In this document: positions 1 to 64,000 of the stretch, piece by piece
Layout of the letters: every line of letters begins with the position of its first letter
Numbering within the stretch: the first letter of the stretch is position 1
NCBI RefSeq assembly: GCF_020023995.1
Contig: NZ_NRRD01000002.1
Span: forward strand, 124,001 to 188,000
Reading direction: 5' to 3'
Length of the DNA stretch: 64,000 bases
From: Rhodobacter sp. TJ_12
GTDB lineage: Bacteria; Pseudomonadota; Alphaproteobacteria; Rhodobacterales; Rhodobacteraceae
The notes under the pieces: model-generated
The model's input: only the letters and a program-made list of their open reading frames with translations
What the model was told of the DNA's origin: nothing
Databases searched by the model: none
Translations under genes and position numbers: made by a program

Positions 1-1056
1 GGCGGTGCGATCCCGCCGCGTCTGATCCGTGATTTTGATATTCCCGATCACCTGCTGGTAGCGAAAATCACCTCGGCGCGGATGGTCGCCCCCTCGGCCC
101 GTTTTGTCGATATTCCGATTGAGAACGGCTTTGTCGGCATGGTCGACCGCGAGGATTATGACGAATGGCTGCGCGAACGCGCGCGGCAAGCGGGCGCTGA
201 TCGGCTGACCGGGACTTGGCTGCGCATTGAACGCGAAACCGGCAAGACCGTTGTGGTTTACCGCGACAAGGAAAGCGGCGAAGAGAAAAAGGTCACGGCC
301 CGCATCGTGATCGGCGCCGATGGCGCGAATTCGCAGGTGCGCAACGAAGTGCCCGCGACCAAAATCCCGCTGGTTTTTGCTTATCACGAGATCATCGCGG
401 CACCGACGAATGTGGCGAATTATGACCCGACGCGTTGCGACGTTTATTATGATGGCCGCATCAGCCCCGATTTTTATGGCTGGGTGTTCCCGCATGGGAA
501 AACCGCCTCAATCGGGATGGGCACCGAACTGGATGACGTCGATCTGAAGAAATGCACCGCGCTTTTGCGCGAGATGTCCGGCCTTGATAAGGAAGAGACG
601 ATCCGCAAAGAGGGCGCGCCGATCCCGCTGCAACCGCTTGATTGCTGGGACAACGGCAAAGACGTTGTGCTGGCGGGCGATGCGGCGGGCGTTGTGGCCC
701 CGTCTTCGGGCGAGGGGATCTATTACGCCCATGCAGGTGGGCGCGTTGCGGCCGAGGCCGCGATGGCGTTTTTGAAAACCGGCAAGGCGAAAGAGCTGCA
801 ACAGGCGCGGGCGAAGTTCATGAAAGAACATGGCACCGTCTTTAAAGTGCTGCGTTCGATGCAAGATGCCTATTATCATTCGGACGAGCGGCGCGAGCGG
901 TTCGTGTCGCTGTGCCATGATGTCGACGTGCAGCGCATGACCTTTGAAAGCTACATGAACAAGAAGCTCACCTCGTTCCGTCCGCTGGCGCATATCAAGA
1001 TCGGCTTCAAGAACCTGGCCCACCTGTCGGGGCTGGTGTCGCCGAAATGGGTGTAA
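1..1056 (+). CDS. bchP: Geranylgeranyl reductase of bacteriochlorophyll synthesis, 3' part
   Basis: FAD-dependent geranylgeranyl reductase that saturates the geranylgeranyl tail of bacteriochlorophyll to phytyl using NADPH, a late membrane-associated step. The frame is open from base 1, so the start and the N-terminal dinucleotide-binding glycines lie outside the window; 351 residues are visible. The opening GGAIPPRLI, the segment VIGADGA (about visible residue 103) and LAGDAAGVVAPSSGEGI (about 222-238) are hallmarks of the family's FAD domain. The idi gene follows with overlapping or nearly touching start, so the two are probably translated from one message, as in the Rhodobacter photosynthesis cluster. 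Seen: motifs and order. Known: family function. Confidence 0.95.
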   Translation, partial: GGAIPPRLIRDFDIPDHLLVAKITSARMVAPSARFVDIPIENGFVGMVDREDYDEWLRERARQAGADRLTGTWLRIERETGKTVVVYRDKESGEEKKVTARIVIGADGANSQVRNEVPATKIPLVFAYHEIIAAPTNVANYDPTRCDVYYDGRISPDFYGWVFPHGKTASIGMGTELDDVDLKKCTALLREMSGLDKEETIRKEGAPIPLQPLDCWDNGKDVVLAGDAAGVVAPSSGEGIYYAHAGGRVAAEAAMAFLKTGKAKELQQARAKFMKEHGTVFKVLRSMQDAYYHSDERRERFVSLCHDVDVQRMTFESYMNKKLTSFRPLAHIKIGFKNLAHLSGLVSPKWV

Positions 1057-1589
1057 CCATGGATGAGACCATGATCCCGACCTGGGTCGATGGTGTTCTG
1101 ACCCCGGTGGAAAAGATGGAGGCGCATCGCAAGGGGCTGCGGCACTTGGCGATTTCCGCCTTTGTCACGCGCGGCGACAAGGTGCTGTTGCAGCAACGCG
1201 CGCTGAGCAAATATCACACGCCGGGTCTTTGGGCGAACACTTGCTGCACCCATCCCTATTGGGGCGAAGATGCCGCCACCTGCACCGCGCGGCGGCTCGA
1301 TCAAGAGCTGGGGCTGCGCGGGCTCGATCTGCGCCATGTCGGGCAGGTGGAATATCGCGCCGATGTGGCCAATGACATGATCGAGCATGAGGTGGTGGAG
1401 ATTTTCACCGCCGAAGCGCCCGAAGGGGTGGAGCCGCTGCCGAACCCCGATGAGGTGGAAACCACCGAATGGGTGCCGATTGACGAGATCGCAGCGCGGA
1501 TTGCAGCAAACCCGGAGCGCTATACGCCCTGGCTGCGGATTTATATCGAAAAGCACCGCGAAATGATCTTCGCGCCCGCCGAGGCTTGA
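1047..1589 (+). CDS. idi: Isopentenyl-diphosphate delta-isomerase, type 1
   Basis: Nudix-fold isomerase interconverting isopentenyl and dimethylallyl diphosphate, supplying precursors for carotenoids, quinones and the bacteriochlorophyll tail. The catalytic cysteine segment NTCCTHP and the acidic stretch DEVETTEW, which carries the catalytic glutamate, are present; 180 residues from this ATG. Two starts are possible: ATG at 1047, inside the bchP end (10 bp overlap), or ATG at 1059, 2 bp after the bchP stop, giving 176 residues, the size I recall for the Rhodobacter capsulatus protein. Neither has a strong ribosome site, consistent with translational coupling to bchP. Confidence 0.93.
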   Translation: MGVTMDETMIPTWVDGVLTPVEKMEAHRKGLRHLAISAFVTRGDKVLLQQRALSKYHTPGLWANTCCTHPYWGEDAATCTARRLDQELGLRGLDLRHVGQVEYRADVANDMIEHEVVEIFTAEAPEGVEPLPNPDEVETTEWVPIDEIAARIAANPERYTPWLRIYIEKHREMIFAPAEA

Positions 1590-1597
1590 GCCTGTTT

Positions 1598-1641
1598 CGC
1601 CCCGCTGGCGCGGGGCGACCCGCCGGGGGCTGCACCCCCGG
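1598..1641 (+). terminator. Two GC-rich hairpins after idi
   Basis: An 8-bp perfect stem (1598-1605 with 1610-1617, loop TGGC) is followed by a second, 7-bp stem (1623-1629 with 1635-1641, loop CTGCA). There is no real T-run, so this is a hairpin cluster at the end of the bchP-idi transcript rather than a classical intrinsic terminator. It also lies just past the stop of the convergent terB-like gene and could serve both strands. Confidence 0.45.
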
Positions 1642-1669
1642 ACCCCCGGTTTGAATGCGACCGGACCGC

Positions 1670-2092
1670 CTAGAGCGTCATATGGCGCACCCGCGCGCCC
1701 CATTCGATTGCCACGGCATGCAACCGGTCGAGCGCAAGCTCGGCACGGATTTCTTCGAGCATGCGCAACTCGGGCTGGTGCAAAATCCCGTCCGCCGCCG
1801 CCACGTCACAGGCCAGCGCATAGGCGGTTTCAAAATACTTTTCGGGCAAGCCATCGCGCACGAGGCCAAAGAGCGCCTCTAGTCCTTCTTCTTCTTCAAA
1901 CAGCGCATAGACCGTTTGCGCCACGATGCGGATACGATCAATGTCGTAATCGGCAAAGATCGGCATGTGGTTCACCATCCGCTCGATGGCGACCAGTTCC
2001 GAGGTGCGGATCGCGGAGTCGGAGACCGAAACCGCCACCATCACGGCGACGAGCGCATCTTGGGGTGAAAGCGAGGGAAGAGTGTCGGTCAC
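1670..2092 (-). CDS. TerB-family (tellurite resistance-like) protein
   Basis: Soluble all-helical protein of 140 residues resembling the TerB domain. No signal peptide or membrane segment is visible. The acidic motif SDSAIRTSE near residue 25 and a matching DVAAADGILHQPE near residue 95 look like the two internally repeated metal-binding half-motifs of the TerB fold. Start is GTG at 2092, with AAGGA about nine bases upstream. It converges on idi and is divergent from lysK, with about 100 bp between. The cellular role is unknown; the family name comes from tellurite operons, but nothing here links it to tellurite. Confidence 0.8.
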   Translation of the reverse strand: MTDTLPSLSPQDALVAVMVAVSVSDSAIRTSELVAIERMVNHMPIFADYDIDRIRIVAQTVYALFEEEEGLEALFGLVRDGLPEKYFETAYALACDVAAADGILHQPELRMLEEIRAELALDRLHAVAIEWGARVRHMTL

Positions 2093-2195
2093 GGGTGTTG
2101 ATCCTTATGCTGTGTCCCCAAGGATTATTGACCTTCGCGCGCCCGTTCAATAGTGCAAGCGCGAGGCGCATGGGGCGCCTGTGTGAGGATTGACC

Positions 2196-3803
2196 ATGAC
2201 CACCCTGCGCGATGCTGCGATGAACTCCAAAGCCTGGCCTTTTGAGGAAGCGCGCCGGGTGCTTAAACGCTATGAAAAGGAACCGCCCAAGAAGGGCTTT
2301 GTTCTGTTTGAAACGGGTTATGGCCCGTCGGGGCTGCCGCATATTGGCACCTTTGGCGAGGTGCAGCGCACCACGATGATCCGCCGCGCGTTTGAGATGA
2401 TCTCGGATATTCCGACCAAACTTTTGTGCTTTTCCGACGATATGGACGGGATGCGCAAAGTGCCGGAAAACGTGCCGCAGCAGGATTTGCTGAAAGCCAA
2501 TATCCAAAAGCCGCTGACGGCTGTGCCGGACCCGTTTGGCGAGTTTGACAGCTTTGGCAACCACAACAATGCGATGCTGCGCCGGTTTTTGGATACCTTC
2601 GGGTTCGACTATGAATTCGCAAGCGCGACCGATTACTACAAATCGGGCAAGTTCGATGAGATGCTGATGCTGTGCGCGGAGCGTTATGAGCAGATCATGG
2701 CGATCATGCTTAAAAGCTTGCGCGAAGAACGCCAGCAGACTTATTCGTGCTTCTTGCCGATCCACCCGGAAACGGGGCGCGTTCTGTACGTGCCGATGAA
2801 GAACGTCGATGCGAAAAACGGCGAGATCACCTTTGACGATGAAGAGGGGCGCGAATGGACGCTGCCCGTCACCGGCGGCAATGTGAAGCTGCAATGGAAG
2901 CCCGATTTCGGCATGCGCTGGGCCGCGCTTGATGTCGATTTTGAGATGTATGGCAAAGATCACTCGACCAACACGCCGATTTACGATGGCATTTGCCGCG
3001 TGCTTGGGGGCCGTGCGCCGGAGCATTTCACCTATGAGCTGTTCCTTGACGACCAAGGCCAGAAGATTTCCAAGTCGAAAGGCAATGGGCTGACGATCGA
3101 CGAATGGCTGACCTATGCGGCGACGGAAAGCCTTGGCTATTTCATGTATCAAAAGCCGAAAACGGCGAAGCGGCTGTGGTGGGATGTGATCCCGAAAGCG
3201 GTGGATGAATACCACCAGCAACTCCGCGCCTTCCCGACGCAAGAGGTGGCCAAGCAAATCGACAACCCGGTTTGGCACATTCACAACGGCCAGCCGCCGG
3301 AGTCGAATATGGTGGTGCCCTTTGCGATGCTGCTTAACCTTGCCTCGGTGGCGGGGGCGACGGATAAGGCGGGGCTGTGGGGCTTTATCAAGCGCTATGC
3401 GCCCGAAGCCAGCCCCGAAACCCACCCCGATCTGGATGCCGCCGCAGGCTATGCGGTGCGCTATTTCCAAGATTTTGTCGCGCCGACGCTGACCTTCCGG
3501 CTGCCCAATGACCAAGAACGCGCCGCGATGGAAGACCTGCTTGCACGGCTTGAGGCGCTGCCCGCGACCGATCTGCATGAGCAGTTCGAAGACCCGGCCG
3601 ATGCGCTGCAGACCATGGTTTTTGCCGTGGGCAAAGACCATGCGTTTGAGCCGCTGCGCAATTGGTTCACCGCGCTTTACGAGGTGTTGTTGGGCCAATC
3701 GCAAGGGCCGCGTTTTGGCGGTTTCATCGCGCTTTACGGGGTAAGCGAAACCATCGCGCTGATGCGCCGTGCCTTGGCCGGAGAGCTTGCGACCAAGGGC
3801 TGA
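2196..3803 (+). CDS. lysK: Lysine--tRNA ligase, class I
   Basis: Charges tRNA-Lys with lysine. This is the class I (Rossmann) enzyme typical of archaea and found in many alphaproteobacteria, not the class II LysS of E. coli. 535 residues. The HIGH motif appears as HIGT at residues 49-52 and KMSKS as KISKS at 290-294; LFLDDQGQ just before it fits the family. The ATG at 2196 has GAGG seven bases upstream and is preferred over an in-frame TTG two codons earlier. It ends six bases from the convergent CHAD gene. Confidence 0.95.
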
Positions 3804-3811
3804 TCAGCCCT
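3796..3811. repeat. 16-bp perfect palindrome spanning two convergent stop codons
   Basis: AGGGCTGATCAGCCCT contains the lysK TGA stop (3801-3803) and reaches the CHAD-gene stop on the other strand (3810-3812). As RNA it could form a short stem on either transcript. There is no T-run, so it is at most part of a compact bidirectional 3' end. Confidence 0.5.
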
Positions 3812-4688
3812 AGGCCCCCGGCGCGGCGGTTTCGGCGCGCCACAAATCAAACCACTTGCCCCAACGCGCGGCCACGGCCTCGGGCGGTTCGGCAAAGAGC
3901 CGCGCGCCCAAGGCGAACGCCTGCGTTTCCAGCATTTGCTTGCGCGCGGTGATGGCCGCGCCCAAGGCGGCAGCCTCTTTCTGAGAGAGCGGGCCGGGCA
4001 GGGTGGCCTCCAGCGCGCATAGGTCGTGATGTTGGCCGAGCGCTTCGCCAAGCGCGTCGGCGGCACTGGCGCGGGCAAGCATCATTTCGGGCCAAATCTC
4101 GCGCAAAAGCCGTGCGTGATACCAATGGAGCTTCACCCGCGACCGCCAAGCATGCAGGTTTTCCGCGGTGGGCTTTTTGCGTGCGGCTTTCATACGTTTT
4201 TGCGCCTGATGCAGGCTGCATGCCAGCCCCGGCCCCAAAAGATCCCAGTCTTCAGCTGCGAATTGCCACTGCGGGACGCGGGCATGCACCGCTTCGATCT
4301 GTGCGCCAAAGTGGGCGACGGCCTGCGGGTCGGGCTGGGTGATCGGGGCCGGCAGCGCCGCGCCCAATTTGCGCGCGGCCTGACCGGCTGGGCCTTCCCC
4401 CAGAAAAAAGGCCAGCGTCACATGCAGCACCTCGGCATCGCGCAGGCCAGAGATGCCCGCCGCCGCATCGCGCAGGGCTTTGTTTTCAAGATCAAAATCG
4501 TCAAAGGCCGGGGCCGTCAGCCGCAAAAGGCCCCGGGTTTTCTTGACGTGTTTGCGCAGCCGATGCAGCGGCGAAGCGGCAGGGTTGGTGGTGCGCGCGC
4601 GCTTGGCCGCCATCGTCAGTTCGGTGCAAGCGATGTGTCGGATCGTTTCTGACACGGGGCGGGGCGCGGGTTTGAAAACGAAGGCCAT
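3810..4688 (-). CDS. CHAD domain protein
   Basis: CHAD (conserved histidine alpha-helical domain) proteins are helical, rich in conserved His, Arg and Lys, and family members bind polyphosphate. This one is 292 residues, almost wholly CHAD: LHRLRKHVKKTRGLLRL near the N-terminus and AWRSRVKLHWYHARLL later are the paired basic motifs. It is a stand-alone CHAD with no CYTH (triphosphate tunnel) partner next to it. The start at 4688 (MAFVFKPAP) has AGGA eight bases upstream; the frame could extend 26 codons further. It converges on lysK. A polyphosphate-related role is inferred from family only. Confidence 0.85.
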   Translation of the reverse strand: MAFVFKPAPRPVSETIRHIACTELTMAAKRARTTNPAASPLHRLRKHVKKTRGLLRLTAPAFDDFDLENKALRDAAAGISGLRDAEVLHVTLAFFLGEGPAGQAARKLGAALPAPITQPDPQAVAHFGAQIEAVHARVPQWQFAAEDWDLLGPGLACSLHQAQKRMKAARKKPTAENLHAWRSRVKLHWYHARLLREIWPEMMLARASAADALGEALGQHHDLCALEATLPGPLSQKEAAALGAAITARKQMLETQAFALGARLFAEPPEAVAARWGKWFDLWRAETAAPGA

Positions 4689-4979
4689 GAACCAGTCCTG
4701 ATGTGTTTGGCGCGAAACCATCATGGTTTTGTGACGCATGGGTGACAGGGGGCGGGCCGGGCGCAATCGCCGCAGGCGGTGGGGCGCGGGCAGATTGGGC
4801 GGCGCACGCTGGGCTTAGGCCTTGTTCAACCCGGCGCGCTAATCCTGTTCGGGCCGGGGCATGCGGTCGCGGCAAAATCCCGAAACAGATCTGGCCTCGG
4901 GGTCAGCGCGTGGCGTTGTGCGGCACGCGCCGGGGGGGCGTCTGCGTCGGTTTGGGCGGTCGAATGAGAGGACAGGCGG

Positions 4980-7271
4980 ATGAATATCGCGATTACCGAT
5001 GGGGTGGCGCTTACCCCGGCCCCTTTTGAAGACGGGCTTGACCAATGGTCGCGCGAGGATGGCACGGCCGGATCGGCCACCTATGATGGCGCGGCCAATG
5101 CGGCGCTGGTGCCTGCGGATGCCGATTTTGGCGCCTGCCTTGAGATGACCAAGACCCAAAGCACGCAAAAGCTGCGCTACATGGGGCAGACACCGATCCT
5201 GCCCGGGGTCTATTTGCGGGTCACGGCGCGGGTGAAGGCGGTGTCGGGGAACCTGTGTTCCGTACGGATTGCAGGCCATGCGATGAGTGGGGCCGATACC
5301 CATGTCAGCGGGCTGGTTGAGGTGGGGCCGAGCGTCGATCTGACCGAATATGGGCGGATCGAGACAGTGCGCGCGATCATCGGTTCCGGCGCGCGCGGCG
5401 GGGTGGATATGGGCTGGGGCACTGCGCCCGCTTATGGACATTTCGGACTGGACCTGACCGGGCAGAATGGCGGCGTGGTGCGGATCGAGGATCTGGTGAT
5501 CGAGGATGTCACCGATGCTTTCTTGCGAGAGATGATGGATTGGGTCGATGTGCGCGATTTCGGCGCCGTGGGCGATGGGCTCACCAATGACCGGGCGGCC
5601 TTTGCCGCGGCGGATGCGGCGGCGCAGGGGCGCGCGATCTTGGTGCCGGAGGGGCGCTATTACATCGGCTCTTCGATCCTGATCAACGCCCCGGTGCGCT
5701 TTACGGGCACGCTTGTAATGCCGGTGGCGGCGCGGCTGGCGCTGGCGGGCAGTTTCGATTTTCCTACCTATGCGCAGGCCTTTGGGGATGAAGAGCTGGC
5801 TTTGAAAAAGGGCCTTCAGGCGCTTTTGGGCTATACCGATCACAACAGTTTCGACTTGTGCGGGCGGCGCATCGAGTTGAGCGCGCCGATTGATGTGGCG
5901 GCGATTTGCCCCGATGTCAGCAGTTTTGCCAACCGCCGCGTGCTGACCAATGGTCAGATCAATGTGATTGATGGCCCCGCGTGGAACGACACGGTCGTGA
6001 CCGCGCAGGCCAGCTATAATGCCGGGCAACCCTATGTGCTGAGCGGGGTCGGCAATATCGCCAATGTGCCGGTGGGGGCGCTGATCTCCGGCAGCGGGGT
6101 GGGGCGCGAGGTCTATGTGCGCGCCAAGAATGTGGGGGCGGGCACGATCACCCTGTCGCAGCCGCTTTACGGGGGTTCGGGCACGCGGATGCTGACCTTC
6201 CGGCGGTTTCGCTATATTTTCGATTTTTCGGGGCTGGCGTCACTGTCGCGCTTTACGCTCGATAACATCGAGTTTTTGTGCAACGGCGCGGCGAGCGTGG
6301 TCAACCTTGCGCCGAGCGGCGAAAATTTTCACATGCATGATTGCTGGGTGATGCGGCCCAAGGACCGGGTCATCACCTCGACCGGGCGGGGGTGTCAGAA
6401 CCTGACGGTGGATCGGTGCAACTTCCTGTCGAATGAAATGACGACCCCGGCGCAGGACCGCAGCAGCGTATGCCTGAACGTCAACGCGAATGATGCGAAA
6501 ATCCGCGAAACGGTTTGCGTGCGCTTTGGTCTGACGATGATCTTCAATGGCTCGGGCCATCTGATCGTGGGCAATCACTGGTTTCAGGGCGATGACGAAA
6601 GCCATGCCACGCGGCTGCCGGGGCTCGTTTTTGCGCAGACCAATGTGCAATCGGCGGTGACGGGCAATTACATCGACGACAATATCATCGAATGGACCAA
6701 TGAATACGACCCGACCCCGGATTTTGGCACCGGTTATTCTTTTGGCGGGCTGACGGTGACGGGCAACACCTTCGTGCATATCAACTGCGCCAATTGGGTG
6801 ACGTGGTTTTCGGTCAAACCCTATGGGGCGGGGCATTTCGTGCATGGGATGAGTGTGACGGGCAATGTGTTCAAATCGCTGAATGGGGCGATTGATCGGA
6901 TCGAAAAGGTCGATACGACCTTTGCCACGCTCAACTACGGGCGGATGCGCAACATCGTCTTTGAAAACAACATGTTCAATGCGGTGAACCAGATCACGGT
7001 GAATCCGGTTTTCGTGCAGACCACAGCGGCCAGTGCGCAAGCGGTCTGGACGGTGAATGCGGCGGCGTTTTTGCCCTTTGGCGGCTGGGCGCGCAATGTG
7101 GAAAGCTTGGTGGCGGTGGGGCCGGTGACCAATGCATCGGGCGCGCGGGTGACGGCGATGCCCTATGTGCATATTGAACAGGGGGCGAACCGCGATCGGG
7201 TCACCGTGCACTGGCCCGAAGCCGCCAAGGGGCGGATCAATACGGTGATCCGCATGGATACGCCGAACTAG
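4980..7271 (+). CDS. Parallel beta-helix protein, GH28/pectate-lyase-like; possible spike
   Basis: 763-residue protein. Residues about 190-235 hold VDVRDFGAVGDGLTND, the diagnostic opening of pectate-lyase-3 / GH28-like parallel beta-helices, and the rest shows repeated helix-rung patterns (GLTVTGNTF, GMSVTGNVF, NIVFENNMF). Residues 1-185 look like a beta-sandwich carbohydrate-binding-type module. No signal peptide is visible, unusual for a secreted polysaccharide lyase but normal for a phage tailspike or gene-transfer-agent head spike. A good ribosome site (GAGAGGA, about seven bases upstream) supports the ATG at 4980. The neighbours (CHAD gene, SulP transporter) give no pathway hint. Substrate and role are unknown; binding or cleaving surface polysaccharide is inferred from the fold. 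Confidence 0.8.
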   Translation: MNIAITDGVALTPAPFEDGLDQWSREDGTAGSATYDGAANAALVPADADFGACLEMTKTQSTQKLRYMGQTPILPGVYLRVTARVKAVSGNLCSVRIAGHAMSGADTHVSGLVEVGPSVDLTEYGRIETVRAIIGSGARGGVDMGWGTAPAYGHFGLDLTGQNGGVVRIEDLVIEDVTDAFLREMMDWVDVRDFGAVGDGLTNDRAAFAAADAAAQGRAILVPEGRYYIGSSILINAPVRFTGTLVMPVAARLALAGSFDFPTYAQAFGDEELALKKGLQALLGYTDHNSFDLCGRRIELSAPIDVAAICPDVSSFANRRVLTNGQINVIDGPAWNDTVVTAQASYNAGQPYVLSGVGNIANVPVGALISGSGVGREVYVRAKNVGAGTITLSQPLYGGSGTRMLTFRRFRYIFDFSGLASLSRFTLDNIEFLCNGAASVVNLAPSGENFHMHDCWVMRPKDRVITSTGRGCQNLTVDRCNFLSNEMTTPAQDRSSVCLNVNANDAKIRETVCVRFGLTMIFNGSGHLIVGNHWFQGDDESHATRLPGLVFAQTNVQSAVTGNYIDDNIIEWTNEYDPTPDFGTGYSFGGLTVTGNTFVHINCANWVTWFSVKPYGAGHFVHGMSVTGNVFKSLNGAIDRIEKVDTTFATLNYGRMRNIVFENNMFNAVNQITVNPVFVQTTAASAQAVWTVNAAAFLPFGGWARNVESLVAVGPVTNASGARVTAMPYVHIEQGANRDRVTVHWPEAAKGRINTVIRMDTPN

Positions 7272-7278
7272 GCGAAGC

Positions 7279-7302
7279 GTGGCTCGCGCAAGCGTGAGCC
7301 AC
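7279..7302 (+). terminator. Hairpin after the beta-helix gene
   Basis: A 10-bp stem (7279-7288 with 7293-7302, one G-U pair, loop CAAG) begins eight bases after the stop codon. No T-run follows, so the call as a terminator is tentative. Confidence 0.4.
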
Positions 7303-7366
7303 ACCGCGCTTGACAAGGGCCGGGGCAGGGCGTTTCGTCGCGCCATCCTGAACGAAAGCCAGTGCC

Positions 7367-9013
7367 ATGCCGCTCACCCGTCTGCCTGAAAAGGCCGGGG
7401 TCGAACCCCTGTTGCCGATGTCGATCACCGCCTTCGCAGAGGGCTACGGGCCGGACGCGCTGCGCAAGGATATCGTCGCGGGGTTGACTGTGGCGATTGT
7501 GGCGCTGCCGCTTTCAATGGCAATTGCCATCGCCTCGGGCGTGGGGCCCGAGCGGGGGCTGTTCACGGCGATTGTTGGCGGCGCGCTGATCTCGGCGCTG
7601 GGTGGGTCGCGGTTTCAGATCGGCGGTCCGGCGGGGGCGTTTATCGTTTTGGTGTTGGCCTGCGTGACACAAACCGGTGTGGCGGGGCTGGTGCTGGCCA
7701 CCTTCCTTTCTGGGATCATGCTGGCCGTGCTTGGGCTTTTGCGGCTGGGGCAAACGATCCGTTACATGCCTTATCCGGTGACCGTGGGCTTTACCGCGGG
7801 CATTGGGGTGATCATCTTTGCCAGCCAGATCAAAGACATGATGGGTTTGACGCTGGCAGGCGGCGAACCCGGCCCGATCTTGGAGAAACTGGCTGCGCTG
7901 TGGGCGGCGCGTGACACGGTGACCCCGGCGGCGATTGGCGTGGCTTTGGCCACCGTGGTGGTGATTGAGGCACTGAAGCGTTTCGCGCCGCGCCTGCCCA
8001 GCCTGCTGTTGGGCATCGCGCTGGTGACCACAGTGGCCGCGCTGCTGCATTTGCCGGTGGAGACCATCGGTTCGCGCTTTGGCGCCTTGCCCCGGTTTTT
8101 GCCCGCGCCCAGCTTGCCCGCGTTCGATCTTTCCGCAGTGCAGGCCGCTTTGCCTTGGGCGCTAAGCTTCACGCTTTTGGGTGCGATTGAATCTTTGCTG
8201 TCGGCGATTGTGGCCGATGGCATGTCGGGCACGCAGCATCGGTCCAACACCGAATTGGTGGCGCAGGGTGTCGCCAATATGGGCGCGGCGCTGTTTGGCG
8301 GTTTTTGTGTGACCGGCACGATTGCGCGCACCGCCACCAATGTGCGCGCGGGCGCGCACGGGCCGGCAGCGGGGATTTTTCATGCGCTGTTCATTCTGGT
8401 CTTCATGCTGATTGCCGCGCCCTTGGCGGGGTATATTCCGCTGGCGGCCTTGGCGGGGCTGTTGGGGATTGTCGCGTGGAACATGATCGAGCGCCATGAG
8501 ATGGCCGCCTTGATGCGAGCTTCGCGCGGGGATGCGCTTGTCTTGATCGTGACTTTTCTGGTGGTGACCTTCCGTGATCTGGCCGAGGGCATCGTGATCG
8601 GGTTCGCGCTGGGCGGGCTGGTGTTTATCCGCCGCATGGCCGAACAGACCCGTCTGGCCGAGGGGGCGACCCATGCCCGAGACCCCGACAGCCAGCGCCC
8701 CGACGTGGTCACCTATCACCTGCGCGGGGCGGTGTTCTTTGGCTCGGTCGCGCGGCTTGGCTCGGTGCTTGATCACATCGTCAATCACCCGCGCGCGATC
8801 TTGTTGGACATGTCCGAGGTTGGCTTTGTCGACAGCACCGGGGCGCGGATGATCTTGCAACTGGCGCAGAAGATGACGCGCAAGGGCGGGCGGCTGATCG
8901 TTGTCGGCGCGGCGCCGGGGCTGGAAGAGACGATGCGCGCGCAAGGGCTGGAAGAGCCCGCTTTAGGCTATTGTGCCGATGCCGCTGCGGCCTTGGCCAC
9001 CCTAGGCGATTAG
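7367..9013 (+). CDS. SulP family (SLC26-like) anion transporter with STAS domain
   Basis: Inner-membrane transporter of 548 residues. Residues about 25-425 are a hydrophobic core of many transmembrane helices, beginning with the SulP signature GLTVAIVALPLSMAIAIASG and including IGGPAGAFIVL. Residues about 440-545 are a cytoplasmic STAS domain with the loop DMSEVGFVDSTGARM. Family substrates are sulfate, bicarbonate, C4-dicarboxylates or other anions; nothing here selects one, and no carbonic anhydrase or sulfur gene adjoins. The ATG at 7367 lacks a strong ribosome site; a second in-frame ATG lies 17 codons on. It appears to be a single-gene transcript. Confidence 0.9.
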   Translation: MPLTRLPEKAGVEPLLPMSITAFAEGYGPDALRKDIVAGLTVAIVALPLSMAIAIASGVGPERGLFTAIVGGALISALGGSRFQIGGPAGAFIVLVLACVTQTGVAGLVLATFLSGIMLAVLGLLRLGQTIRYMPYPVTVGFTAGIGVIIFASQIKDMMGLTLAGGEPGPILEKLAALWAARDTVTPAAIGVALATVVVIEALKRFAPRLPSLLLGIALVTTVAALLHLPVETIGSRFGALPRFLPAPSLPAFDLSAVQAALPWALSFTLLGAIESLLSAIVADGMSGTQHRSNTELVAQGVANMGAALFGGFCVTGTIARTATNVRAGAHGPAAGIFHALFILVFMLIAAPLAGYIPLAALAGLLGIVAWNMIERHEMAALMRASRGDALVLIVTFLVVTFRDLAEGIVIGFALGGLVFIRRMAEQTRLAEGATHARDPDSQRPDVVTYHLRGAVFFGSVARLGSVLDHIVNHPRAILLDMSEVGFVDSTGARMILQLAQKMTRKGGRLIVVGAAPGLEETMRAQGLEEPALGYCADAAAALATLGD

Positions 9014-9378
9014 GCCCGAATCACCCCCGAATCTTTGAAAAACTTGGCCCCCTGTCGGCTTTGGCGCGGCGGGGGCTGTGACGTGCTGTCTGGCAGGCCC
9101 GGAATGCCGCAATGCAGCGGTTGCGCTATCGGGTTGGGGCCTCGGCGCCGGGCCCTATGGCAAAGGGTTGAAAGACAATGCCAAATCCCGGCGCGTTTTC
9201 AGGAAATTTACAAAATTAGCGCAGCGACAGTCAATTAATTTACAGAAAAGTTCAATGCAAATATGGGGTTACTTCGATGCTGACAATTGGTTTACAGTGT
9301 CTTTGGGGTAGAACGCCGCAGGCAACGTCTTGCGGCAGACGGCGGCCGCAGGCCGCAGACTTCTTGGGAGGATAGGCC
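9014..9378 (+). promoter_or_regulatory. 365-bp upstream region of acs with AT-rich block
   Basis: No convincing gene. The stretch 9195-9300 is markedly AT-rich against the surrounding DNA and includes AATTTACAAAATT (9205-9217), an inverted repeat with a 3-base centre, a plausible operator. Between 9310 and 9360 two GC-rich hairpins could form in the leader (GCCGCA with TGCGGC, then GCGGCC with GGCCGC). A strong ribosome site GGGAGGA precedes acs. The acetate block promoter most likely lies here; I cannot assign -35/-10 boxes reliably. Confidence 0.5.
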
Positions 9379-11349
9379 ATGAACACTCAGACGCAGCCCG
9401 TTGCCGCGCCCGAAATGCGCGAAGTTCCGGCGGGCTTCGAAAACGCCCATGCGGACCAGCAAAAATATCTGGAGATGTATCGGGAATCGATCGAGAACCC
9501 GGATGCCTTCTGGGGCCGCGAAGGTAAGCGTCTGGATTGGATGACGCCTTATACCACGGTCAAGAACACCGATTTCACCTTTGGCAAAGTGTCGATCAAG
9601 TGGTTCGAAGATGGTGTGCTGAACGCCTCGGTGAACTGTGTCGACCGCCACTTGAAAGATCGCTCGCTGCAAACCGCGATCATCTTTGAACCCGACGATC
9701 CGAATGAGCCCGCCCAGCACATCACCTATAAAGAGCTGTCCGAGAAGGTGAACCGGATGGCCAACGTGCTGTTGTCGCAAGGCATCATGCGCGGCGACCG
9801 GGTGGTGATCTACCTGCCGATGATCCCCGAAGCGGCTTACGCAATGCTGGCCTGTGCGCGGATCGGCGCGATCCATTCGATCGTTTTCGCGGGCTTCTCG
9901 CCCGATGCGCTGGCGAACCGGATCAACGATTGTAACGCCAAACTGGTGATTACCGCCGACACCGCCCCGCGTGGCGGGCGCCGCACGCCGCTGAAGGCCA
10001 ATACCGATGCCGCGCTTCTGCACTGCTCGGATAAAGTGCGCTGCTTGGTGGTGAAACGCACCAATGACCAAATTTCGTGGGTGCATGGCCGCGATGTGGA
10101 TCTGCTTTATCTGATGGATCACGTTTCGCCCGAATGCCCGCCGCGCCCGATGAACGCCGAAGACCCGCTGTTCATCCTTTATACCTCGGGCTCGACCGGC
10201 AAGCCGAAGGGCGTGGTGCACACGACCGGCGGTTACCTTGTCTATGCCGCGATGACCCACCAATACACCTTCGATTATCATGATGGGGACGTGTTCTGGT
10301 GCACCGCCGATGTGGGCTGGGTGACCGGGCACAGCTATATCATCTACGGCCCGCTGGCCAACGGCGCGACCACGGTGATGTTCGAAGGCGTGCCGACCTA
10401 TCCTGACCCGGGCCGGTTCTGGGCCGTGTGTGAAAAGCACAAGGTCAACCAGTTCTACACCGCGCCGACCGCGATCCGCGCGCTGATGGGCCAAGGCCCG
10501 GAATGGGTTGAGAAATATGACCTTTCCAGCATCAAGGTGCTGGGCTCGGTGGGCGAACCGATCAACCCCGAGGCTTGGGCGTGGTATGATACCTATGTCG
10601 GCAAGGGCAAATGCCCGATCGTTGACACGTTCTGGCAGACCGAAACCGGCGGCCATATGATCACCCCGCTGCCGGGCGCGACGCCGACCAAGCCGGGCTC
10701 TGCCTCGAACCCGTTCTTCGGTGTGAAGCCGGTGGTTTTGGACCCGCAAACCGCCGTTCGCATTGGCGAAGTGGAATGCGAAGGCGTGCTGTGCATCTCG
10801 GACAGCTGGCCGGGGCAGATGCGCACCGTTTGGGGCGACCATGACCGGTTCCAAGAAACCTACTTCGGGCAATATCGCGGCTATTACTTCACCGGCGACG
10901 GCTGCCGCCGCGACAAAGACGGCTACTACTGGATCACTGGCCGCGTCGATGACGTGATCAACGTTTCGGGCCACCGGATGGGCACTGCCGAGGTCGAAAG
11001 CGCGCTGGTGGCGCACCAGAAAGTGGCCGAGGCCGCCGTGGTGGGCTATCCGCATGACATCAAGGGGCAGGGCATCTATGCCTATGTCACGCTGATGAAC
11101 GGCGTCGAGCCGAGCGATGAGCTGCGCAAAGATCTGGTGAAATGGGTCCGCACCGAAATCGGCCCGATTGCCAGCCCCGACCTGATCCAATGGGCCCCGG
11201 GCCTGCCGAAGACCCGTTCGGGCAAGATCATGCGCCGCATCCTGCGCAAGATCGCCGAGAACGACTATGGCTCGCTTGGCGATATTTCCACCTTGGCCGA
11301 GCCGGGCGTGGTGCAAGAGCTGATCGACAACCGCATGAACCGGGGCTGA
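9379..11349 (+). CDS. acs: Acetyl-CoA synthetase (AMP-forming)
   Basis: Converts acetate, CoA and ATP to acetyl-CoA, AMP and pyrophosphate in the cytoplasm; the high-affinity acetate route. 656 residues, normal length. The adenylate-forming signature [11 protein letters not shown] starts near residue 268, [20 protein letters not shown] is the acetyl-CoA-synthetase-specific segment, and TRSGKIMRR near residue 612 carries the lysine that lysine acetylation silences in the family. It heads a co-directional block: an adenylate kinase starts four bases after its stop, then a symporter and regulatory genes. It is preceded by an AT-rich 365-bp control region. Confidence 0.97.
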
Positions 11350-11353
11350 GCCG

Positions 11354-12037
11354 GTGGACGCGCAAGCGACCACCAAGCCCGCCGTGCTGATCTTGCTCGG
11401 GCCTCCGGGCGCGGGCAAGGGCACGCAGGCGCGGATGCTGGAACAGCGCTTTGGCCTGATCCAGCTGTCCACCGGGGATCTGTTGCGCGCAGCAGTGGCT
11501 GCGGGCACGCCTGCGGGCCTTGCCGCGAAAGCGGTGATGGAAGCGGGCGGTTTGGTCTCTGATGAGATTGTGCTGGCGATCCTGAAGGACCGCATGGCCC
11601 AGCCCGATGTGAAGGCGGGTGTGATCTTGGATGGCTTTCCCCGCACCGCGGGGCAGGCTGCCGCGCTGGACGGTCTTTTGGCCGAGGCCGGGCAAGGCGT
11701 CACTGCCGCCATCAGCCTAGAGGTCGATGACGCGGCTATGATCGCGCGCGTCGCGGGCCGCTTCACCTGCGCCGATTGCGGCGAAGGCTATCATGATGAA
11801 TTCAAGCTGCCTGTGGAGGCGGGCACTTGTGACAAATGCGGCGGCACGGCGTTCAAACGCCGCGCTGACGATACTGCCGAGACGGCGCGTGCCAGGTTGG
11901 AGGCCTACCACGCGCAGACGGCGCCGCTGATCGCCCATTATCGGGGGCTTGGCGTTTTGGAGACGGTCGATGCGATGGACAGTATCGCGGCGGTTGCCTC
12001 CGAGCTTGGGTCGATCGTGACACGCGTCTCGGCCTGA
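11354..12037 (+). CDS. adk: Adenylate kinase with zinc-type lid
   Basis: Catalyses ATP + AMP = 2 ADP. 227 residues. Walker A GPPGAGKGT at 16-24, the AMP-binding STGDLLR, DGFPRT, and a lid with four cysteines (C139, C142, C159, C162) in CADC and CDKC pairs, the zinc-binding form of the long-type enzyme. The start is a GTG four bases after the acs stop, so translation is probably coupled. Since Acs produces AMP, a kinase in the same transcript would recycle it; that link is inference. It is probably not the housekeeping copy, which in relatives sits among ribosomal protein genes (not in the window). Confidence 0.92.
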   Translation: MDAQATTKPAVLILLGPPGAGKGTQARMLEQRFGLIQLSTGDLLRAAVAAGTPAGLAAKAVMEAGGLVSDEIVLAILKDRMAQPDVKAGVILDGFPRTAGQAAALDGLLAEAGQGVTAAISLEVDDAAMIARVAGRFTCADCGEGYHDEFKLPVEAGTCDKCGGTAFKRRADDTAETARARLEAYHAQTAPLIAHYRGLGVLETVDAMDSIAAVASELGSIVTRVSA

Positions 12038-12045
12038 TGGGGAGG

Positions 12046-12070
12046 GACGGGCTCCGGGAGGGGGCCCGTC
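12046..12070 (+). other. Leader hairpin ahead of the symporter small subunit
   Basis: GACGGGC (12046-12052) pairs with GCCCGTC (12064-12070) across an 11-base loop in the 60-bp gap between the adenylate kinase and DUF4212 genes. There is no T-run. It may stabilise or separate the transporter part of a longer message. Confidence 0.4.
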
Positions 12071-12097
12071 TGGAGATAAAAACAGGGAGTAACGCTC

Positions 12098-12355
12098 ATG
12101 GCGGACAATTCTTCGTCCAATGCCTATTGGAAAGCGAACATCCAGACGATCCTGGTCTTTCTGGTGATCTGGTTCGTCTGCTCGTTCGGCTTTGGCATCT
12201 TGCTGCGCCCGATGCTGGCTGGCATCGGCGTCGGTGGCACAGACCTTGGTTTCTGGTTCGCCCAGCAAGGCTCGATCATCGTGTTTCTCGTGCTGATCTT
12301 CGCTTACGCGTTCCGCATGAACAAACTCGACCGTGAACACGGCGTCGATGAGTAA
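12098..12355 (+). CDS. DUF4212 protein, small subunit of sodium/solute symporter
   Basis: Inner-membrane protein of 85 residues with two hydrophobic helices (about 17-38 and 55-76) separated by a short loop, the DUF4212 layout. Such genes nearly always precede a symporter of the VC_2705 branch of the SSS family, as here with a 15-bp gap, and the pair is thought to form a two-component transporter. The functional parallel is YjcH next to ActP. The precise contribution of the small protein is unknown. Confidence 0.9.
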   Translation: MADNSSSNAYWKANIQTILVFLVIWFVCSFGFGILLRPMLAGIGVGGTDLGFWFAQQGSIIVFLVLIFAYAFRMNKLDREHGVDE

Positions 12356-12370
12356 GGGAGGCAGTCAATA

Positions 12371-14128
12371 ATGGATCAATTCGTTCTCAACATCATCGTT
12401 GTGGGCGCGACCTTCGCGCTTTACATCGGGATCGCGATTTGGGCCCGCGCGGGCTCGACCGCGGAATTTTATGCCGCCGGCCAAGGGGTTCACCCGGTGC
12501 TGAACGGTATGGCCACCGGCGCGGACTGGATGTCGGCCGCCTCTTTCATCTCGATGGCCGGTCTGATCGCCTTTGGCGGCTATGACACCTCGGTCTATCT
12601 GATGGGCTGGACCGGCGGCTATGTGCTGCTGGCGATGCTGCTTGCGCCTTATCTGCGCAAATTCGGCAAGTTCACCGTTCCGGAATTCATCGGCGACCGC
12701 TTCTATAGCAACGTCGCGCGGACCGTGGCCGTGATCTGCCTGATCACCGCGTCGCTGACCTATGTGATCGGTCAGATGACCGGTGTGGGCGTGGCCTTTT
12801 CGCGCTTCTTGGAAGTGTCGAACACGGCGGGTCTGTTCATCGGTGCGGCGATCGTCTTCATGTATGCCGTTTTGGGCGGCATGAAGGGCATCACCTACAC
12901 GCAGGTGGCGCAATATGTCGTGCTGATCATCGCCTATACGATCCCGGCGGTGTTCATCTCGCTCAACCTCACCGGCAATCCGATCCCGGCGCTGGGTCTG
13001 TTCTCGAACGACGTTTCGACCGGTGCGCCGATCCTGTCGACGCTTGAGGGCCTTGTCACCGATCTGGGCTTCAAATCCTATCTTGAACAGTCCGATACCA
13101 CGTTGAACATGTTCCTGTTCACCGTCTCGCTGATGATCGGGACCGCGGGTCTGCCCCACGTGATCGTGCGCTTCTTCACCGTGCCGAAAGTGGCCGATGC
13201 GCGCACCTCGGCGGGTTGGGCGCTGGTCTTCATCGCGCTGCTTTACCTGACGGCTCCGGCTGTGGGCGCGATGGCGCGCATGAACCTGATCAACACCTTC
13301 TACCCGAACGGGATCGAAGGTCAGGCGCTGTCGATGGCGGAAATCGAAGCGGGCGAAGATGCCTCGGGTGCGGATCTTGAATGGGTCAACAACTGGGCGA
13401 AAACCGGCCTGCTGGCGTTTGACGACAAAAACGGCGACGGCTTGATCACCTATGTCGGCGATGCCGAAGCCAACGAGTTGACCGTGAACCGCGACATCAT
13501 CGTGCTGGCCAACCCGGAAATCGCCCGTCTGCCGGGCTGGGTGATCGCGCTGGTGGCCGCCGGTGGTCTTGCCGCCGCTCTGTCGACCGCTGCGGGTCTG
13601 TTGATGGCCATTTCCTCGGCCGTGTCGCACGACCTCATCAAAGGGCAGATCAACCCGAACATCTCCGAAAAGGGCGAACTCATGGCCGCCCGGATCGCGA
13701 TGGCGGTGGCGATCGCTGTGGCCACCTATCTTGGCCTCAACCCTCCGGGCTTCGCGGCGCAGACCGTGGCTTTGGCCTTCGGCCTTGCCGCTGCCTCGAT
13801 CTTCCCGGCGCTGATGATGGGCATCTTCTCGAAGACGGTGAACAACACCGGGGCCGTGGCGGGGATGCTCGCCGGTCTGATCACGACCGTGCTCTACATC
13901 TTCTTGCACAAAGGCTGGTTCTTCATCGCGGGCACCAACACCTTCACCGATGCGGACCCGATGATCCTGTCGATCAAATCGACCTCGTTCGGCGCGATTG
14001 GCGCGGCGATCAACTTCGCGGTGGCCTTCATGGTCTCGTCGATCACCAAGCCGGTTCCGGCCAATGTGGTCGAACTGGTGGAATCGATCCGCGTGCCGAA
14101 AGGTGCGGGCGCGGCCACCGGTCACTAA
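12371..14128 (+). CDS. Sodium:solute symporter, VC_2705 branch (probable acetate/monocarboxylate)
   Basis: 585-residue inner-membrane symporter of the SSS family with about thirteen helices. TGADWMSAASFISMAG near residue 48 is the family motif shared with acetate permease ActP. Location after acs and DUF4212 suggests acetate or a related carboxylate as substrate; that is inference. Residues about 318-380 form a long hydrophilic insert holding DDKNGDGLITYV, which fits the first nine positions of an EF-hand loop (D352, N354, D356, G357, I359) but has Gly instead of Glu at position 12. The 84-bp gap after it contains a strong hairpin. Confidence 0.92.
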   Translation: MDQFVLNIIVVGATFALYIGIAIWARAGSTAEFYAAGQGVHPVLNGMATGADWMSAASFISMAGLIAFGGYDTSVYLMGWTGGYVLLAMLLAPYLRKFGKFTVPEFIGDRFYSNVARTVAVICLITASLTYVIGQMTGVGVAFSRFLEVSNTAGLFIGAAIVFMYAVLGGMKGITYTQVAQYVVLIIAYTIPAVFISLNLTGNPIPALGLFSNDVSTGAPILSTLEGLVTDLGFKSYLEQSDTTLNMFLFTVSLMIGTAGLPHVIVRFFTVPKVADARTSAGWALVFIALLYLTAPAVGAMARMNLINTFYPNGIEGQALSMAEIEAGEDASGADLEWVNNWAKTGLLAFDDKNGDGLITYVGDAEANELTVNRDIIVLANPEIARLPGWVIALVAAGGLAAALSTAAGLLMAISSAVSHDLIKGQINPNISEKGELMAARIAMAVAIAVATYLGLNPPGFAAQTVALAFGLAAASIFPALMMGIFSKTVNNTGAVAGMLAGLITTVLYIFLHKGWFFIAGTNTFTDADPMILSIKSTSFGAIGAAINFAVAFMVSSITKPVPANVVELVESIRVPKGAGAATGH

Positions 14129-14136
14129 CACCCAAG

Positions 14137-14160
14137 GCGGGCGGGGGCTTCCCCGCCCGC
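14137..14160 (+). other. Strong hairpin between symporter and nucleotidyltransferase genes
   Basis: A 10-bp all-GC stem, GCGGGCGGGG (14137-14146) with CCCCGCCCGC (14151-14160), loop GCTT, starts eight bases after the symporter stop. No T-run follows, so it could be a partial terminator, an RNA-end protector for the upstream message, or a Rho-related pause. It separates transport genes from regulatory genes in the block. Confidence 0.5.
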
Positions 14161-14212
14161 ATCCCCGCCCGCGACGCGGTGCGGCACGATCATTCTCACA
14201 AGAGGAGCTGTC

Positions 14213-16039
14213 ATGGAAACCGATCGTCAGGCCATCATCGCCTTTCTTGAAACGGTCCATCCCTATGACACCCTGCCGCGTGACGAGCTGGTTGACGTGG
14301 CCAGTTCCTTCCGCCGCATGGAATTCCGCCCCGAGGCGCTGATCTACGTCTACCAAACGCCGATTGGCGGGCTTTACCTGATCAAGCAAGGCGCGGTCGA
14401 AATCACCGATGGCAATGGCGGGCTGGTTTCGCTGCTTGGTCCGCGCAATTCCTTTGGCGAGCGCGGCATCATGCGCGACGGTCTGGCCGCGACGCAGGCC
14501 AAGGCGACCGAGCCGACGGTGTGCCTTGTGCTCCCCACCCCGACCTTCTTGCGGCTGATCGAGACCTATCCCTCGTTCGAGCGGTTCTTCAACCGCAAGC
14601 GCGGCGAAAAGGTCTCTAATGACATTGCCACGCAAAAGGTGGCCGATCTGATTGCCCGCAAGCCTTTGTCTTGCCCGCCCGACACAACGGTTGTGAGCGC
14701 GGCACAGATGATGCGTGATGCGCATGTCTCTTCGCTTGGTGTTGTGGGCGCGGGCGACAAGCTGCACGGGATCATCACCGTGCGGGACCTTGCCAACAAG
14801 GTTCTGGCCGAGGAAATGCCGGGGACGACCCCGGTCGATCAGGTGATGACGCCCGATCCGGTCAGTCTGCCGCCCACGGCTTTGGGCTCTGACATCCTGC
14901 ATATCATGCTGGAACGCCGGATCGGCCATTTGCCGATCACCGAAGACGGGCGCTTTGTCGGCATGATCACGCAAACCGATCTGACGCGGTTCCAAGCGGT
15001 GTCGTCGGCGGTGCTGATCCGCGATGTGGTCAGCGCAGATACTGTGGCGGAAATGGCCGCCGTCACCGCGCGCATTCCGCAATTGCTGACCCAATTGGTC
15101 GGCGGCCATCACAGCCATGAGGTCGTTACCCGGCTGATTACAGATATTGCCGATGCGGTCACCCGCCGCCTTTTGGTGATGGCTGAACGCGAATTGGGCG
15201 CACCGCCGGTGCCCTATCTGTGGCTTGCCTGCGGCAGCCAAGGGCGGCAGGAACAAACCGGCGTGTCGGACCAAGACAATTGCCTGATCGTCGATGATGC
15301 CGCCACAGAAGAGGATATGGAATATTTCCGTGCGCTGGCGAAGATCGTCTGCGATGGGTTGAACGCCTGCGGCTATGTTTATTGCCCGGGCGATATGATG
15401 GCGACGAACCCGCGCTGGTGCCAGCCCGCGCGCGTCTGGCGCGACTATTTCGCGGGCTGGGTCAACACCCCCAACCCCGAAGCGCAAATGCTGGCCTCGG
15501 TGATGTTTGACCTGCGCCCCATCGGCGGCGGCGGCATTGCCATGTTCGAAGCGATTCACGCCGAAACGCTCAATATGGCTGCGAAGAATTCGATCTTCGT
15601 GGCGCATATGATTTCCAACTCGCTCAAGCATACGCCGCCCTTGGGGCTTATTCGCGGCTTTGCCACGATCCGCTCGGGCGAGCATCGCAACCACATCGAT
15701 CTGAAGATGAATGGCGTTGTGCCGGTGGCCGATCTGGCGCGGATCTATGCGCTGCAAGGCAAGTTGCCCGAGGCGAACACCCGCGCCCGGCTGAAAGCGG
15801 CGGAAGAGCGGGGGGTGATTTCGGCCTCGGGGGCGCGCGATCTGATCGAGGCCTATGATCTGATTGCGACGATGCGGCTGGAAAACCAAGCCACGCTGAT
15901 CAAATCGGGCCGCGCGCCCGACAATTTCCTTGCCCCGTCGGATCTGAGCGATTTCGAGCGCGCGCATTTGCGCGATGCCTTTGTCGTGGTGCGCACGATG
16001 CAATCGGCGGCGGGCCACAACAAGGCGGTGGTAAGCTAA
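14213..16039 (+). CDS. cNMP-binding, CBS-pair, DUF294 nucleotidyltransferase
   Basis: 608-residue cytoplasmic regulator. In order: a cyclic-nucleotide-binding fold (about 15-125, LYLIKQGAVEI and GERGIMRDG), a CBS pair (about 150-270, VTPDP-type segments ending FVGMITQTDLTRF), then a DUF294 nucleotidyltransferase (about 300-440) with GSQGRQEQTGVSDQDN, the glycine-serine plus DxD pattern of GlnD-like enzymes, and a helical DUF294 C-terminal domain. The catalytic residues look intact. Family members lie beside acetate-type symporters and exonucleases in other proteobacteria, as I recall. It may nucleotidylate a protein partner in response to a bound nucleotide; the target is unknown. The next gene starts one base after its stop. 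Confidence 0.9.
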   Translation: METDRQAIIAFLETVHPYDTLPRDELVDVASSFRRMEFRPEALIYVYQTPIGGLYLIKQGAVEITDGNGGLVSLLGPRNSFGERGIMRDGLAATQAKATEPTVCLVLPTPTFLRLIETYPSFERFFNRKRGEKVSNDIATQKVADLIARKPLSCPPDTTVVSAAQMMRDAHVSSLGVVGAGDKLHGIITVRDLANKVLAEEMPGTTPVDQVMTPDPVSLPPTALGSDILHIMLERRIGHLPITEDGRFVGMITQTDLTRFQAVSSAVLIRDVVSADTVAEMAAVTARIPQLLTQLVGGHHSHEVVTRLITDIADAVTRRLLVMAERELGAPPVPYLWLACGSQGRQEQTGVSDQDNCLIVDDAATEEDMEYFRALAKIVCDGLNACGYVYCPGDMMATNPRWCQPARVWRDYFAGWVNTPNPEAQMLASVMFDLRPIGGGGIAMFEAIHAETLNMAAKNSIFVAHMISNSLKHTPPLGLIRGFATIRSGEHRNHIDLKMNGVVPVADLARIYALQGKLPEANTRARLKAAEERGVISASGARDLIEAYDLIATMRLENQATLIKSGRAPDNFLAPSDLSDFERAHLRDAFVVVRTMQSAAGHNKAVVS

Positions 16040-16040
16040 G

Positions 16041-16568
16041 ATGACCAACGATTTCATCATCATGATCGCCGCGGGCGCGTTTGCGGGGCTCGTGGCCTTT
16101 TTGCTGCGCCACTCGGCCCGCAAGCTTTTGCGGCTTGATCTGCCGAAATGGCTGATGCCTGCGGCGGCGGGTCTTGCCATGCTCGGCGTCACGATCTGGG
16201 GCGAATACCACTGGTTCACACAGGCACGCGGCGGTCTGCCGGCGGGGGCGGTGGTGTTGCAAAGCAATGCCGAAGCCACGCCTTGGCGCCCGTGGAGCTA
16301 TCTCTGGCCGGTGACGAACCGCTTTGTGGCGCTTGATACTGCCAATCGCGCCCAGCCCGCCGAAGGCGTGGTGGTGGCGAACCTGTATTTGGTGGCGCGC
16401 TGGCAGCCGGTCCAGCCTGTCACCGTTGCGTATGATTGCACCGGCCATCGCCAAGCCATTCTGGGAGGAGAGGCGGCGGTGAACGCGGATGGGTCTTTGA
16501 CGGCGGGCAAATGGCTGCCCGCGCCGATGCCCGACGCGGGGTTGAATGCCGCCTGCACGGGAGGATGA
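16041..16568 (+). CDS. Small two-helix membrane protein, unknown
   Basis: 175 residues, not recognised. Two hydrophobic helices (about 4-22 and 39-56) are followed by about 120 residues probably in the periplasm, with few motifs (WSYLWPVTNRF, VTVAYDC) and two cysteines near the C-terminus (about 134 and 172) that could form a disulfide. The gene begins one base after the nucleotidyltransferase stop and ends one base before the response regulator start, so it belongs to the same translation-coupled unit. Its position suggests a membrane accessory to the signalling pair, but there is no direct evidence. Confidence 0.8.
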   Translation: MTNDFIIMIAAGAFAGLVAFLLRHSARKLLRLDLPKWLMPAAAGLAMLGVTIWGEYHWFTQARGGLPAGAVVLQSNAEATPWRPWSYLWPVTNRFVALDTANRAQPAEGVVVANLYLVARWQPVQPVTVAYDCTGHRQAILGGEAAVNADGSLTAGKWLPAPMPDAGLNAACTGG

Positions 16569-16569
16569 G

Positions 16570-16962
16570 ATGGCAGACGGGGGGAGAAAACGGCGCGTTT
16601 TGATTGTCGAGGATGAAGACAATATCGCGATCGCGCTGGACTATCTGATGAGCCGCGAAGGGTTTGAGCACGACCGGATCGCATCGGGTCGGGGCGCGCT
16701 GGAACGCATTCGCACCGAACAGCCCGATCTGGTGCTTTTGGATGTGATGCTGCCCGAGGTGTCGGGCTATGAAATCTGCCAAGAGGTGCGCGCCGATACC
16801 GGCCTGTCGGATGTGAAAATCCTGATGATGACGGCGCGCGGCTCAGCGATGGAGCGGCGCAAGGGGCTTGCCCTGGGCGCCGATGGCTTCATTGCCAAAC
16901 CTTTTGAACTCAAGGAATTGCGCGACGAGGTGCACAGGCTTTTGGACGCCGAGGGGGCCTAG
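16570..16962 (+). CDS. Receiver-only response regulator
   Basis: 130 residues, a single REC domain with no output domain. The acidic pair ED near residue 14, the phospho-accepting D58 in LVLLDVMLPE, the threonine in LMMTARG and the lysine in FIAKPFE are all present, so it should be phosphorylatable. The ATG at 16570 follows GGGAGGATGAG and is preferred to an in-frame ATG eight codons upstream inside the previous gene. It abuts the sensor-exonuclease gene with no gap. As that neighbour lacks a phospho-accepting histidine, the kinase must come from elsewhere or the pair works without classical phosphotransfer (inference). Confidence 0.9.
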   Translation: MADGGRKRRVLIVEDEDNIAIALDYLMSREGFEHDRIASGRGALERIRTEQPDLVLLDVMLPEVSGYEICQEVRADTGLSDVKILMMTARGSAMERRKGLALGADGFIAKPFELKELRDEVHRLLDAEGA

Positions 16963-19065
16963 ATGAACCTTGCCCGCCTTAGCCTGCGTTTGCGCATTTT
17001 CCTGTTCTTCGCGGCACTGGCGCTGGGCAATATCGCGGCGTTGGTGGCGGGGCTGGTATTTGGCTTTGAAAAGCTGGGCGCGCCCGAGGCATTGGATGGT
17101 TTCGTGATCGGTGGTGTGGTGGCCGGGTTCGCCATCACCGGATTGATCACTGGCGTGTGGTTTTTGTTCGATGAAAACGTGGCCAAACCGATCGAGCGGT
17201 TGGCGGGCGGCATTCGGGCGCGCACCCATGCGCAGGTGGACACCGATCTGGATTTGTTCGCGGGGCGCTACTTGGGCGATCTGGCCCCGGCGGCGGCGGC
17301 GATCACCCAGCATCTGAATGCAACGCGTTCCGCGCTGACCGAATCCGTGCAGCGCGAAACCACCCGGCTGGCGCAGGAAAAAGAACGGCTGGAAACTTTG
17401 CTTAGCGATGTGCCGGTGGGGGTGCTTTTGTGCACAGCGGACCATCAGCTTGTGTTCTATAACGGGCAGGCGACCGATCTTTTGGGCGGCGCGCATGCCC
17501 CGGGGCTGGACCGGCGGGTGTTCGACTATTTGCATCGTGCGCCGATCCGCCATGCCTATGAACGGCTTTTGGAAACCGATGACCCGGATGCGGCCTCGGA
17601 TCTTTTGTGCGCCACCGTGGCCGATGGCAAAACGCTGGCCGCGCGGATGCGGCTGATTTCCGAAGGCGAAGATCACCATGTCACGCGCCGCGCGGGCTAT
17701 GTGCTGACCTTGCGCGATGTCTCGGCCGATATGCGCGCCCATGCCAGCCGTGAAGCACTGATGGACGAGCTTTTCGACCGTATTCGGCGCCCGGCGGCGG
17801 CGCTGCAATCGCTGACCGGGGTGTTGATCGCCGATGATGGGCCGGCTGAACCCGAAGCGCGGGCGCAATTGCGCAACGCGGCACGGGCCGAGGCGGCGAA
17901 CCTTGGCGCGGCGATCCACACGTTGTTTGAACGCCACGAGACGATGCGCGCCGATTGGTGGCCGCTGGCGATGATCCGCGCTTCTGATCTGGGCGAGGCG
18001 GTGCGTGCGCGCGTCGCGGCGCAGGGCGGGGAAGATGTGATGGCGGTGACCGCGCCCTTGATGCTGCGGCTTGAAGGGTTCGAGATGGTCTCGCTTTGGG
18101 CGATGCTGGTGGCGCGTTTGGGGCCGGAGCGGCGCGACAAACGCCTTGAGATCATCGAAGAAGGCGCGGGCGCGCTGATCGCGCTTGAATGGCGCGGGGC
18201 GCAGGTGCCGATTTCCGATCTGGAAAGCTGGCTGGATGATCCGCTGGAAGTGGGCATGGATGACGTGACCGGGCGGCGGGTGATTGCCGCCCATGCCTCT
18301 GAAATCTGGCCAGAAAATCTGGGCGAGGGGCGCGGGCGCATCTGTCTGCCGCTGCGCGAGGCGCGGCGCGTGTCCAAGCGCCCGCCGCCGGTGCCGCGCG
18401 CGGTGGTTTATGATTTCGACCTGCTCGGCCGCGCGCGCGACGGCGAAATAGCCCAGACCCCGTTGGAAAACATCAATTTCGTGGTCTTCGACACCGAAAC
18501 CACCGGGCTTTTGCCAAGCGAAGGCGATGAGATCGTGCAAATCGCGGCGGTGCGGATCGTCAACGGCCGCCGGGTCGAGACCGAGGTATTTGATACGCTG
18601 GTCAATCCGGGCCGGCGTATCCCCGAAATGTCGACCGCCGTGCATGGGATTTCGGATGCAATGGTGGCCGAGGCGCCCGACATTATCGAAGTGGGGCGGC
18701 GGTTTCACAAATTCGCCGAAGGCGCGGTGCTGATCGCGCATAACGCGCCCTTCGACATGGAATTTCTGCGCCGCAAGGAAGCCGCGATTGGGCTGCGTTT
18801 TGACAATCCGGTGTTGGATACGGTCTTGCTGTCCGCCGTCGTTTTTGGACAATCCGAGGTGCATAGTCTGGATGCGTTAACGCATCGGCTGGGCATCACC
18901 ATCCCCGAAGAGGCGCGCCATACCGCGATTGGCGATACCGTCGCCACGGCGGATGCGTTTTTGAAGCTGCTGCCCGCGCTGAAATCGCGGGGGCTTGTCA
19001 CCTTTGGCGATGTGGTGGCCGAGGTGCGCAAACACGGCCGCCTGCTCAAGGATCTGAACGGCTAA
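16963..19065 (+). CDS. Membrane HAMP-PAS-pseudo-histidine kinase fused to DEDDh exonuclease
   Basis: 700 residues. Two transmembrane helices (about 12-35 and 46-70) and a HAMP-like linker are followed by a coiled segment, a PAS domain (about 140-250), and a region laid out like a histidine kinase dimerisation domain (about 262-330), but where SHELRTPL is expected it reads FDRIRRPA, so the phospho-accepting His is Asp. The following ATPase-like region has no clear N, G1 or G2 boxes. Residues about 505-675 are a full DnaQ-type 3'-5' exonuclease: VVFDTETTGL, IAHNAPFDMEFL and HTAIGDTVATA supply all DEDDh residues. Start codon abuts the receiver gene stop. Likely membrane-tethered nuclease controlled by sensing; substrate unknown. 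Confidence 0.9.
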   Translation: MNLARLSLRLRIFLFFAALALGNIAALVAGLVFGFEKLGAPEALDGFVIGGVVAGFAITGLITGVWFLFDENVAKPIERLAGGIRARTHAQVDTDLDLFAGRYLGDLAPAAAAITQHLNATRSALTESVQRETTRLAQEKERLETLLSDVPVGVLLCTADHQLVFYNGQATDLLGGAHAPGLDRRVFDYLHRAPIRHAYERLLETDDPDAASDLLCATVADGKTLAARMRLISEGEDHHVTRRAGYVLTLRDVSADMRAHASREALMDELFDRIRRPAAALQSLTGVLIADDGPAEPEARAQLRNAARAEAANLGAAIHTLFERHETMRADWWPLAMIRASDLGEAVRARVAAQGGEDVMAVTAPLMLRLEGFEMVSLWAMLVARLGPERRDKRLEIIEEGAGALIALEWRGAQVPISDLESWLDDPLEVGMDDVTGRRVIAAHASEIWPENLGEGRGRICLPLREARRVSKRPPPVPRAVVYDFDLLGRARDGEIAQTPLENINFVVFDTETTGLLPSEGDEIVQIAAVRIVNGRRVETEVFDTLVNPGRRIPEMSTAVHGISDAMVAEAPDIIEVGRRFHKFAEGAVLIAHNAPFDMEFLRRKEAAIGLRFDNPVLDTVLLSAVVFGQSEVHSLDALTHRLGITIPEEARHTAIGDTVATADAFLKLLPALKSRGLVTFGDVVAEVRKHGRLLKDLNG

Positions 19066-19078
19066 GATCTGAACGGCT
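19051..19078 (+). repeat. Tandem 13-bp duplication at the exonuclease stop codon
   Basis: GATCTGAACGGCT occurs at 19051-19063 and again at 19066-19078, separated by AA that completes the TAA stop. The first copy encodes the last residues DLNG. It looks like a recent slippage duplication. Confidence 0.85.
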
Positions 19079-19090
19079 GGGGCGTTTGGC

Positions 19091-20149
19091 TTACAGCCAG
19101 CGGCCGCGGCCCGTGCCCACGGCCTCTGACAGGGTCGCAAAACCGTCTTGCGCCAAAAGCTGATCCAGCCCGCGCGCAATTTCGGCGGCAAGGCTGAGCC
19201 CCTGATAGACCATCGCGGAATAGATCTGCACAGCACAGGCGCCCGCGCGGATCTTTTCATAGGCGTCTGCGGCAGAGGAAATCCCGCCCACGCCCACCAG
19301 CGGCAGTTTTCCGGCGGTCAACCGGGACAGCTGCGCCAACACGCGGGTAGACTTTTCGAACAACGGTGCGCCCGAAAGCCCGCCTTGCTGGCCGGAATTT
19401 GCACTTTTCAAACCTTCGCGCGACAGCGTGGTGTTTGTGGCAATGATCCCGTCGATCCCGGTGGACAAGGCCACCTCGGCCACGTCTTCCAACTCTGCCG
19501 GGCTCAGATCGGGGGCGATTTTCAAAAACACCGGGATCGGTTTGGCCAGCCCCGCGCGGGCGTCCAAAACGCCTGACAAAAGCGCCGCCAGCGCCGCCTT
19601 GCCCTGAAGGTCGCGCAGCTTTTCGGTGTTGGGGGAGCTGACATTGACCGTGGCAAAATCGATCTGCGGCCCGGCTTGGCTGAGCACGGTGGCGAAATCG
19701 GCGGCCCGGTCGGCGCTGTCTTTGTTCGCGCCAAGGTTCAGCCCAACGGGAATACCGGCGGGCCGTTTGGCCAGCCGCGCGGTGATCGGGTGCATGCCTT
19801 CATTGTTGAAGCCAAAGCGGTTGATGACGCCGCGATCTTCGGGCAAGCGCCACAGGCGCGGACGCGGGTTGCCCTCTTGCGGGCGCGGGGTGGCGGCACC
19901 CACTTCTAAAAAACCAAAGCCCGCGCGCATCAGCGCGGGCAGCGCGACGGCATTCTTGTCAAAGCCAGCGGCCAGCCCCACCGGGTTGGGCAGATCCAGT
20001 CCCGCAAGATTGGTGGCAAGGCGCGCGCTGCTGACCGGGCCGGGCAGGGGCACCACCCCCAGGCGCAACGCCCCCAGCGCCAGCCCATGCGCGGTTTCGG
20101 GGTCAATGCGGTGCAGAAGCTTCAGCCCCAGCGTTTCGGTGATGTTCAT
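19091..20149 (-). CDS. pyrD: Dihydroorotate dehydrogenase (quinone), class 2
   Basis: Oxidises dihydroorotate to orotate in pyrimidine synthesis, passing electrons to quinone at the inner membrane. 352 residues. N-terminal amphipathic helix region, [18 protein letters not shown], the FMN-site asparagines, and [15 protein letters not shown] with the serine base typical of class 2; GVGGI near the C-terminus binds the FMN phosphate. The ATG at 20149 overlaps the stop of the DUF952 gene (ATGA), which fixes this start although the frame is open 19 codons further. It converges on the sensor-exonuclease gene with a 25-bp gap. Confidence 0.96.
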
Positions 20150-20490
20150 ACCAGTGCCTCGGGGAAGATATGGCCCGAGACACCCAGCGGAAGCGCGGTG
20201 TCCCACACCACGTCATCCCGGCGCAAGGTCCTGTAAAGATGGGGGAAAAGCGCACCGCCGCGCGACACTTCCCATTTCAGCGCCGCGCCCAAAGGTTCGG
20301 CCGCCGCCGCGACCAACACCAGATCGCTTTCCTCGGCGAAATGTTTGGCGGCGGTTTCCACCACCTGCGCGGCGGTCGAAAAATGGATGAACCCATCGGC
20401 CAAATCAATCGGCGCGCCGGCGGTCTCTCCGGTGCGGCACAGCGCATCCCATTCGGGGCGGCGGAAGATCTTATAGATCAGCATGCGCAT
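20146..20490 (-). CDS. DUF952 domain protein
   Basis: 114 residues, soluble, matching DUF952: [12 protein letters not shown] at the start, [12 protein letters not shown] (about 33-44), and FPHLYRTL near residue 82. Biochemical role unknown. It overlaps pyrD by four bases (ATGA) and very probably shares its message, a pairing frequent in this group. An alternative ATG lies two codons inside. Confidence 0.85.
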
Positions 20491-20621
20491 TTCATGGACC
20501 CTGCCTTGAAAATCGTCAATCCCGCCCGCGCATCGACGGCCAAAGATGTCCGCCGCAATCGGTTTTTGACAGGCGTGCGGCTTCGCGCCACAGTTGAGCC
20601 GTTCAAACCCCGGAGGATTGC

Positions 20622-22190
20622 ATGACCGCCCGACTGTTGATGAGCGCGGCCGCGCTGGCGCTGCTGGCTGGCACTGCGCAGGCCGATTACACGCTGCATG
20701 TGTTGCACACCAATGACCTGCACAGCCGTATTGAGTCGATCAACAAATATGACAGCACCTGTTCGGCGGAAGATGAGACCGCGGGCAAATGCTTTGGCGG
20801 TATTGCGCGGGTCGCGGCGAAGGTGGCCGAGATGCGGGCAGACCTTGCGGGTGAGAATGTGATCGTGCTGGATGCGGGCGATCAGTTCCAAGGCTCGATG
20901 TTCTACACGACCTATAAGGGCAAGGACACGGCCGAGTTCATGAGCGCAATCGGCTATGATGCGATGGCGGTGGGCAACCACGAATTTGACGATGGGCCAG
21001 AGGTTTTGGCGGCCTTTGTCGATGCGGTCCCGTTCCCGCTGGTCTCGGGCAATCTGGATCTGAGCCAATCGGATCTGTTGAAAGAGCGCATCCACGGCAC
21101 GGTGGTGCTGGAGGTCGGCGGCGAGAAGATCGGCATCATCTCGGCGCTCGCGACCGATACGGTGGAAACCTCTTCGCCGGGGCCGAATGTGCTTTTTCAA
21201 GATGAGATCGAAAGCCTGCGCGCCGATGTGGCTGCGCTTGAGGCCGAGGGGGTGACGAAAATCATCGCCATCCCGCATACGGGCTTTGTGAAAGACCAAG
21301 AGATTGCCGCCGCCGTGCCGGGGCTTGATGCGGTGATCGGCGGGCATAGCCATACGCTGTTTGGCGAGGGCGGCGAAGCCTACCCGACGATGGTGGGCGA
21401 TGTGCCGGTGGTGTCGGCCTATGCCTATTCGAAATACCTTGGCCATTTGGTGCTGACCTTTGACGATGCAGGCCATCTGAAATCGGCCACGGGCGCACCG
21501 ATTTTGCTTGATGCGTCGGTGACGCCGGACCCGGTTTTGGCGGCGCGGGTGGCCGAACTGGCCGTGCCGATTGCCGAGGTGCGCGAGGAAGTGGTGGCCG
21601 AGGCTGCCGCCGCGATTGAGGGCGCGCGCGAGGTCTGCCGTGCGGGCGAATGCGCGATGGGCAATCTTGCGGCCGATGCGATGCTTGACCGGGTGAAGGA
21701 TCAAGGCATTTCGATTGCGGTGCAAAATGGCGGCGGGCTGCGCGCCTCGATCGACGCGGGGCCGGTGACGATGGGCGAGGTTTATAGCGTTTTGCCGTTC
21801 CAAAACACGCTTTCGACCTTTGAGGCGAAGGGATCGGTGATTTTGGCCGCGCTGGAAAACGGCGTGAGCGAGATTGAAGAGGGAGGCGGGCGTTTCCCGC
21901 AAGTGGCCGGGCTGAAATACAGCTTTGACCCCGCCGCCCCCGCAGGCAGCCGCGTCAGCGATGTGAGGGTGGGCGCGGGCGAGGCTTGGGCGCCGCTTGA
22001 CCCCGCGGCCACCTATGGCGTGGTGACCAACAACTTCCTGCGCGGCGGTGGCGACGGCTACAAAATGTTCGCGACCGAGGGGATGAACGCCTATGACTTT
22101 GGCCCGGATTTGGCCGATGTCACCGCCGACTATTTGGCCGCCCATGCGCCCTATACGCCCTATACCGATGGGCGCATCACCCAGAAATGA
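20622..22190 (+). CDS. Secreted 5'-nucleotidase / metallophosphatase (UshA-like)
   Basis: 522 residues with a signal peptide (about 1-21, cleaved after AQA), so periplasmic or surface. Metallophosphatase motifs HTNDLHSR, DAGDQFQGS, GNHEFDDG and GGHSHT coordinate two metals; the C-terminal half (about 320-510) is the nucleotide-binding 5'-nucleotidase domain with AVQNGGGLRA and VLPFQNTL. It hydrolyses nucleotides or sugar nucleotides outside the cytoplasm to salvage phosphate and nucleoside. A strong site (GGAGG) precedes the ATG, and an intrinsic terminator follows. It is divergent from the pyrD unit, which also handles pyrimidines. Confidence 0.92.
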   Translation: MTARLLMSAAALALLAGTAQADYTLHVLHTNDLHSRIESINKYDSTCSAEDETAGKCFGGIARVAAKVAEMRADLAGENVIVLDAGDQFQGSMFYTTYKGKDTAEFMSAIGYDAMAVGNHEFDDGPEVLAAFVDAVPFPLVSGNLDLSQSDLLKERIHGTVVLEVGGEKIGIISALATDTVETSSPGPNVLFQDEIESLRADVAALEAEGVTKIIAIPHTGFVKDQEIAAAVPGLDAVIGGHSHTLFGEGGEAYPTMVGDVPVVSAYAYSKYLGHLVLTFDDAGHLKSATGAPILLDASVTPDPVLAARVAELAVPIAEVREEVVAEAAAAIEGAREVCRAGECAMGNLAADAMLDRVKDQGISIAVQNGGGLRASIDAGPVTMGEVYSVLPFQNTLSTFEAKGSVILAALENGVSEIEEGGGRFPQVAGLKYSFDPAAPAGSRVSDVRVGAGEAWAPLDPAATYGVVTNNFLRGGGDGYKMFATEGMNAYDFGPDLADVTADYLAAHAPYTPYTDGRITQK

Positions 22191-22212
22191 GCTTTGCCAA
22201 AGGCTTGAAGCG

Positions 22213-22236
22213 CGGGGGCCTCGGCCCCCGTTTTTT
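22213..22236 (+). terminator. Intrinsic terminator after the 5'-nucleotidase gene
   Basis: 8-bp perfect stem CGGGGGCC / GGCCCCCG with a two-base loop (22213-22230), followed by six T. Clean Rho-independent terminator. Confidence 0.9.
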
Positions 22237-22284
22237 GTTGCGGGGCGGGGCGCTTTCGTCAAGGCTGGTGCCAAGGAGGCCCCC

Positions 22285-22971
22285 ATGAAACGTTCCGAGA
22301 TTAACGAGATCATCCGCGACGCGGATCGCTTCATCCAATCCTTTGGCTATATTTTGCCGCCCTTTGCCTATTGGTCCCCGGCGGAAATGCAGGCCCGGCG
22401 CGATGAGATTGAGGGGATCGTTTCGGCTCGGCTGGGCTGGGATATCACCGATTACGGGCAGGGGGATTTTGCCAATCTGGGGCTGTTCCTATTCACCACC
22501 CGCAACGGGCGGGCGGAAGATTTGGCGCGTGGCTCGGGCATGTGTTACGCCGAAAAGATCATGATTTCGCGGCACAATCAGATTTCGCCCATGCATCGGC
22601 ATGTGGTGAAGGCGGAAGATATTATCAACCGCGGCGGGGCTACACTGGCGATTGAGATGTTTTCATCGGATGCCGCGGGGCGGATTGATCCGGAGGCCGA
22701 GGTTGTGGTGGCCTGCGATGGGCTTACCAAACGGTTGGGCCCGGGCGAGGTGCTGTATCTATCGCCCGGCGAAAGTGTGACCTTGATGCCCGGCAATTGG
22801 CACAAGTTTTGGGGCGAGGGCGGCGATGTGCTGATTGGCGAGGTCTCGACCGTCAATGACGACCGCACCGACAATATCTTCCAAGAGCAGATCGGGCGCT
22901 TTGCCGAGATCGAGGAAGATGAAGACCCGCTTTACTTGCTGGTGTCGGATTACGAGGCTTGGTTGGGGTAA
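22285..22971 (+). CDS. D-lyxose (D-mannose) ketol-isomerase, cupin type
   Basis: 228 residues, a cupin-fold sugar isomerase: MHRHVVKAEDI (about 106) provides metal-binding histidines and the glutamate ligand, and GNWHKFWGEGG (about 172) the further histidine. It interconverts D-lyxose with D-xylulose and D-mannose with D-fructose. The start at 22285 is set by AAGGAGG seven bases upstream and by the conserved MKRSEIN beginning. No sugar kinase or transporter is nearby, so its physiological sugar is uncertain. It converges on the ureidoglycine aminohydrolase gene. Confidence 0.88.
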   Translation: MKRSEINEIIRDADRFIQSFGYILPPFAYWSPAEMQARRDEIEGIVSARLGWDITDYGQGDFANLGLFLFTTRNGRAEDLARGSGMCYAEKIMISRHNQISPMHRHVVKAEDIINRGGATLAIEMFSSDAAGRIDPEAEVVVACDGLTKRLGPGEVLYLSPGESVTLMPGNWHKFWGEGGDVLIGEVSTVNDDRTDNIFQEQIGRFAEIEEDEDPLYLLVSDYEAWLG

Positions 22972-23010
22972 AGTGCGGTCGGCCCGGGCTGGTCGCCCGG
23001 GCCAATAGGT

Positions 23011-23841
23011 TTACCGCCCCAAAACCCCGCCCAAACGGGCGTGGCGGTTGACGTCTTTGTAAAGCAGGTAGCGGAACGGGCCGGGCCCGGCGGCGTAACA
23101 CGCCTGCGGGCAATAGGCGCGGAGCCACATGAAATCGCCTGCCTCCACCTCGACCCAATCGCGGTTGAGTTTGTAGACCGCCTTGCCTTCAAGCACGTAA
23201 AGCCCGTGCTCCATCACATGGGTTTCTTCAAACGGAATGAGCCCACCGGGTTGGAAAGTGACGATATTCACATGCATGTCGTGGCGCAGATCGGTCGGGT
23301 CGACAAAGCGCGTGGTGGCCCAGCGGCCTTGGGTGTCGGGCATCGCCACCGGGGTGATTTCGCGTTCATTCGTCACGAAAGCCTCGGGCGCATCCATCCC
23401 CGCAACCGGTTCATAACGCTTGCGAATCCAGTGAAAACGCAAGGGATGATCGGCCCCATTTTTCACCGCCCAGTCACAGCCCGGCGGAATATAGGCATAG
23501 CCGCCTGCCGAGAGTTCATGTTCCTGCCCATCCAGTGACAGCCACATTTCCCCGCCGGTGATGAACAGCACATGCTCCACGCCCGCTTCGGTTTCGGGGC
23601 TGTCCGAACCGCCATCGGCGCCCACTTCCATCACATATTGGCTGAAGGTTTCCGAAAAACCGGTCATCGGGCGGGCGATGAGCCACATTTTCGTTTCGCT
23701 CCAACCGGGTAGGAAGCTGGTCACAATGTCCGAAAAGCAGCCCTTCGGGATCACCGCATAGGCCTCGGTAAAGACCGCGCGGCCCGTCATCAGCGCGGTT
23801 TGCGGCGGCAGCCCGCCGGGGGGGGTGTAATAATCGCTCAT
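23011..23841 (-). CDS. (S)-ureidoglycine aminohydrolase, bicupin
   Basis: Releases ammonia from (S)-ureidoglycine to give ureidoglycolate, a late step of purine ring degradation. 276 residues with two cupin domains (about 60-130 and 190-260); HVLFITGGEMWLSLDG and VMEHGLYVLEGKAVY are the cupin cores, and the second cupin supplies the manganese ligands in the family. It overlaps the upstream allantoinase gene by four bases (ATGA at 23838-23841), so both are cotranscribed. The name follows family and neighbourhood; cytoplasmic, no signal peptide. Confidence 0.92.
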   Translation of the reverse strand: MSDYYTPPGGLPPQTALMTGRAVFTEAYAVIPKGCFSDIVTSFLPGWSETKMWLIARPMTGFSETFSQYVMEVGADGGSDSPETEAGVEHVLFITGGEMWLSLDGQEHELSAGGYAYIPPGCDWAVKNGADHPLRFHWIRKRYEPVAGMDAPEAFVTNEREITPVAMPDTQGRWATTRFVDPTDLRHDMHVNIVTFQPGGLIPFEETHVMEHGLYVLEGKAVYKLNRDWVEVEAGDFMWLRAYCPQACYAAGPGPFRYLLYKDVNRHARLGGVLGR

Positions 23842-25253
23842 GCGAAAACCTCTTTCAGGCGATGCCAGGCGATGCGCTCCACTTGCGCGCAGGCCTCGGC
23901 AAATTCGGTGGCGCGGTCGTTTTCGATCCGGCGTTGGAAGGCGGCGAGGATTGTGGCCTTGGTGTTGTCTTTCACAGCGATGATGAAGGGAAAGCCGAAT
24001 TTCGCGGTATACGCGGCATTCAACTCCTCAAAGGTCGTGCGTTCGTCATCCGTCAGCGCATCCAGCCCGGCAGAGGCTTGCTCGGCGGTGCTTTCTGCGG
24101 TCAGCCGTTTGGCTTGGGCAAGCTTGCCCGCAAGGTCCGGGTGGGCTTGCAACACGGCCAAGCGCTTGTCTTCGGGCGCGGCGCGAAAGGCCCGGGCCAG
24201 CGCGCTCGCCACACCTTCGTGGCAATCGTGCGCGGGGCCAAGCTCCAACCCATGCGCGACCTCGGCCACCCAAGGGGAATGTTCGTAAATGCCGCCAAAG
24301 GCTTGGACAAAATCCGCTTGGCTCATTTCGCTGGGGCGGTTGAGCGCTTTGGGCGGATGGGTTGCGGCCCAATGGGCGGCAATCTCGCCGCGCGTGGCAA
24401 ACCAAACGCCTTCATGGCTGCGCGCATAGTCCAAGAACCGCTTCAGGCCAGCCACTTTGCCGGGGCGGCCAATCAGCCGACAATGCAGCCCGATCGAGAA
24501 CATCTTCGCCGCGCCCGCTTCGCCCTCGGCATAAAGCGTATCAAAGGCGTCGCGCAGATAGGTGAAGAACTGCTCACCCTCAATATAGCCCGGCGCCGTG
24601 GCAAAGCGCATATCATTGGCTTCCAGCGTATAGGGGATGATCAGTTGATCGCGGTCACCGACGCGCTTCCAATAGGGAAGATCATCGTCATACGTGTCTG
24701 AAATCCAGTCAAACCCGCCTTCTTCGGCGGTGAGCCGCACGGTGTTGAAGGAACAGCGCCCCGTATACCAGCCGCGCGGGCGCTCGCCCACCACTTCGGT
24801 ATGCAGCCGGATCGCCTCGGCAATCTGGCGGCGCTCTTCGTCTTCGGGCATGTCGCGGTGCTCGACCCATTTCAGCCCATGGCTGGCAATCTCCCAGCCT
24901 GCGGCTTTCATCGCGGCCACCTGTTCGGGGCTGCGGGCAAGCGCGGTCGCCACACCGTAAATGGTGATCGGCAGGCCCATCGCGGTGAACAGGCGATGCA
25001 GCCGCCAAAAGCCCGCGCGCGCGCCGTATTCGTAAATCGATTCCATATTCCAATGGCGCTGGTCGGGCCATTGCGCGGCGCCTGCGATATCGCTCAGAAA
25101 CGCTTCAGAGGCCGCATCGCCATGCGCCACGCAGTTTTCGCCGCCCTCTTCATAGTTCAGAACCAGTGAAATCGCGACTTTTGCGCCCCCCGGCCATTGC
25201 GCATTGGGGGGATTGGCGCCGTAGCCGCGCATGTCTCTGTCATATCGGGTCAT
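23838..25253 (-). CDS. Fused allantoinase (PuuE type) and OHCU decarboxylase
   Basis: 471 residues joining two urate-pathway enzymes. Residues about 1-305 are the cofactor-poor, polysaccharide-deacetylase-fold allantoinase ([38 protein letters not shown]). Residues about 310-471 are OHCU decarboxylase ([21 protein letters not shown] with its catalytic His, [18 protein letters not shown]). Together with HIU hydrolase on the other strand they turn hydroxyisourate into allantoate. The ATG at 25253 has GGAG seven bases upstream; the open frame before it lacks such a site. Order in the protein is reversed relative to pathway order (decarboxylation precedes allantoin opening). Confidence 0.93.
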
Positions 25254-25354
25254 TCTTATCTCCACGGCAACCGCTTGCCGTGGCAAGAATTTCAGGTTTT
25301 TCTCGGAAAGGAAATCGGCAGTTGCGCGGGCGGCGCAACAAGAGGGAGACGACA

Positions 25355-25711
25355 ATGGCGGGATATCTGACAACGCATGCGCTTGATACCGCACGGGGCT
25401 GCCCGGCGGCAGGGCTGCGGATCGTGCTGCGCCGGATCACCGAGGCGGGGGCGGAGGTTCTGGCCGAAGCGGTAACCAATGCCGATGGGCGCACAGATGC
25501 ACCGATCCTGCCCGAGGGGCAATTTGCCTGCGGCACGTATGAGTTGATGTTTCACGCGGGCGATTATCTGCGCGAAAGCTGGCAAGGCGGGGCGGAGCCG
25601 ATGTTTTTAGACGTGGTGCCCATTCGCTTTGGGATCAATGACGCAGGGGCACATTATCATGTGCCCCTGCTTTTGTCGCCTTACGGCTATTCGACCTATC
25701 GCGGCAGCTGA
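25355..25711 (+). CDS. uraH: 5-hydroxyisourate hydrolase (transthyretin-like)
   Basis: Hydrolyses 5-hydroxyisourate to OHCU. 118 residues: [11 protein letters not shown] at the start, an arginine in the central strands, [19 protein letters not shown] at the end including the diagnostic YRGS tail and active-site histidines. The ATG at 25355 follows AGAGGGAG. It is divergent from the allantoinase/decarboxylase gene with about 100 bp between, which must hold both promoters. A terminator-like hairpin lies within the last codons. Cytoplasmic; no peroxisome-like or signal sequence. Confidence 0.95.
25643..25674 (+). terminator. Terminator-like hairpin inside the uraH coding sequence
   Basis: GCAGGGGCACAT (25643-25654) pairs perfectly with ATGTGCCCCTGC (25659-25670), loop TATC, followed by TTTT. 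It lies about 40 bases before the uraH stop codon. As the next gene on the other strand begins six bases after that stop, there is no intergenic room for a terminator, which may explain its position. Confidence 0.7.
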
Positions 25712-25717
25712 CGCGGC

Positions 25718-28357
25718 TTAGAAATCTTCCCAGTTGTCTTCGGCGGGCGTGGATTTCACCGCCACAGCGGTCAGGCCACCGCCTCCGGCACGCCGTGCCG
25801 GCGCAGGCGGCGGCGGAGCGGGGGCTTTGTTCGCCGGGGCTTTGTTTGCCGGTGCGGCGGCTTTGGCGGGCTCTGCCTTCGAAGCCGCAGGCGCTGGGGC
25901 TTTGGCGGCAACAGGGGCCGCAGATATGGTTTTGGGCGTGCTCAGATGCGTGCCCAGCTTGAACCGGCCCATCGTCGTTGACAGCCCATCGGCCTCGCGC
26001 ACAAGCGATTGGCTTGCGGCCGAGGTTTCCTCGAACATCGCGGCATTGTGCTGGGTCACCTGATCCAGCTGGGTGATCGCGGTGTTGACCTCGCTCAGGC
26101 CGGTCGATTGTTCGGTGGTCGAGGCAGTGATGTCGGACATGAAGGTAACGATCTTGCCGACCGAGCCTTGGATGCCCTCAAGCGCATTGCCCGCTTGCCC
26201 CACCAGATCCACGCCGCGTTTGACCTGCGCCGAGCTATCGGAGATGAGCGCAGCGATCTCGCGCGCGGCTTCCGACGAACGCTGCGCCAGCGCGCGCACT
26301 TCCGAGGCAACCACGGCAAAACCGCGCCCGGCCTCGCCCGCGCGGGCGGCCTCGACCCCGGCGTTCAGCGCCAGAAGGTTGGTCTGGAACGAGATTTCTT
26401 CGATCACCGAGGTGATTTTCGAAATCTTGTTGGAGCTTTCGGCGATTTCGCCCATCGCCTGCACCGCTTCGCGCACCACTTGGCCGCTTTCTTCGGTGTT
26501 GCGGCGCGCATTATCGACCATGTCATTGGCTTTGAGCGTGCGTTCCGCCGCCGATTTGACCGAGGCGGTCAGTTCGTTCAGTGCGGCGGCCGTTTCTTCC
26601 AGCGTCGCGGCCTGTTGTTCGGTACGGCGCGACAAATCCTCTGCGGCGCGCGAAATCCCGCCCGTTTCGGTGTGGATCGTTTCGGAATTTTCCAGCACCA
26701 TCTGCATCGCATCGCGCAGCTTGCCGGTGGCTTCGTTGAAATCGAGCCGCAGGGTTTCGTAATCGCCCGGGAAGGCCTCGGTGATTTTGTGCGTCAGATC
26801 GCCGTCCGACAGCGCGCTGAGCGCGGCGCGCAGCTTTTCGACCACTTGGCGCTGTTCGGCCACGATGCGTTCGCGTTCGGCTTGGTTGCGGGCTTCGCGC
26901 GCTTCGATTTCGGTGACATCGGCGCCGATACCGATCACGCGCTGAATTTTACCATTGCGGTCGCGCACCGGGGTCATCGCGCCGTTCAGCATCACCTCGC
27001 CCGTCGGCATCGCGACCTTGATCCGGCCGATCACGTTTTCGCCGCGCGCGAGCACCTCAAACGCCGGCTCCCCGGTCGAGGCAACCCAGATCGCCTGCGC
27101 GAAATCCTGCCCGATCAACTCGGATTCTTCCATCTGCGTCATCATGCACATGGCGACATTGGCGGCGGTCAATTCACCATTGGGGGTGAATTCCACGCGC
27201 AATTGGGTCGCGTCGATCGCCTCGGTCGTGGCGGCGTTGCGTTTTTCTTCGGTGACGTTTTTCCATTCCACCGCATAGCCGAGGATCGTGCCATCGGCAT
27301 CCGGGATCACTGCCATCGACAGCGCATAGAACCCCCGACCGATCTGAAACTCGCCCGACATCGGCATGTTGTCGGGGGTGAGCGCCATATGTTGCTTCGA
27401 GCCTTCGCGGTGGAAATAGGTGAAGGGGCGCCCAACCAGCGTTTCGGGGGCGAAATCCGGTTTGACCGCGCGGAAATCGGTAATGTTTTCTTCGAACATC
27501 TGCAAAAGCGCCGGGTTCGTAGCTTTCACCTTGCCGTCGCCATCCAGCAGCATCATCGCCGCCGAAGAATAGTTGTAGGCGGCGCCACGGAACAGACCTT
27601 CGCGGCTTTCTTCCTCGGAGCGGGCCAGCTTATTGCGGAAGGATTCGAGCGATTGCGCGATTTTGCCGATTTCATCCTTGCCCTTGGTTTCGGGCACCTG
27701 CGTTTGCAGCGCACCATTGGCAATCGAGGCCATGGCCGAAGTGATTCGCGCCAGCCGGGTGGCGATCATCGCGCGGAACACCAAAGAGGTGGCCACAAGC
27801 GCCACGACCAGAATCGAAATCGCCACGATCAGGCTGTGGCGCGTCGAGGCCGAAATTGCCGCCACCGTCGGGTCATCGGACCAGGTCGAGGCAAAATAGC
27901 CAACCACGCTGCCATTGGGCAGTTTCACCGGATGGATCAGCGTCAGCATGTCGTCGGAATAGGCTTCCGCGCCCGAGGCGATCGATTCTTGGATCAGCGC
28001 ATGCATCGGTGCCAGATCGGACTCATTGATCACATAGCTGGCCAATTCGTTGCCTGCGGCATCGGTGGCGATCATGCCATTCGACGGGTTCGAGGGATCA
28101 TCGATCACCGAGGTGAAGATTTGCCCGATCCGTTCGCCATCGCCAAAGCGGATCGGCGCCACGAGTTGCTTGCCGATGATCTCGCTGGAGCCATGCGCCT
28201 GATCGCGCAATTGTTCCATTGCGATATCGGTGGTGGCGCGCAGGTTGAAAAGCGTCATCGCAACCACGATGGTCGAAGCCGATAACAGCACCACAAGGGC
28301 GGCGCGGAAGAAACTGGAGTTCAAGAACGGGACGGATCCGGTCGATTTGGCGCTCAT
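25718..28357 (-). CDS. Methyl-accepting chemotaxis protein with PAS domains and NWEDF tail
   Basis: 879-residue chemoreceptor. TM1 about 18-38, periplasmic segment about 39-170, TM2 about 176-197, HAMP, two PAS-like domains (about 265-385 and 385-500), then the long helical signalling domain whose hairpin tip contains [20 protein letters not shown], the universal MCP signature. After it comes an Ala/Pro/Lys-rich linker and the final residues NWEDF, resembling the NWETF pentapeptide that tethers CheR/CheB. The start at 28357 has GAGG six bases upstream; an ATG four codons earlier is possible. It is downstream of a secreted Cache-like protein on the same strand, with a 19-bp gap. Confidence 0.93.
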
Positions 28358-28376
28358 CGCGGGCCTCATATACTGG

Positions 28377-28946
28377 TTATTCGATCATTTCGGCGTTGAG
28401 GCCGACGGTCATGGCGCCAATCGGCGCGCCGGTTTCGGGGTCGGTGACGGTGAAAGAGGCCTGCACCTGATAGGTTTGCGAGGATTCGTCGAATTCGACC
28501 GCGCTGACATGCACGGCATCGGCGCCCACGAGATAGGTTTCTTGGAATTTCGCCTCGTCGCCCTGCCAGAAGTCCGAGGTGGGACGGGCTTGCGCAACGT
28601 TCAGGCCTTGGTGGTCGGTGACAAAAATCTCGGAGAACCGCCCGCGCGAGCTATCGACCTTGTCGCGTAGCCAAAGCGATACCGGCAGCGCCAGAATCGC
28701 ATCAACCATCGGTTGCTCTGCATTGTCGATCTCTGCCCGCCAGGTTTGGTCCAGCGCGTCGATCTCTTCTTGGGGAAGCATGCCGCGTTCGGCATTGGCG
28801 GACTGCACCGCATCGATCAGCGCGGGGTCATCGCCCCAAGCACGCAGTTCTTTTTCGACTGTGGCCGTCACCTGCGCCGAAAAATCTTCGGCCAGTGCGG
28901 GCGCCGCCACGAGGATCAGCGCAAGGGAGAAGAGACGGGTCTTCAT
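28377..28946 (-). CDS. Secreted Cache (PDC)-like sensor protein
   Basis: 189 residues with a signal peptide (about 1-19, cleavage after ALA), so a soluble periplasmic protein. The segment [20 protein letters not shown] followed by a hydrophobic beta-strand pattern matches the ligand-binding half of Cache/PDC sensor domains, normally found joined to chemoreceptors or kinases. Here it is a separate protein just upstream of an MCP on the same strand, so it may bind a ligand and present it to that receptor (inference). No membrane anchor or lipobox is visible. Confidence 0.85.
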
Positions 28947-28962
28947 GCAGTTGCTCCGCTAG

Positions 28963-28978
28963 GGGGAGCGCACTCCCC
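28963..28978 (-). promoter_or_regulatory. Short inverted repeat upstream of the Cache-like gene
   Basis: GGGGAG / CTCCCC with a 4-base centre, 17 bases before the start codon of the Cache-like gene. It could act as an operator or a 5' leader hairpin. The rest of 28947-29164, shared with clpP, shows no feature I can name. Confidence 0.3.
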
Positions 28979-29164
28979 ATGTAGATTTGCCGCACAATTT
29001 ACGGGCCAACCCTTTACGCCGCGTGAATCATCAAGAATCATTCCAAATCGCGCCGGGCATGCGGTTTTGGCTGTGCCGCCCTTGCAGGGGGTGCGTGGCA
29101 ACACTAAGACTCAAGTAAGCATCTCGCGCTAAGGCTGTGCGGGTAACACGAGGAGAGGCAGCAG

Positions 29165-29794
29165 ATGAAAGATCCGGTCGACCTTTATATGAACACGCTC
29201 GTGCCAATGGTGGTCGAGCAAACCTCGCGCGGCGAGCGGGCCTATGACATCTTCTCGCGCCTGCTTAAGGAGCGGATCATCTTCTTGGCGGGCCCGTTTC
29301 ACGACGGCATGTCGAGCCTGATCTGCGCGCAGCTTCTGTTCCTTGAAGCGGAAAACCCGTCGAAAGAGATTTCGATGTATATCAACAGCCCCGGCGGTGT
29401 CGTGACCTCGGGGCTGGCGATCTATGACACGATGCAATACATTCGCCCGAAGGTCTCGACCTTGGTCATTGGCCAAGCCGCCTCGATGGGGTCGGTGATT
29501 TCTTGCGCGGGCGAGAAGGGGATGCGCTTTTCGCTGCCCAATTCGCGGATCATGGTGCACCAGCCCTCGGGCGGGTTCCAAGGTCAGGCGACCGATATCA
29601 TAATCCACGCGCGCGAAACCGAAAAGATTCGCAAACGCCTTTATGAAATCTATGTGAAGCATACTGGCCGCACGATGGAAGAAGTCGGCGAGGCGCTGGA
29701 GCGCGACCGTTTCATGTCGCCCGAAGAGGCGCTGGAATGGGGCCATATCGATGAAATCTTGGCCGCGCGCCCGGGCCTTGAAGGTGAAAAGTGA
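29165..29794 (+). CDS. clpP: ATP-dependent Clp protease proteolytic subunit
   Basis: Serine peptidase that forms the two-ring degradation chamber fed by ClpX or ClpA. 209 residues, normal size; catalytic triad S107 (ASMGS), H132 (MVHQPSGG) and D181. Start has GAGGAGAGG upstream. clpX follows on the same strand after 135 bp, the usual arrangement. Cytoplasmic. Confidence 0.97.
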
Positions 29795-29929
29795 GACGCG
29801 ACCCCCGGTCCGTGACGGTATGGCCTTAACCGGGCCGGGGAATTTGCGATTGAGAACAGCGCGGGGCTGTCCTAGACTTTGCGAAAGGACAGTCCACCAC
29901 AGCCCGTTTGGGGCATTTTGAGGATGACG

Positions 29930-31201
29930 ATGGCGAACAATCAAGGCTCCGACAGCAAGAACACGCTCTACTGTTCGTTCTGCGGCAAGAGCCAGCATGA
30001 GGTGCGCAAACTCATCGCCGGCCCGACGGTGTTCATCTGCGACGAATGTGTCGAGCTGTGCATGGACATCATCCGCGAGGAAACCAAGACCACCGGTCTG
30101 AAATCCACCGATGGTGTGCCCACCCCGCGCGATATTGCCAAAGTGCTTGATGACTATGTGATCGGGCAGATGCATGCCAAGCGCGTGCTCGCCGTTGCGG
30201 TGCACAACCACTATAAGCGGCTCAACCACGCCTCGAAACAGGATGTGGAACTGGCGAAGTCGAACATCTTGCTGATCGGTCCGACCGGTTGCGGGAAAAC
30301 GCTGCTGGCGCAGACGCTGGCGCGGATTCTGGATGTGCCTTTCACCATGGCCGATGCGACCACGTTGACCGAGGCGGGCTATGTGGGCGAGGATGTCGAG
30401 AATATCATTCTCAAGCTGTTGCAGGCCTCGGAATATAACGTCGAACGCGCGCAGCGCGGCATCGTCTATATCGACGAGGTCGACAAGATCACCCGCAAGT
30501 CGGACAATCCTTCGATCACCCGCGATGTGTCGGGCGAGGGCGTGCAGCAGGCGCTGCTCAAGATCATGGAGGGCACGGTCGCTTCGGTGCCGCCGCAAGG
30601 CGGGCGTAAGCATCCGCAGCAGGAATTCCTGCAAGTGGATACGACCAACATCCTGTTCATCTGTGGCGGCGCGTTTGCGGGCTTGGATCGAATCATCGCA
30701 CAACGCGGCAAAGGCTCCGCGATGGGCTTTGGCGCCGATGTGAAAGACCCCGATGCACGCGGTGCAGGCGATCTGTTCAAAGAGCTTGAGCCGGAAGATC
30801 TGCTGAAATTCGGTCTGATCCCGGAATTCGTGGGCCGTCTGCCGGTCATCGCCACGCTCGAGGATCTCGATGAGGCGGCGCTGGTCACCATTTTGACCGA
30901 GCCGAAAAACGCGCTGGTGAAGCAATATCAGCGTCTCTTCGAGATTGAAGACGTGAAGCTGACCTTCACCCCCGATGCGCTGCATGCGATCGCCACCCGC
31001 GCGATCCAGCGCAAGACCGGGGCGCGGGGTCTGCGCTCGATTCTAGAAGACATCTTGCTTGATACGATGTTTGAACTGCCGGGCATGGAAAACGTCCAAG
31101 AGGTGGTGGTCAACGAAGAGGCGGTGGAAGCAGGGGCCGCGGCCAAACCGCTTCTGATCTATGCCGATGAGGCGCAAAAAGAGCCGAAATCGGCCGGTTG
31201 A
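29930..31201 (+). CDS. clpX: ATP-dependent Clp protease ATP-binding subunit ClpX
   Basis: AAA+ unfoldase that delivers substrates to ClpP. 423 residues, the usual length. N-terminal zinc-binding domain with CSFCGK and CDEC pairs (about 15-45), Walker A GPTGCGKT (about 117), Walker B VYIDEVDK, the pore loop region, and sensor-2 KTGARGLRS near residue 365. The ATG at 29930 has GAGGA five bases upstream, preferred over two in-frame ATGs further 5'. A terminator follows. Confidence 0.97.
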
Positions 31202-31218
31202 TCCGCGCAAGATGGGCT

Positions 31219-31248
31219 AAGGGGCGGGGAAACCCGCCCTTTGTTTTT
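31219..31248 (+). terminator. Intrinsic terminator after clpX
   Basis: Stem of about ten pairs (31219-31228 with 31233-31242, core GGGCGGG/CCCGCCC, one wobble), loop GAAA, then GTTTTT. Located 18 bases after the clpX stop. Confidence 0.85.
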
Positions 31249-31319
31249 GCCACCCGCGCGAAGGGCTGGACGTAAATGTCGCACCCGCTATAAGGGGGGC
31301 AACTGCTGGGAGAGAGATC

Positions 31320-31694
31320 ATGAAATTCCTGCTGCGCCTGCTGACCTGGTGGAACGACCAGACGCTTGGCACCCAGATCTACACCGCCCGCAATGGCGTG
31401 AAGGTCGGTGAAGATGCCGAGGGCAACCGCTATTATCAAAGCAAAGACGGCAAGCGCCGCTGGGTGATTTACAATGGCGAATGCCAAGCCAGCCGTATTC
31501 CGCCCGATTGGCATGGCTGGATGCACCACACTTGGGACGAACCGCCGACCGACAAGCCGCTGGTGCACAAGGATTGGGAATTGCCGCATCAGGAAAACCA
31601 GACCGGGTTGGCCTCGGCCTATATCCCGCCGGGGTCGCTGCGCCGTGCTGCGCCGGTCGAGCGGCGTGACTATGAGGCATGGCAGCCGGAATGA
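31320..31694 (+). CDS. NADH:ubiquinone oxidoreductase 17.2 kDa subunit (NDUFA12-like)
   Basis: 124 residues homologous to the mitochondrial accessory subunit NDUFA12/B17.2, one of the few supernumerary complex I subunits found in alphaproteobacteria. The motifs [21 protein letters not shown] and [16 protein letters not shown] are characteristic. It is probably on the matrix-equivalent (cytoplasmic) face of complex I. mlaD and a DUF2155 gene follow at close spacing, a cluster conserved in this bacterial class although the functions differ. Confidence 0.93.
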
Positions 31695-31715
31695 TCCGGC
31701 GACAGGATCTGTAAC

Positions 31716-32171
31716 ATGAGCGAAAATCGCGTCGAAGTACTGACCGGGGCGGCTGTTTTGGCCGTGGCGGTCGGCTTTTTTGTTTGGGCCGGGCAGGGCC
31801 ACGGGCTGAGCACCGGGGGGGGCAGCTATCCGCTGACCGCCTCATTCCGTTCGGTCGAGGGGATCAGCCTTGGCACTGATGTGCGGATGGCCGGGGTCAA
31901 GATCGGCTCGGTCACCGATATCGCGCTGAACACGCAGACCTTTTTCGCCGATACGACCTTTACCGTGAAAGACGGTGTCGAGATCCCCGAGGATTCGCAA
32001 ATCCTTGTCGCCTCTGAGGGGCTGCTGGGCGGGGCCTTTGTCGAGATTTTGCCCGGGGGAAGCCTTGTGAACCTTGGCCCCGGCGAAGAGATCATCGACA
32101 CGCAAGGCGCGGTTTCGACGCTGGGTCTGTTGATGAAATTCGCAGGCGGCGGGTCGGAGGGCGGTGAATGA
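31716..32171 (+). CDS. mlaD: MlaD-type phospholipid-binding protein
   Basis: Inner-membrane-anchored periplasmic lipid-binding subunit of the Mla system, which keeps outer-membrane lipid asymmetry. 151 residues: one N-terminal transmembrane helix (about 8-26) and one MCE domain (about 38-120, SFRSVEGISLGTDVRMAGVKIGSV). The genes for the ATPase and permease are not adjacent. It overlaps the following DUF2155 gene by four bases (ATGA). Confidence 0.92.
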   Translation: MSENRVEVLTGAAVLAVAVGFFVWAGQGHGLSTGGGSYPLTASFRSVEGISLGTDVRMAGVKIGSVTDIALNTQTFFADTTFTVKDGVEIPEDSQILVASEGLLGGAFVEILPGGSLVNLGPGEEIIDTQGAVSTLGLLMKFAGGGSEGGE

Positions 32172-32536
32172 TCCGCAAGGCCCTGACGGCAGTGCTGCTT
32201 TCGGCCTCGGCTGTCTGCGCGCAAGAGGCGCCAGACGGGTTGGCCGATGCGCCGGGGGCGTTTCTGCGGGGGCTGGACAAGGTGGCGGGTGCCGCCTCTG
32301 ACATTACGCTTTCGGTGGGGCAGGTGGCGCCATATGGCTCGCTTGCGGTGCGGCTGGAGGCGTGCCGCTACCCGGCCGAAGACCCGGCTTCCAACGCCTA
32401 TGCCTTTTTGCATATCACCGACACGATGATTGGCGAGGTCGTGTTTGAAGGCTGGATGATCGCCCAGAACCCCGCGCTTTCGGCGCTGGACCATCAGCGC
32501 TACGATGTCTGGGTTTTGCGCTGCAACACCGACTGA
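32168..32536 (+). CDS. DUF2155 secreted protein
   Basis: 122 residues with a signal peptide (about 1-18), then a small domain with paired cysteines (about residues 62 and 120: RLEACRYP and WVLRCNTD), matching DUF2155; function unknown. Coupled to mlaD by a 4-bp overlap. Its last 37 bp overlap the 3' end of aat on the opposite strand. Confidence 0.87.
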   Translation: MIRKALTAVLLSASAVCAQEAPDGLADAPGAFLRGLDKVAGAASDITLSVGQVAPYGSLAVRLEACRYPAEDPASNAYAFLHITDTMIGEVVFEGWMIAQNPALSALDHQRYDVWVLRCNTD

Positions 32537-33138
32537 ACGGTTGGAATTTCGGGCACGGTGAAATCGGCGCGAAGCTGTAGCGCCTCGGCCAGCCGCTGCC
32601 GGTAGATCGCACGGGGAATTTCCACGCCCCCCATGCTTTTGAGATGCGGTGTCAGATATTGCGTGTCAAACAGCACAAAGCCAGCCCGCAGCAGCCGGTC
32701 CACCGTGTAGGCAAGCGCGATCTTGGAGGCATTGCGGCGGCGCGAAAACATGCTTTCGCCAAAGAAGGCCCCGCCCAGTGTCAGCCCAAAGATTCCGCCC
32801 ACCAGCGTCTCGCCTTCCCAGACCTCTAGCGCATGCGCGACCCCCAGCGCGTGCAGCGCGTCGTAGAGCTCAAACAGGGTGTCATTGATCCATGTCTCGT
32901 CGCGGTCTGCGCAGCCCTCGACCACGGCGCGAAACGCGGTATTTGTGCGAATTGTATAAGGCATGCGGCGCATTTCGCGCGCAAGCGAGCGTGAAATGTG
33001 GAGATTGTGCAAGGGGATGATGCCGCGCAGGCGTGGTTCGAACCAGTGCAGCTCTTCGGAATCGCGCGCACTGGCCATCGGAAAGATGCCCTGCGCATAG
33101 GCCGAGATCAAAAGGTCCGGGCTGAGCTTCACCGCCAT
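32500..33138 (-). CDS. aat: Leucyl/phenylalanyl-tRNA--protein transferase
   Basis: Adds Leu or Phe from aminoacyl-tRNA to N-terminal Arg/Lys of proteins, marking them for ClpS-dependent degradation. 212 residues. YAQGIFPMA, WFEPRLRGIIPL, GGIFGLTLGGAFFGESMFS and DTQYLTPHLKSMG are the family signature. The start at MAVKLSPDLL (33138) fits the family length; 22 in-frame codons precede it. It is head-to-head with a methyltransferase gene 64 bp away. Confidence 0.95.
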   Translation of the reverse strand: MAVKLSPDLLISAYAQGIFPMASARDSEELHWFEPRLRGIIPLHNLHISRSLAREMRRMPYTIRTNTAFRAVVEGCADRDETWINDTLFELYDALHALGVAHALEVWEGETLVGGIFGLTLGGAFFGESMFSRRRNASKIALAYTVDRLLRAGFVLFDTQYLTPHLKSMGGVEIPRAIYRQRLAEALQLRADFTVPEIPTVQSVLQRKTQTS

Positions 33139-33202
33139 TTGTTGCCAATTGTCACCGTTGCCCCTAGTCTTCCCGGAATAGACAGGAAAAAGCGGCAATG
33201 CC

Positions 33203-33910
33203 ATGGGATTTTTCGATTTTCTGCAAGGTCTCGACCGTTATGCCGAGGATAAATCGGGCATCAAGCGGCTCAATTTGCGCCATGAGTATTTGATCGAGCC
33301 GATCCGGAAGGACTTGCAGGGCGCGCGGGTTTTGGACCTTGCGGCGCATGATGGGCGTTGGTCCTATGCCTTTGCCGCGGCGGGCGCGCGCGAAGTGGTG
33401 GGGATCGAGGGGCGCCCGCATCTGGTGGAGCGGTTTCAGCAATTCCCCGAGGGGCTGGCGAAAGATCGGGTCAAGCTGCGCGTCGGCGATATTTTCGACG
33501 GGATGGAAGCCGATCTGAAAGCCGGCGAGCAGTATGACGTGATCGGGGTGCTGGGCATCTTCTATCACATCATGGATCATTTTCGGCTGCTGCAATTGGC
33601 GACGCGGTTTCGGCCCAAGCTGATTGTCATCGATAGCGAATTCGCGTTGCGCCCCGGTCAGGTGATCATGCTGGTGCGCGAAGATCCGGCCAAGGATCTC
33701 AATGCGCTGCCGCAGGCCGAAGGGCAGGAAAAGGCGCTGATCGGCATTCCAAGCGCCACGGCGCTGGAGGCGATGGCCGATGTGTTGGGCTACAGTCTGA
33801 ACTGGGCGGATTGGCAAAAGGTGCCCCAAGGCAAGCGCGGGCCGGTGTTCGATTATTTCCGACCCGAAACGAAACGCCGCGATACCGCCTATTTGCGCCC
33901 GAAAGCTTAA
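33203..33910 (+). CDS. Class I SAM-dependent methyltransferase, unknown target
   Basis: 235 residues. Motif I is RVLDLAAHDGRWSYAFAAAGA (about residues 42-62) with the acidic end of strand 2 in VGIEGRP, then GDIFDGM and YDVIGVLGIFYHIMDHF, a standard Rossmann methyltransferase. The C-terminal third has no specific signature. Substrate unknown; closest in style to methyltransferase-23 proteins acting on small molecules or glycans. It ends ahead of a bidirectional terminator shared with accC. Confidence 0.85.
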   Translation: MGFFDFLQGLDRYAEDKSGIKRLNLRHEYLIEPIRKDLQGARVLDLAAHDGRWSYAFAAAGAREVVGIEGRPHLVERFQQFPEGLAKDRVKLRVGDIFDGMEADLKAGEQYDVIGVLGIFYHIMDHFRLLQLATRFRPKLIVIDSEFALRPGQVIMLVREDPAKDLNALPQAEGQEKALIGIPSATALEAMADVLGYSLNWADWQKVPQGKRGPVFDYFRPETKRRDTAYLRPKA

Positions 33911-33925
33911 GATGAAACGCTCAGA

Positions 33926-33951
33926 AAAACGCCCCCTTGCGGGGGCGTTTT
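33926..33951. terminator. Bidirectional terminator between methyltransferase and accC
   Basis: 11-bp perfect stem, AAAACGCCCCC (33926-33936) with GGGGGCGTTTT (33941-33951), loop TTGC. The A-run on one side and T-run on the other let it work for both convergent genes. Confidence 0.92.
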
Positions 33952-33953
33952 CG

Positions 33954-35300
33954 TTATCCGTAGGTGCGGTCGAGCCATTTCTCGAGCCAGTGGATCGAGT
34001 AATCGCCGCCCAGAATATCGGGCTCTTCGAGCAATTGCCGAAACAGCGGGATCGTGGTGTCCACGCCATCGACGATCAATTCCCCCAGCGCCCGGTTGAG
34101 CCGCGCCAGCGCCTCTTGCCGGTTTTGGCCATGCACGATCAGCTTACCAATCAAGCTGTCGTAATAAGGCGGGATGCGATAGCCGTCATAAAGCGCGGAA
34201 TCGATCCGCACGCCAAGCCCGCCGGGGGCATGGTATTGCGTGATCTTGCCGGGGCAGGGCGCGAAATTCGGCAGCCGCTCGGCATTGATGCGCACTTCGA
34301 TCGCATGACCGCGCAATTGCAGGTCTTCTTGACGGAATTCCATTTCCTCGCCGGCGGCGACGCGGATTTGTTCACGCACCAGATCGACGCCGAAAATCCC
34401 TTCGGTCACCGGGTGTTCCACCTGCAGGCGGGTGTTCATCTCGATGAAGTAGAATTCGCCATCTTCGAACAGGAATTCGATCGTGCCCGCGCCCGAATAG
34501 CCCAGTTCGCCCATTGCATTGGCGCAGATCATGCCGATCCGGTCGCGTTGCTCGGGGGTGATGCAGGGGCCGGGGGCTTCTTCGAAGACTTTTTGGTGGC
34601 GGCGTTGGAGCGAGCAATCGCGTTCGCCCAAATGGACGGCGCGGCCCCGGCCATCGCCAAACACCTGCACTTCGATGTGACGCGGCTTTTGGAGATATTT
34701 CTCCATATAGACTTCGTCATTGCCGAAAGCGGCCTTGGCTTCAGACCGCGCGGTGCGGAATGCCATTTCGATTTCATCGGCATTCAGCGCGACTTTCATG
34801 CCGCGCCCACCGCCGCCCGCGGTGGCCTTGATGATCACCGGATAGCCAATCTCGGCGGCGATTTTCTTGGCCGCTTCCACATCGGGCACGCCGCCATCCG
34901 AGCCGGGCACCACCGGGATGCCCAGCTTCTTGGCCGTTTCCTTGGCGGTGATCTTATCGCCCATGATGCGGATATGTTCCGCTTTGGGGCCGATGAAGGC
35001 GATCCCGTGATCTTCGAGCACCTGCACAAAGGTGGCGTTCTCCGACAGGAAGCCATAGCCGGGGTGAATCGCTTGCGCGCCGGTGATTTCACAGGCGGCG
35101 ACGATTGCCGGGATCGACAGATAGCTTTCCGACGAGGGGTTGGGCCCGATGCAGACGCTTTCATCGGCCATGCGGACATGCATCGCATCGGCATCGGCGA
35201 CCGAATGCACCGCGACCGAGGCGATCCCCATCTCACGGGCGGCCCGGATCACGCGCAGCGCAATCTCGCCCCGGTTGGCGATCAGGATCTTGTCGAACAT
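33954..35300 (-). CDS. accC: Acetyl-CoA carboxylase, biotin carboxylase subunit
   Basis: Carboxylates the biotin on AccB using ATP and bicarbonate, first half-reaction of fatty acid synthesis. 448 residues. ATP-grasp motifs [10 protein letters not shown] (about 161), the conserved [12 protein letters not shown] (about 230), and [14 protein letters not shown] (about 288) are present. It lies seven bases after accB on the same strand and ends at a bidirectional terminator. Confidence 0.97.
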
Positions 35301-35307
35301 CTGGGCC

Positions 35308-35805
35308 TCACTCGACGATCATCAGGGGCGCGCCGAATTCGACGGGCGCGCCATCGTCGACGAGAATGCGTTTCACCGTGCCCGATTTCGGGGCGGGGAT
35401 GTGGTTCATCGTCTTCATGGCTTCGACGATCAGCAGGGTTTGGCCTTCTTTGACCGCATCGCCCACCTTCACAAAGGCCGAGGCGCCCGGTTCTGGGGCC
35501 AGATAAGCGGTGCCGACCATGGGCGAGGTGACGGCGCCGGGATGGCTGGCCGGATCATCGCTTGCGGGGGCGGCCGCTGCGGGCGCAGCCGTCGGGGCCG
35601 ACGCGGGGGCGGCGGCGGCCGGTGCGGGCGCATAGGCGGGGGCCGGCGCCGCAACGACGGTGGCCTGCTTCATCACGCGCACCTCAAGGCTGTCGTCTTC
35701 GCCATATTCCCGCACCACCGAGATTTCGGTGAGTTCGTTCTGGTTCAGAAGCTCCGCCAGCGCCTGAATGAAGGCGACGTCGTTCTCGTGCGATTGTTTG
35801 GTCAT
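35308..35805 (-). CDS. accB: Biotin carboxyl carrier protein of acetyl-CoA carboxylase
   Basis: 165 residues. An N-terminal helical part, an Ala/Pro hinge (about 50-88) and a C-terminal biotinyl domain whose biotin-accepting lysine is K131 in EAMKTM. It works with AccC encoded immediately downstream. The start has GAGGA eight bases upstream. Confidence 0.97.
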
Positions 35806-36119
35806 GCGGTCCTCGAGGTCTCTCGGTATGCCGCGGATCGGGCCAGCGGCGCATCTTCACTGGCTGCTTATACGCGAGCCATGCGAGGGAGGAAAGCGCG
35901 AACGGATGACGCAGGGGAACTGAGCTGATCGGGCGCGGCCCGATGCCCTAGCGGGACGCGACGGGCACAGATACGACCAGACAAACGCCACCGGCCGCAC
36001 GATCAGGCGATCGGCGGCACAAACGGCTGGGGCCGGGCGGTTGGGCCCGGAGGTGCACGGCAGGCACCGCGCCACGGGTGGGCGGTGGTGGGGTGAGGGG
36101 CGCGGCGGCTGGCGCCGCG
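35806..36119. other. 314-bp gap upstream of accB
   Basis: No gene recognised. It should contain the accBC promoter near 35810-35900, but I cannot place boxes. At 36100-36120 the stem GCGCGGCG / CGCCGCGC (loop GCTGG) touches the stop of the next gene on the minus strand and may be its 3' hairpin; no T-run in either direction. Confidence 0.5.
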
Positions 36120-36665
36120 CTATCGGGTCACATCAAGATGCGGCTCGGTGGTCTGCGCACTGGCTTGCCAGCCTTTCGCGGTGTCCGGCGTCGCCGGCGC
36201 TTCCGGCGCGGCGGACTCGTCCGGCAGGCGGGCATCGGTGCTGTCCTCGGTCTGTGCCGCTTCGGCTTCGGCAGGCGCATCTGCCGCGTCCGTTTCCGGC
36301 GTGACGTCTGGCGCTTCGGTGTCCGATTTGGCGCGCGGCGGCGCGTGCAGTTCGGCCGCTTTTGCTTCAAGCGGTGTCACGTCGAAGGTCGGCGGAGGGC
36401 CAGTCGGCGCGTCCGGGTCGGGCGCAGCCGCGGTGCGGCTTTGCGCAAGCACGGCGGTTTCCATCGCAACGTCGCGGCTGCGGGCTTGCAGTTCAACGAT
36501 CCGTTGCGCTTGCGAGCCGCTGTCGACATTTGCGCCAAGCCCCGAATTCGTGTTCGCGGCATTCGCGGATGGCTCTACCGTCGTGGCAGGTGCCTTTTTC
36601 GGTGGCGCCACGGCAAGCAGCGGCGTCCATCCTGTTTGAGGCATAAGCCCCGATATGCGGTCCAT
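36120..36665 (-). CDS. Ala/Pro/Glu-rich low-complexity protein, unknown
   Basis: 181 residues, not recognised. The N-terminus MDRISGLMPQTGWTPLLAV is the only ordered-looking part; from about residue 25 the sequence is disordered and rich in Ala, Pro, Thr, Glu and Asp, apart from a helical stretch (about 50-75). No signal peptide, no transmembrane helix. It is very likely a real gene: GAGGAGA lies at good distance before the ATG and third-position GC is high. It stands alone between accB and the universal stress gene. A direct repeat TTAC-N7-TTAC sits 53-67 bases upstream. Confidence 0.7.
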   Translation of the reverse strand: MDRISGLMPQTGWTPLLAVAPPKKAPATTVEPSANAANTNSGLGANVDSGSQAQRIVELQARSRDVAMETAVLAQSRTAAAPDPDAPTGPPPTFDVTPLEAKAAELHAPPRAKSDTEAPDVTPETDAADAPAEAEAAQTEDSTDARLPDESAAPEAPATPDTAKGWQASAQTTEPHLDVTR

Positions 36666-36717
36666 TCCCCACTCTCCTCATTACTGAACCCCCAACATGA
36701 AGGATGCGCCTGCCAGG

Positions 36718-36732
36718 TTACCCAAATGTTAC
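36718..36732. promoter_or_regulatory. TTAC-N7-TTAC direct repeat, CtrA-like spacing
   Basis: Two TTAC half-sites with seven bases between, upstream of the low-complexity gene. The CtrA consensus is TTAA-N7-TTAA, so both halves deviate in the last base. Weak evidence. Confidence 0.25.
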
Positions 36733-36821
36733 TTTTTTGCGGTTTCCTGTGGCAGGGTTAATGGTCGACCCCGTCCGGCGCGGCTTTCTTTTCAAGGGGT
36801 TGGCGCTGCCGCAGGTCCAAA

Positions 36822-36849
36822 TGAAAACGGCGCCCGCGGGGCGCCGTTT
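36822..36849 (-). terminator. Terminator after the universal stress protein gene
   Basis: 11-bp perfect stem AAACGGCGCCC (36825-36835) with GGGCGCCGTTT (36839-36849), three-base loop; on the minus strand it ends in TTTT. Located 34 bases past the usp stop. Confidence 0.75.
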
Positions 36850-36882
36850 GCCATTTTTGCGTTTCGTGCTGGACGGCACGGA

Positions 36883-37722
36883 TCAATGCGACATCAGGAT
36901 CGGCACTTCGGCCTGTTCCAGCATGTTGCGCGTTGCGCCCCCCAGAATCGCTTCGCGGAAGCGCGAATGGCCGTAGGCGCCCATCACCACCATCTGCGCA
37001 GAGGTATCGCGCACATGGCGGTTGATCACATCGGAAATGCGCGGCAGCGTCTTGGCCAGCACCGAAACCTCGACCTTGACGCCATGCCGGGCCAACCATT
37101 GGCTAAGCTGCCCGCCGGGGTCGGACCGTTCAGGCCCATGCGCGGGCGGGTCGATCACGGTGATATCGACCAGTTGCGCGGTTTGCAGCAGCGGCAGCGC
37201 CTTGCGGATCGCGTTTATCGCTTCGTTCGACTGATTCCATGCCACCACCACACGGCGCGGCGTCAGCGAGATCACCTGACCATCGGGCACGATCAGCGCG
37301 GGCGCTTGCCCTTCGAACAGTGCGGCTTCGACCGCCGCCTCCAGTTCCTGCCCGCGCCCGGTGCCATAAGGGTGGCCCATCACCACCAGATCGGCAAAGC
37401 GCGCGCGCAGCCCCACAACGGTCGCAATCGCGCCGATCTGGGCCACGACGGCCTCGGTGCTCCAGCGGATATCCTCTTTGCACAGGCGGTCATTGACGGC
37501 TTTTTCCGTCTCGCGCGCTTCTTCTTGCGCCCGATCGAGAACTTCTTGCTGCACGAAGGCCGTTGCTCCGGCATAATAATAGCCAGTTTGGGTGCGATCG
37601 ACGCCCAGACACAGCACCTCAAGGTGCGCATCCTCGGCGCGGGCGACCGCCACGGCCGAGTCAATTTGTCCGTGCGCCTGTGAGACGTCCGTCACAATCG
37701 TCAAAACCGTTTTATAGGCCAT
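36883..37722 (-). CDS. Tandem universal stress protein
   Basis: 279 residues with two Usp domains (about 1-145 and 150-279). The second holds MGAYGHSRFREAILGGATRNML, close to the G-2x-G-9x-G(S/T) ATP-binding pattern; the first has MGHPYGTGRGQE, less complete. The ATG at 37722 has AGGGGG upstream and is preferred over an open frame 36 codons longer. An FNR-like box centred about 67 bases upstream points to induction under low oxygen, and the gene is divergent from ccoN. Probable role: survival or metabolic adjustment in oxygen limitation (inference). Confidence 0.92.
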   Translation of the reverse strand: MAYKTVLTIVTDVSQAHGQIDSAVAVARAEDAHLEVLCLGVDRTQTGYYYAGATAFVQQEVLDRAQEEARETEKAVNDRLCKEDIRWSTEAVVAQIGAIATVVGLRARFADLVVMGHPYGTGRGQELEAAVEAALFEGQAPALIVPDGQVISLTPRRVVVAWNQSNEAINAIRKALPLLQTAQLVDITVIDPPAHGPERSDPGGQLSQWLARHGVKVEVSVLAKTLPRISDVINRHVRDTSAQMVVMGAYGHSRFREAILGGATRNMLEQAEVPILMSH

Positions 37723-37782
37723 ATACTGCCCCCTGAATGCGGTAATTTTGGTAATCTGTAGCGATTCGAATGGCTTTGCGCA

Positions 37783-37796
37783 TTGACGAGGATCAA
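37783..37796. promoter_or_regulatory. FNR-like box upstream of usp
   Basis: TTGAC-GAGG-ATCAA, one base from the FNR/FnrL consensus TTGAT-N4-ATCAA. Centre is about 67 bp from the usp start, so a class II position (-41.5) would give a short leader of about 26 bases. Confidence 0.75.
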
Positions 37797-37865
37797 GGCG
37801 CCGCTTTACAGCCGCTGGGCATGCTGTCATCGTGCGACGAAAGAACGCACCAGCCTGTCAAGAAA

Positions 37866-37879
37866 TTGATCGAAATCAA
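37866..37879. promoter_or_regulatory. FNR box upstream of ccoN
   Basis: TTGAT-CGAA-ATCAA, a perfect FNR/FnrL consensus about 110 bp before the ccoN start. TAAAAT at 37896-37901 is a candidate -10. Matches the known anaerobic control of cco operons by FnrL in Rhodobacter. Confidence 0.88.
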
Positions 37880-37982
37880 AGCGGGTGTCATACCCTAAAA
37901 TCACAAGAGAAAAGTCGAGAACCTTACGCCCCGACCGACTCGGCGCGGGACGGAAGAACAAAAAGACGAAGGGACGCATAAT

Positions 37983-39581
37983 ATGTGGGATTACATCAAG
38001 CTGATCGCGCTTGGTCTCGCGGCGGCTGTAGCTGCATACGCAGCCAGTCAGGCGCGGGACCTGCCGTATATGGTGAACATGATCCAGGCCATGCTGGCCG
38101 CGGTCATCGCGTTCATCTGGATACTGCGCACAATGGGGGACCCCAAGCCCTCGAACACCGAATATTGCGACGGCGTGATCCGCGCCGGCGTCATCGCAAC
38201 GACCTTCTGGGGCGTGGTCGGCTTCCTTGTGGCCGTGATCATCGCTTTCCAGCTCGCCTTCCCGCAACTCAACCTAGAGTTCGGCAATGGCATGCTCAAT
38301 TTCGGGCGTCTGCGTCCGCTGCACACCTCGGCGGTGATTTTCGCCTTTGGGGGCAACGCGCTGATCGCCTCGGCCTTCTATGTTGTGCAACGCACCTCGG
38401 CGGCGCGTCTGTTCGGCGGCAATTCGCTGGGCTGGTTCGTGTTCTGGGGTTGGCAGCTCATCATCGTGATGGCGGCGTCTTCCTACCTGCTCGGCGGCTC
38501 GCAAGGTAAAGAATATGCCGAGATGAACTGGCACATCGACCTGTGGATCACCGTGGTCTGGGTAGCCTATCTGATCGCCTTCCTCGGCACGATCTTCAAG
38601 CGCAAGGAACCCCACATCTATGTGGCGAACTGGTTCTATCTGTCCTTCATCGTGACCATCGCGATGCTGCACCTGATCAACAACCTCGCCATTCCGGTGT
38701 CGATCTTCGGCTCCAAATCGGTGTCGGTGATGTCGGGTGTGCAAGATGCGATGACGCAATGGTGGTATGGCCACAACGCCGTGGGCTTCTTCCTGACCGC
38801 GGGCTTCTTGGGCATGATGTATTACTTCGTGCCGAAACAAGCCGAGCGTCCCGTCTATTCCTACAAGTTGTCGATCGTGCACTTCTGGGCGCTGATCTTC
38901 CTCTACATCTGGGCCGGTCCGCACCACCTGCACTATACCGCGCTGCCTGACTGGGCCTCGACGCTGGGCATGGTGATGTCGGTGATCCTGTGGATGCCGT
39001 CTTGGGGCGGTATGATCAACGGCCTGATGACGCTTTCGGGCGCGTGGGACAAGCTGCGCACCGATCCGGTGATCCGGATGATGGTTGTGTCCATCGGCTT
39101 TTACGGCATGTCGACCTTTGAAGGTCCGATGATGTCGATCAAGGCCGTGAACTCGCTCAGCCACTACACCGACTGGACCATTGGCCACGTGCACTCTGGT
39201 GCGCTCGGCTGGAACGGCATGATCACCTTCGGCATGCTGTACTTCCTGACGCCGCGCCTGTGGGGCCGTTCGGGGCTTTATTCGCTCAAGCTGGTCAGCT
39301 GGCATTTCTGGCTCGCCACCATCGGGATCGTTCTTTACGCGTCCTCAATGTGGGTGACCGGGATCATGGAAGGCCTGATGTGGCGTGAAGTCGACAGCCA
39401 AGGCTTCCTTGTGAACGCCTTTGCCGACACCGTGGCCGCGAAACTGCCCATGTATGTCGTGCGCGGCAGCGGCGGGGTGCTTTACCTGCTGGGCGGCATC
39501 ATCATGGCCTACAACCTCTGGGCCACCGTGGCCAAACAACCGAAAACGACCGAAGCTTCGGTCGCGGTCCCGGCGGAATAA
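37983..39581 (+). CDS. ccoN: cbb3-type cytochrome c oxidase subunit I
   Basis: Catalytic subunit carrying low-spin heme b and the heme b3-CuB site; reduces oxygen to water with high affinity and pumps protons. 532 residues, about twelve transmembrane helices plus an N-terminal helix. Heme and copper histidines occur in [11 protein letters not shown]-type, [23 protein letters not shown] and [14 protein letters not shown] segments. It is first in ccoNOQP, preceded by AAGGGA and a consensus FNR box. Confidence 0.98.
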
Positions 39582-39593
39582 GGAGAAACGCAG

Positions 39594-40322
39594 ATGGCAA
39601 TTCTGGACAAACACCACGTTCTGGAAAAGAACGCGACGCTGCTGCTGATCTTCTCGTTCCTCGTCGTGACCATTGGCGGGATCGTCGAGATCGCGCCGCT
39701 GTTCTACCTCGAAAACACGATCGAGAAGGTGGAGGGCATTCGTCCCTACACCCCGCTCGAACTCACCGGGCGCGATATCTACATCCGCGAGGGCTGCTAT
39801 GTCTGCCACTCGCAGATGATCCGTCCGATGCGCGACGAGGTGGAGCGTTACGGTCACTATTCGCTTGCGGCGGAATCGATGTATGACCACCCGTTCCAGT
39901 GGGGCTCGAAGCGGACGGGGCCCGACCTCGCCCGCGTCGGTGGCCGTTACTCGGACAAGTGGCATGTCGATCACCTGACCGATCCGCAATCGGTGGTGCC
40001 CGAGTCGGTGATGCCGAGCTACAGCTACCTGTCGCATGTGCCGCTGGACAGCACCTACATCGAAGACCGTCTTGCGACGGATGCGATGGTGGGTGTGCCC
40101 TATACCTCGGAAATGATCGCAACGGCGAAAGCAGACTTCGTGTCTCAGGCGAACCCTGACGAAGACTACGATTCGCTGCTGGAGCATTACGGCGACAACG
40201 TCAACATCCGTAACTTTGATGGCCAGCCCGGCCTGACAGAGATGGATGCGCTGATCGCTTATCTGCAGGTGTTGGGGACGATGGTCGATTTCTCGACCTT
40301 CCAGCCCGTGGCCAGTCGCTAA
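39594..40322 (+). CDS. ccoO: cbb3-type cytochrome c oxidase subunit II (mono-heme)
   Basis: Membrane-anchored c-type cytochrome, 242 residues. N-terminal helix (about 15-35), single heme site CYVCH followed by [10 protein letters not shown], and a methionine ligand further on (VMPSYSYL). Passes electrons from CcoP to CcoN. Follows ccoN by 12 bp with GGAG before the start. Confidence 0.97.
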
Positions 40323-40333
40323 GGAGAGTGGGG

Positions 40334-40543
40334 ATGGACTATCATATCCTGCGTGAATTCGCCGATAGCTGGGCCGCTCTTGCGATGCTGCTCATGTTTC
40401 TCGGTGCCGTGTTCTGGGCGTTTCGTCCCGGTTCGCGCAGCACGCATGCCGATACGGCAAACATCCCTTTCCGGCATGAAGACAAACCCGCCGATCCCGA
40501 TGCAGGCGACAGCCTGCGTCCGGACGACGGCGCCACGCGGTAA
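40334..40543 (+). CDS. ccoQ: cbb3 oxidase small subunit CcoQ
   Basis: 69 residues with one transmembrane helix (about 12-32, AALAMLLMFLGAVFWAF) and a charged tail, the usual CcoQ. It stabilises the oxidase in related bacteria. ATG at 40334 is preferred because AAGGAG is seven bases upstream; a GTG two codons earlier overlaps that site. Confidence 0.93.
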   Translation: MDYHILREFADSWAALAMLLMFLGAVFWAFRPGSRSTHADTANIPFRHEDKPADPDAGDSLRPDDGATR

Positions 40544-40555
40544 GGAGGCGTGGAA

Positions 40556-41449
40556 ATGAGCAAAAAACCGACGACCAAGAAAGAGGTGCAAACCACGGGC
40601 CATTCGTGGGACGGCATCGAGGAACTGAACACCCCACTGCCGCGCTGGTGGCTGTGGACCTTCTACGCCTGTATCGTGTGGGGCATCGCCTATTCGATCG
40701 CCATGCCGGCGTGGCCGATCTTTGCTTCTGGGGCGACCCCGGGCCTGCTCGGGTCTTCGACCCGCGCCAATGTCGAAAAAGAGATCGAACGCTTTTCCGC
40801 AATGAACAAGGCGGTGGAAGACAAGCTGGTGGCCACGGAGCTGACCGAAATCGGCAATGATCCCGAACTGGTGGCCTATACCACCAATGCCGGGGGCGCG
40901 GTGTTCCGCACCTGGTGTGCGCAATGCCACGGTTCGGGCGCAGGCGGCAACAAGGGCTTCCCGAGTCTGATCGACGATGATTGGCTGTTCGGCGGCACGA
41001 TCGAGCAAATTTATCTCGATGTGCAGCACGGCATTCGCGATCCGCTGGACCCGGATACCAACTATGCCGCTGGCATGCCTGCGCATCTGGATGACGGCTT
41101 GCTGGAATCGGCGCAGATCGACGAGGTCGTGCAATATGTGCGCCAGATCTCGGGTCAGGACGCCGATGCCGAAATGGCGGCGGCTGGTTCGGAAATCTTT
41201 GCCGAATGGTGCGTGGCGTGCCACGGCGAGGATGCCAAGGGCATGCAGGATTTGGGCGCGCCCAACCTGACGGATGCGATCTGGCTTTATGGTGGCGATG
41301 TTGAAACGCTGACCACCACGATCCGGCATGGTCGCGCTGGCGTGATGCCCTCGTGGAGCTACGGCACCACCGAAGGCACGTCGCGTCTGAGCGAAGTGCA
41401 GATCCGGGCCGTTTCGGCCTATGTGCACAGCCTCGGCGGCGGCGAATAA
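40556..41449 (+). CDS. ccoP: cbb3-type cytochrome c oxidase subunit III (di-heme)
   Basis: 297 residues: an N-terminal helix (about 32-53) and two cytochrome c domains with CAQCH (about 122-126) and CVACH (about 220-224). Entry point for electrons from soluble or membrane cytochrome c. ATG at 40556 has AAGGAGG seven bases upstream. Ends the ccoNOQP unit ahead of a terminator. Confidence 0.97.
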
Positions 41450-41462
41450 GCCTGCATTGACA

Positions 41463-41488
41463 TTCGGGGCGGTCTTTACCGCCCCGAA
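41463..41488 (+). other. Hairpin directly after ccoP
   Basis: Perfect 11-bp stem TTCGGGGCGGT / ACCGCCCCGAA with loop CTTT, fourteen bases past the ccoP stop. It lacks a T-run and probably acts together with the terminator just downstream. Confidence 0.55.
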
Positions 41489-41491
41489 GAG

Positions 41492-41542
41492 CACCGGTGC
41501 CCCGTCCTGTTCGCGCGTTTCCTGGGGTGCCGGTGTCTTTTT
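41492..41542 (+). terminator. Intrinsic terminator between ccoNOQP and ccoGHIS
   Basis: CACCGGTGCCCC (41492-41503) pairs with GGGGTGCCGGTG (41524-41535) through twelve pairs, two of them G-U in RNA, followed by TCTTTTT. It suggests that ccoGHIS has its own promoter in 41543-41745. Confidence 0.7.
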
Positions 41543-41556
41543 GCATTAAAGAATGC
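41543..41556. promoter_or_regulatory. GCATT-N4-AATGC inverted repeat upstream of ccoG
   Basis: Perfect 5-bp arms with a 4-base spacer, the geometry of FNR/CRP-type half-sites but not the FNR sequence. A possible operator in the 200-bp region before ccoG; no factor can be named. Confidence 0.3.
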
Positions 41557-41745
41557 GCCATTTTGTCCTTGCGACACTAAGTCCCATCGGGCATCACGCG
41601 CTTAACAATGACAGTCTCGATTATATCGTGTATCGCAAATCTGTCTTTGCATGCACATATGGCGATCTGCGCATCGAGGCATCCCCGTTCGGACCGCGGG
41701 GCAAGGCGGCCCGGACGCAAGCCACATGCCAACGGAGATGAACCC

Positions 41746-43197
41746 GTGAGCTCCACCGAACCCACCGACGACGCGCCGCTTTACGAGGCGCGCGAACCCA
41801 TTTTTCCCAAACGTATTTCCGGTAAGTTTCGCAATCTGAAATGGATCCTGATGGCGCTGATGCTGGGCATCTATTACATCACGCCCTGGATCCGTTGGGA
41901 CCGCGGCCCGGCGCTGCCCGATCAGGCGGTTTTGCTTGATCTTGCGAATCGTCGCTTCTTTTTCTTTGGGCTCGAAATTTGGCCGCATGAATTCTACTTC
42001 GTGGCGGGCCTGTTGATCATGGCGGGGCTGGGGCTATTCTTGTTCACCTCGGCGCTGGGGCGCGTGTGGTGCGGCTATGCCTGCCCGCAAACCGTCTGGA
42101 CCGACCTTTTCATTTTGGTGGAACGCTGGGTCGAGGGGGACCGCAACAATCGTATCCGTCTGCACCGGCAGAAATGGAACGCTGAGAAGATCCGCAAAAA
42201 CCTTACGAAATGGACCCTTTGGCTGCTGATCGGGCTCGCCACCGGCGGGGCCTGGGTGTTCTATTTCACCGATGCGCCGACGCTTCTGGGCGATCTTTTC
42301 ACCGGTGACGCCTCTCCCATCGCCTATACAACCATTGCCGTGGCGACCGCGACGACCTTCGCCTTTGGCGGCTTCGCGCGCGAGCAGATGTGCATCTATG
42401 CCTGCCCGTGGCCGCGCATTCAGGCGGCGATGATGGATGAAGACACGATCACCATCGCTTACCGCGAATGGCGCGGCGAACCGCGCGGCAAGCTGCACAA
42501 GGGGCAGGTGCCCGAAGGGCAGGGCGATTGCATCGATTGTCAGGCCTGTTTCAACGTTTGCCCGATGGGGATCGATATCCGCAACGGCCAGCAGCTGGAA
42601 TGCATCACCTGCGGTCTGTGCATCGACGCCTGTGACGAGATCATGGACCGGATCGGCAAACCGCGCGGCCTTGTGGGCTATATGGCGCTTAAGGACGAGG
42701 CCAGCGAACGCGCGGGCAACAAGGTTGTGAATATCTGGAAACACGTGCTGCGTCCGCGCACGCTTGTTTATTTCACGCTGTGGGCCGGCTTTGGCATTGC
42801 GCTTGTGGTCGCGCTGTTCCTGCGCTCGCCGCTCGATTTCAATGTCACCCCGAACCGCGATCCGCTTTACGTGATGCAGGGCGATGGCACGATCCGCAAC
42901 ATCTACACGATGCGGATTCGCAACAAGCATGGTGAAGAGGTGACCTATCGGATCAGCGCAACCACACCCGATGGTGAAGCCGATCCCAGTTTGACCCTCT
43001 CGCTCGAGGGGCAAGAGGGTGATACGGTGACCGTGCCGGCCGACCAGCTTTACAACCAGCGGCTTTACCTTGAGGCGGCGCCGCAGTCCGATCTGGCGAC
43101 CACCAAGCGCACCGATATCGACATCTGGGTCGAGCAGGTGGGCGGCGAGGTGCCGGTGCGGGATTCCGTCGGCACCGTGTTCAACGGCAAGGAGTGA
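41746..43197 (+). CDS. ccoG: Cytochrome oxidase accessory iron-sulfur protein CcoG
   Basis: Membrane polyferredoxin needed for cbb3 assembly, reported to act in copper delivery as a Cu(II) reductase. 483 residues. Several transmembrane helices, CGYACPQTVW and CIYACPWPRI, then two 4Fe-4S sites in CIDCQACFNVCP and CITCGLCIDACDE, and a C-terminal Ig-like periplasmic part. The start is a GTG with GGAG eight bases upstream; the frame is open 46 codons further up but lacks conserved sequence. A four-codon mini-frame (ATG at 41738) ends on the GTG. Confidence 0.95.
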   Translation: MSSTEPTDDAPLYEAREPIFPKRISGKFRNLKWILMALMLGIYYITPWIRWDRGPALPDQAVLLDLANRRFFFFGLEIWPHEFYFVAGLLIMAGLGLFLFTSALGRVWCGYACPQTVWTDLFILVERWVEGDRNNRIRLHRQKWNAEKIRKNLTKWTLWLLIGLATGGAWVFYFTDAPTLLGDLFTGDASPIAYTTIAVATATTFAFGGFAREQMCIYACPWPRIQAAMMDEDTITIAYREWRGEPRGKLHKGQVPEGQGDCIDCQACFNVCPMGIDIRNGQQLECITCGLCIDACDEIMDRIGKPRGLVGYMALKDEASERAGNKVVNIWKHVLRPRTLVYFTLWAGFGIALVVALFLRSPLDFNVTPNRDPLYVMQGDGTIRNIYTMRIRNKHGEEVTYRISATTPDGEADPSLTLSLEGQEGDTVTVPADQLYNQRLYLEAAPQSDLATTKRTDIDIWVEQVGGEVPVRDSVGTVFNGKE

Positions 43198-43201
43198 CAA
43201 G

Positions 43202-43657
43202 ATGGCCAAACCTCTGACCGGACGTAAGGTGCTGATGATGTTCTTGGCCTTCTTCGGGCTGATCATCGTGGTCAATATGACGATGGCCTATAACGCCATT
43301 CGCACCTTTCCGGGGCTTGAGGTCGACAATTCCTATGTCGCGTCGCAAACCTTTGACGCCGACCGGGAAGCGCAGGAGCGGCTGGGCTGGACCATCGCGC
43401 CTTCCTACGATGGCACATCGCTGATCCTTGATATCCGCGATCCGGAGGGCAAGCCCGCCCGGGTTGCGGATCTGGATGTGCTTGTCGGCCGTAAAACCAT
43501 GTCGGCCGATGACCAACGCCCCGAAATGACGCCCGCGCGGGGCGTCTTTTCCGCCCCCGTGGCGCTCGCCCCCGGCGAGTGGCTGCTCCATATCACCGCG
43601 AAGTCGTCCGACGGCACCTTGTTCCGCCAAAGGCTCGATTTCTCTGTCGACGGCTGA
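43202..43657 (+). CDS. ccoH: cbb3 oxidase assembly protein FixH/CcoH
   Basis: 151 residues: an N-terminal membrane helix (about 10-30) and a periplasmic FixH domain. Required for stable cbb3 assembly in relatives. Starts four bases after ccoG and is followed by ccoI six bases later. Confidence 0.93.
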   Translation: MAKPLTGRKVLMMFLAFFGLIIVVNMTMAYNAIRTFPGLEVDNSYVASQTFDADREAQERLGWTIAPSYDGTSLILDIRDPEGKPARVADLDVLVGRKTMSADDQRPEMTPARGVFSAPVALAPGEWLLHITAKSSDGTLFRQRLDFSVDG

Positions 43658-43663
43658 TCTGCC

Positions 43664-45901
43664 ATGACCGTTGCCCCCCTTGCGCCCGAACGGGCCGACC
43701 GTGTCGAAGCGCGTGACGAAGAAGACCATGTTTCGGCCTCGGCCTGCCCGGCCTGCCTTGCGGCCCCTTCGGCAGAACAAATGGCGAAATCGGGCGATAT
43801 CAAGGGCGCACGGATCATGTTGTCGCTGCCCACAGCGCATTGTGCGGTCTGTATCACCGATGTCGAACGCGAAATGGAAGCCACGCCCGGTGTGCGTTCG
43901 GCCCGCGTGAACTTGACACTCAAGCGTGTCTCGGTCGATGCCGAGTCGGGGGTCGAGGCGGGGGATCTGATCGCGCGGCTTGGCCGTATCGGCTATGAGG
44001 CGCATGAGCTTGATCCGGGGATGCTCAGCGCGACCGAAACCGACAAGCGCGGGCGCGATCTGCTGATGCGGATCGGTGTGGCCGGGTTTGCGATGATGAA
44101 CATCATGCTCTTGTCCATCGCGGTCTGGTCGGGGGCCGAAAGCGCCACGCGCGATTTGTTCCATTGGATATCGGCGGCGATTGCCCTGCCCACTGTGGTC
44201 TTTGCGGGCAAGCCGTTCTTTGTGTCCGCCTTTGGGGCGCTGCGCCATGCGCGGCTCAACATGGATGTGCCGATCTCGCTGGCGCTGGTGCTGGCCTCGG
44301 GGATTTCTATCTTTGAGACGATGCAGCACGGCCATCATGCCTATTTCGATGCGGCGGTGATGCTGGCCTTTTTCCTTTTGGTGGGGCGCTATCTCGATTA
44401 TCGCACCCGCGCCGTGGCGCGCTCTGCCGCCGAAGAATTGGCCGCGCTGGAGGTGCCGCGCGCCACGCTTTTGCGCGACGGGCTGGAAAGCATCGTGGCC
44501 GTGTCGGATTTGCAACCGGGCGATCTGATCCGGGTGCGACCGGGCGGCCGTATTCCCGCCGATGGCACGGTGACCGATGGCACATCGGAAACCGACCGCT
44601 CGCTGCTGACCGGGGAGACGCTTCCGGTCTATGTGGGCCCCGGCACGGTGCTGAGCGCAGGCGAGGTGAACCTGACAGGCCCGCTGACGCTTCAGGTCAC
44701 GGCGGCGGGCAAGGACAGCTCTTTGCACCGGATGGCCGATCTGGTCGCCATGGCCGAAAGCGCCAAGACCCGCTACACCACGCTGGCCGAACGCGCGGCG
44801 CGGGCCTATTCGCCGCTGGTGCATTTGCTGTCTTTCTCGGCCTTTGGCTTTTGGCTGTGGTGGAGCGCGGGGGATTTGCGTCTGGCCATCAATATCGCGG
44901 CTTCTGTTTTGATCATCACCTGCCCCTGTGCTTTGGGGTTGGCCGTGCCTGCGGTGGTGACCGCCGCTTCGGGCAAGTTGTTCCGCAAGGGGCTTTTGAT
45001 CAAGGATGGCACCGCGCTGGAGCGGTTGGCCGAGGTGGATACCGTCGTTTTCGACAAAACCGGAACGCTGACATTGGGCGCGCCCGTGCCGGAAAACTTG
45101 GGCGATTTCGATACCGAAACGCTTTCGATTGCGGCGGCCCTTGCGGCGGCCTCTGCGCATCCTTTGGCCAAGGCGATCCATGCGGGCGCTTTGGAGATGG
45201 GCGTTGCGCCCGCGCGGCTGGATGACCTGCGCGAAGTGCCCGGCTTCGGGGTGGAGGGGCGTCTGGGCAAGCGCAAGCTGCGGTTGGGCCGGTCCGATTG
45301 GGTCGGCGCCGATCCGGTGGAAACCACCGCGACCCATCTGCGCCTTGGCGAGGCGCCGCCCGTCACCTTCCGCTTTTCTGATCATCTGCGCCCCGGCGCG
45401 GCGGAAGGCGTGGCACTGTTGCGCGCAAAGGGCAAACAGGTGTTGCTGGTTTCCGGCGATGTCGAAGCCGCCGTGGCCAAGCTGGCGCAAAAGCTTTCTA
45501 TTTCCGAGTGGCGTTCGGGCGCGCTGCCTGCGGAAAAGGCCGCGCTTGTCGCTGATCTGATGGGGCAGGGGCGGCGCGTCTTGATGGTGGGCGACGGGCT
45601 CAATGATACCGCCGCGCTGGCAGCCGCCCATGTCTCGATCTCGCCCGCCACCGCCTTGGATGCGGCGCGCACGGCCTCTGACATCGTGCTGTTGGGCCAA
45701 GACCTTGCGCCGGTGGGCGATGCTTTGCGGATCGCCAAACAGGCGCGGGCCCGGATCAAGCAGAATTTCGCGATTTCGGCGGTGTATAACACCGTCGCTG
45801 TGCCGCTGGCGCTGATCGGTCTGGCCACCCCGCTTTGGGCGGCCTTGGCGATGTCGTCATCCTCGATTACGGTTTCGTTGAATTCGTTGCGGTTGCGCTA
45901 A
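43664..45901 (+). CDS. ccoI: Copper-translocating P-type ATPase CcoI
   Basis: 745-residue P1B-type ATPase moving copper towards the cbb3 CuB site. N-terminal cysteine pair in CPACL, a heavy-metal domain with HCAVC, eight transmembrane helices with the CPC ion-binding motif in TCPCALGLAVPA, phosphorylation site DKTGTL, and the hinge GDGLNDTAAL. The usual HMA CxxC is intact. Lies between ccoH and ccoS. Confidence 0.96.
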   Translation: MTVAPLAPERADRVEARDEEDHVSASACPACLAAPSAEQMAKSGDIKGARIMLSLPTAHCAVCITDVEREMEATPGVRSARVNLTLKRVSVDAESGVEAGDLIARLGRIGYEAHELDPGMLSATETDKRGRDLLMRIGVAGFAMMNIMLLSIAVWSGAESATRDLFHWISAAIALPTVVFAGKPFFVSAFGALRHARLNMDVPISLALVLASGISIFETMQHGHHAYFDAAVMLAFFLLVGRYLDYRTRAVARSAAEELAALEVPRATLLRDGLESIVAVSDLQPGDLIRVRPGGRIPADGTVTDGTSETDRSLLTGETLPVYVGPGTVLSAGEVNLTGPLTLQVTAAGKDSSLHRMADLVAMAESAKTRYTTLAERAARAYSPLVHLLSFSAFGFWLWWSAGDLRLAINIAASVLIITCPCALGLAVPAVVTAASGKLFRKGLLIKDGTALERLAEVDTVVFDKTGTLTLGAPVPENLGDFDTETLSIAAALAAASAHPLAKAIHAGALEMGVAPARLDDLREVPGFGVEGRLGKRKLRLGRSDWVGADPVETTATHLRLGEAPPVTFRFSDHLRPGAAEGVALLRAKGKQVLLVSGDVEAAVAKLAQKLSISEWRSGALPAEKAALVADLMGQGRRVLMVGDGLNDTAALAAAHVSISPATALDAARTASDIVLLGQDLAPVGDALRIAKQARARIKQNFAISAVYNTVAVPLALIGLATPLWAALAMSSSSITVSLNSLRLR

Positions 45902-45911
45902 GGGGAATGCC

Positions 45912-46070
45912 ATGTCGGTTCTGACCTATCTCATTCCGATCTCGCTTTTCTTGGGTGGTTTTGGGCTGGTGGCCTTTATCTGGTCGCTCAAGAACCGCCA
46001 ATATGATGATCCTAAGGGCGATGCCGAACGGATCTTGTCGGGCCAATATGACGACCATCCCAAGCCCTGA
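45912..46070 (+). CDS. ccoS: cbb3 oxidase maturation protein CcoS
   Basis: 52 residues, one helix followed by the conserved WSLKNRQYDDPKGDAERIL. Needed for heme and copper insertion into CcoN in relatives. It begins ten bases after ccoI with GGGGAA upstream and ends the unit. Short, but unmistakable from sequence and position. Confidence 0.95.
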   Translation: MSVLTYLIPISLFLGGFGLVAFIWSLKNRQYDDPKGDAERILSGQYDDHPKP

Positions 46071-46101
46071 GCCCTGACGCGCTGCCCCCAGTAACAGGCC
46101 A

Positions 46102-46141
46102 AACAAAAGCCCGGGCGCCATATCGGCCCCGGGCTTTGTTT
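46102..46141. terminator. Bidirectional terminator between ccoS and the carboxypeptidase gene
   Basis: ACAAAAGCCCGGG pairs with CCCGGGCTTTGT across a loop of about a dozen bases, with A-rich left and T-rich right flanks. It can serve ccoS and the convergent gene. Confidence 0.8.
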
Positions 46142-46163
46142 ATAGCGGGTCGCTTGCCGCGCG

Positions 46164-47789
46164 TTACGGGCCGATCACCGTGCAATCGACGGCGCGCGCG
46201 CGCAGGCGGGCGCAGGCCAGATCGGCATTGCCTTGGGTCAGGCCGACAAACAGTGCCTCATGCCCTGCCGGGCGGCTGGCGACCTTGCGCAGCCCATCGC
46301 CCAAGGCGGTGCTTTCCATCAGCGCGGTTTTCAAAAGCGCTTGTTCGGCAGCATATTGCGAGCGGTATTTGCCAAGGCTCACACCCCATTGCCGCCCGCC
46401 CGAGCTGGAGGCCCGTGCCACCACCTCGCGGCGCGCTTGCGGCGCGGGCGGCGGCGGGGTCAGCGCGGCCAAGATCACCGTATCGTTGCGGGGGGCTTGC
46501 CTGCGGCTCATCGCCAAGGTTTCGGGCTGGGCCGTTGCCGTCTGAATAAAGATCGGCGCGCTTGCATCGGTGTCGCCCTGCGCCTGCACGCCGTCGTCTT
46601 CGTCCAGCATCGCCAGCGTTTCAAGCTCCGGTGCGGCGACCTCGACCAGCGGGGCAGGGGTGTCAGGGTCTTCTGCCAAGGCAAGTTGCACCGCCGCCCC
46701 CGTATCGGGCTTGGCGAGGGGGCGCGCGGTGCTGGCTTGCGCCGGAGAAACGGAAATGATCGGTGCCGCGGCAGGCGCGGGCACGGCGGCCGCCAATGCG
46801 ACCGCTGCGGCAATCGCATCGGTATCCACCGCAGGCACCTCTTCGGCCATCGCCAGCGCGATGGCGGGTGTGACCGGGCGCGGCACCGGGCGCGGGCTGG
46901 TTTTGAGCAGCGGGCCGGGCAACCCGGCGGGGGCGGCGGCCAGAAGCATCGGCGGCTCGGGCTTCACGGTGCGGGCGCGGTTGGGCGCGCGGGCAAAGCC
47001 AAGATCCAGAAGTTCGGCCATTTTCGCATTGCGGCTTGCGGTCGATGTGCCGCCGAAAACGGTCGCAATGATACGCTTGTTGCCACGTTTGGCCGAGCCC
47101 ACAAGGTTGAAACCTGCCGCGACGGTATAGCCCGTCTTGATGCCATCGGCGCCTTCATAGGCGTCCAGAAAACGGCGGTTGGTATTATAGACGCGCTTGA
47201 TCCCGGCATCGGCACTGCGGCGCGAAAACAGGTTATAATATTGCGGGAAGTCGTAAAGGATGTGCCGCCCCATGATCGTCATATCATGCGCTGTGGACAA
47301 ATGCCCTTCGCGGGTGAGCCCGTTGGCGTTTTTGAAGGTGGTCTTGGTCATGCCAAGCGCGCGTGCGGTGCGGGTCATACGGACGGCAAATGTTGCCTCG
47401 TCGCCGCCGATGAAATCACCAATCGCAGCAGCCGCGTCATTGGCGGATTTCACCGCAGCCGCGCGGATCAGATAGCGCAGCGCGATCTTTTGCCCGGTCT
47501 TGAGCCCCACGCGCGACGGCGGCTGCGCGGCGGCATTGGCGGAAACGGTCACCATCGTGTCAAGGCTCAGCCGCCCCGCCTCGATTTCCTGAAACGCGAT
47601 GTAAAGCGTCATCATCTTGGTCAGCGACGCCGGATGCAGCCGGGTTTCAGCGTTCTTGGAATAGAGCACCTCGCCCGTGCGGGCATCGATCACATATGCC
47701 GCATAGGGGGCGGCCCAAAGTGCCACCGGTGCCAAAATAAGAAGAATTGCCACAAGCCCTGAACGGACCCAGCACGAAAGCCTGGTCAC
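46164..47789 (-). CDS. Serine D-alanyl-D-alanine carboxypeptidase with SPOR-like domain
   Basis: Periplasmic penicillin-binding protein (S11 family) that trims peptidoglycan stem peptides. 541 residues: signal peptide about 1-26; catalytic domain with S55-LTK58, S115-AN117 and KTG near 218; then about 190 residues of Ala/Pro-rich linker (about 270-450); and a C-terminal SPOR-like module (about 460-541, WGVSLGKYRSQYAAEQALL). SPOR domains bind glycan lacking stem peptides at division sites, so the enzyme may be placed at the septum (inference). Stand-alone gene converging on ccoS. Confidence 0.92.
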   Translation of the reverse strand: MTRLSCWVRSGLVAILLILAPVALWAAPYAAYVIDARTGEVLYSKNAETRLHPASLTKMMTLYIAFQEIEAGRLSLDTMVTVSANAAAQPPSRVGLKTGQKIALRYLIRAAAVKSANDAAAAIGDFIGGDEATFAVRMTRTARALGMTKTTFKNANGLTREGHLSTAHDMTIMGRHILYDFPQYYNLFSRRSADAGIKRVYNTNRRFLDAYEGADGIKTGYTVAAGFNLVGSAKRGNKRIIATVFGGTSTASRNAKMAELLDLGFARAPNRARTVKPEPPMLLAAAPAGLPGPLLKTSPRPVPRPVTPAIALAMAEEVPAVDTDAIAAAVALAAAVPAPAAAPIISVSPAQASTARPLAKPDTGAAVQLALAEDPDTPAPLVEVAAPELETLAMLDEDDGVQAQGDTDASAPIFIQTATAQPETLAMSRRQAPRNDTVILAALTPPPPAPQARREVVARASSSGGRQWGVSLGKYRSQYAAEQALLKTALMESTALGDGLRKVASRPAGHEALFVGLTQGNADLACARLRARAVDCTVIGP

Positions 47790-48046
47790 GGTACTGCCCT
47801 TACACTGCCTCGGATACCCCTGTTTATTCGGGGCTTTCGATTAGCCTAGCATGGGATGTCAGCGGTGAAAACCAAGAAGATTCAAAGGCTTTGGGTGCGG
47901 CCTTGATGCAACGAAAAGGCCCGTTAGCGCTATATTTCGTGCGTTGGGCTTTTGCTCAATCAAAATCTAGTGGCTTTGGTCCGTGGAAAGGCTGGGGCGG
48001 GCTGGTTTCGGTCGGGGCTGCGCGCCCGGGTTGCGCTTTTGCGCGT
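47790..48046. other. 257-bp gap between carboxypeptidase and HAD genes
   Basis: Lies upstream of the carboxypeptidase gene and downstream of the HAD gene, both on the minus strand. AT content is higher around 47920-47970. I see no gene, clear promoter box or terminator. Confidence 0.4.
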
Positions 48047-48742
48047 TCATCCTATCCTTGCGACAAGATCGCTCAGCCCGCCAAGATCGGGCAGTTCGGC
48101 AAAGCGGGGATGGCCTTCGGGGGGCAGGGCATGTTCAAGCGCCCATGTCAGATCATGGGGCACATAAACCCCCCATCCCCCGGCCGCGATCATCGGCAAA
48201 ACGTCCGATTTCAACGAATTGCCGATCATCATGCCCTCATCAGCGCCGCTGCCGTGGCGGGCGAAAACGGTCGTGTAAGTCTCGGGCCGCTTGTCCGAGA
48301 CGATTTCGACCGCGTCGAACAGATCGCCCAACCCCGATTGCGCCAGCTTGCGTTCTTGATCGAGCAAATCGCCTTTGGTGACCAAAACCAGCTTGTAGCG
48401 CCCCGAAAGTGCCTCGACCGCCGCGCGGGCGCTGGGCAGCAGTTCGATCGGATGCGCCAGCATTTCGCGCCCGGCGGCCATGATCTCGCCGATCACCGCA
48501 GCGGGCACCCGGCTTTCGCTGACCTCGATGGCGGTTTCGATCATCGACAGCGTGAACCCCTTCACGCCAAACCCATAATGGCCGATGTTGCGCCGTTCCG
48601 CCGCCAAGAGCCGCTCTTCCAGCCGTTCGGGCGGGGCATGATCGGCCAGCAGGTCGTGAAACCGCGCCTGTGTCAGCCGGAAGAACCGCTCGTTGTGCCA
48701 AAGCGTGTCGTCGGCATCAAAGCCAATGGTCGTCAGCGTCAT
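48047..48742 (-). CDS. HAD family hydrolase
   Basis: 231 residues, a cytoplasmic haloacid-dehalogenase-type phosphatase: motif I FDADDTLWHN (nucleophile D8, acid D10), motif II in VLVTKG, motif III/IV near GNSLKSDV. A helical cap (about 20-95) is present. Substrate unknown. It is divergent from clpS. Confidence 0.9.
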   Translation of the reverse strand: MTLTTIGFDADDTLWHNERFFRLTQARFHDLLADHAPPERLEERLLAAERRNIGHYGFGVKGFTLSMIETAIEVSESRVPAAVIGEIMAAGREMLAHPIELLPSARAAVEALSGRYKLVLVTKGDLLDQERKLAQSGLGDLFDAVEIVSDKRPETYTTVFARHGSGADEGMMIGNSLKSDVLPMIAAGGWGVYVPHDLTWALEHALPPEGHPRFAELPDLGGLSDLVARIG

Positions 48743-48841
48743 GGGCGCCTCCTTGCGTCGTCAAGCTGACGTGAACCCTCTCGTTTGGCAACTGTTCCGC
48801 TTGGGCTTTTTTTCTGCCACCATCTTCCTATATTGACGCGC

Positions 48842-49222
48842 ATGCCCAGCGATTCCCTGCCTTTGGAGGACCCCGTGCTTCAGCCTTTCCTTGCCAGCGC
48901 CGATGACGATGGCGACCGCGAGGGCGATGGCGACGCCGGCCTTGCCACCAAGACGCGCGCGCGCACCAAGCGCCCGCCGATGTATAAGGTGATGCTGCTC
49001 AACGATGATTACACGCCGATGGAATTCGTCGTGCATATTCTTGAGCGGTTCTTTGGCATGACCCATGCGCAAGCCTTTGAAATCATGTTGACGGTGCACA
49101 AAAAGGGGCTTGCCGTGGTGGGCGTTTATTCCTTTGAAGTGGCCGAGACCAAGGTGGGGCAGGTGATGGATTTCGCCCGCCGCCACCAGCATCCGCTGCA
49201 ATGCACGATGGAAAAGGAGTGA
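48842..49222 (+). CDS. clpS: ATP-dependent Clp protease adaptor ClpS
   Basis: Recognises N-terminal Leu, Phe, Tyr or Trp and delivers substrates to the Clp unfoldase. From the ATG it is 126 residues: a disordered acidic N-terminus, then [20 protein letters not shown] and [16 protein letters not shown]. The binding-pocket residues NDDYT and the conserved histidines are present. The ATG lacks a ribosome site; a GTG at 48875 (115 residues) has GGAGG five bases upstream and may be the real start. clpA, usually next, is not here. Confidence 0.92.
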
Positions 49223-49249
49223 GGGCACACGCCCTCTGCTGACACCGAC

Positions 49250-50326
49250 ATGAGCCATACCCGTCTGTCGCTGGCGCTCGATGCGCCCGAAGCTTTGCCG
49301 ACCGAGGGACGGATCGCGGTGTTCCGTCCGACCGCCGACACCGATCTGTCGCTCTTGCCCAAGGATCGGGCGCATCTGGTGCAGGGGTTCCGCCCGGATT
49401 ACGATGCCCTTTCGGCGCGTGGCTACACCGTTTCTCCGATGCCCGAGGGGGATTATGCCGCGGCAGTGGTGTTTTTACCCCGCGCCAAGGCCGAGGCGCG
49501 CGCGCTTTTGGCGGCGGCCTGCGACGGGGTTGCCCCCGGTGGCCCGATTTGGGTCGACGGGATGAAAACCGATGGCATTGACTCGATCATCCGTGATGTG
49601 CGCGCGCGTTTGCCGATCTCTGACCCGATCGCCAAGGCGCATGGCAAGATTTTCTCTTTTGCGGCCACGCCGGGCGGTTTGGCGGGCTGGGCGGCGCAGC
49701 CGATGACCCCGGCGGAGGGCTTTACCACCCAGCCGGGCGTGTTTTCCGCCGATGCGGTGGATCGTGGCTCGGCGCTTTTGGCCGCCTGTCTGCCCGACCA
49801 CCTGCCCGCCAAGATGGTTGATCTGGGCGCGGGCTGGGGCTGGCTTTCGGCGCAGGTTTTGGCGCGTGACGGCGTCGAAAGCCTAGAGCTGATCGAGGCC
49901 GAACATGCCGCGCTGGAGTGTGCCAAGCAAAATATCACCGATCCACGCGTGCAGTTCACCTGGGCTGATGTGGGTAAGGTGACGCGCGATCCGCGCCCCA
50001 CCGGCGCGGTGATGAACCCGCCGTTTCACACGTCGCGCAATGCCGATCCGGCACTGGGCGCGGCCTTCATTCGCGCGGCGGCGGGGCTTTTGTCGCTGTC
50101 GGGCACGCTTTGGATGGTGGCGAACCGGCACCTGCCCTATGAGGCCGTCTTGCGCGAAATGTTTCACGAGGTGACCGAATTGACCCCGCCCACGGGGCGC
50201 GACGGGGCCTTTCGTATCTTTCGGGCCGAACGTCCGATTGCCCATGCCGCCAAGCCGGGCAAGGGCGCTCAAACGCCCGCGCCCACCGGGGCAAAGCCGC
50301 GCCGCGTGGCGCGCACCCGCCGCTAA
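49250..50326 (+). CDS. rsmC: 16S rRNA (guanine-N2) methyltransferase, RsmC-like
   Basis: 358 residues with the double-domain RsmC layout: an N-terminal non-catalytic half and a C-terminal methyltransferase (about 180-335) with MVDLGAGWGWLSAQVL and the NPPF motif of N-methyltransferases. Expected to methylate a guanine of 16S rRNA (G1207 in E. coli numbering). A basic Pro/Lys/Arg tail of about 25 residues ends it. Starts 27 bp after clpS. Confidence 0.88.
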   Translation: MSHTRLSLALDAPEALPTEGRIAVFRPTADTDLSLLPKDRAHLVQGFRPDYDALSARGYTVSPMPEGDYAAAVVFLPRAKAEARALLAAACDGVAPGGPIWVDGMKTDGIDSIIRDVRARLPISDPIAKAHGKIFSFAATPGGLAGWAAQPMTPAEGFTTQPGVFSADAVDRGSALLAACLPDHLPAKMVDLGAGWGWLSAQVLARDGVESLELIEAEHAALECAKQNITDPRVQFTWADVGKVTRDPRPTGAVMNPPFHTSRNADPALGAAFIRAAAGLLSLSGTLWMVANRHLPYEAVLREMFHEVTELTPPTGRDGAFRIFRAERPIAHAAKPGKGAQTPAPTGAKPRRVARTRR

Positions 50327-50365
50327 GCCGGCGCCTTTCTTCGGGACCGTCACAAAGGATTTGCC

Positions 50366-51181
50366 ATGACGCTCGCAATTTCTGGCAAGACCGCCATCGT
50401 CACCGGGGCCGCCAATGGTATCGGCTTGGCCATCGCGCGCCATTTCCTTGACCGGGGCGCGCATGTGATCTGCGCCGATATTGACGAGGTGCGGCTTCAG
50501 GCCGAATGGGGCGATGCCGCGCGCGACGAAAACGGGCCGGTGCGGCTTTTCGCGGGCGATCTGTGTGAAAAGCTGACCGCGGCGAACCTTTTGTCGGCGG
50601 CGGTGGATGCGTTCGAGCGGATCGATGTTCTGGTCAATGCCGCGCGCAGTTTCGCCCCCACGCCCGATCCGCTCGACCCGTCCGATTCCGGGCTCGAAGA
50701 GATGCTGGCGCAGAATATGAAATCGAGCTTGCGGCTGTCGCAGATGACGGCCAAGCGGATGATCGCGCTGGCCGAAAAGGAAGAGCGCACCGAGGGCGAG
50801 ATCGGCTCGATCATCAATGTCTCGACCTTGGCGGGGTGCCGTAACCAGCCGCAACTGCTAAACTATTCCATTGCTTGCGCGGCGTTGGATCAAGCGACAC
50901 GGGCGCTGGCCGTGGCGTTGGCGCCGCAGCGCATCCGTGTCAACGGGGTGGCCTTTGCCTCGGTGATGAGTGCCTCTTTGCAATCGGCGCTGAAGGAAAA
51001 CACGCCTTGGCGCGGCGCGATCTCCGAGGGCACGCCGATGGGCCGGATCGCGCCTGCCTCGGAACTGGTTGATACGGTGCAATATCTTGCCTCGCCGGGG
51101 GCGGGTTTTGTCACCGGGCAAATCGTCACCGTGGATGGCGGGCGGGGGCTTTTGGACCCGGTCTGCGTGCCCGCCTACTGA
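50366..51181 (+). CDS. Short-chain dehydrogenase/reductase-like protein without catalytic Lys
   Basis: 271 residues with a Rossmann NAD(P) site TGAANGIG (13-20) and D65, so cofactor binding looks intact. The catalytic serine (S153, NVSTLAG) and tyrosine (Y167) are present, but the expected YxxxK reads YSIAC: C171 replaces the lysine. The NNAG motif is also changed (NAAR). It is thus either a non-classical enzyme or a cofactor-binding protein without SDR chemistry. It follows rsmC by 39 bp and abuts the next gene's stop codon (TGATCA). Confidence 0.85.
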   Translation: MTLAISGKTAIVTGAANGIGLAIARHFLDRGAHVICADIDEVRLQAEWGDAARDENGPVRLFAGDLCEKLTAANLLSAAVDAFERIDVLVNAARSFAPTPDPLDPSDSGLEEMLAQNMKSSLRLSQMTAKRMIALAEKEERTEGEIGSIINVSTLAGCRNQPQLLNYSIACAALDQATRALAVALAPQRIRVNGVAFASVMSASLQSALKENTPWRGAISEGTPMGRIAPASELVDTVQYLASPGAGFVTGQIVTVDGGRGLLDPVCVPAY

Positions 51182-51583
51182 TCATTCCTCTGGATAGGCG
51201 ACGCGGCAGGCCGCCACAGCCGCATTGGCGGCCGGGGTTAACGCGCGCACTCTTTTGCGCAATCCATCGCGCTTGCGCGCCTCGGCTTTGGGGTCAATCG
51301 CCACTTTGCGGGTGCGGGTGACGGTATAATCCTCAAGACACATTTCGGGCTTTTCGATCACCGTGCCATCGGGGCGGGTAATCCTTGTGGTGCCGCAGAC
51401 TTCCCAGCGCGTCATCGGCACGTCATAGTCTTCATAAGCGTAGCCGCGCGCCAGATTGCCTTCCACCGTGGCCAACAGGTTTTGCACGCTGCGCAATTCG
51501 CGCGTTTCGCGGTTGATGCAGCGTTCTTGCGGCGTGCCGCAGGCTGCCAGCACCCCCAAGGCGATCAAAGAAAGCTTGCGCAT
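51182..51583 (-). CDS. Small cysteine-containing lipoprotein, unknown
   Basis: 133 residues. Lipoprotein signal with lipobox LAAC (C15). The mature part has four more cysteines (about 22, 63, 82, 126), able to form two disulfides, and many arginines towards the end. Not recognised; such proteins recur in Rhodobacteraceae as hypotheticals. ATG at 51583 has GGAGA upstream. Its stop touches the SDR stop on the other strand. Confidence 0.78.
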   Translation of the reverse strand: MRKLSLIALGVLAACGTPQERCINRETRELRSVQNLLATVEGNLARGYAYEDYDVPMTRWEVCGTTRITRPDGTVIEKPEMCLEDYTVTRTRKVAIDPKAEARKRDGLRKRVRALTPAANAAVAACRVAYPEE

Positions 51584-51822
51584 CGAAATCTCCGGTCTGG
51601 TTGGGCGCAGTGTTGCCCGAGTGGCGTGCAAGCGCAATGGGGCAGGCGCAATCGGGCAGGCGCGCCAAGATGGCCGGGCGGTTTGCCGCTCGGCTGCGCC
51701 TTTGCCCCCGGAATTTTCACCACGGTGACAAGGAATCGACGCTTGCGCCACAACGGGGCTTTCTTTTTGAGCAAAAGAGGCGTAGGGACTGCGCTTTCCG
51801 TCTTATCGAAAGCCTTCCCCAT

Positions 51823-53775
51823 ATGACCGAGTTCCCCCATCTTCCCGCCGCGCTGTCACAGGCGCTGGCTGCGAAGGGTTACGCTTCCCTCACCCCGGTG
51901 CAGGAGGCGGTGACGAAGCCCGAGGTGGCGGGGCGCGATTTGCTGGTCTCGGCACAGACGGGCTCGGGCAAGACGGTGGCTTTCGGTCTGGCGATGGCTG
52001 GCGAATTGATGGGCGAGGCGGGGATTTCCCCGTACCCCGATCTGCCGCGCGCGCTGGTCGTGGCGCCGACGCGCGAATTGGCGATGCAGGTCAGCCGGGA
52101 GTTGAACTGGCTTTACGCCGGTGCGGGGGCCGTGATCGCGGGGGCCGTCGGCGGGATGGATGCCCGTTCCGAACGGCGCGCGCTGGAACGCGGCGCGCAT
52201 ATCGTCGTTGGCACGCCGGGGCGGATTTGCGACCACATTCGGCGCGGTGCGCTGGATCTGGCGGCGCTGTCGGTCGTGGTGCTGGATGAAGCCGATGAAA
52301 TGCTGGACCTTGGGTTCCGCGAAGATCTGGAATTCATCCTCCAATCGGCGCCCGAAAACCGCCGCACGCTGATGTTTTCGGCCACTGTCCCGCGCGAGAT
52401 TGAGCGGATGGCGGGTACCTTCCAGCGCGAGGCAGAACGGATTTCCACCATTGCCGCGCGCGAAAGCCATGCCGATATTGATTATCGCGCCTTCTTGGTG
52501 GATCGCTCGGATCGGGAAAATGCCATCGTCAACCTGCTGCGCTTTCATGAAGCCGAACGCGCGATTGTCTTTTGCTCGACCCGCGTTGCCGTGGCGCATT
52601 TGACGGGGCGGCTTTTGAACCGGGGCTTTTCGGTCGTGGCGCTGTCGGGGGAGTTGACGCAAGACGAACGCTCGCGCGCGCTGCAAATGATGCGCGATGG
52701 CCGGGCGCGGGTGTGTATTGCCACCGATGTGGCCGCGCGCGGGATCGACCTGCCTGGGCTGGAACTGGTGATTCACGCCGATCTGCCGATGAACCGCGAG
52801 GGTCTTTTGCACCGCTCTGGCCGCACGGGCCGCGCCGGGCGCAAGGGGCTGTCGGCCATCGTCGTGCCCGCCAATATCCGCAACAAGGCGGAACGTCTGA
52901 TCCGCGAGGCCGGCGTCAGCGTGACATGGGATACCGCGCCCACGCCCGAGGCGATCTTGGCGCGCGATGAAGAACGCATTTTGCAAGAGCCGGGGCTGGT
53001 GGAGCCGGTCACGGCCGAAGAATTCGATGCGGTCGAACGCCTGGTCTCGGCCTTTCCGCCCAAGCAATTGGCGGCGGCGGTGCTGCGCCATTTCCGGGCG
53101 GCGCGCACCGCGCCCGAAGACATCGTGCCGATGGTGGTGGGCGAGGGGCCGAAACCCCGCGCGCGCGAAGAATTTGGCGCCGCGCGGTTCTATCGTTTGT
53201 CGATGGGCCATGACCAATGGGTCGATCCGAAATGGCTTTTGCCGATGCTGTGCCGCGCGGGCGATCTGACGCGGCGCGATATTGGTATGATCCGGGTGAT
53301 GGAAGATCATACTTTCGTGCAAATCCATGAATCGGCGGCGGCAAAGTTTGAAGCCGGGCTCGCCCCCTCGATGGTGATGGAAGACAAATGCACCGTCGAA
53401 CCGTTGGCCGAGGCGCCCGCAGGGCTGGAGCGTCCGGCGCCGAAACCGGCGCGTTGGGGCAATAAGAAACCGGGCGCTGGCAAGGGCTTTGGCGGCAAAA
53501 GCTATGGTGACAAGCCGCGCAGCCCGAAGCCGCATCGCAAGGGCCCGCCGCGTGAAGACCGCAGCGAGGGCGGCGAGCGCCAAGAGCGCAGTGAACGCCC
53601 GGCCCGCAAATTTAGCGAAGGCGCGCCCGCCAAAGGCCGCAAAGCCGCCCCTTGGGCGCGCGAAGGCGGGCATGGCGCTGCCACGAAAGAGGGCAAGCCG
53701 AAGGCCAAATACGGCGCAAAGCCCGCAGGCAAGCCGGGCGGTAAACCCGGCCCCAAGAAACCGCGCAAAGCGTAA
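51823..53775 (+). CDS. DEAD-box ATP-dependent RNA helicase
   Basis: 650 residues. Helicase core: AQTGSGKT (motif I), PTRELA, VLDEADEML (DEAD), SAT, and HRSGRTGRAGRKG (motif VI). A DbpA-type RNA-binding domain follows (about 465-530, RFYRLSMGHDQWVDPKWL), then a disordered Lys/Gly/Arg/Pro-rich tail of about 120 residues. Resembles DeaD/CsdA, which act in ribosome assembly and cold adaptation. ATG 51823 is chosen by homology (MTEFPHLPAAL). Ends at a bidirectional terminator. Confidence 0.93.
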   Translation: MTEFPHLPAALSQALAAKGYASLTPVQEAVTKPEVAGRDLLVSAQTGSGKTVAFGLAMAGELMGEAGISPYPDLPRALVVAPTRELAMQVSRELNWLYAGAGAVIAGAVGGMDARSERRALERGAHIVVGTPGRICDHIRRGALDLAALSVVVLDEADEMLDLGFREDLEFILQSAPENRRTLMFSATVPREIERMAGTFQREAERISTIAARESHADIDYRAFLVDRSDRENAIVNLLRFHEAERAIVFCSTRVAVAHLTGRLLNRGFSVVALSGELTQDERSRALQMMRDGRARVCIATDVAARGIDLPGLELVIHADLPMNREGLLHRSGRTGRAGRKGLSAIVVPANIRNKAERLIREAGVSVTWDTAPTPEAILARDEERILQEPGLVEPVTAEEFDAVERLVSAFPPKQLAAAVLRHFRAARTAPEDIVPMVVGEGPKPRAREEFGAARFYRLSMGHDQWVDPKWLLPMLCRAGDLTRRDIGMIRVMEDHTFVQIHESAAAKFEAGLAPSMVMEDKCTVEPLAEAPAGLERPAPKPARWGNKKPGAGKGFGGKSYGDKPRSPKPHRKGPPREDRSEGGERQERSERPARKFSEGAPAKGRKAAPWAREGGHGAATKEGKPKAKYGAKPAGKPGGKPGPKKPRKA

Positions 53776-53783
53776 AAGCAAAA

Positions 53784-53808
53784 AAAGGGGGCCGCTTGGC
53801 CCCCTTTC
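53784..53808. terminator. Bidirectional terminator between helicase gene and hemE
   Basis: AAAGGGGGCC (53784-53793) pairs with GGCCCCCTTT (53798-53807), loop GCTT, with an A-run before and T after. Serves both convergent genes. Confidence 0.9.
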
Positions 53809-53831
53809 GCTTTGGTCTCCCCGACCGCAGC

Positions 53832-54863
53832 TTAGCCGTTGCGGATGGTTTCCATCAGCAAGGTTACGTTCTCCGGATCGGCTTCGGGCGTGATGCCATG
53901 GCCAAGGTTGAAGATATGCGGGCCGTTTTTGAAGGCCGCGACAACCTCTTTCGTGGCCTTCACCAGACCTTCGCCGCCGGTGATCATATGCGCCGGGTTC
54001 AGGTTGCCCTGCACACAGCCATCTTTTTGCACATTGGCCGCGGCCCATTCGGGCGAGACCGAATTGTCAATCGCCACACAGTCCGCGCCGGTTTTCTGCG
54101 CAAAGCCAATGTAGCCGTCGCCCGCTTCACGCGGGAAGGCGATGACCGGCAGGCCCGGGAAGCGGGCTTTGAGTTCGGCGGTGATGCGTTTCGCCGGTTC
54201 GACCGCGAAATCTTCGAAATCTTGGCCCTTCAGGCTGCCCGCCCAGCTGTCGAACAGCTTGACGACTTCACAGCCCGCTTCGACCTGTTTCGACAGATAT
54301 TCGATCGTCGCATCGGTCACCTTGTCAAGCAGCGCAACAAAGGCGGCGCGGTCGGTGTCTTTGAGTTTATGCGCGGCGGCTTGGTCTTTCGAGCCACGGC
54401 CCGCGATCATATAGGTCGCCACAGTCCAAGGCATGCCCGCAAAGCCGATGAAGGTGGTTTCTTTGGGCAGCTCACGCGACAAGATTTTGCAGGTCTCGTA
54501 GACCGGGGCCAGCTTGTCGTGGATGTCGTCTTTGCCTTTAAGCGCATTCACCCCGGCCATGTCCGTCGTGGTGGACATGCGCGGGCCTTCGCCGGTTTCA
54601 AACCACAGATCGGCACCCAAAGCCTGCGGCAAAAGCAAGATATCGGCAAACAGGATCGCGGCGTCAAAGCCAAAGCGGCGGATCGGTTGCAGCGTCACTT
54701 CTGCGGCCAGATCGGGCGTGTAGCACAGGCTCAGGAAATCGCCCGCCTGCGCGCGCGTCGCGCGGTATTCGGGCAGATAGCGGCCCGCCTGCCGCATCAG
54801 CCACACCGGCGGCGTGGGAAGAACTTCGCCCTTCAGGGCGCGCAGGATCGTCTTTTCGGTCAT
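53832..54863 (-). CDS. hemE: Uroporphyrinogen decarboxylase
   Basis: Converts uroporphyrinogen III to coproporphyrinogen III in tetrapyrrole synthesis. 343 residues. [17 protein letters not shown] near the start, [19 protein letters not shown] and [15 protein letters not shown] are family signatures. ATG at 54863 has AAGGAGG upstream. Divergent from hemC, with about 110 bp between carrying an inverted repeat. Confidence 0.97.
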
Positions 54864-54909
54864 GGGGGCCTCCTTCACTTGTCCCCTTTCATCGCCCCCT
54901 GCGGCTGAA

Positions 54910-54927
54910 TGTCAAGTCTTGTTGACA
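54910..54927. promoter_or_regulatory. TGTCAA-N6-TTGACA inverted repeat between hemE and hemC
   Basis: Perfect 6-bp arms. Each arm reads TTGACA in the direction of one of the two divergent genes, so these may be back-to-back -35 boxes; the -10 positions are poor matches. Alternatively it is one operator controlling both genes. Confidence 0.5.
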
Positions 54928-54972
54928 GTTGTAAAGCTTGCGCGGGCAATCTGACGCGGATATGCCAAGCAT

Positions 54973-55929
54973 ATGGAACAGATGCCCTCGCCCAACGCCC
55001 CGCTGAAGATCGGCACCCGCGGCAGCCCTCTGGCGCTCGCGCAAGCCTACGAGACCCGTTCGCGGCTCATGGCCGCGCATGATTTGCCCGAAGAGGCCTT
55101 TGAGATCGTGGTCATCAAGACCTCGGGCGATAATGCTTCGCTGATTGCGGCGGATAAGCCGCTCAAAGAGGTGGGGGGCAAAGGCCTTTTCACCAAAGAA
55201 ATCGAAGAGGCGATGGTCGATGGCGGCATCGATATTGCCGTGCATTCGATGAAAGACATGCCGACGGTGCAGCCGGAAGGGTTGATCCTCAACTGCTTTT
55301 TGCCGCGTGAAAATACCGCCGATGCCTTTGTCTCGATGAAATACAATTCGATCGCCGATCTGCCCGAGGGCGCGGTGGTCGGCACCTCGTCCTTGCGCCG
55401 CCGCGCGCAATTGGCCTACCGGCGCCCGGATCTGAAAATGGTGGAATTCCGGGGCAATGTGCAGACCCGGATGAAGAAACTGGGCGATGGCGTGGCCGAT
55501 GCGACCTTCCTTGCGATGGCCGGTCTGAACCGTCTTGGCATGTCGGATGTGGCGAAATCGACGATTGCGCCCGAAGATATGCTGCCCGCCGTGGCGCAAG
55601 GCTGCATCGGGATCGAACGCCGCATCGCTGACGAACGCTGCGAAGCGCTGTTGATGCCGCTGATGGATGGCCCCGCCGGGCTGCGCATGGCCTGCGAGCG
55701 CAGCTTCTTGCACACGCTTGACGGGTCTTGCGAAACGCCGATTGCCGGTCTGTCGATCATCGAAGGCGATGAAATCTGGCTGCGCGGCGAGATTTTGCGC
55801 CCCGATGGGTCGGAAGCGATCAATGACGAGATTCGCGGCCCCGCGACCGAGGGCGCGGCGCTTGGTGCGGAACTCGCCCGGCGGATGCTGGGCGCGGCCC
55901 CGGCGGATTTCTTTAGCTGGCGCTGCTAA
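54973..55929 (+). CDS. hemC: Hydroxymethylbilane synthase (porphobilinogen deaminase)
   Basis: Joins four porphobilinogens into hydroxymethylbilane. 318 residues. KIGTRGSPLALAQA, the arginines of GTSSLRRRAQL, and the cysteine carrying the dipyrromethane cofactor in GSCETPIAG (about residue 252) are present. Second in-frame ATG three codons on is possible. Followed by a terminator. Confidence 0.97.
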   Translation: MEQMPSPNAPLKIGTRGSPLALAQAYETRSRLMAAHDLPEEAFEIVVIKTSGDNASLIAADKPLKEVGGKGLFTKEIEEAMVDGGIDIAVHSMKDMPTVQPEGLILNCFLPRENTADAFVSMKYNSIADLPEGAVVGTSSLRRRAQLAYRRPDLKMVEFRGNVQTRMKKLGDGVADATFLAMAGLNRLGMSDVAKSTIAPEDMLPAVAQGCIGIERRIADERCEALLMPLMDGPAGLRMACERSFLHTLDGSCETPIAGLSIIEGDEIWLRGEILRPDGSEAINDEIRGPATEGAALGAELARRMLGAAPADFFSWRC

Positions 55930-55951
55930 GGCTGCCCAGATAAACCCTTTC

Positions 55952-55994
55952 GGGCCGGAAGCTTGCACCGCGCAGCTTCCGGCCCGTTGCTTTT
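55952..55994 (+). terminator. Intrinsic terminator after hemC
   Basis: 12-bp perfect stem GGGCCGGAAGCT (55952-55963) with AGCTTCCGGCCC (55974-55985), loop of ten, tail GTTGCTTTT. Confidence 0.8.
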
Positions 55995-56023
55995 GATGGC
56001 CCCCTGCGCAAGGACCGCGTTCG

Positions 56024-57406
56024 ATGGATATGCTCGCCCGCCTGACCGAGATTGTCGGCCCCGCCCATGTGATGACCGGGGCGGCGGCGATTGCGGCGGG
56101 GTTCGGACGCGAATGGACGGGGCATTACCGATGGACGCCCTTGGCCGTGGTGCGCCCCGGCTGCACGGCAGAGGTTTCGGCGCTGATGCAATGGGCGGAT
56201 GAAACCGACACCAAGGTTGTGCCCGTTGGGGGCAATACCGGGCTCAATGGCGGCACCTTTGCCGAGGGGGCGGTGATGGTTTCGCTGTCGCGGCTTAACC
56301 GGGTGCGCGCGCTCAACCCGGCGGCCCGCACCGTTGTGGCCGAGGCGGGGGTGGTGCTCGAATCCCTGCACGATCTGGCAGCCGCGCATGATCTGGCCTT
56401 TCCGCTGTCTTTCGGGGCCAAAGGCTCGGCTATGGTCGGGGGCTTTTTATCGACCAATGCGGGCGGTTCGAACGTGGTGCGCTATGGCTCGGCGCGGGCC
56501 CTGTGTCTGGGGCTAGAGGTGGTGCTGGCCGATGGCCGCATCTGGAACGGGCTAAGCGATCTGCACAAGGATAACACCGGCTATGACCTGCGCGATCTGA
56601 TGATCGGGGCCGAGGGCACATTGGGCATCATCACCGCTGCGGTGCTGAAGTTGACGCCCGCGCCCAAAGCCTATGCCACGGCGCTGATCGGCCTGCCCAG
56701 CCTTGGCGCGGCGCTTGGTGTGCTCAATGCGGTGCAGATGGGCAGCGGTGGCGCGGTCGAAGCGTTCGAATATATGCCCGACAGCTATATGGAGCGGCTA
56801 GGCCGGGCGAAACCCGCGCTGGCCTGCCCGTTTGCGCCGCAACCCGTCAATGTGCTGATCGAAACCGCCACCACCGTGCCCGGGGCCGATCCGGTGGCGC
56901 AACTGGAAGCGGCGCTGTTCGAGGCGATGGAGCAGGGTCAGGTGACCGAGGCGGTGGTGGCCCATTCGACGGCGCAACGCCGCAAGCTGTGGGAAATGCG
57001 CGAATCAGCCGCCGAAATCACCTTCACCACGCCCGATATCGTCGATTGTGACATCGCGCTGCCGCTCGACCGGTTGCAGCCGTTTCTGGACCGCATGACT
57101 CCGCGCTTGGCCGCGCTTGATCCGCAGGCCGAGGAACTGGTGATCGGCCATCTGGGCGATGGCAATCTGCATTATACCGCCTATCCCAGCCGGTCAGAGG
57201 CCGCGCTGGGCCAAGCGATCCGCGCGGCGGTGAATGAAGAGGCGATGGCCTTGGGGGGCAGTTTCTCGGCCGAACATGGGGTGGGGCTGTCCAAACGCGC
57301 CACCATGGCTGCGCATAAAGACCCGGTGGCGGTGCAGATGATGGCGGCGATCAAGGGCGCGCTTGATCCCAAGGGCCTTTTGAACCCCGGCAAGGTTCTG
57401 CCCTAA
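56024..57406 (+). CDS. FAD-linked oxidoreductase (2-hydroxyacid dehydrogenase type)
   Basis: 460 residues of the GlcD/D-2-hydroxyglutarate dehydrogenase group: FAD-binding PCMH domain with VPVGGNTGLNGGTF (about residues 65-78) and GSAMVGGFLSTNAGG, then the FAD-oxidase C domain with HLGDGNLHYT and AEHGVGLSKR. Oxidises a D-2-hydroxy acid (lactate, hydroxyglutarate or similar) to the keto acid; the substrate cannot be set. Stand-alone gene. Confidence 0.9.
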   Translation: MDMLARLTEIVGPAHVMTGAAAIAAGFGREWTGHYRWTPLAVVRPGCTAEVSALMQWADETDTKVVPVGGNTGLNGGTFAEGAVMVSLSRLNRVRALNPAARTVVAEAGVVLESLHDLAAAHDLAFPLSFGAKGSAMVGGFLSTNAGGSNVVRYGSARALCLGLEVVLADGRIWNGLSDLHKDNTGYDLRDLMIGAEGTLGIITAAVLKLTPAPKAYATALIGLPSLGAALGVLNAVQMGSGGAVEAFEYMPDSYMERLGRAKPALACPFAPQPVNVLIETATTVPGADPVAQLEAALFEAMEQGQVTEAVVAHSTAQRRKLWEMRESAAEITFTTPDIVDCDIALPLDRLQPFLDRMTPRLAALDPQAEELVIGHLGDGNLHYTAYPSRSEAALGQAIRAAVNEEAMALGGSFSAEHGVGLSKRATMAAHKDPVAVQMMAAIKGALDPKGLLNPGKVLP

Positions 57407-57448
57407 GCGCTTGAACTTCGCGCCGCTTCGGCGCATGGATCGCGCGAC

Positions 57449-58654
57449 ATGAGCCTGTCCACCCCATTCCGCCCGATTTTCCGTGTGCCTGCGCTGCGCC
57501 TTGCCGCCGTGCTTTTGGTGCTATTTGGCGCCCATGCGGCGACGCTTGCGCCCTATGTCTCGACGCTGGCGGTGAAACGCTTTGGGCTCAGCGACAGCGC
57601 CTTTTCGGTGCTTTTGGTGGCGGCGGCGGTGGTGGCGGTGGCCGCCTCGGTTATCTTTGGTATTCGCGCCGATCAACGCGCGAACCGCCGCAAGATTGCG
57701 CTGATCGCGATTGGCGCGCTGACCTTGGGCACCGCGCTGATGACCTTTGCGCCCACGGCGCCAACCTTTGTGCTGGCACATGCGCTGATGCTGCCGATTT
57801 CGGGGGCAATCTTTGGGCAGGTCTTCGCGCTGGCCCGGCTTGCGGCCTCTACCTGCCCGGCGGAGGAACGCCCGGCGGTGCTGTCGACCCTGCGCGCGCT
57901 GTTTGCGCTGCCCTGGGTCATCGTCTTGCCGATCTGGTCGGTGGTGTTTCAGACCGAGACGCCGCTGACCGTGGTCTATCCGGTCTGTCTGGGCTTTTCG
58001 GGGGTGATGCTGGGGCTGACGCTGGCCTTTTGGCCGCGCGATGGGGCCACGGCTTGGGCCGATGCGCCTTCGGGGCTTAGTTTCCGCGCTGCCTTGCGCG
58101 AAATCGGCCATCCGCGCGTGCTGATCCGGGTGCTGGCGCTGGGCACGATCAATGGCGCGGTGATGCTTTATATGGTCGTGGTGGGGCTGGTTTTTGCCGC
58201 CATCCCCTATCGCGGCGCGTCCGATACCGCGCTTTATGCCGGGATCATGGCGGGGCTAGAGGTGCCCTTCATGCTGGCGCTGCCCTTTGTGATTGGCCGC
58301 ATCCGCCAGACATGGTTCATTTTCATCGGCACGGTGCTTTATGCGCTCCACCTTGCGGGCATCCCGCTTTTGGCCGAAAGCCCCGCCGTTTGGGCGTTGA
58401 CGCTTTCGGGGGCGATTGGCGGGGCAATCGTACTGACCCAGCCGATGGCCTATCTGCAAGACCTTATGGCGGAACGCCCCGGCGCGGGGGCCTCGCTCAT
58501 GGCGTTGCAAAAGCTGGCGGGCGACGGGTTTTCCGCCGCCTCTTTCGCTTTGGGAACCGCGCTCTCGGCGGGCTATGGGCTTGCGGCCTTTATCGGTGCG
58601 GGGCTGGCACTTTGCGGCGCGACGCTGCTGATCGTGCTGGATCGGGGCCGATAG
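57449..58654 (+). CDS. MFS transporter, sugar-efflux (SetA/B)-like
   Basis: 401 residues, twelve hydrophobic helices. The pattern of helix 4-5 (QVFALARLAA, then LSTLRALFALPWVIVLPIW) resembles the SetA/SetB sugar efflux branch of the major facilitator family. Substrate unknown. It starts 42 bp after the FAD enzyme on the same strand and ends two bases from the convergent arylesterase gene. Confidence 0.85.
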   Translation: MSLSTPFRPIFRVPALRLAAVLLVLFGAHAATLAPYVSTLAVKRFGLSDSAFSVLLVAAAVVAVAASVIFGIRADQRANRRKIALIAIGALTLGTALMTFAPTAPTFVLAHALMLPISGAIFGQVFALARLAASTCPAEERPAVLSTLRALFALPWVIVLPIWSVVFQTETPLTVVYPVCLGFSGVMLGLTLAFWPRDGATAWADAPSGLSFRAALREIGHPRVLIRVLALGTINGAVMLYMVVVGLVFAAIPYRGASDTALYAGIMAGLEVPFMLALPFVIGRIRQTWFIFIGTVLYALHLAGIPLLAESPAVWALTLSGAIGGAIVLTQPMAYLQDLMAERPGAGASLMALQKLAGDGFSAASFALGTALSAGYGLAAFIGAGLALCGATLLIVLDRGR

Positions 58655-58676
58655 GGTCAGCTTTGCGGCGCGACGC
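58611..58676 (+). repeat. 15-bp direct repeat flanking the MFS stop
   Basis: TTTGCGGCGCGACGC at 58611-58625 and 58662-58676, 51 bp apart, one copy in each of two convergent genes' ends. Confidence 0.8.
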
Positions 58677-59355
58677 GCTCCAAAAGCTCCAGCACCTTTG
58701 GCCCCAACGCCTCGACCACCAAGGTCACCCCCTTGGCCGAAGGGTGAATGCCATCGGCCTGCATCAGCCCTTGTTCGGCGCGCGCCTCGGGGCTTTGCGC
58801 GGCAATCGGGCCCAGAAGATGATCGACCACCACCGCATCGTATTTCGCGCCAAGCTCTGGCCAGATCGCGTTGAAATCGGCCTGATAGGCAGTGCCGTAA
58901 TTGCCCGGCGCTTGCAGCCCCACCAGCGCGGCGGGCAGCCCCTTGGCCGTGACCTCGGCCAGCATCGCATCCAGATTTGCGCGTGCCTTCGCAGGCGGCT
59001 GACCGCGCAGCATATCATTGCCGCCAAGCGCGATCATCACCGCATCCACCTCGGGCGTGAGCGACCAGCCCAGCCGAGCGCGCCCGCCCGCTGTGGTATC
59101 CCCCGACACGCCCGCATTGATCACGTTCACGTCAGCGCCATGATCTTCCAGCCAGCTTTGCAATTGCGGCACCAGCCCCTGTTCCGGGGCCAAACCATAG
59201 CCTTGGGTCAGGCTATCGCCCACGGCCAGCAAAGTGACCGGATCTGCGCTTGCGGCGGATGCCAAGGAAAGGCTGACCAATCCGGCCGCCAAAACCTTGC
59301 CCGCGCCGCGTGCAACCCCATATCCCCTTGAACACAATGACAGGCAGGTTTGCAT
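58657..59355 (-). CDS. Secreted SGNH-hydrolase arylesterase/thioesterase (TesA-like)
   Basis: 232 residues with a signal peptide (about 1-35). SGNH motifs: LLAVGDSLTQGYG (nucleophile Ser), the glycine in NAGVSGDTTAGG, ALGGND, and DGIHPSAKG (catalytic Asp and His). Periplasmic esterase/lysophospholipase type. The ATG at 59355 overlaps the ATG of the divergent ABC gene (CATG). In E. coli tesA is likewise divergent from ybbA-ybbP, so the trio is conserved. Confidence 0.9.
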   Translation of the reverse strand: MQTCLSLCSRGYGVARGAGKVLAAGLVSLSLASAASADPVTLLAVGDSLTQGYGLAPEQGLVPQLQSWLEDHGADVNVINAGVSGDTTAGGRARLGWSLTPEVDAVMIALGGNDMLRGQPPAKARANLDAMLAEVTAKGLPAALVGLQAPGNYGTAYQADFNAIWPELGAKYDAVVVDHLLGPIAAQSPEARAEQGLMQADGIHPSAKGVTLVVEALGPKVLELLERVAPQS

Positions 59356-60022
59356 GACGGATACGGTTCTTTCCCTTGATGAAGCGCGGCTGACCTTGGC
59401 CGGAAATGCTGGCCCGGTCGAGATTTTGCGCGGGATTACGCTTTCGGTCGGCAAAGGGGAAAGCGTGGGGTTGGTCGGGCCGTCGGGCTCTGGCAAGTCG
59501 TCGCTCCTGATGTTGATGGGCGGGCTGGAACGCGCCACCGGGGGCAAGGTCACCGCTTTGGGGCAGGATCTGACCGCGATGGGCGAAGATGATCTGGCCC
59601 GCTTTCGCAGGGGGAATATGGGCATTGTGTTCCAATCTTTCCACCTTGTGCCCACCATGACCGCGCTGGAAAATGTGGCCCTGCCTTTGGAAATTGCCGG
59701 GCAGCCCGATGCGCAGGCCCGTGCAATGGAAGAATTGAACCGTGTGGGGCTGGGCCATCGTCACCACCATTACCCGTCTGAAATGTCGGGCGGCGAACAG
59801 CAGCGCGTGGCCTTGGCCCGCGCGGTCGCGCCGCGCCCGGCGATTTTGCTGGCCGATGAGCCGACGGGCAATCTGGATGCCAAGAACGGCGCCGCGATCA
59901 TCGAGCTTTTGTTTGATCTGCAAACCCAGACCGGCGCAACGCTGGTGCTTGTCACCCATGCCCCCGATCTGGCCGAGCGCTGCGGGCGGCTGGTGCGTCT
60001 GGCCGATGGGGTGCTTGAATGA
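59354..60022 (+). CDS. ABC transporter ATP-binding protein (YbbA/LolD-like)
   Basis: 222 residues: Walker A GPSGSGKSS, signature MSGGEQQRVALARA, Walker B ILLADEPTGNLD, H-loop VTHAPDLA. MacB/LolD subfamily that works with FtsX-type permeases in mechanotransmission rather than transport. Start at 59354 (MTDTVLSLDEA); stop overlaps the permease start by four bases (ATGA). Divergent from the esterase gene with overlapping start codons. Confidence 0.93.
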   Translation: MTDTVLSLDEARLTLAGNAGPVEILRGITLSVGKGESVGLVGPSGSGKSSLLMLMGGLERATGGKVTALGQDLTAMGEDDLARFRRGNMGIVFQSFHLVPTMTALENVALPLEIAGQPDAQARAMEELNRVGLGHRHHHYPSEMSGGEQQRVALARAVAPRPAILLADEPTGNLDAKNGAAIIELLFDLQTQTGATLVLVTHAPDLAERCGRLVRLADGVLE

Positions 60023-62526
60023 GTTTGGCGGTTCGGATTGCGCGCGCCGAATTGCGCGGCGGGCTGCGCGGGTTTCGCATTTTTCTTTTGTGCCTGATGC
60101 TGGGCGTTGCCGCGATCACCGCCGTGGGGCAGGTGCGCGAGGCGATCAAGGCAGGTTTGGCTGCCGAGGGCGCGACCATGCTGGGCGGTCAGGCCGAGAT
60201 GGAATTCACCTATCGCCGCGCCACGCCCGCAGAGCGCGACTGGATCATGGCCAATGCGGCGGCCTTTTCCGAAGTGGTCGAGATGCGTTCGATGGCGGCG
60301 CTGGCAGATGGCTCTGAAACCGCGCTGACGCAGATCAAGGCGGTGGATGGCGCTTGGCCGCTTTTGGGGCAGGCCGAGCTTGACCCGCCGGTGAGCGTGG
60401 AGGCTTTGGCGGGGCAGGGCGGTGTGCCCGGTGCGTTTTTGGACCCGGTCTTGGCCGACCGGCTTGGGCTGCAACCCGGCGACAAATTCAAACTGGGGGG
60501 CGAGCCCTTCGTGTTGATGGCGCGGCTGGTGCGCGAACCCGATGCCGCCAGCGCGGGCATGGCCTTTGGCGCGCGCTCGGTCGTGGCGCTGTCGGCGCTG
60601 GAGGGCACGCCGCTTTTGGCGCCCGGCTCGCTTTATGAAACGAAATACCGGGTGATGCTGCCTGACGGCACCAGCCTGCCCGCGCTGCGCGCGGCGGCCG
60701 AAAAGCGGTTTGACGGCGCGGGGATGAAATGGGCCGATGAAACCCGCGCTGCCCCCTCGATTGAGCGGTTCACGGATCGGCTTAGTTCCTTCCTTGTCTT
60801 GGTGGGGTTGGCGGGGCTGGCGGTCGGCGGCGTGGGCATTTCCGCGACGGTGCAGGCGTGGATTGCGCGCAAGGCCGCCACCATTGCCACCCTGCGTGCG
60901 CTTGGGGCCTCTGGCACCACGATCCGGGGCGCGTTCCTGATCCAATTGGCGGTTTTGACGACCGTGGGCGTTGGCGCGGGGCTGGCGCTGGGCGCGGGGG
61001 CGGTTTGGGCCGCGCGCGGTCTGATTGTCGATGCGATGCCGGTGCCGGTGGAGGTGGCGCTTTCGGCCCGCCCGCTTTACGAGGCGGCGATCTATGGCGC
61101 GCTGACGGCGGCGATCTTTGCGCTGTGGCCTTTGGCGCGGCTGTCCGAACTGCGCGCCGCCACGCTTTACCGCGAGGCGGAGAAACCGCGCCGGGGCCTG
61201 CCGCCGCTGACGTTCCTTGCCATTATTGCCGGGTTGACAGGGGCCTTGGTTCTGGCGGCGGTGCTGTTTTCGGGCCTGCCCACGCTGACACTGGTCACGC
61301 TGGGCGGGGTGGCCGGGGCGCTGGTGCTGCTGGCGCTGGCGGCGATGGGCATTCGGGCGCTGGCGCGCCGGTTCGCGCCGCGCGCCGCGCGCCGCCCGGC
61401 GTTGCATGCCGCGCTCGCCGCGATTGGGGCCCCGCGGTCCGAGGCGACGGCGGTGATCTTGGCTTTGGGGCTGGGGCTTACCGTGCTTTCTGCCGTGGCG
61501 CAGGTGCAAAGCGGGTTGCGCGGCGCGATTGCGCAGGAACTGCCGCAACAGGCGCCCGCCTTCTTTTTGCTCGATATTCCGCCGCCCGAACGGGCTGCGC
61601 TGGTGGATCGACTGATGGCGCAAGAGGGCGTCAGCCGCGTTGACACCGTGCCGATGCTGCGTGGCATCGTGACTGAGATCAACGGTCAAAATGCGCGCGA
61701 GGTCGCGGGCGAACATTGGGTTTTGCGCGGTGACAGGGGCGTGACCTTTGCGGAAACACCGCGCGAAGACCTGACCGCAGGGGAATGGTGGCCCGAGGAC
61801 TATACCGGCGCGCCGCTTGTGTCCGTTTCCCAAGAGGAGGCGACGGAGCTGGGCCTGAAACTGGGCGATAAGCTTACGGTGAACATTTTGGGTCGCGATA
61901 TCGTGGCCGAGATCACCTCGTTCCGAAATGTGGATTTTTCCACCATGGGGATCGGTTTCGTGCTGACCTTTGATGCCGCGACACTATCGGGCGCGCCGCA
62001 CACCGATCTGGCGACTGTCTATGCGCCCGCCGAGGCGGAGGCGGGCTTGTTGCGGCTGATGGCGCAGGAATTTCCCACCGTGACCGCCGTGCCGGTGCGC
62101 GAGGCGCTGAACCGGGTCAGCGAGGCTTTGGGCTCGATTGCCACGGCTGTGGGTTTGGCCGCCTCGGTCACGCTGGTGACGGGCTTTGCCGTGCTTTTGG
62201 GGGCGGCGGCTTCGGGCGAAGAGGCGCGGGCGCGCGAAGCGGCTTTGCTGAAAACGCTGGGGGCCACGCGCGGGCTTATCTTGCGCTCGTTCGCCTTGCG
62301 CGCGGCGCTGATGGGGGCGGCGGCGGGGCTGATTGCCGTGGGTGTTGGCGCCTTGGCCGGTTGGGCGGTGCTGGTGTTGGTGATGGAAGCCAGCTTCCGC
62401 TTTGATCTGCTGGCCGCGCTTTTGGTGATTGCGGGTGGCATGGGGGCGGTGCTTTTGGCGGGGACGGTCTTTGCGCTGCGCCCGCTTGGCGCGCGCCCCG
62501 CGCGGATCTTGCGGGCGCAAGACTAA
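60019..62526 (+). CDS. ABC transporter permease, FtsX-like, YbbP type
   Basis: 835 residues, about ten transmembrane helices in the YbbP arrangement: an N-terminal helix (about 20-40), a large periplasmic domain, FtsX helices near 255-370, a second set of helices around 400-450, another periplasmic domain and a final FtsX module (about 705-825). Partner of the preceding ATPase. Probable role with the TesA-like esterase in envelope lipid or lipoprotein handling (inference). Confidence 0.92.
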   Translation: MSLAVRIARAELRGGLRGFRIFLLCLMLGVAAITAVGQVREAIKAGLAAEGATMLGGQAEMEFTYRRATPAERDWIMANAAAFSEVVEMRSMAALADGSETALTQIKAVDGAWPLLGQAELDPPVSVEALAGQGGVPGAFLDPVLADRLGLQPGDKFKLGGEPFVLMARLVREPDAASAGMAFGARSVVALSALEGTPLLAPGSLYETKYRVMLPDGTSLPALRAAAEKRFDGAGMKWADETRAAPSIERFTDRLSSFLVLVGLAGLAVGGVGISATVQAWIARKAATIATLRALGASGTTIRGAFLIQLAVLTTVGVGAGLALGAGAVWAARGLIVDAMPVPVEVALSARPLYEAAIYGALTAAIFALWPLARLSELRAATLYREAEKPRRGLPPLTFLAIIAGLTGALVLAAVLFSGLPTLTLVTLGGVAGALVLLALAAMGIRALARRFAPRAARRPALHAALAAIGAPRSEATAVILALGLGLTVLSAVAQVQSGLRGAIAQELPQQAPAFFLLDIPPPERAALVDRLMAQEGVSRVDTVPMLRGIVTEINGQNAREVAGEHWVLRGDRGVTFAETPREDLTAGEWWPEDYTGAPLVSVSQEEATELGLKLGDKLTVNILGRDIVAEITSFRNVDFSTMGIGFVLTFDAATLSGAPHTDLATVYAPAEAEAGLLRLMAQEFPTVTAVPVREALNRVSEALGSIATAVGLAASVTLVTGFAVLLGAAASGEEARAREAALLKTLGATRGLILRSFALRAALMGAAAGLIAVGVGALAGWAVLVLVMEASFRFDLLAALLVIAGGMGAVLLAGTVFALRPLGARPARILRAQD

Positions 62527-62546
62527 GCGTGTCGGTAACTTTGGTC

Positions 62547-62562
62547 GGGGCGCATGCGCCCC
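62547..62562. repeat. 16-bp palindrome between convergent genes
   Basis: GGGGCGCATGCGCCCC, able to form a 6-bp stem with loop CATG. No T-run; a possible weak bidirectional 3' hairpin between the permease and the lytic transglycosylase genes. Confidence 0.45.
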
Positions 62563-62567
62563 CGGTC

Positions 62568-63032
62568 TTACGTCCGCAGCCCGGTTTCGCGCAAAATTCC
62601 GCGCCGTTTTGCCTCGTAATAATAGCCGCGCGCATACCACATCACAGCGGTCTGTTCGTCGCCATCGGCGCACATCCAAGCGCCGCGCAGGTATTTGACC
62701 GCGTATTTCAGGTTCGTATCGGCATCAAGCAGGTCCGCGGGCGCCCCCCGAAACCCCATTGTGCGGGCGGTTTGCGGCAAAATCTGCATCAACCCGTAAT
62801 AGGGGCCGTTGCGCGCGGCGGGGTTATAATCGCTTTCGCGCTGCACCACCCGATGCACCAGCGAACGCGGCACCTGATAATGATCGGCCCAGCGATTGAT
62901 CTTGGCGCGCAATTGCGGCGTTTCGCCGGGATAAAGTTCGCGCGGCGTCTTGGTGGATTCGCGCCCGCCACCACAGGCAGACAGGGTTGCAAGGGCACAG
63001 GCCCCCAGCAGCAGGGAACGACGAGACAGCAT
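62568..63032 (-). CDS. Lytic transglycosylase lipoprotein (SLT domain)
   Basis: 154 residues: lipoprotein signal with lipobox LSAC (C20), then a small SLT domain with catalytic glutamate in QRESDYNPAARNGPYYGLMQ. Cleaves peptidoglycan glycan strands to anhydro-muropeptides. Short relative to Slt70; comparable with small EmtA/MltC-type cores. Divergent from the DUF2892 gene. Confidence 0.9.
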   Translation of the reverse strand: MLSRRSLLLGACALATLSACGGGRESTKTPRELYPGETPQLRAKINRWADHYQVPRSLVHRVVQRESDYNPAARNGPYYGLMQILPQTARTMGFRGAPADLLDADTNLKYAVKYLRGAWMCADGDEQTAVMWYARGYYYEAKRRGILRETGLRT

Positions 63033-63181
63033 CGGGCCTCCGGCAATCGTGACGGCGAAAATGGGATCGTCCTCTTTGATACGCGGGCCTCATCCTTGGG
63101 GCGAGCGAAAATGTCGCGCCCGCTTGGCGCATGGGCAAGGCTTTGCCGATCCGCGCGCTACGTCGGCGAAATCCTGAATAC

Positions 63182-63197
63182 ATTCTATAACTTGAAT
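63182..63197. promoter_or_regulatory. SqrR/BigR-type operator candidate
   Basis: ATTC-N8-GAAT, the half-site spacing described for the persulfide-sensing ArsR-family repressor SqrR of Rhodobacter capsulatus and its relative BigR. It lies 57 bp upstream of a DUF2892 gene, a frequent member of such regulons. Confidence 0.55.
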
Positions 63198-63209
63198 TTG
63201 ATCATAATG

Positions 63210-63233
63210 AATGCTAGCTCACGCTTTAGCATT
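63210..63233. repeat. AATGCTA-N10-TAGCATT inverted repeat
   Basis: Perfect 7-bp arms, ending 20 bases before the DUF2892 start. It could be a second operator or a leader hairpin just ahead of the ribosome site. Confidence 0.55.
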
Positions 63234-63253
63234 TCCCCAATCGGAGCCTTCCC

Positions 63254-63463
63254 ATGACCCTTGATCGTGCCGTTCTCGTTTTCGCCGGGATCATGGTTCT
63301 TGTCAGCGTGATCCTGACCTGGACCGTATCCGTCTACTTTTTGTGGTTCACCGTCTTCATCGGCGTGAACCTGATCCAGTCGGCCTTCACCGGCTTTTGC
63401 CCCGCCGCGATGGTGCTGGGCAAGCTCGGGTTCAAAACTGGCTGCGCCTTTGAGGCGAAATAA
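63254..63463 (+). CDS. DUF2892 (YgaP-type) small membrane protein
   Basis: 69 residues with two transmembrane helices (about 6-28 and 30-50) and the DUF2892 motif GVNLIQSAFTGFCPAAMVLGKLG. Such proteins accompany rhodaneses and sulfide oxidation genes; here it stands alone. Two cysteines (about 48 and 65) are close to the membrane. GGAG precedes the ATG. Terminator follows. Confidence 0.9.
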   Translation: MTLDRAVLVFAGIMVLVSVILTWTVSVYFLWFTVFIGVNLIQSAFTGFCPAAMVLGKLGFKTGCAFEAK

Positions 63464-63485
63464 GTGCTGACTGACAGATCAAAAG

Positions 63486-63510
63486 AAAGGGCGGGAAATC
63501 CCGCCCTTTT
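63486..63510. terminator. Bidirectional terminator between DUF2892 gene and chpT
   Basis: AAAGGGCGGG (63486-63495) pairs with CCCGCCCTTT (63500-63509), loop AAAT, followed by T. Confidence 0.88.
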
Positions 63511-63535
63511 GCGATCTGACGCCGGTTTTGGCGGT

Positions 63536-64000
63536 TTAGAACACGATTTCGGCGCTGGTTTCGGTCAACTCCCAGCTGACGCGGCGGCCCTGATGGCCCG
63601 CTTCGCGCGGCAAAAGCGCGAATTGCACCTGCGCGGGGCTGACGGGCACAAGGCTGCCGGTGAGCCGCGACCACAGCTCCGGATCGGGCTTGGTGCGCTT
63701 GGTTTGCGCGCTAAGCCGCCATTCCCCGCCCTCTTCGCGGATCACAACTTCGCCACCCCAAGGCAGCGCGGGTTCCAGACACAAAAGCCCCAAGAAGATC
63801 AGTTTGACCAAACGGCGCGGCTGGTCGCCCGCGCCCAGCCAATGGTATTGCAGCCGCCCGCCGCGCGAAATTTCTTCAAGCACGGTAAGGATTTCTTGTG
63901 TGCCAAGCTGTTGGTCGGCATTGGCCTGACCAAAGGCCACACGGAAGAATTTGATCCGGGCATTGGCGGCGGCGACGCTTTCAGAGATAAGCTGGACCTC
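63536..64000 (-). CDS. chpT: Histidine phosphotransferase ChpT, C-terminal part
   Basis: The frame runs off the right edge; 154 residues are visible. SESVAAANARIKFFRVAFG at the visible start is the conserved segment after the phospho-accepting helix pair, followed by the degenerate ATPase-like domain (WELTETSAEIVF at the end). ChpT passes phosphate from CckA to CtrA, the regulator of cell cycle, motility and, in Rhodobacter, gene transfer agent genes. The catalytic histidine is outside the window. Confidence 0.87.
   Translation of the reverse strand, partial: EVQLISESVAAANARIKFFRVAFGQANADQQLGTQEILTVLEEISRGGRLQYHWLGAGDQPRRLVKLIFLGLLCLEPALPWGGEVVIREEGGEWRLSAQTKRTKPDPELWSRLTGSLVPVSPAQVQFALLPREAGHQGRRVSWELTETSAEIVF

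Follow-up and report, generated by a model that had tools for sequence, protein, structure and literature searches.

In the window, by which we mean the whole 64,000-nucleotide stretch of DNA that was analysed, a single open reading frame of 700 codons encodes a membrane-associated PAS, pseudo-histidine-kinase and exonuclease fusion. The cluster genes upstream of the fusion are all transcribed in the same direction as the fusion itself, and an open reading frame that follows the acetyl-CoA synthetase gene (11354-12037) encodes what we take to be an adenylate-kinase-like protein. The principal features, with the evidence for each, are as follows.

9379..11349, + strand: acetyl-CoA synthetase (TIGR02188, 1023 bits, cut-off 725)
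12371..14128, + strand: VC_2705-family sodium:solute symporter (TIGR03648, 808 bits, cut-off 321)
14213..16039, + strand: cNMP-binding/CBS/DUF294 putative nucleotidyltransferase (Pfam), below DUF294 protein
16041..16568, + strand: 175-aa protein of no assigned family with one N-terminal hydrophobic segment (hydropathy), kept in the cluster
16546..16962, + strand: single-domain response regulator (RR), 138 aa (Pfam Response_reg, E 1.2e-26)
16963..19065, + strand: membrane PAS, pseudo-histidine-kinase, DEDDh exonuclease fusion, 700 aa (open reading frame; Pfam)
16996..17169, + strand: two transmembrane helices of the fusion, residues ~12-36 and ~45-69 (hydropathy)
17383..17727, + strand: PAS domain, residues ~141-255 (Pfam PAS_8/PAS_4, sub-threshold in the window protein)
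17719..17955, + strand: DHp-like two-helix hairpin, residues 253-331, putative RR docking site (AF2, Foldseek, co-occurrence with the RR gene)
17773..17796, + strand: FDRIRRPA motif, with Asp272 (17776-17778) at the phospho-His position (alignment)
17971..18369, + strand: CA-like (GHKL-fold) domain without N, G1 and G2 boxes, residues 337-469 (AF2, alignments)
18481..18960, + strand: DEDDh exonuclease domain, residues 507-666 (Pfam RNase_T, E 7.2e-38)

Layout of the fusion and its nuclease domain

The start of the fusion gene directly abuts the stop codon of the RR gene. By Pfam, the RR consists of a receiver alone, with no output domain, and its own start may lie at 16570, just past the stop codon of the preceding gene; the 175-aa product of that gene gave no Pfam match over the cut-off and no NCBIfam match. 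Much of the layout proposed in a first-pass annotation of the sequence is confirmed. Its two membrane helices correspond to two hydrophobic segments, and the AF2 model places helices at residues 8-38 and 41-89 of the N-terminus. The PAS domain falls below threshold in the window protein, yet PAS_4 is recognized at E<=0.01 in 20 of 30 aligned fusion sequences. A HAMP domain, which had also been proposed, was matched at E<=0.01 in none of 30 aligned fusion sequences, and we have dropped it from the layout as unsupported.

The C-terminal nuclease, described earlier as a complete DnaQ-type domain, is indeed intact. The closest solved structure by sequence is the PolC exonuclease 2p1j (E 2.6e-24), and the catalytic residues D510, E512, D598, H653 and D658 are kept in 155, 156, 155, 154 and 154 of 156 aligned sequences, respectively, with the exceptions confined to a degenerate copy (L179) and a copy cut by the end of its contig (L027).

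A kinase-like module with an acidic residue at the histidine site

The region between the PAS and nuclease domains had been read from the letters as a kinase-like dimerization segment in which Asp replaces the phospho-accepting His, followed by an ATPase-like part lacking clear nucleotide boxes. Structure prediction bears this out with respect to fold. An AF2 model of the module, built on an alignment of 66 sequences, shows a two-helix hairpin and then an alpha/beta domain (pLDDT 91.1, pTM 0.68), with pLDDT mostly >90 across the CA-like domain. In a Foldseek search against the PDB, the top matches of the module were LvrB (8vc9, the first) and HK853-RR468 complexes, with DivL (4q20) at rank 10 and a best E of 2.6e-10. 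TM-scores over the module query were 0.38-0.46 in the 50 best Foldseek rows and rmsd values were large, which we infer to reflect two subdomains that are hinged differently. LvrB is a hybrid regulator with a receiver, and its architecture is unlike that of the fusion; the likeness is that of a structure-search match.

Support from sequence comparisons was weak. Nothing in Pfam matched the middle region over its cut-off, and no HisKA or HATPase match at E<=1 was obtained in the window protein. HATPase_c was absent at E<=1 from 66 scanned members, among which HisKA appeared once (E 0.18); two distant relatives, L098 and L099, matched HisKA below the cut-off (E 0.011). The best match of a PDB profile search with the module was CpxA (E 0.039), and hhalign against seven canonical kinases encoded in the same genome aligned 212 columns at E 0.0078 with a probability of 5%. 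Taken together, a DHp and CA kinase-like fold of the middle region is supported by the predicted structure and, weakly, by sequence.

The same weak hhalign alignment (probability 5%) places Asp272 on the phospho-His, and Asp272 precedes the conserved Pro277 by five residues, which is the position of the His in HisKA. At this site, the window protein and its 78 homologues, which together form the fusion alignment, carry D in 77 sequences, E in one and A in one. Across the 111 sequences with an adjacent RR, window included, the residue is D in 82, E in 23, A in three, S in two and T in one, so that it is acidic in 105 and His in none. The neighbouring positions are also strongly conserved (R at Arg275 in 101/102, R at Arg276 in 89/102 and P at Pro277 in 95/102). 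N, G1 and G2 boxes were absent by eye from 30 and 16 aligned rows. Homologues with a normal His and ATPase boxes, or a middle region of some other fold, would have spoken against the pseudokinase assignment, and neither was found in the relatives examined. On the evidence of these alignments, it holds that kinase chemistry would have been lost in every relative examined, with acidic residues favoured at the His site. An acidic residue there could conceivably mimic phospho-His, which is speculation on our part.

Linkage between the hairpin and the response regulator

The receiver next to the fusion has an intact phosphorylation site, and the window shows no recognized kinase adjacent to it, as had been noted from the letters; the genome has 31 HATPase_c matches, none of them on the contig of the window. 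Both the acceptor Asp and the conserved Lys are present in all 111 RRs that adjoin fusions. We compared the occurrence of the RR gene with that of the hairpin across loci from several samples. Loci L003-L082 are the 80 out of 208 that most resemble the window, a choice by which full-length forms are over-represented. Within the family, 78 genomes had a match, and stretches were taken from 57 of these, selected to cover short and divergent forms and some full ones. Loci from the rest of the class are the 20 best non-family matches, to which two further family genomes were added, and those from outside the class are 20 stretches from DUF294 matches, partly chosen for odd frame lengths. Presence or absence of the RR played no part in the choice, except for L271, L272 and their kin (the RR was already visible in two). 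The resulting counts therefore describe association and not prevalence. Eight loci are outside the counts, six with a DnaQ and no membrane or PAS match (L152-L156, L158) and two with frame-broken full-length copies (L066, L074), and L200, which repeats L133, is uncounted.

The RR gene lies directly upstream of the fusion in 111 of 113 hairpin-bearing loci and in none of the 48 assessable fusions without a hairpin. By group, the RR is directly upstream in 101/103 hairpin-bearing fusions of the window, its family and other alphaproteobacteria, and in 10/10 outside the class. In one of the two exceptions the contig ends inside the gene (L013), and in the other the RR sits beside a symporter-fused histidine kinase (SSS-HK) instead (L141). 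The hairpin-less fusions without an RR comprise 44 short forms, four forms that retain only the CA-like part (L164-L167), and L280, a CA-only form from outside the class; L168, cut at the start of its contig, was left out, giving the 48 assessable cases. We regard the five CA-only forms as the most telling, because they keep the ATPase-like half and have lost only the putative docking site, together with the RR. Several loci depart in smaller ways: the RR lies inside a longer open frame in L163, L051 and L054 and is divergent in L143, and L178, which is outside the 48, has an unrecognized 253-residue insert and no RR (0/49 if it is included).

Since loci tend to retain either both the RR gene and the hairpin or neither, the RR most likely docks on the hairpin. 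By analogy with DivL and DivK, the dead kinase module looks like an RR receptor, and the pattern suggests a receptor by which a nutrient-sensing pathway controls the exonuclease. A Fisher test of the association gives p 4e-39, a value that ignores relatedness and is not usable as a probability. On a quick tree of 93 sequences, each of the two traits changes at least nine times, though the supported independent pairs number only three; these agree in 2.8 cases on average and in no case conflict (sign test, median p 0.25). With the helix-1 specificity positions mapped in 111 RR-hairpin pairs (effective number 57), mean covariation at those positions is above the null at p 0.075, with the top-scoring pairs located elsewhere.

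Several other roles for the module can be weighed against these counts. The PAS and membrane part might sense a ligand and signal to the nuclease through the dead kinase as a spacer, while the RR acts on a separate target. Short fusions (membrane-PAS-nuclease) that have neither the kinase-like module nor the RR occur at 39 same-family loci, which indicates that a membrane-PAS part can be fused straight to the nuclease; in all 39 such loci where the stretch includes the 175-aa gene, the fusion starts <=29 nt after that gene, leaving no room for an RR. A neutral spacer, however, would not be expected to go with the RR gene as the hairpin does, and we consider this reading rather unlikely. For the same reason, the earlier view of the protein as a sensor with a nuclease output is retained only in part: the nuclease as the output of a signalling chain stands, and a self-contained sensor beside an unrelated RR (111/113 against 0/48) is not supported.

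The same co-occurrence would also arise if the module were a sink or reader of the RR, lowering or stabilizing the pool of phosphorylated RR (RR~P), with the nuclease constitutively active. DivL prolongs the life of DivK~P according to PMC4211667, and at L150 and L151 the hairpin is missing and the RR persists beside the SSS-HK, so that it can have another job and may function without the module. Against this, fusion of a mere sink to a conserved nuclease would be arbitrary, and the RR is a lone receiver for which we found no other target here. Such a role is, in our judgement, unlikely.

More doubtful still is a decaying relic, in which a once-active kinase and its RR are losing parts together by linkage and the module now serves only for dimerization. 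The graded series of full-length, CA-only and short forms and the weak sequence similarity to kinases are what such decay would produce; a relic would nevertheless be expected to vary, whereas the equivalents of Arg275 and Pro277 and the acceptor Asp of the RR are conserved as described above, the motif is kept within and beyond the class, and no active version turned up in the relatives examined. Finally, the DEDDh homology of the nuclease to DnaQ might suggest an extra, membrane-tethered proofreading subunit of the replicase, which we reject as highly improbable given that the fusion scores 110.9 bits against the Pol III epsilon model TIGR01406 (cut-off 222.7), that a genuine epsilon on another contig of the same genome scores 266.1 bits, and that the fusion is linked with acetate and DUF294 genes instead. 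While it shares its catalytic domain and residues with the DnaQ and PolC exonucleases, the fusion differs from them in being membrane-bound and in having a PAS domain and a pseudokinase attached.

A candidate kinase and a proposed pathway ending in the nuclease

Under the preferred reading of the module as an RR receptor, the kinase of the RR is probably the SSS-HK. Of the hairpin loci, 14 of 21 outside the family and one of 92 inside it have this protein next to the RR or the fusion. Among the other alphaproteobacteria, 7/11 hairpin loci have the genes in the order RR, fusion, SSS-HK (L140, L142, L145-L149), while L139 and L143 have the hairpin and RR with no SSS-HK recognized in view; L144 is too short to judge, and in L141 the SSS-HK is 1.6 kb away. 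Outside the class, the three genes are consecutive in 7/10 hairpin loci, and no SSS-HK was recognized in view at L282, L283 and L290, which have the hairpin and RR. The sole family locus is L177, where within the stretch examined the order is SSS-HK, RR, fusion. HisKA and HATPase exceed their cut-offs in the three SSS-HKs that were scanned (those of the window's own genome, L148 and L145).

Within the family, the SSS-HK is present in 133 of 149 sampled genomes whatever the type of fusion, which makes its co-occurrence with fusion type uninformative there. The genome of the window encodes a single SSS-HK, on contig 19, where a separate lone receiver adjoins it, and such a receiver was present in all 21 family stretches examined. 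Since the family SSS-HK is widespread and has a receiver of its own, its link to the RR of the fusion would be one of descent and not of present adjacency. In an RR tree, the fusion-linked and kinase-linked RRs of the family separate, on branches that are weak and in some cases very long.

We hypothesize a two-component pathway for short-chain carboxylates that has the fusion as its final effector and runs from SSS-HK through RR~P and the pseudokinase to the exonuclease, which would act together with the DUF294 protein; we give this reading a rough probability of 0.55. The SSS-HK, like CrbS, would phosphorylate the single-domain RR. The RR or RR~P may then dock on the DHp-like hairpin, now an RR receptor, as the co-loss pattern and the fold suggest. 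Docking, tuned by the PAS and membrane part, could switch the DEDDh exonuclease through the geometry of a coiled-coil dimer. The nuclease might in turn act with the DUF294 protein, most simply by removing nucleotides that the latter attaches to a protein or to the end of an RNA, although this step is speculative. The first steps draw on comparative genomics and the fold, and the shared substrate of the nuclease and DUF294 on adjacency only; the computed ground beneath them consists of the architecture, the loss of the His and the boxes in the relatives examined, the intact nuclease and RR sites, the coupling of hairpin and RR, and the adjacencies of SSS-HK and of DUF294 with DnaQ.

The closest counterpart of the module is DivL, in that both have a non-His phospho-site, a DHp and CA fold, PAS input and an RR partner, a likeness that for the fusion depends on its predicted fold and the match to 4q20. 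The phospho-site is Tyr in DivL and Asp or Glu in the fusion; moreover, DivL acts on CckA, whereas the output of the fusion would be its C-terminal exonuclease. DivL is not known to have an enzyme domain fused to it. In PMC4211667, DivL is described as lacking kinase activity and reading DivK~P through a docking surface. On the input side, CrbS/CrbR and the SLC5/STAC kinases share with the proposed pathway a symporter-fused kinase and an acs target. PMC9100948 describes SLC5/STAC kinases as acting by way of LuxR-type regulators to control the use of acetate or pyruvate, and a cAMP-binding/CBS/nucleotidyltransferase protein is discussed alongside the CrbS/R system in PMC5715377 and PMC9100948. 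CrbR itself is a LuxR-type transcription activator, whereas the RR in the window has a receiver only and is encoded beside a nuclease fusion. The excerpted text of PMC5436829 makes no mention of an exonuclease or nucleotidyltransferase.

We found no description of this fusion in the open-licence literature searched. It is real, conserved and more highly organized than the first-pass annotation could see; it would be a variant of the RR-sensing kind of pseudokinase, with a nuclease output that was not encountered in that literature. A nuclease output is not known for two-component systems. If the proposed pathway is correct, a pseudo-histidine kinase now serves as the receptor of a receiver protein and is coupled directly to a nuclease, and the lone RRs of the family would gain both a function and a likely kinase. 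The pairing of DUF294 with DnaQ beside acetate genes, so far uncharacterized, would also become testable, and the natural deletion series of full, CA-only and short forms suggests ready-made constructs.

The DUF294 neighbour also occurs away from the fusion. A phylum-wide search of 200 genomes gave a match in 78, and in 25 of the best 30 loci a DnaQ homologue lies within ~1.5 kb. At 20 of the 22 loci outside the family with a stand-alone DnaQ beside DUF294, the DnaQ is an open frame of 231-269 aa, and these stand-alone proteins gave no membrane, PAS or pseudokinase match. As the exonuclease and DUF294 neighbourhood of other Proteobacteria is the same as that of the fusion, the nuclease-DUF294 pair looks like an older and wider unit to which the membrane-PAS-pseudokinase and RR would be a regulatory addition. 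According to PMC5715377, nucleotidylation is the predicted activity of a Pseudomonas fluorescens protein of DUF294-type make-up, and mutation of a gene with this domain make-up is said to give no phenotype; PMC3710099 places the DUF294_C domain in one group with those of GlnD/GlnE. We offer, as a tentative and on balance doubtful extension, that the membrane-bound DEDDh enzyme, switched via a carboxylate-reading SSS-HK, the receiver and the pseudokinase, erases nucleotidyl marks written by the cNMP- and CBS-sensing DUF294 protein, the two forming a writer-eraser pair that tunes the uptake and activation of acetate.

Not every DUF294 locus has a DnaQ. None was present near DUF294 in L256 and L258, nor in the corresponding longer stretches L273 and L274, and in the set of 20 longer stretches four DUF294 loci had none (L273, L274, L277, L286). 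The remaining three of the best 30 loci that fall outside the 25, namely the window, L253 and L259, have the N-terminal part of the fusion running off the end of a short stretch.

A conserved small gene beside the fusion

16041-16568, 175-residue protein with a single N-terminal hydrophobic segment

This protein, which returned no Pfam match above the cut-off and no NCBIfam match, possibly belongs to the same complex as its neighbours. In nearly all Rhodobacteraceae neighbourhoods its gene keeps its position between the DUF294 putative nucleotidyltransferase gene and the response regulator and fusion genes, and it is also retained beside short-form fusions, which lack the kinase-like module.

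Variant fusions at other loci

L287:6503-8638, 712-residue open frame matching DnaQ and DUF294
L179:5956-7296, short fusion with a degenerate nuclease

The L287 frame, from another alphaproteobacterium, suggests a direct fusion of the DnaQ and DUF294 enzymes. The L179 nuclease has lost four of five catalytic residues, keeping only E512, and may be a pseudo-enzyme. Sinirhodobacter sp. WL0062 carries two fusion copies on different contigs, one intact (L005) and one frame-broken (L066).

Surroundings of the symporter-fused histidine kinase

L159:7065-7478 (-), lone receiver
L159:7534-8892 (-), XRE-type regulator

In the TJ_12 genome, the symporter-kinase is accompanied by a lone receiver of its own and, upstream, by an XRE-type regulator, which we take to resemble short-chain acyl regulators.
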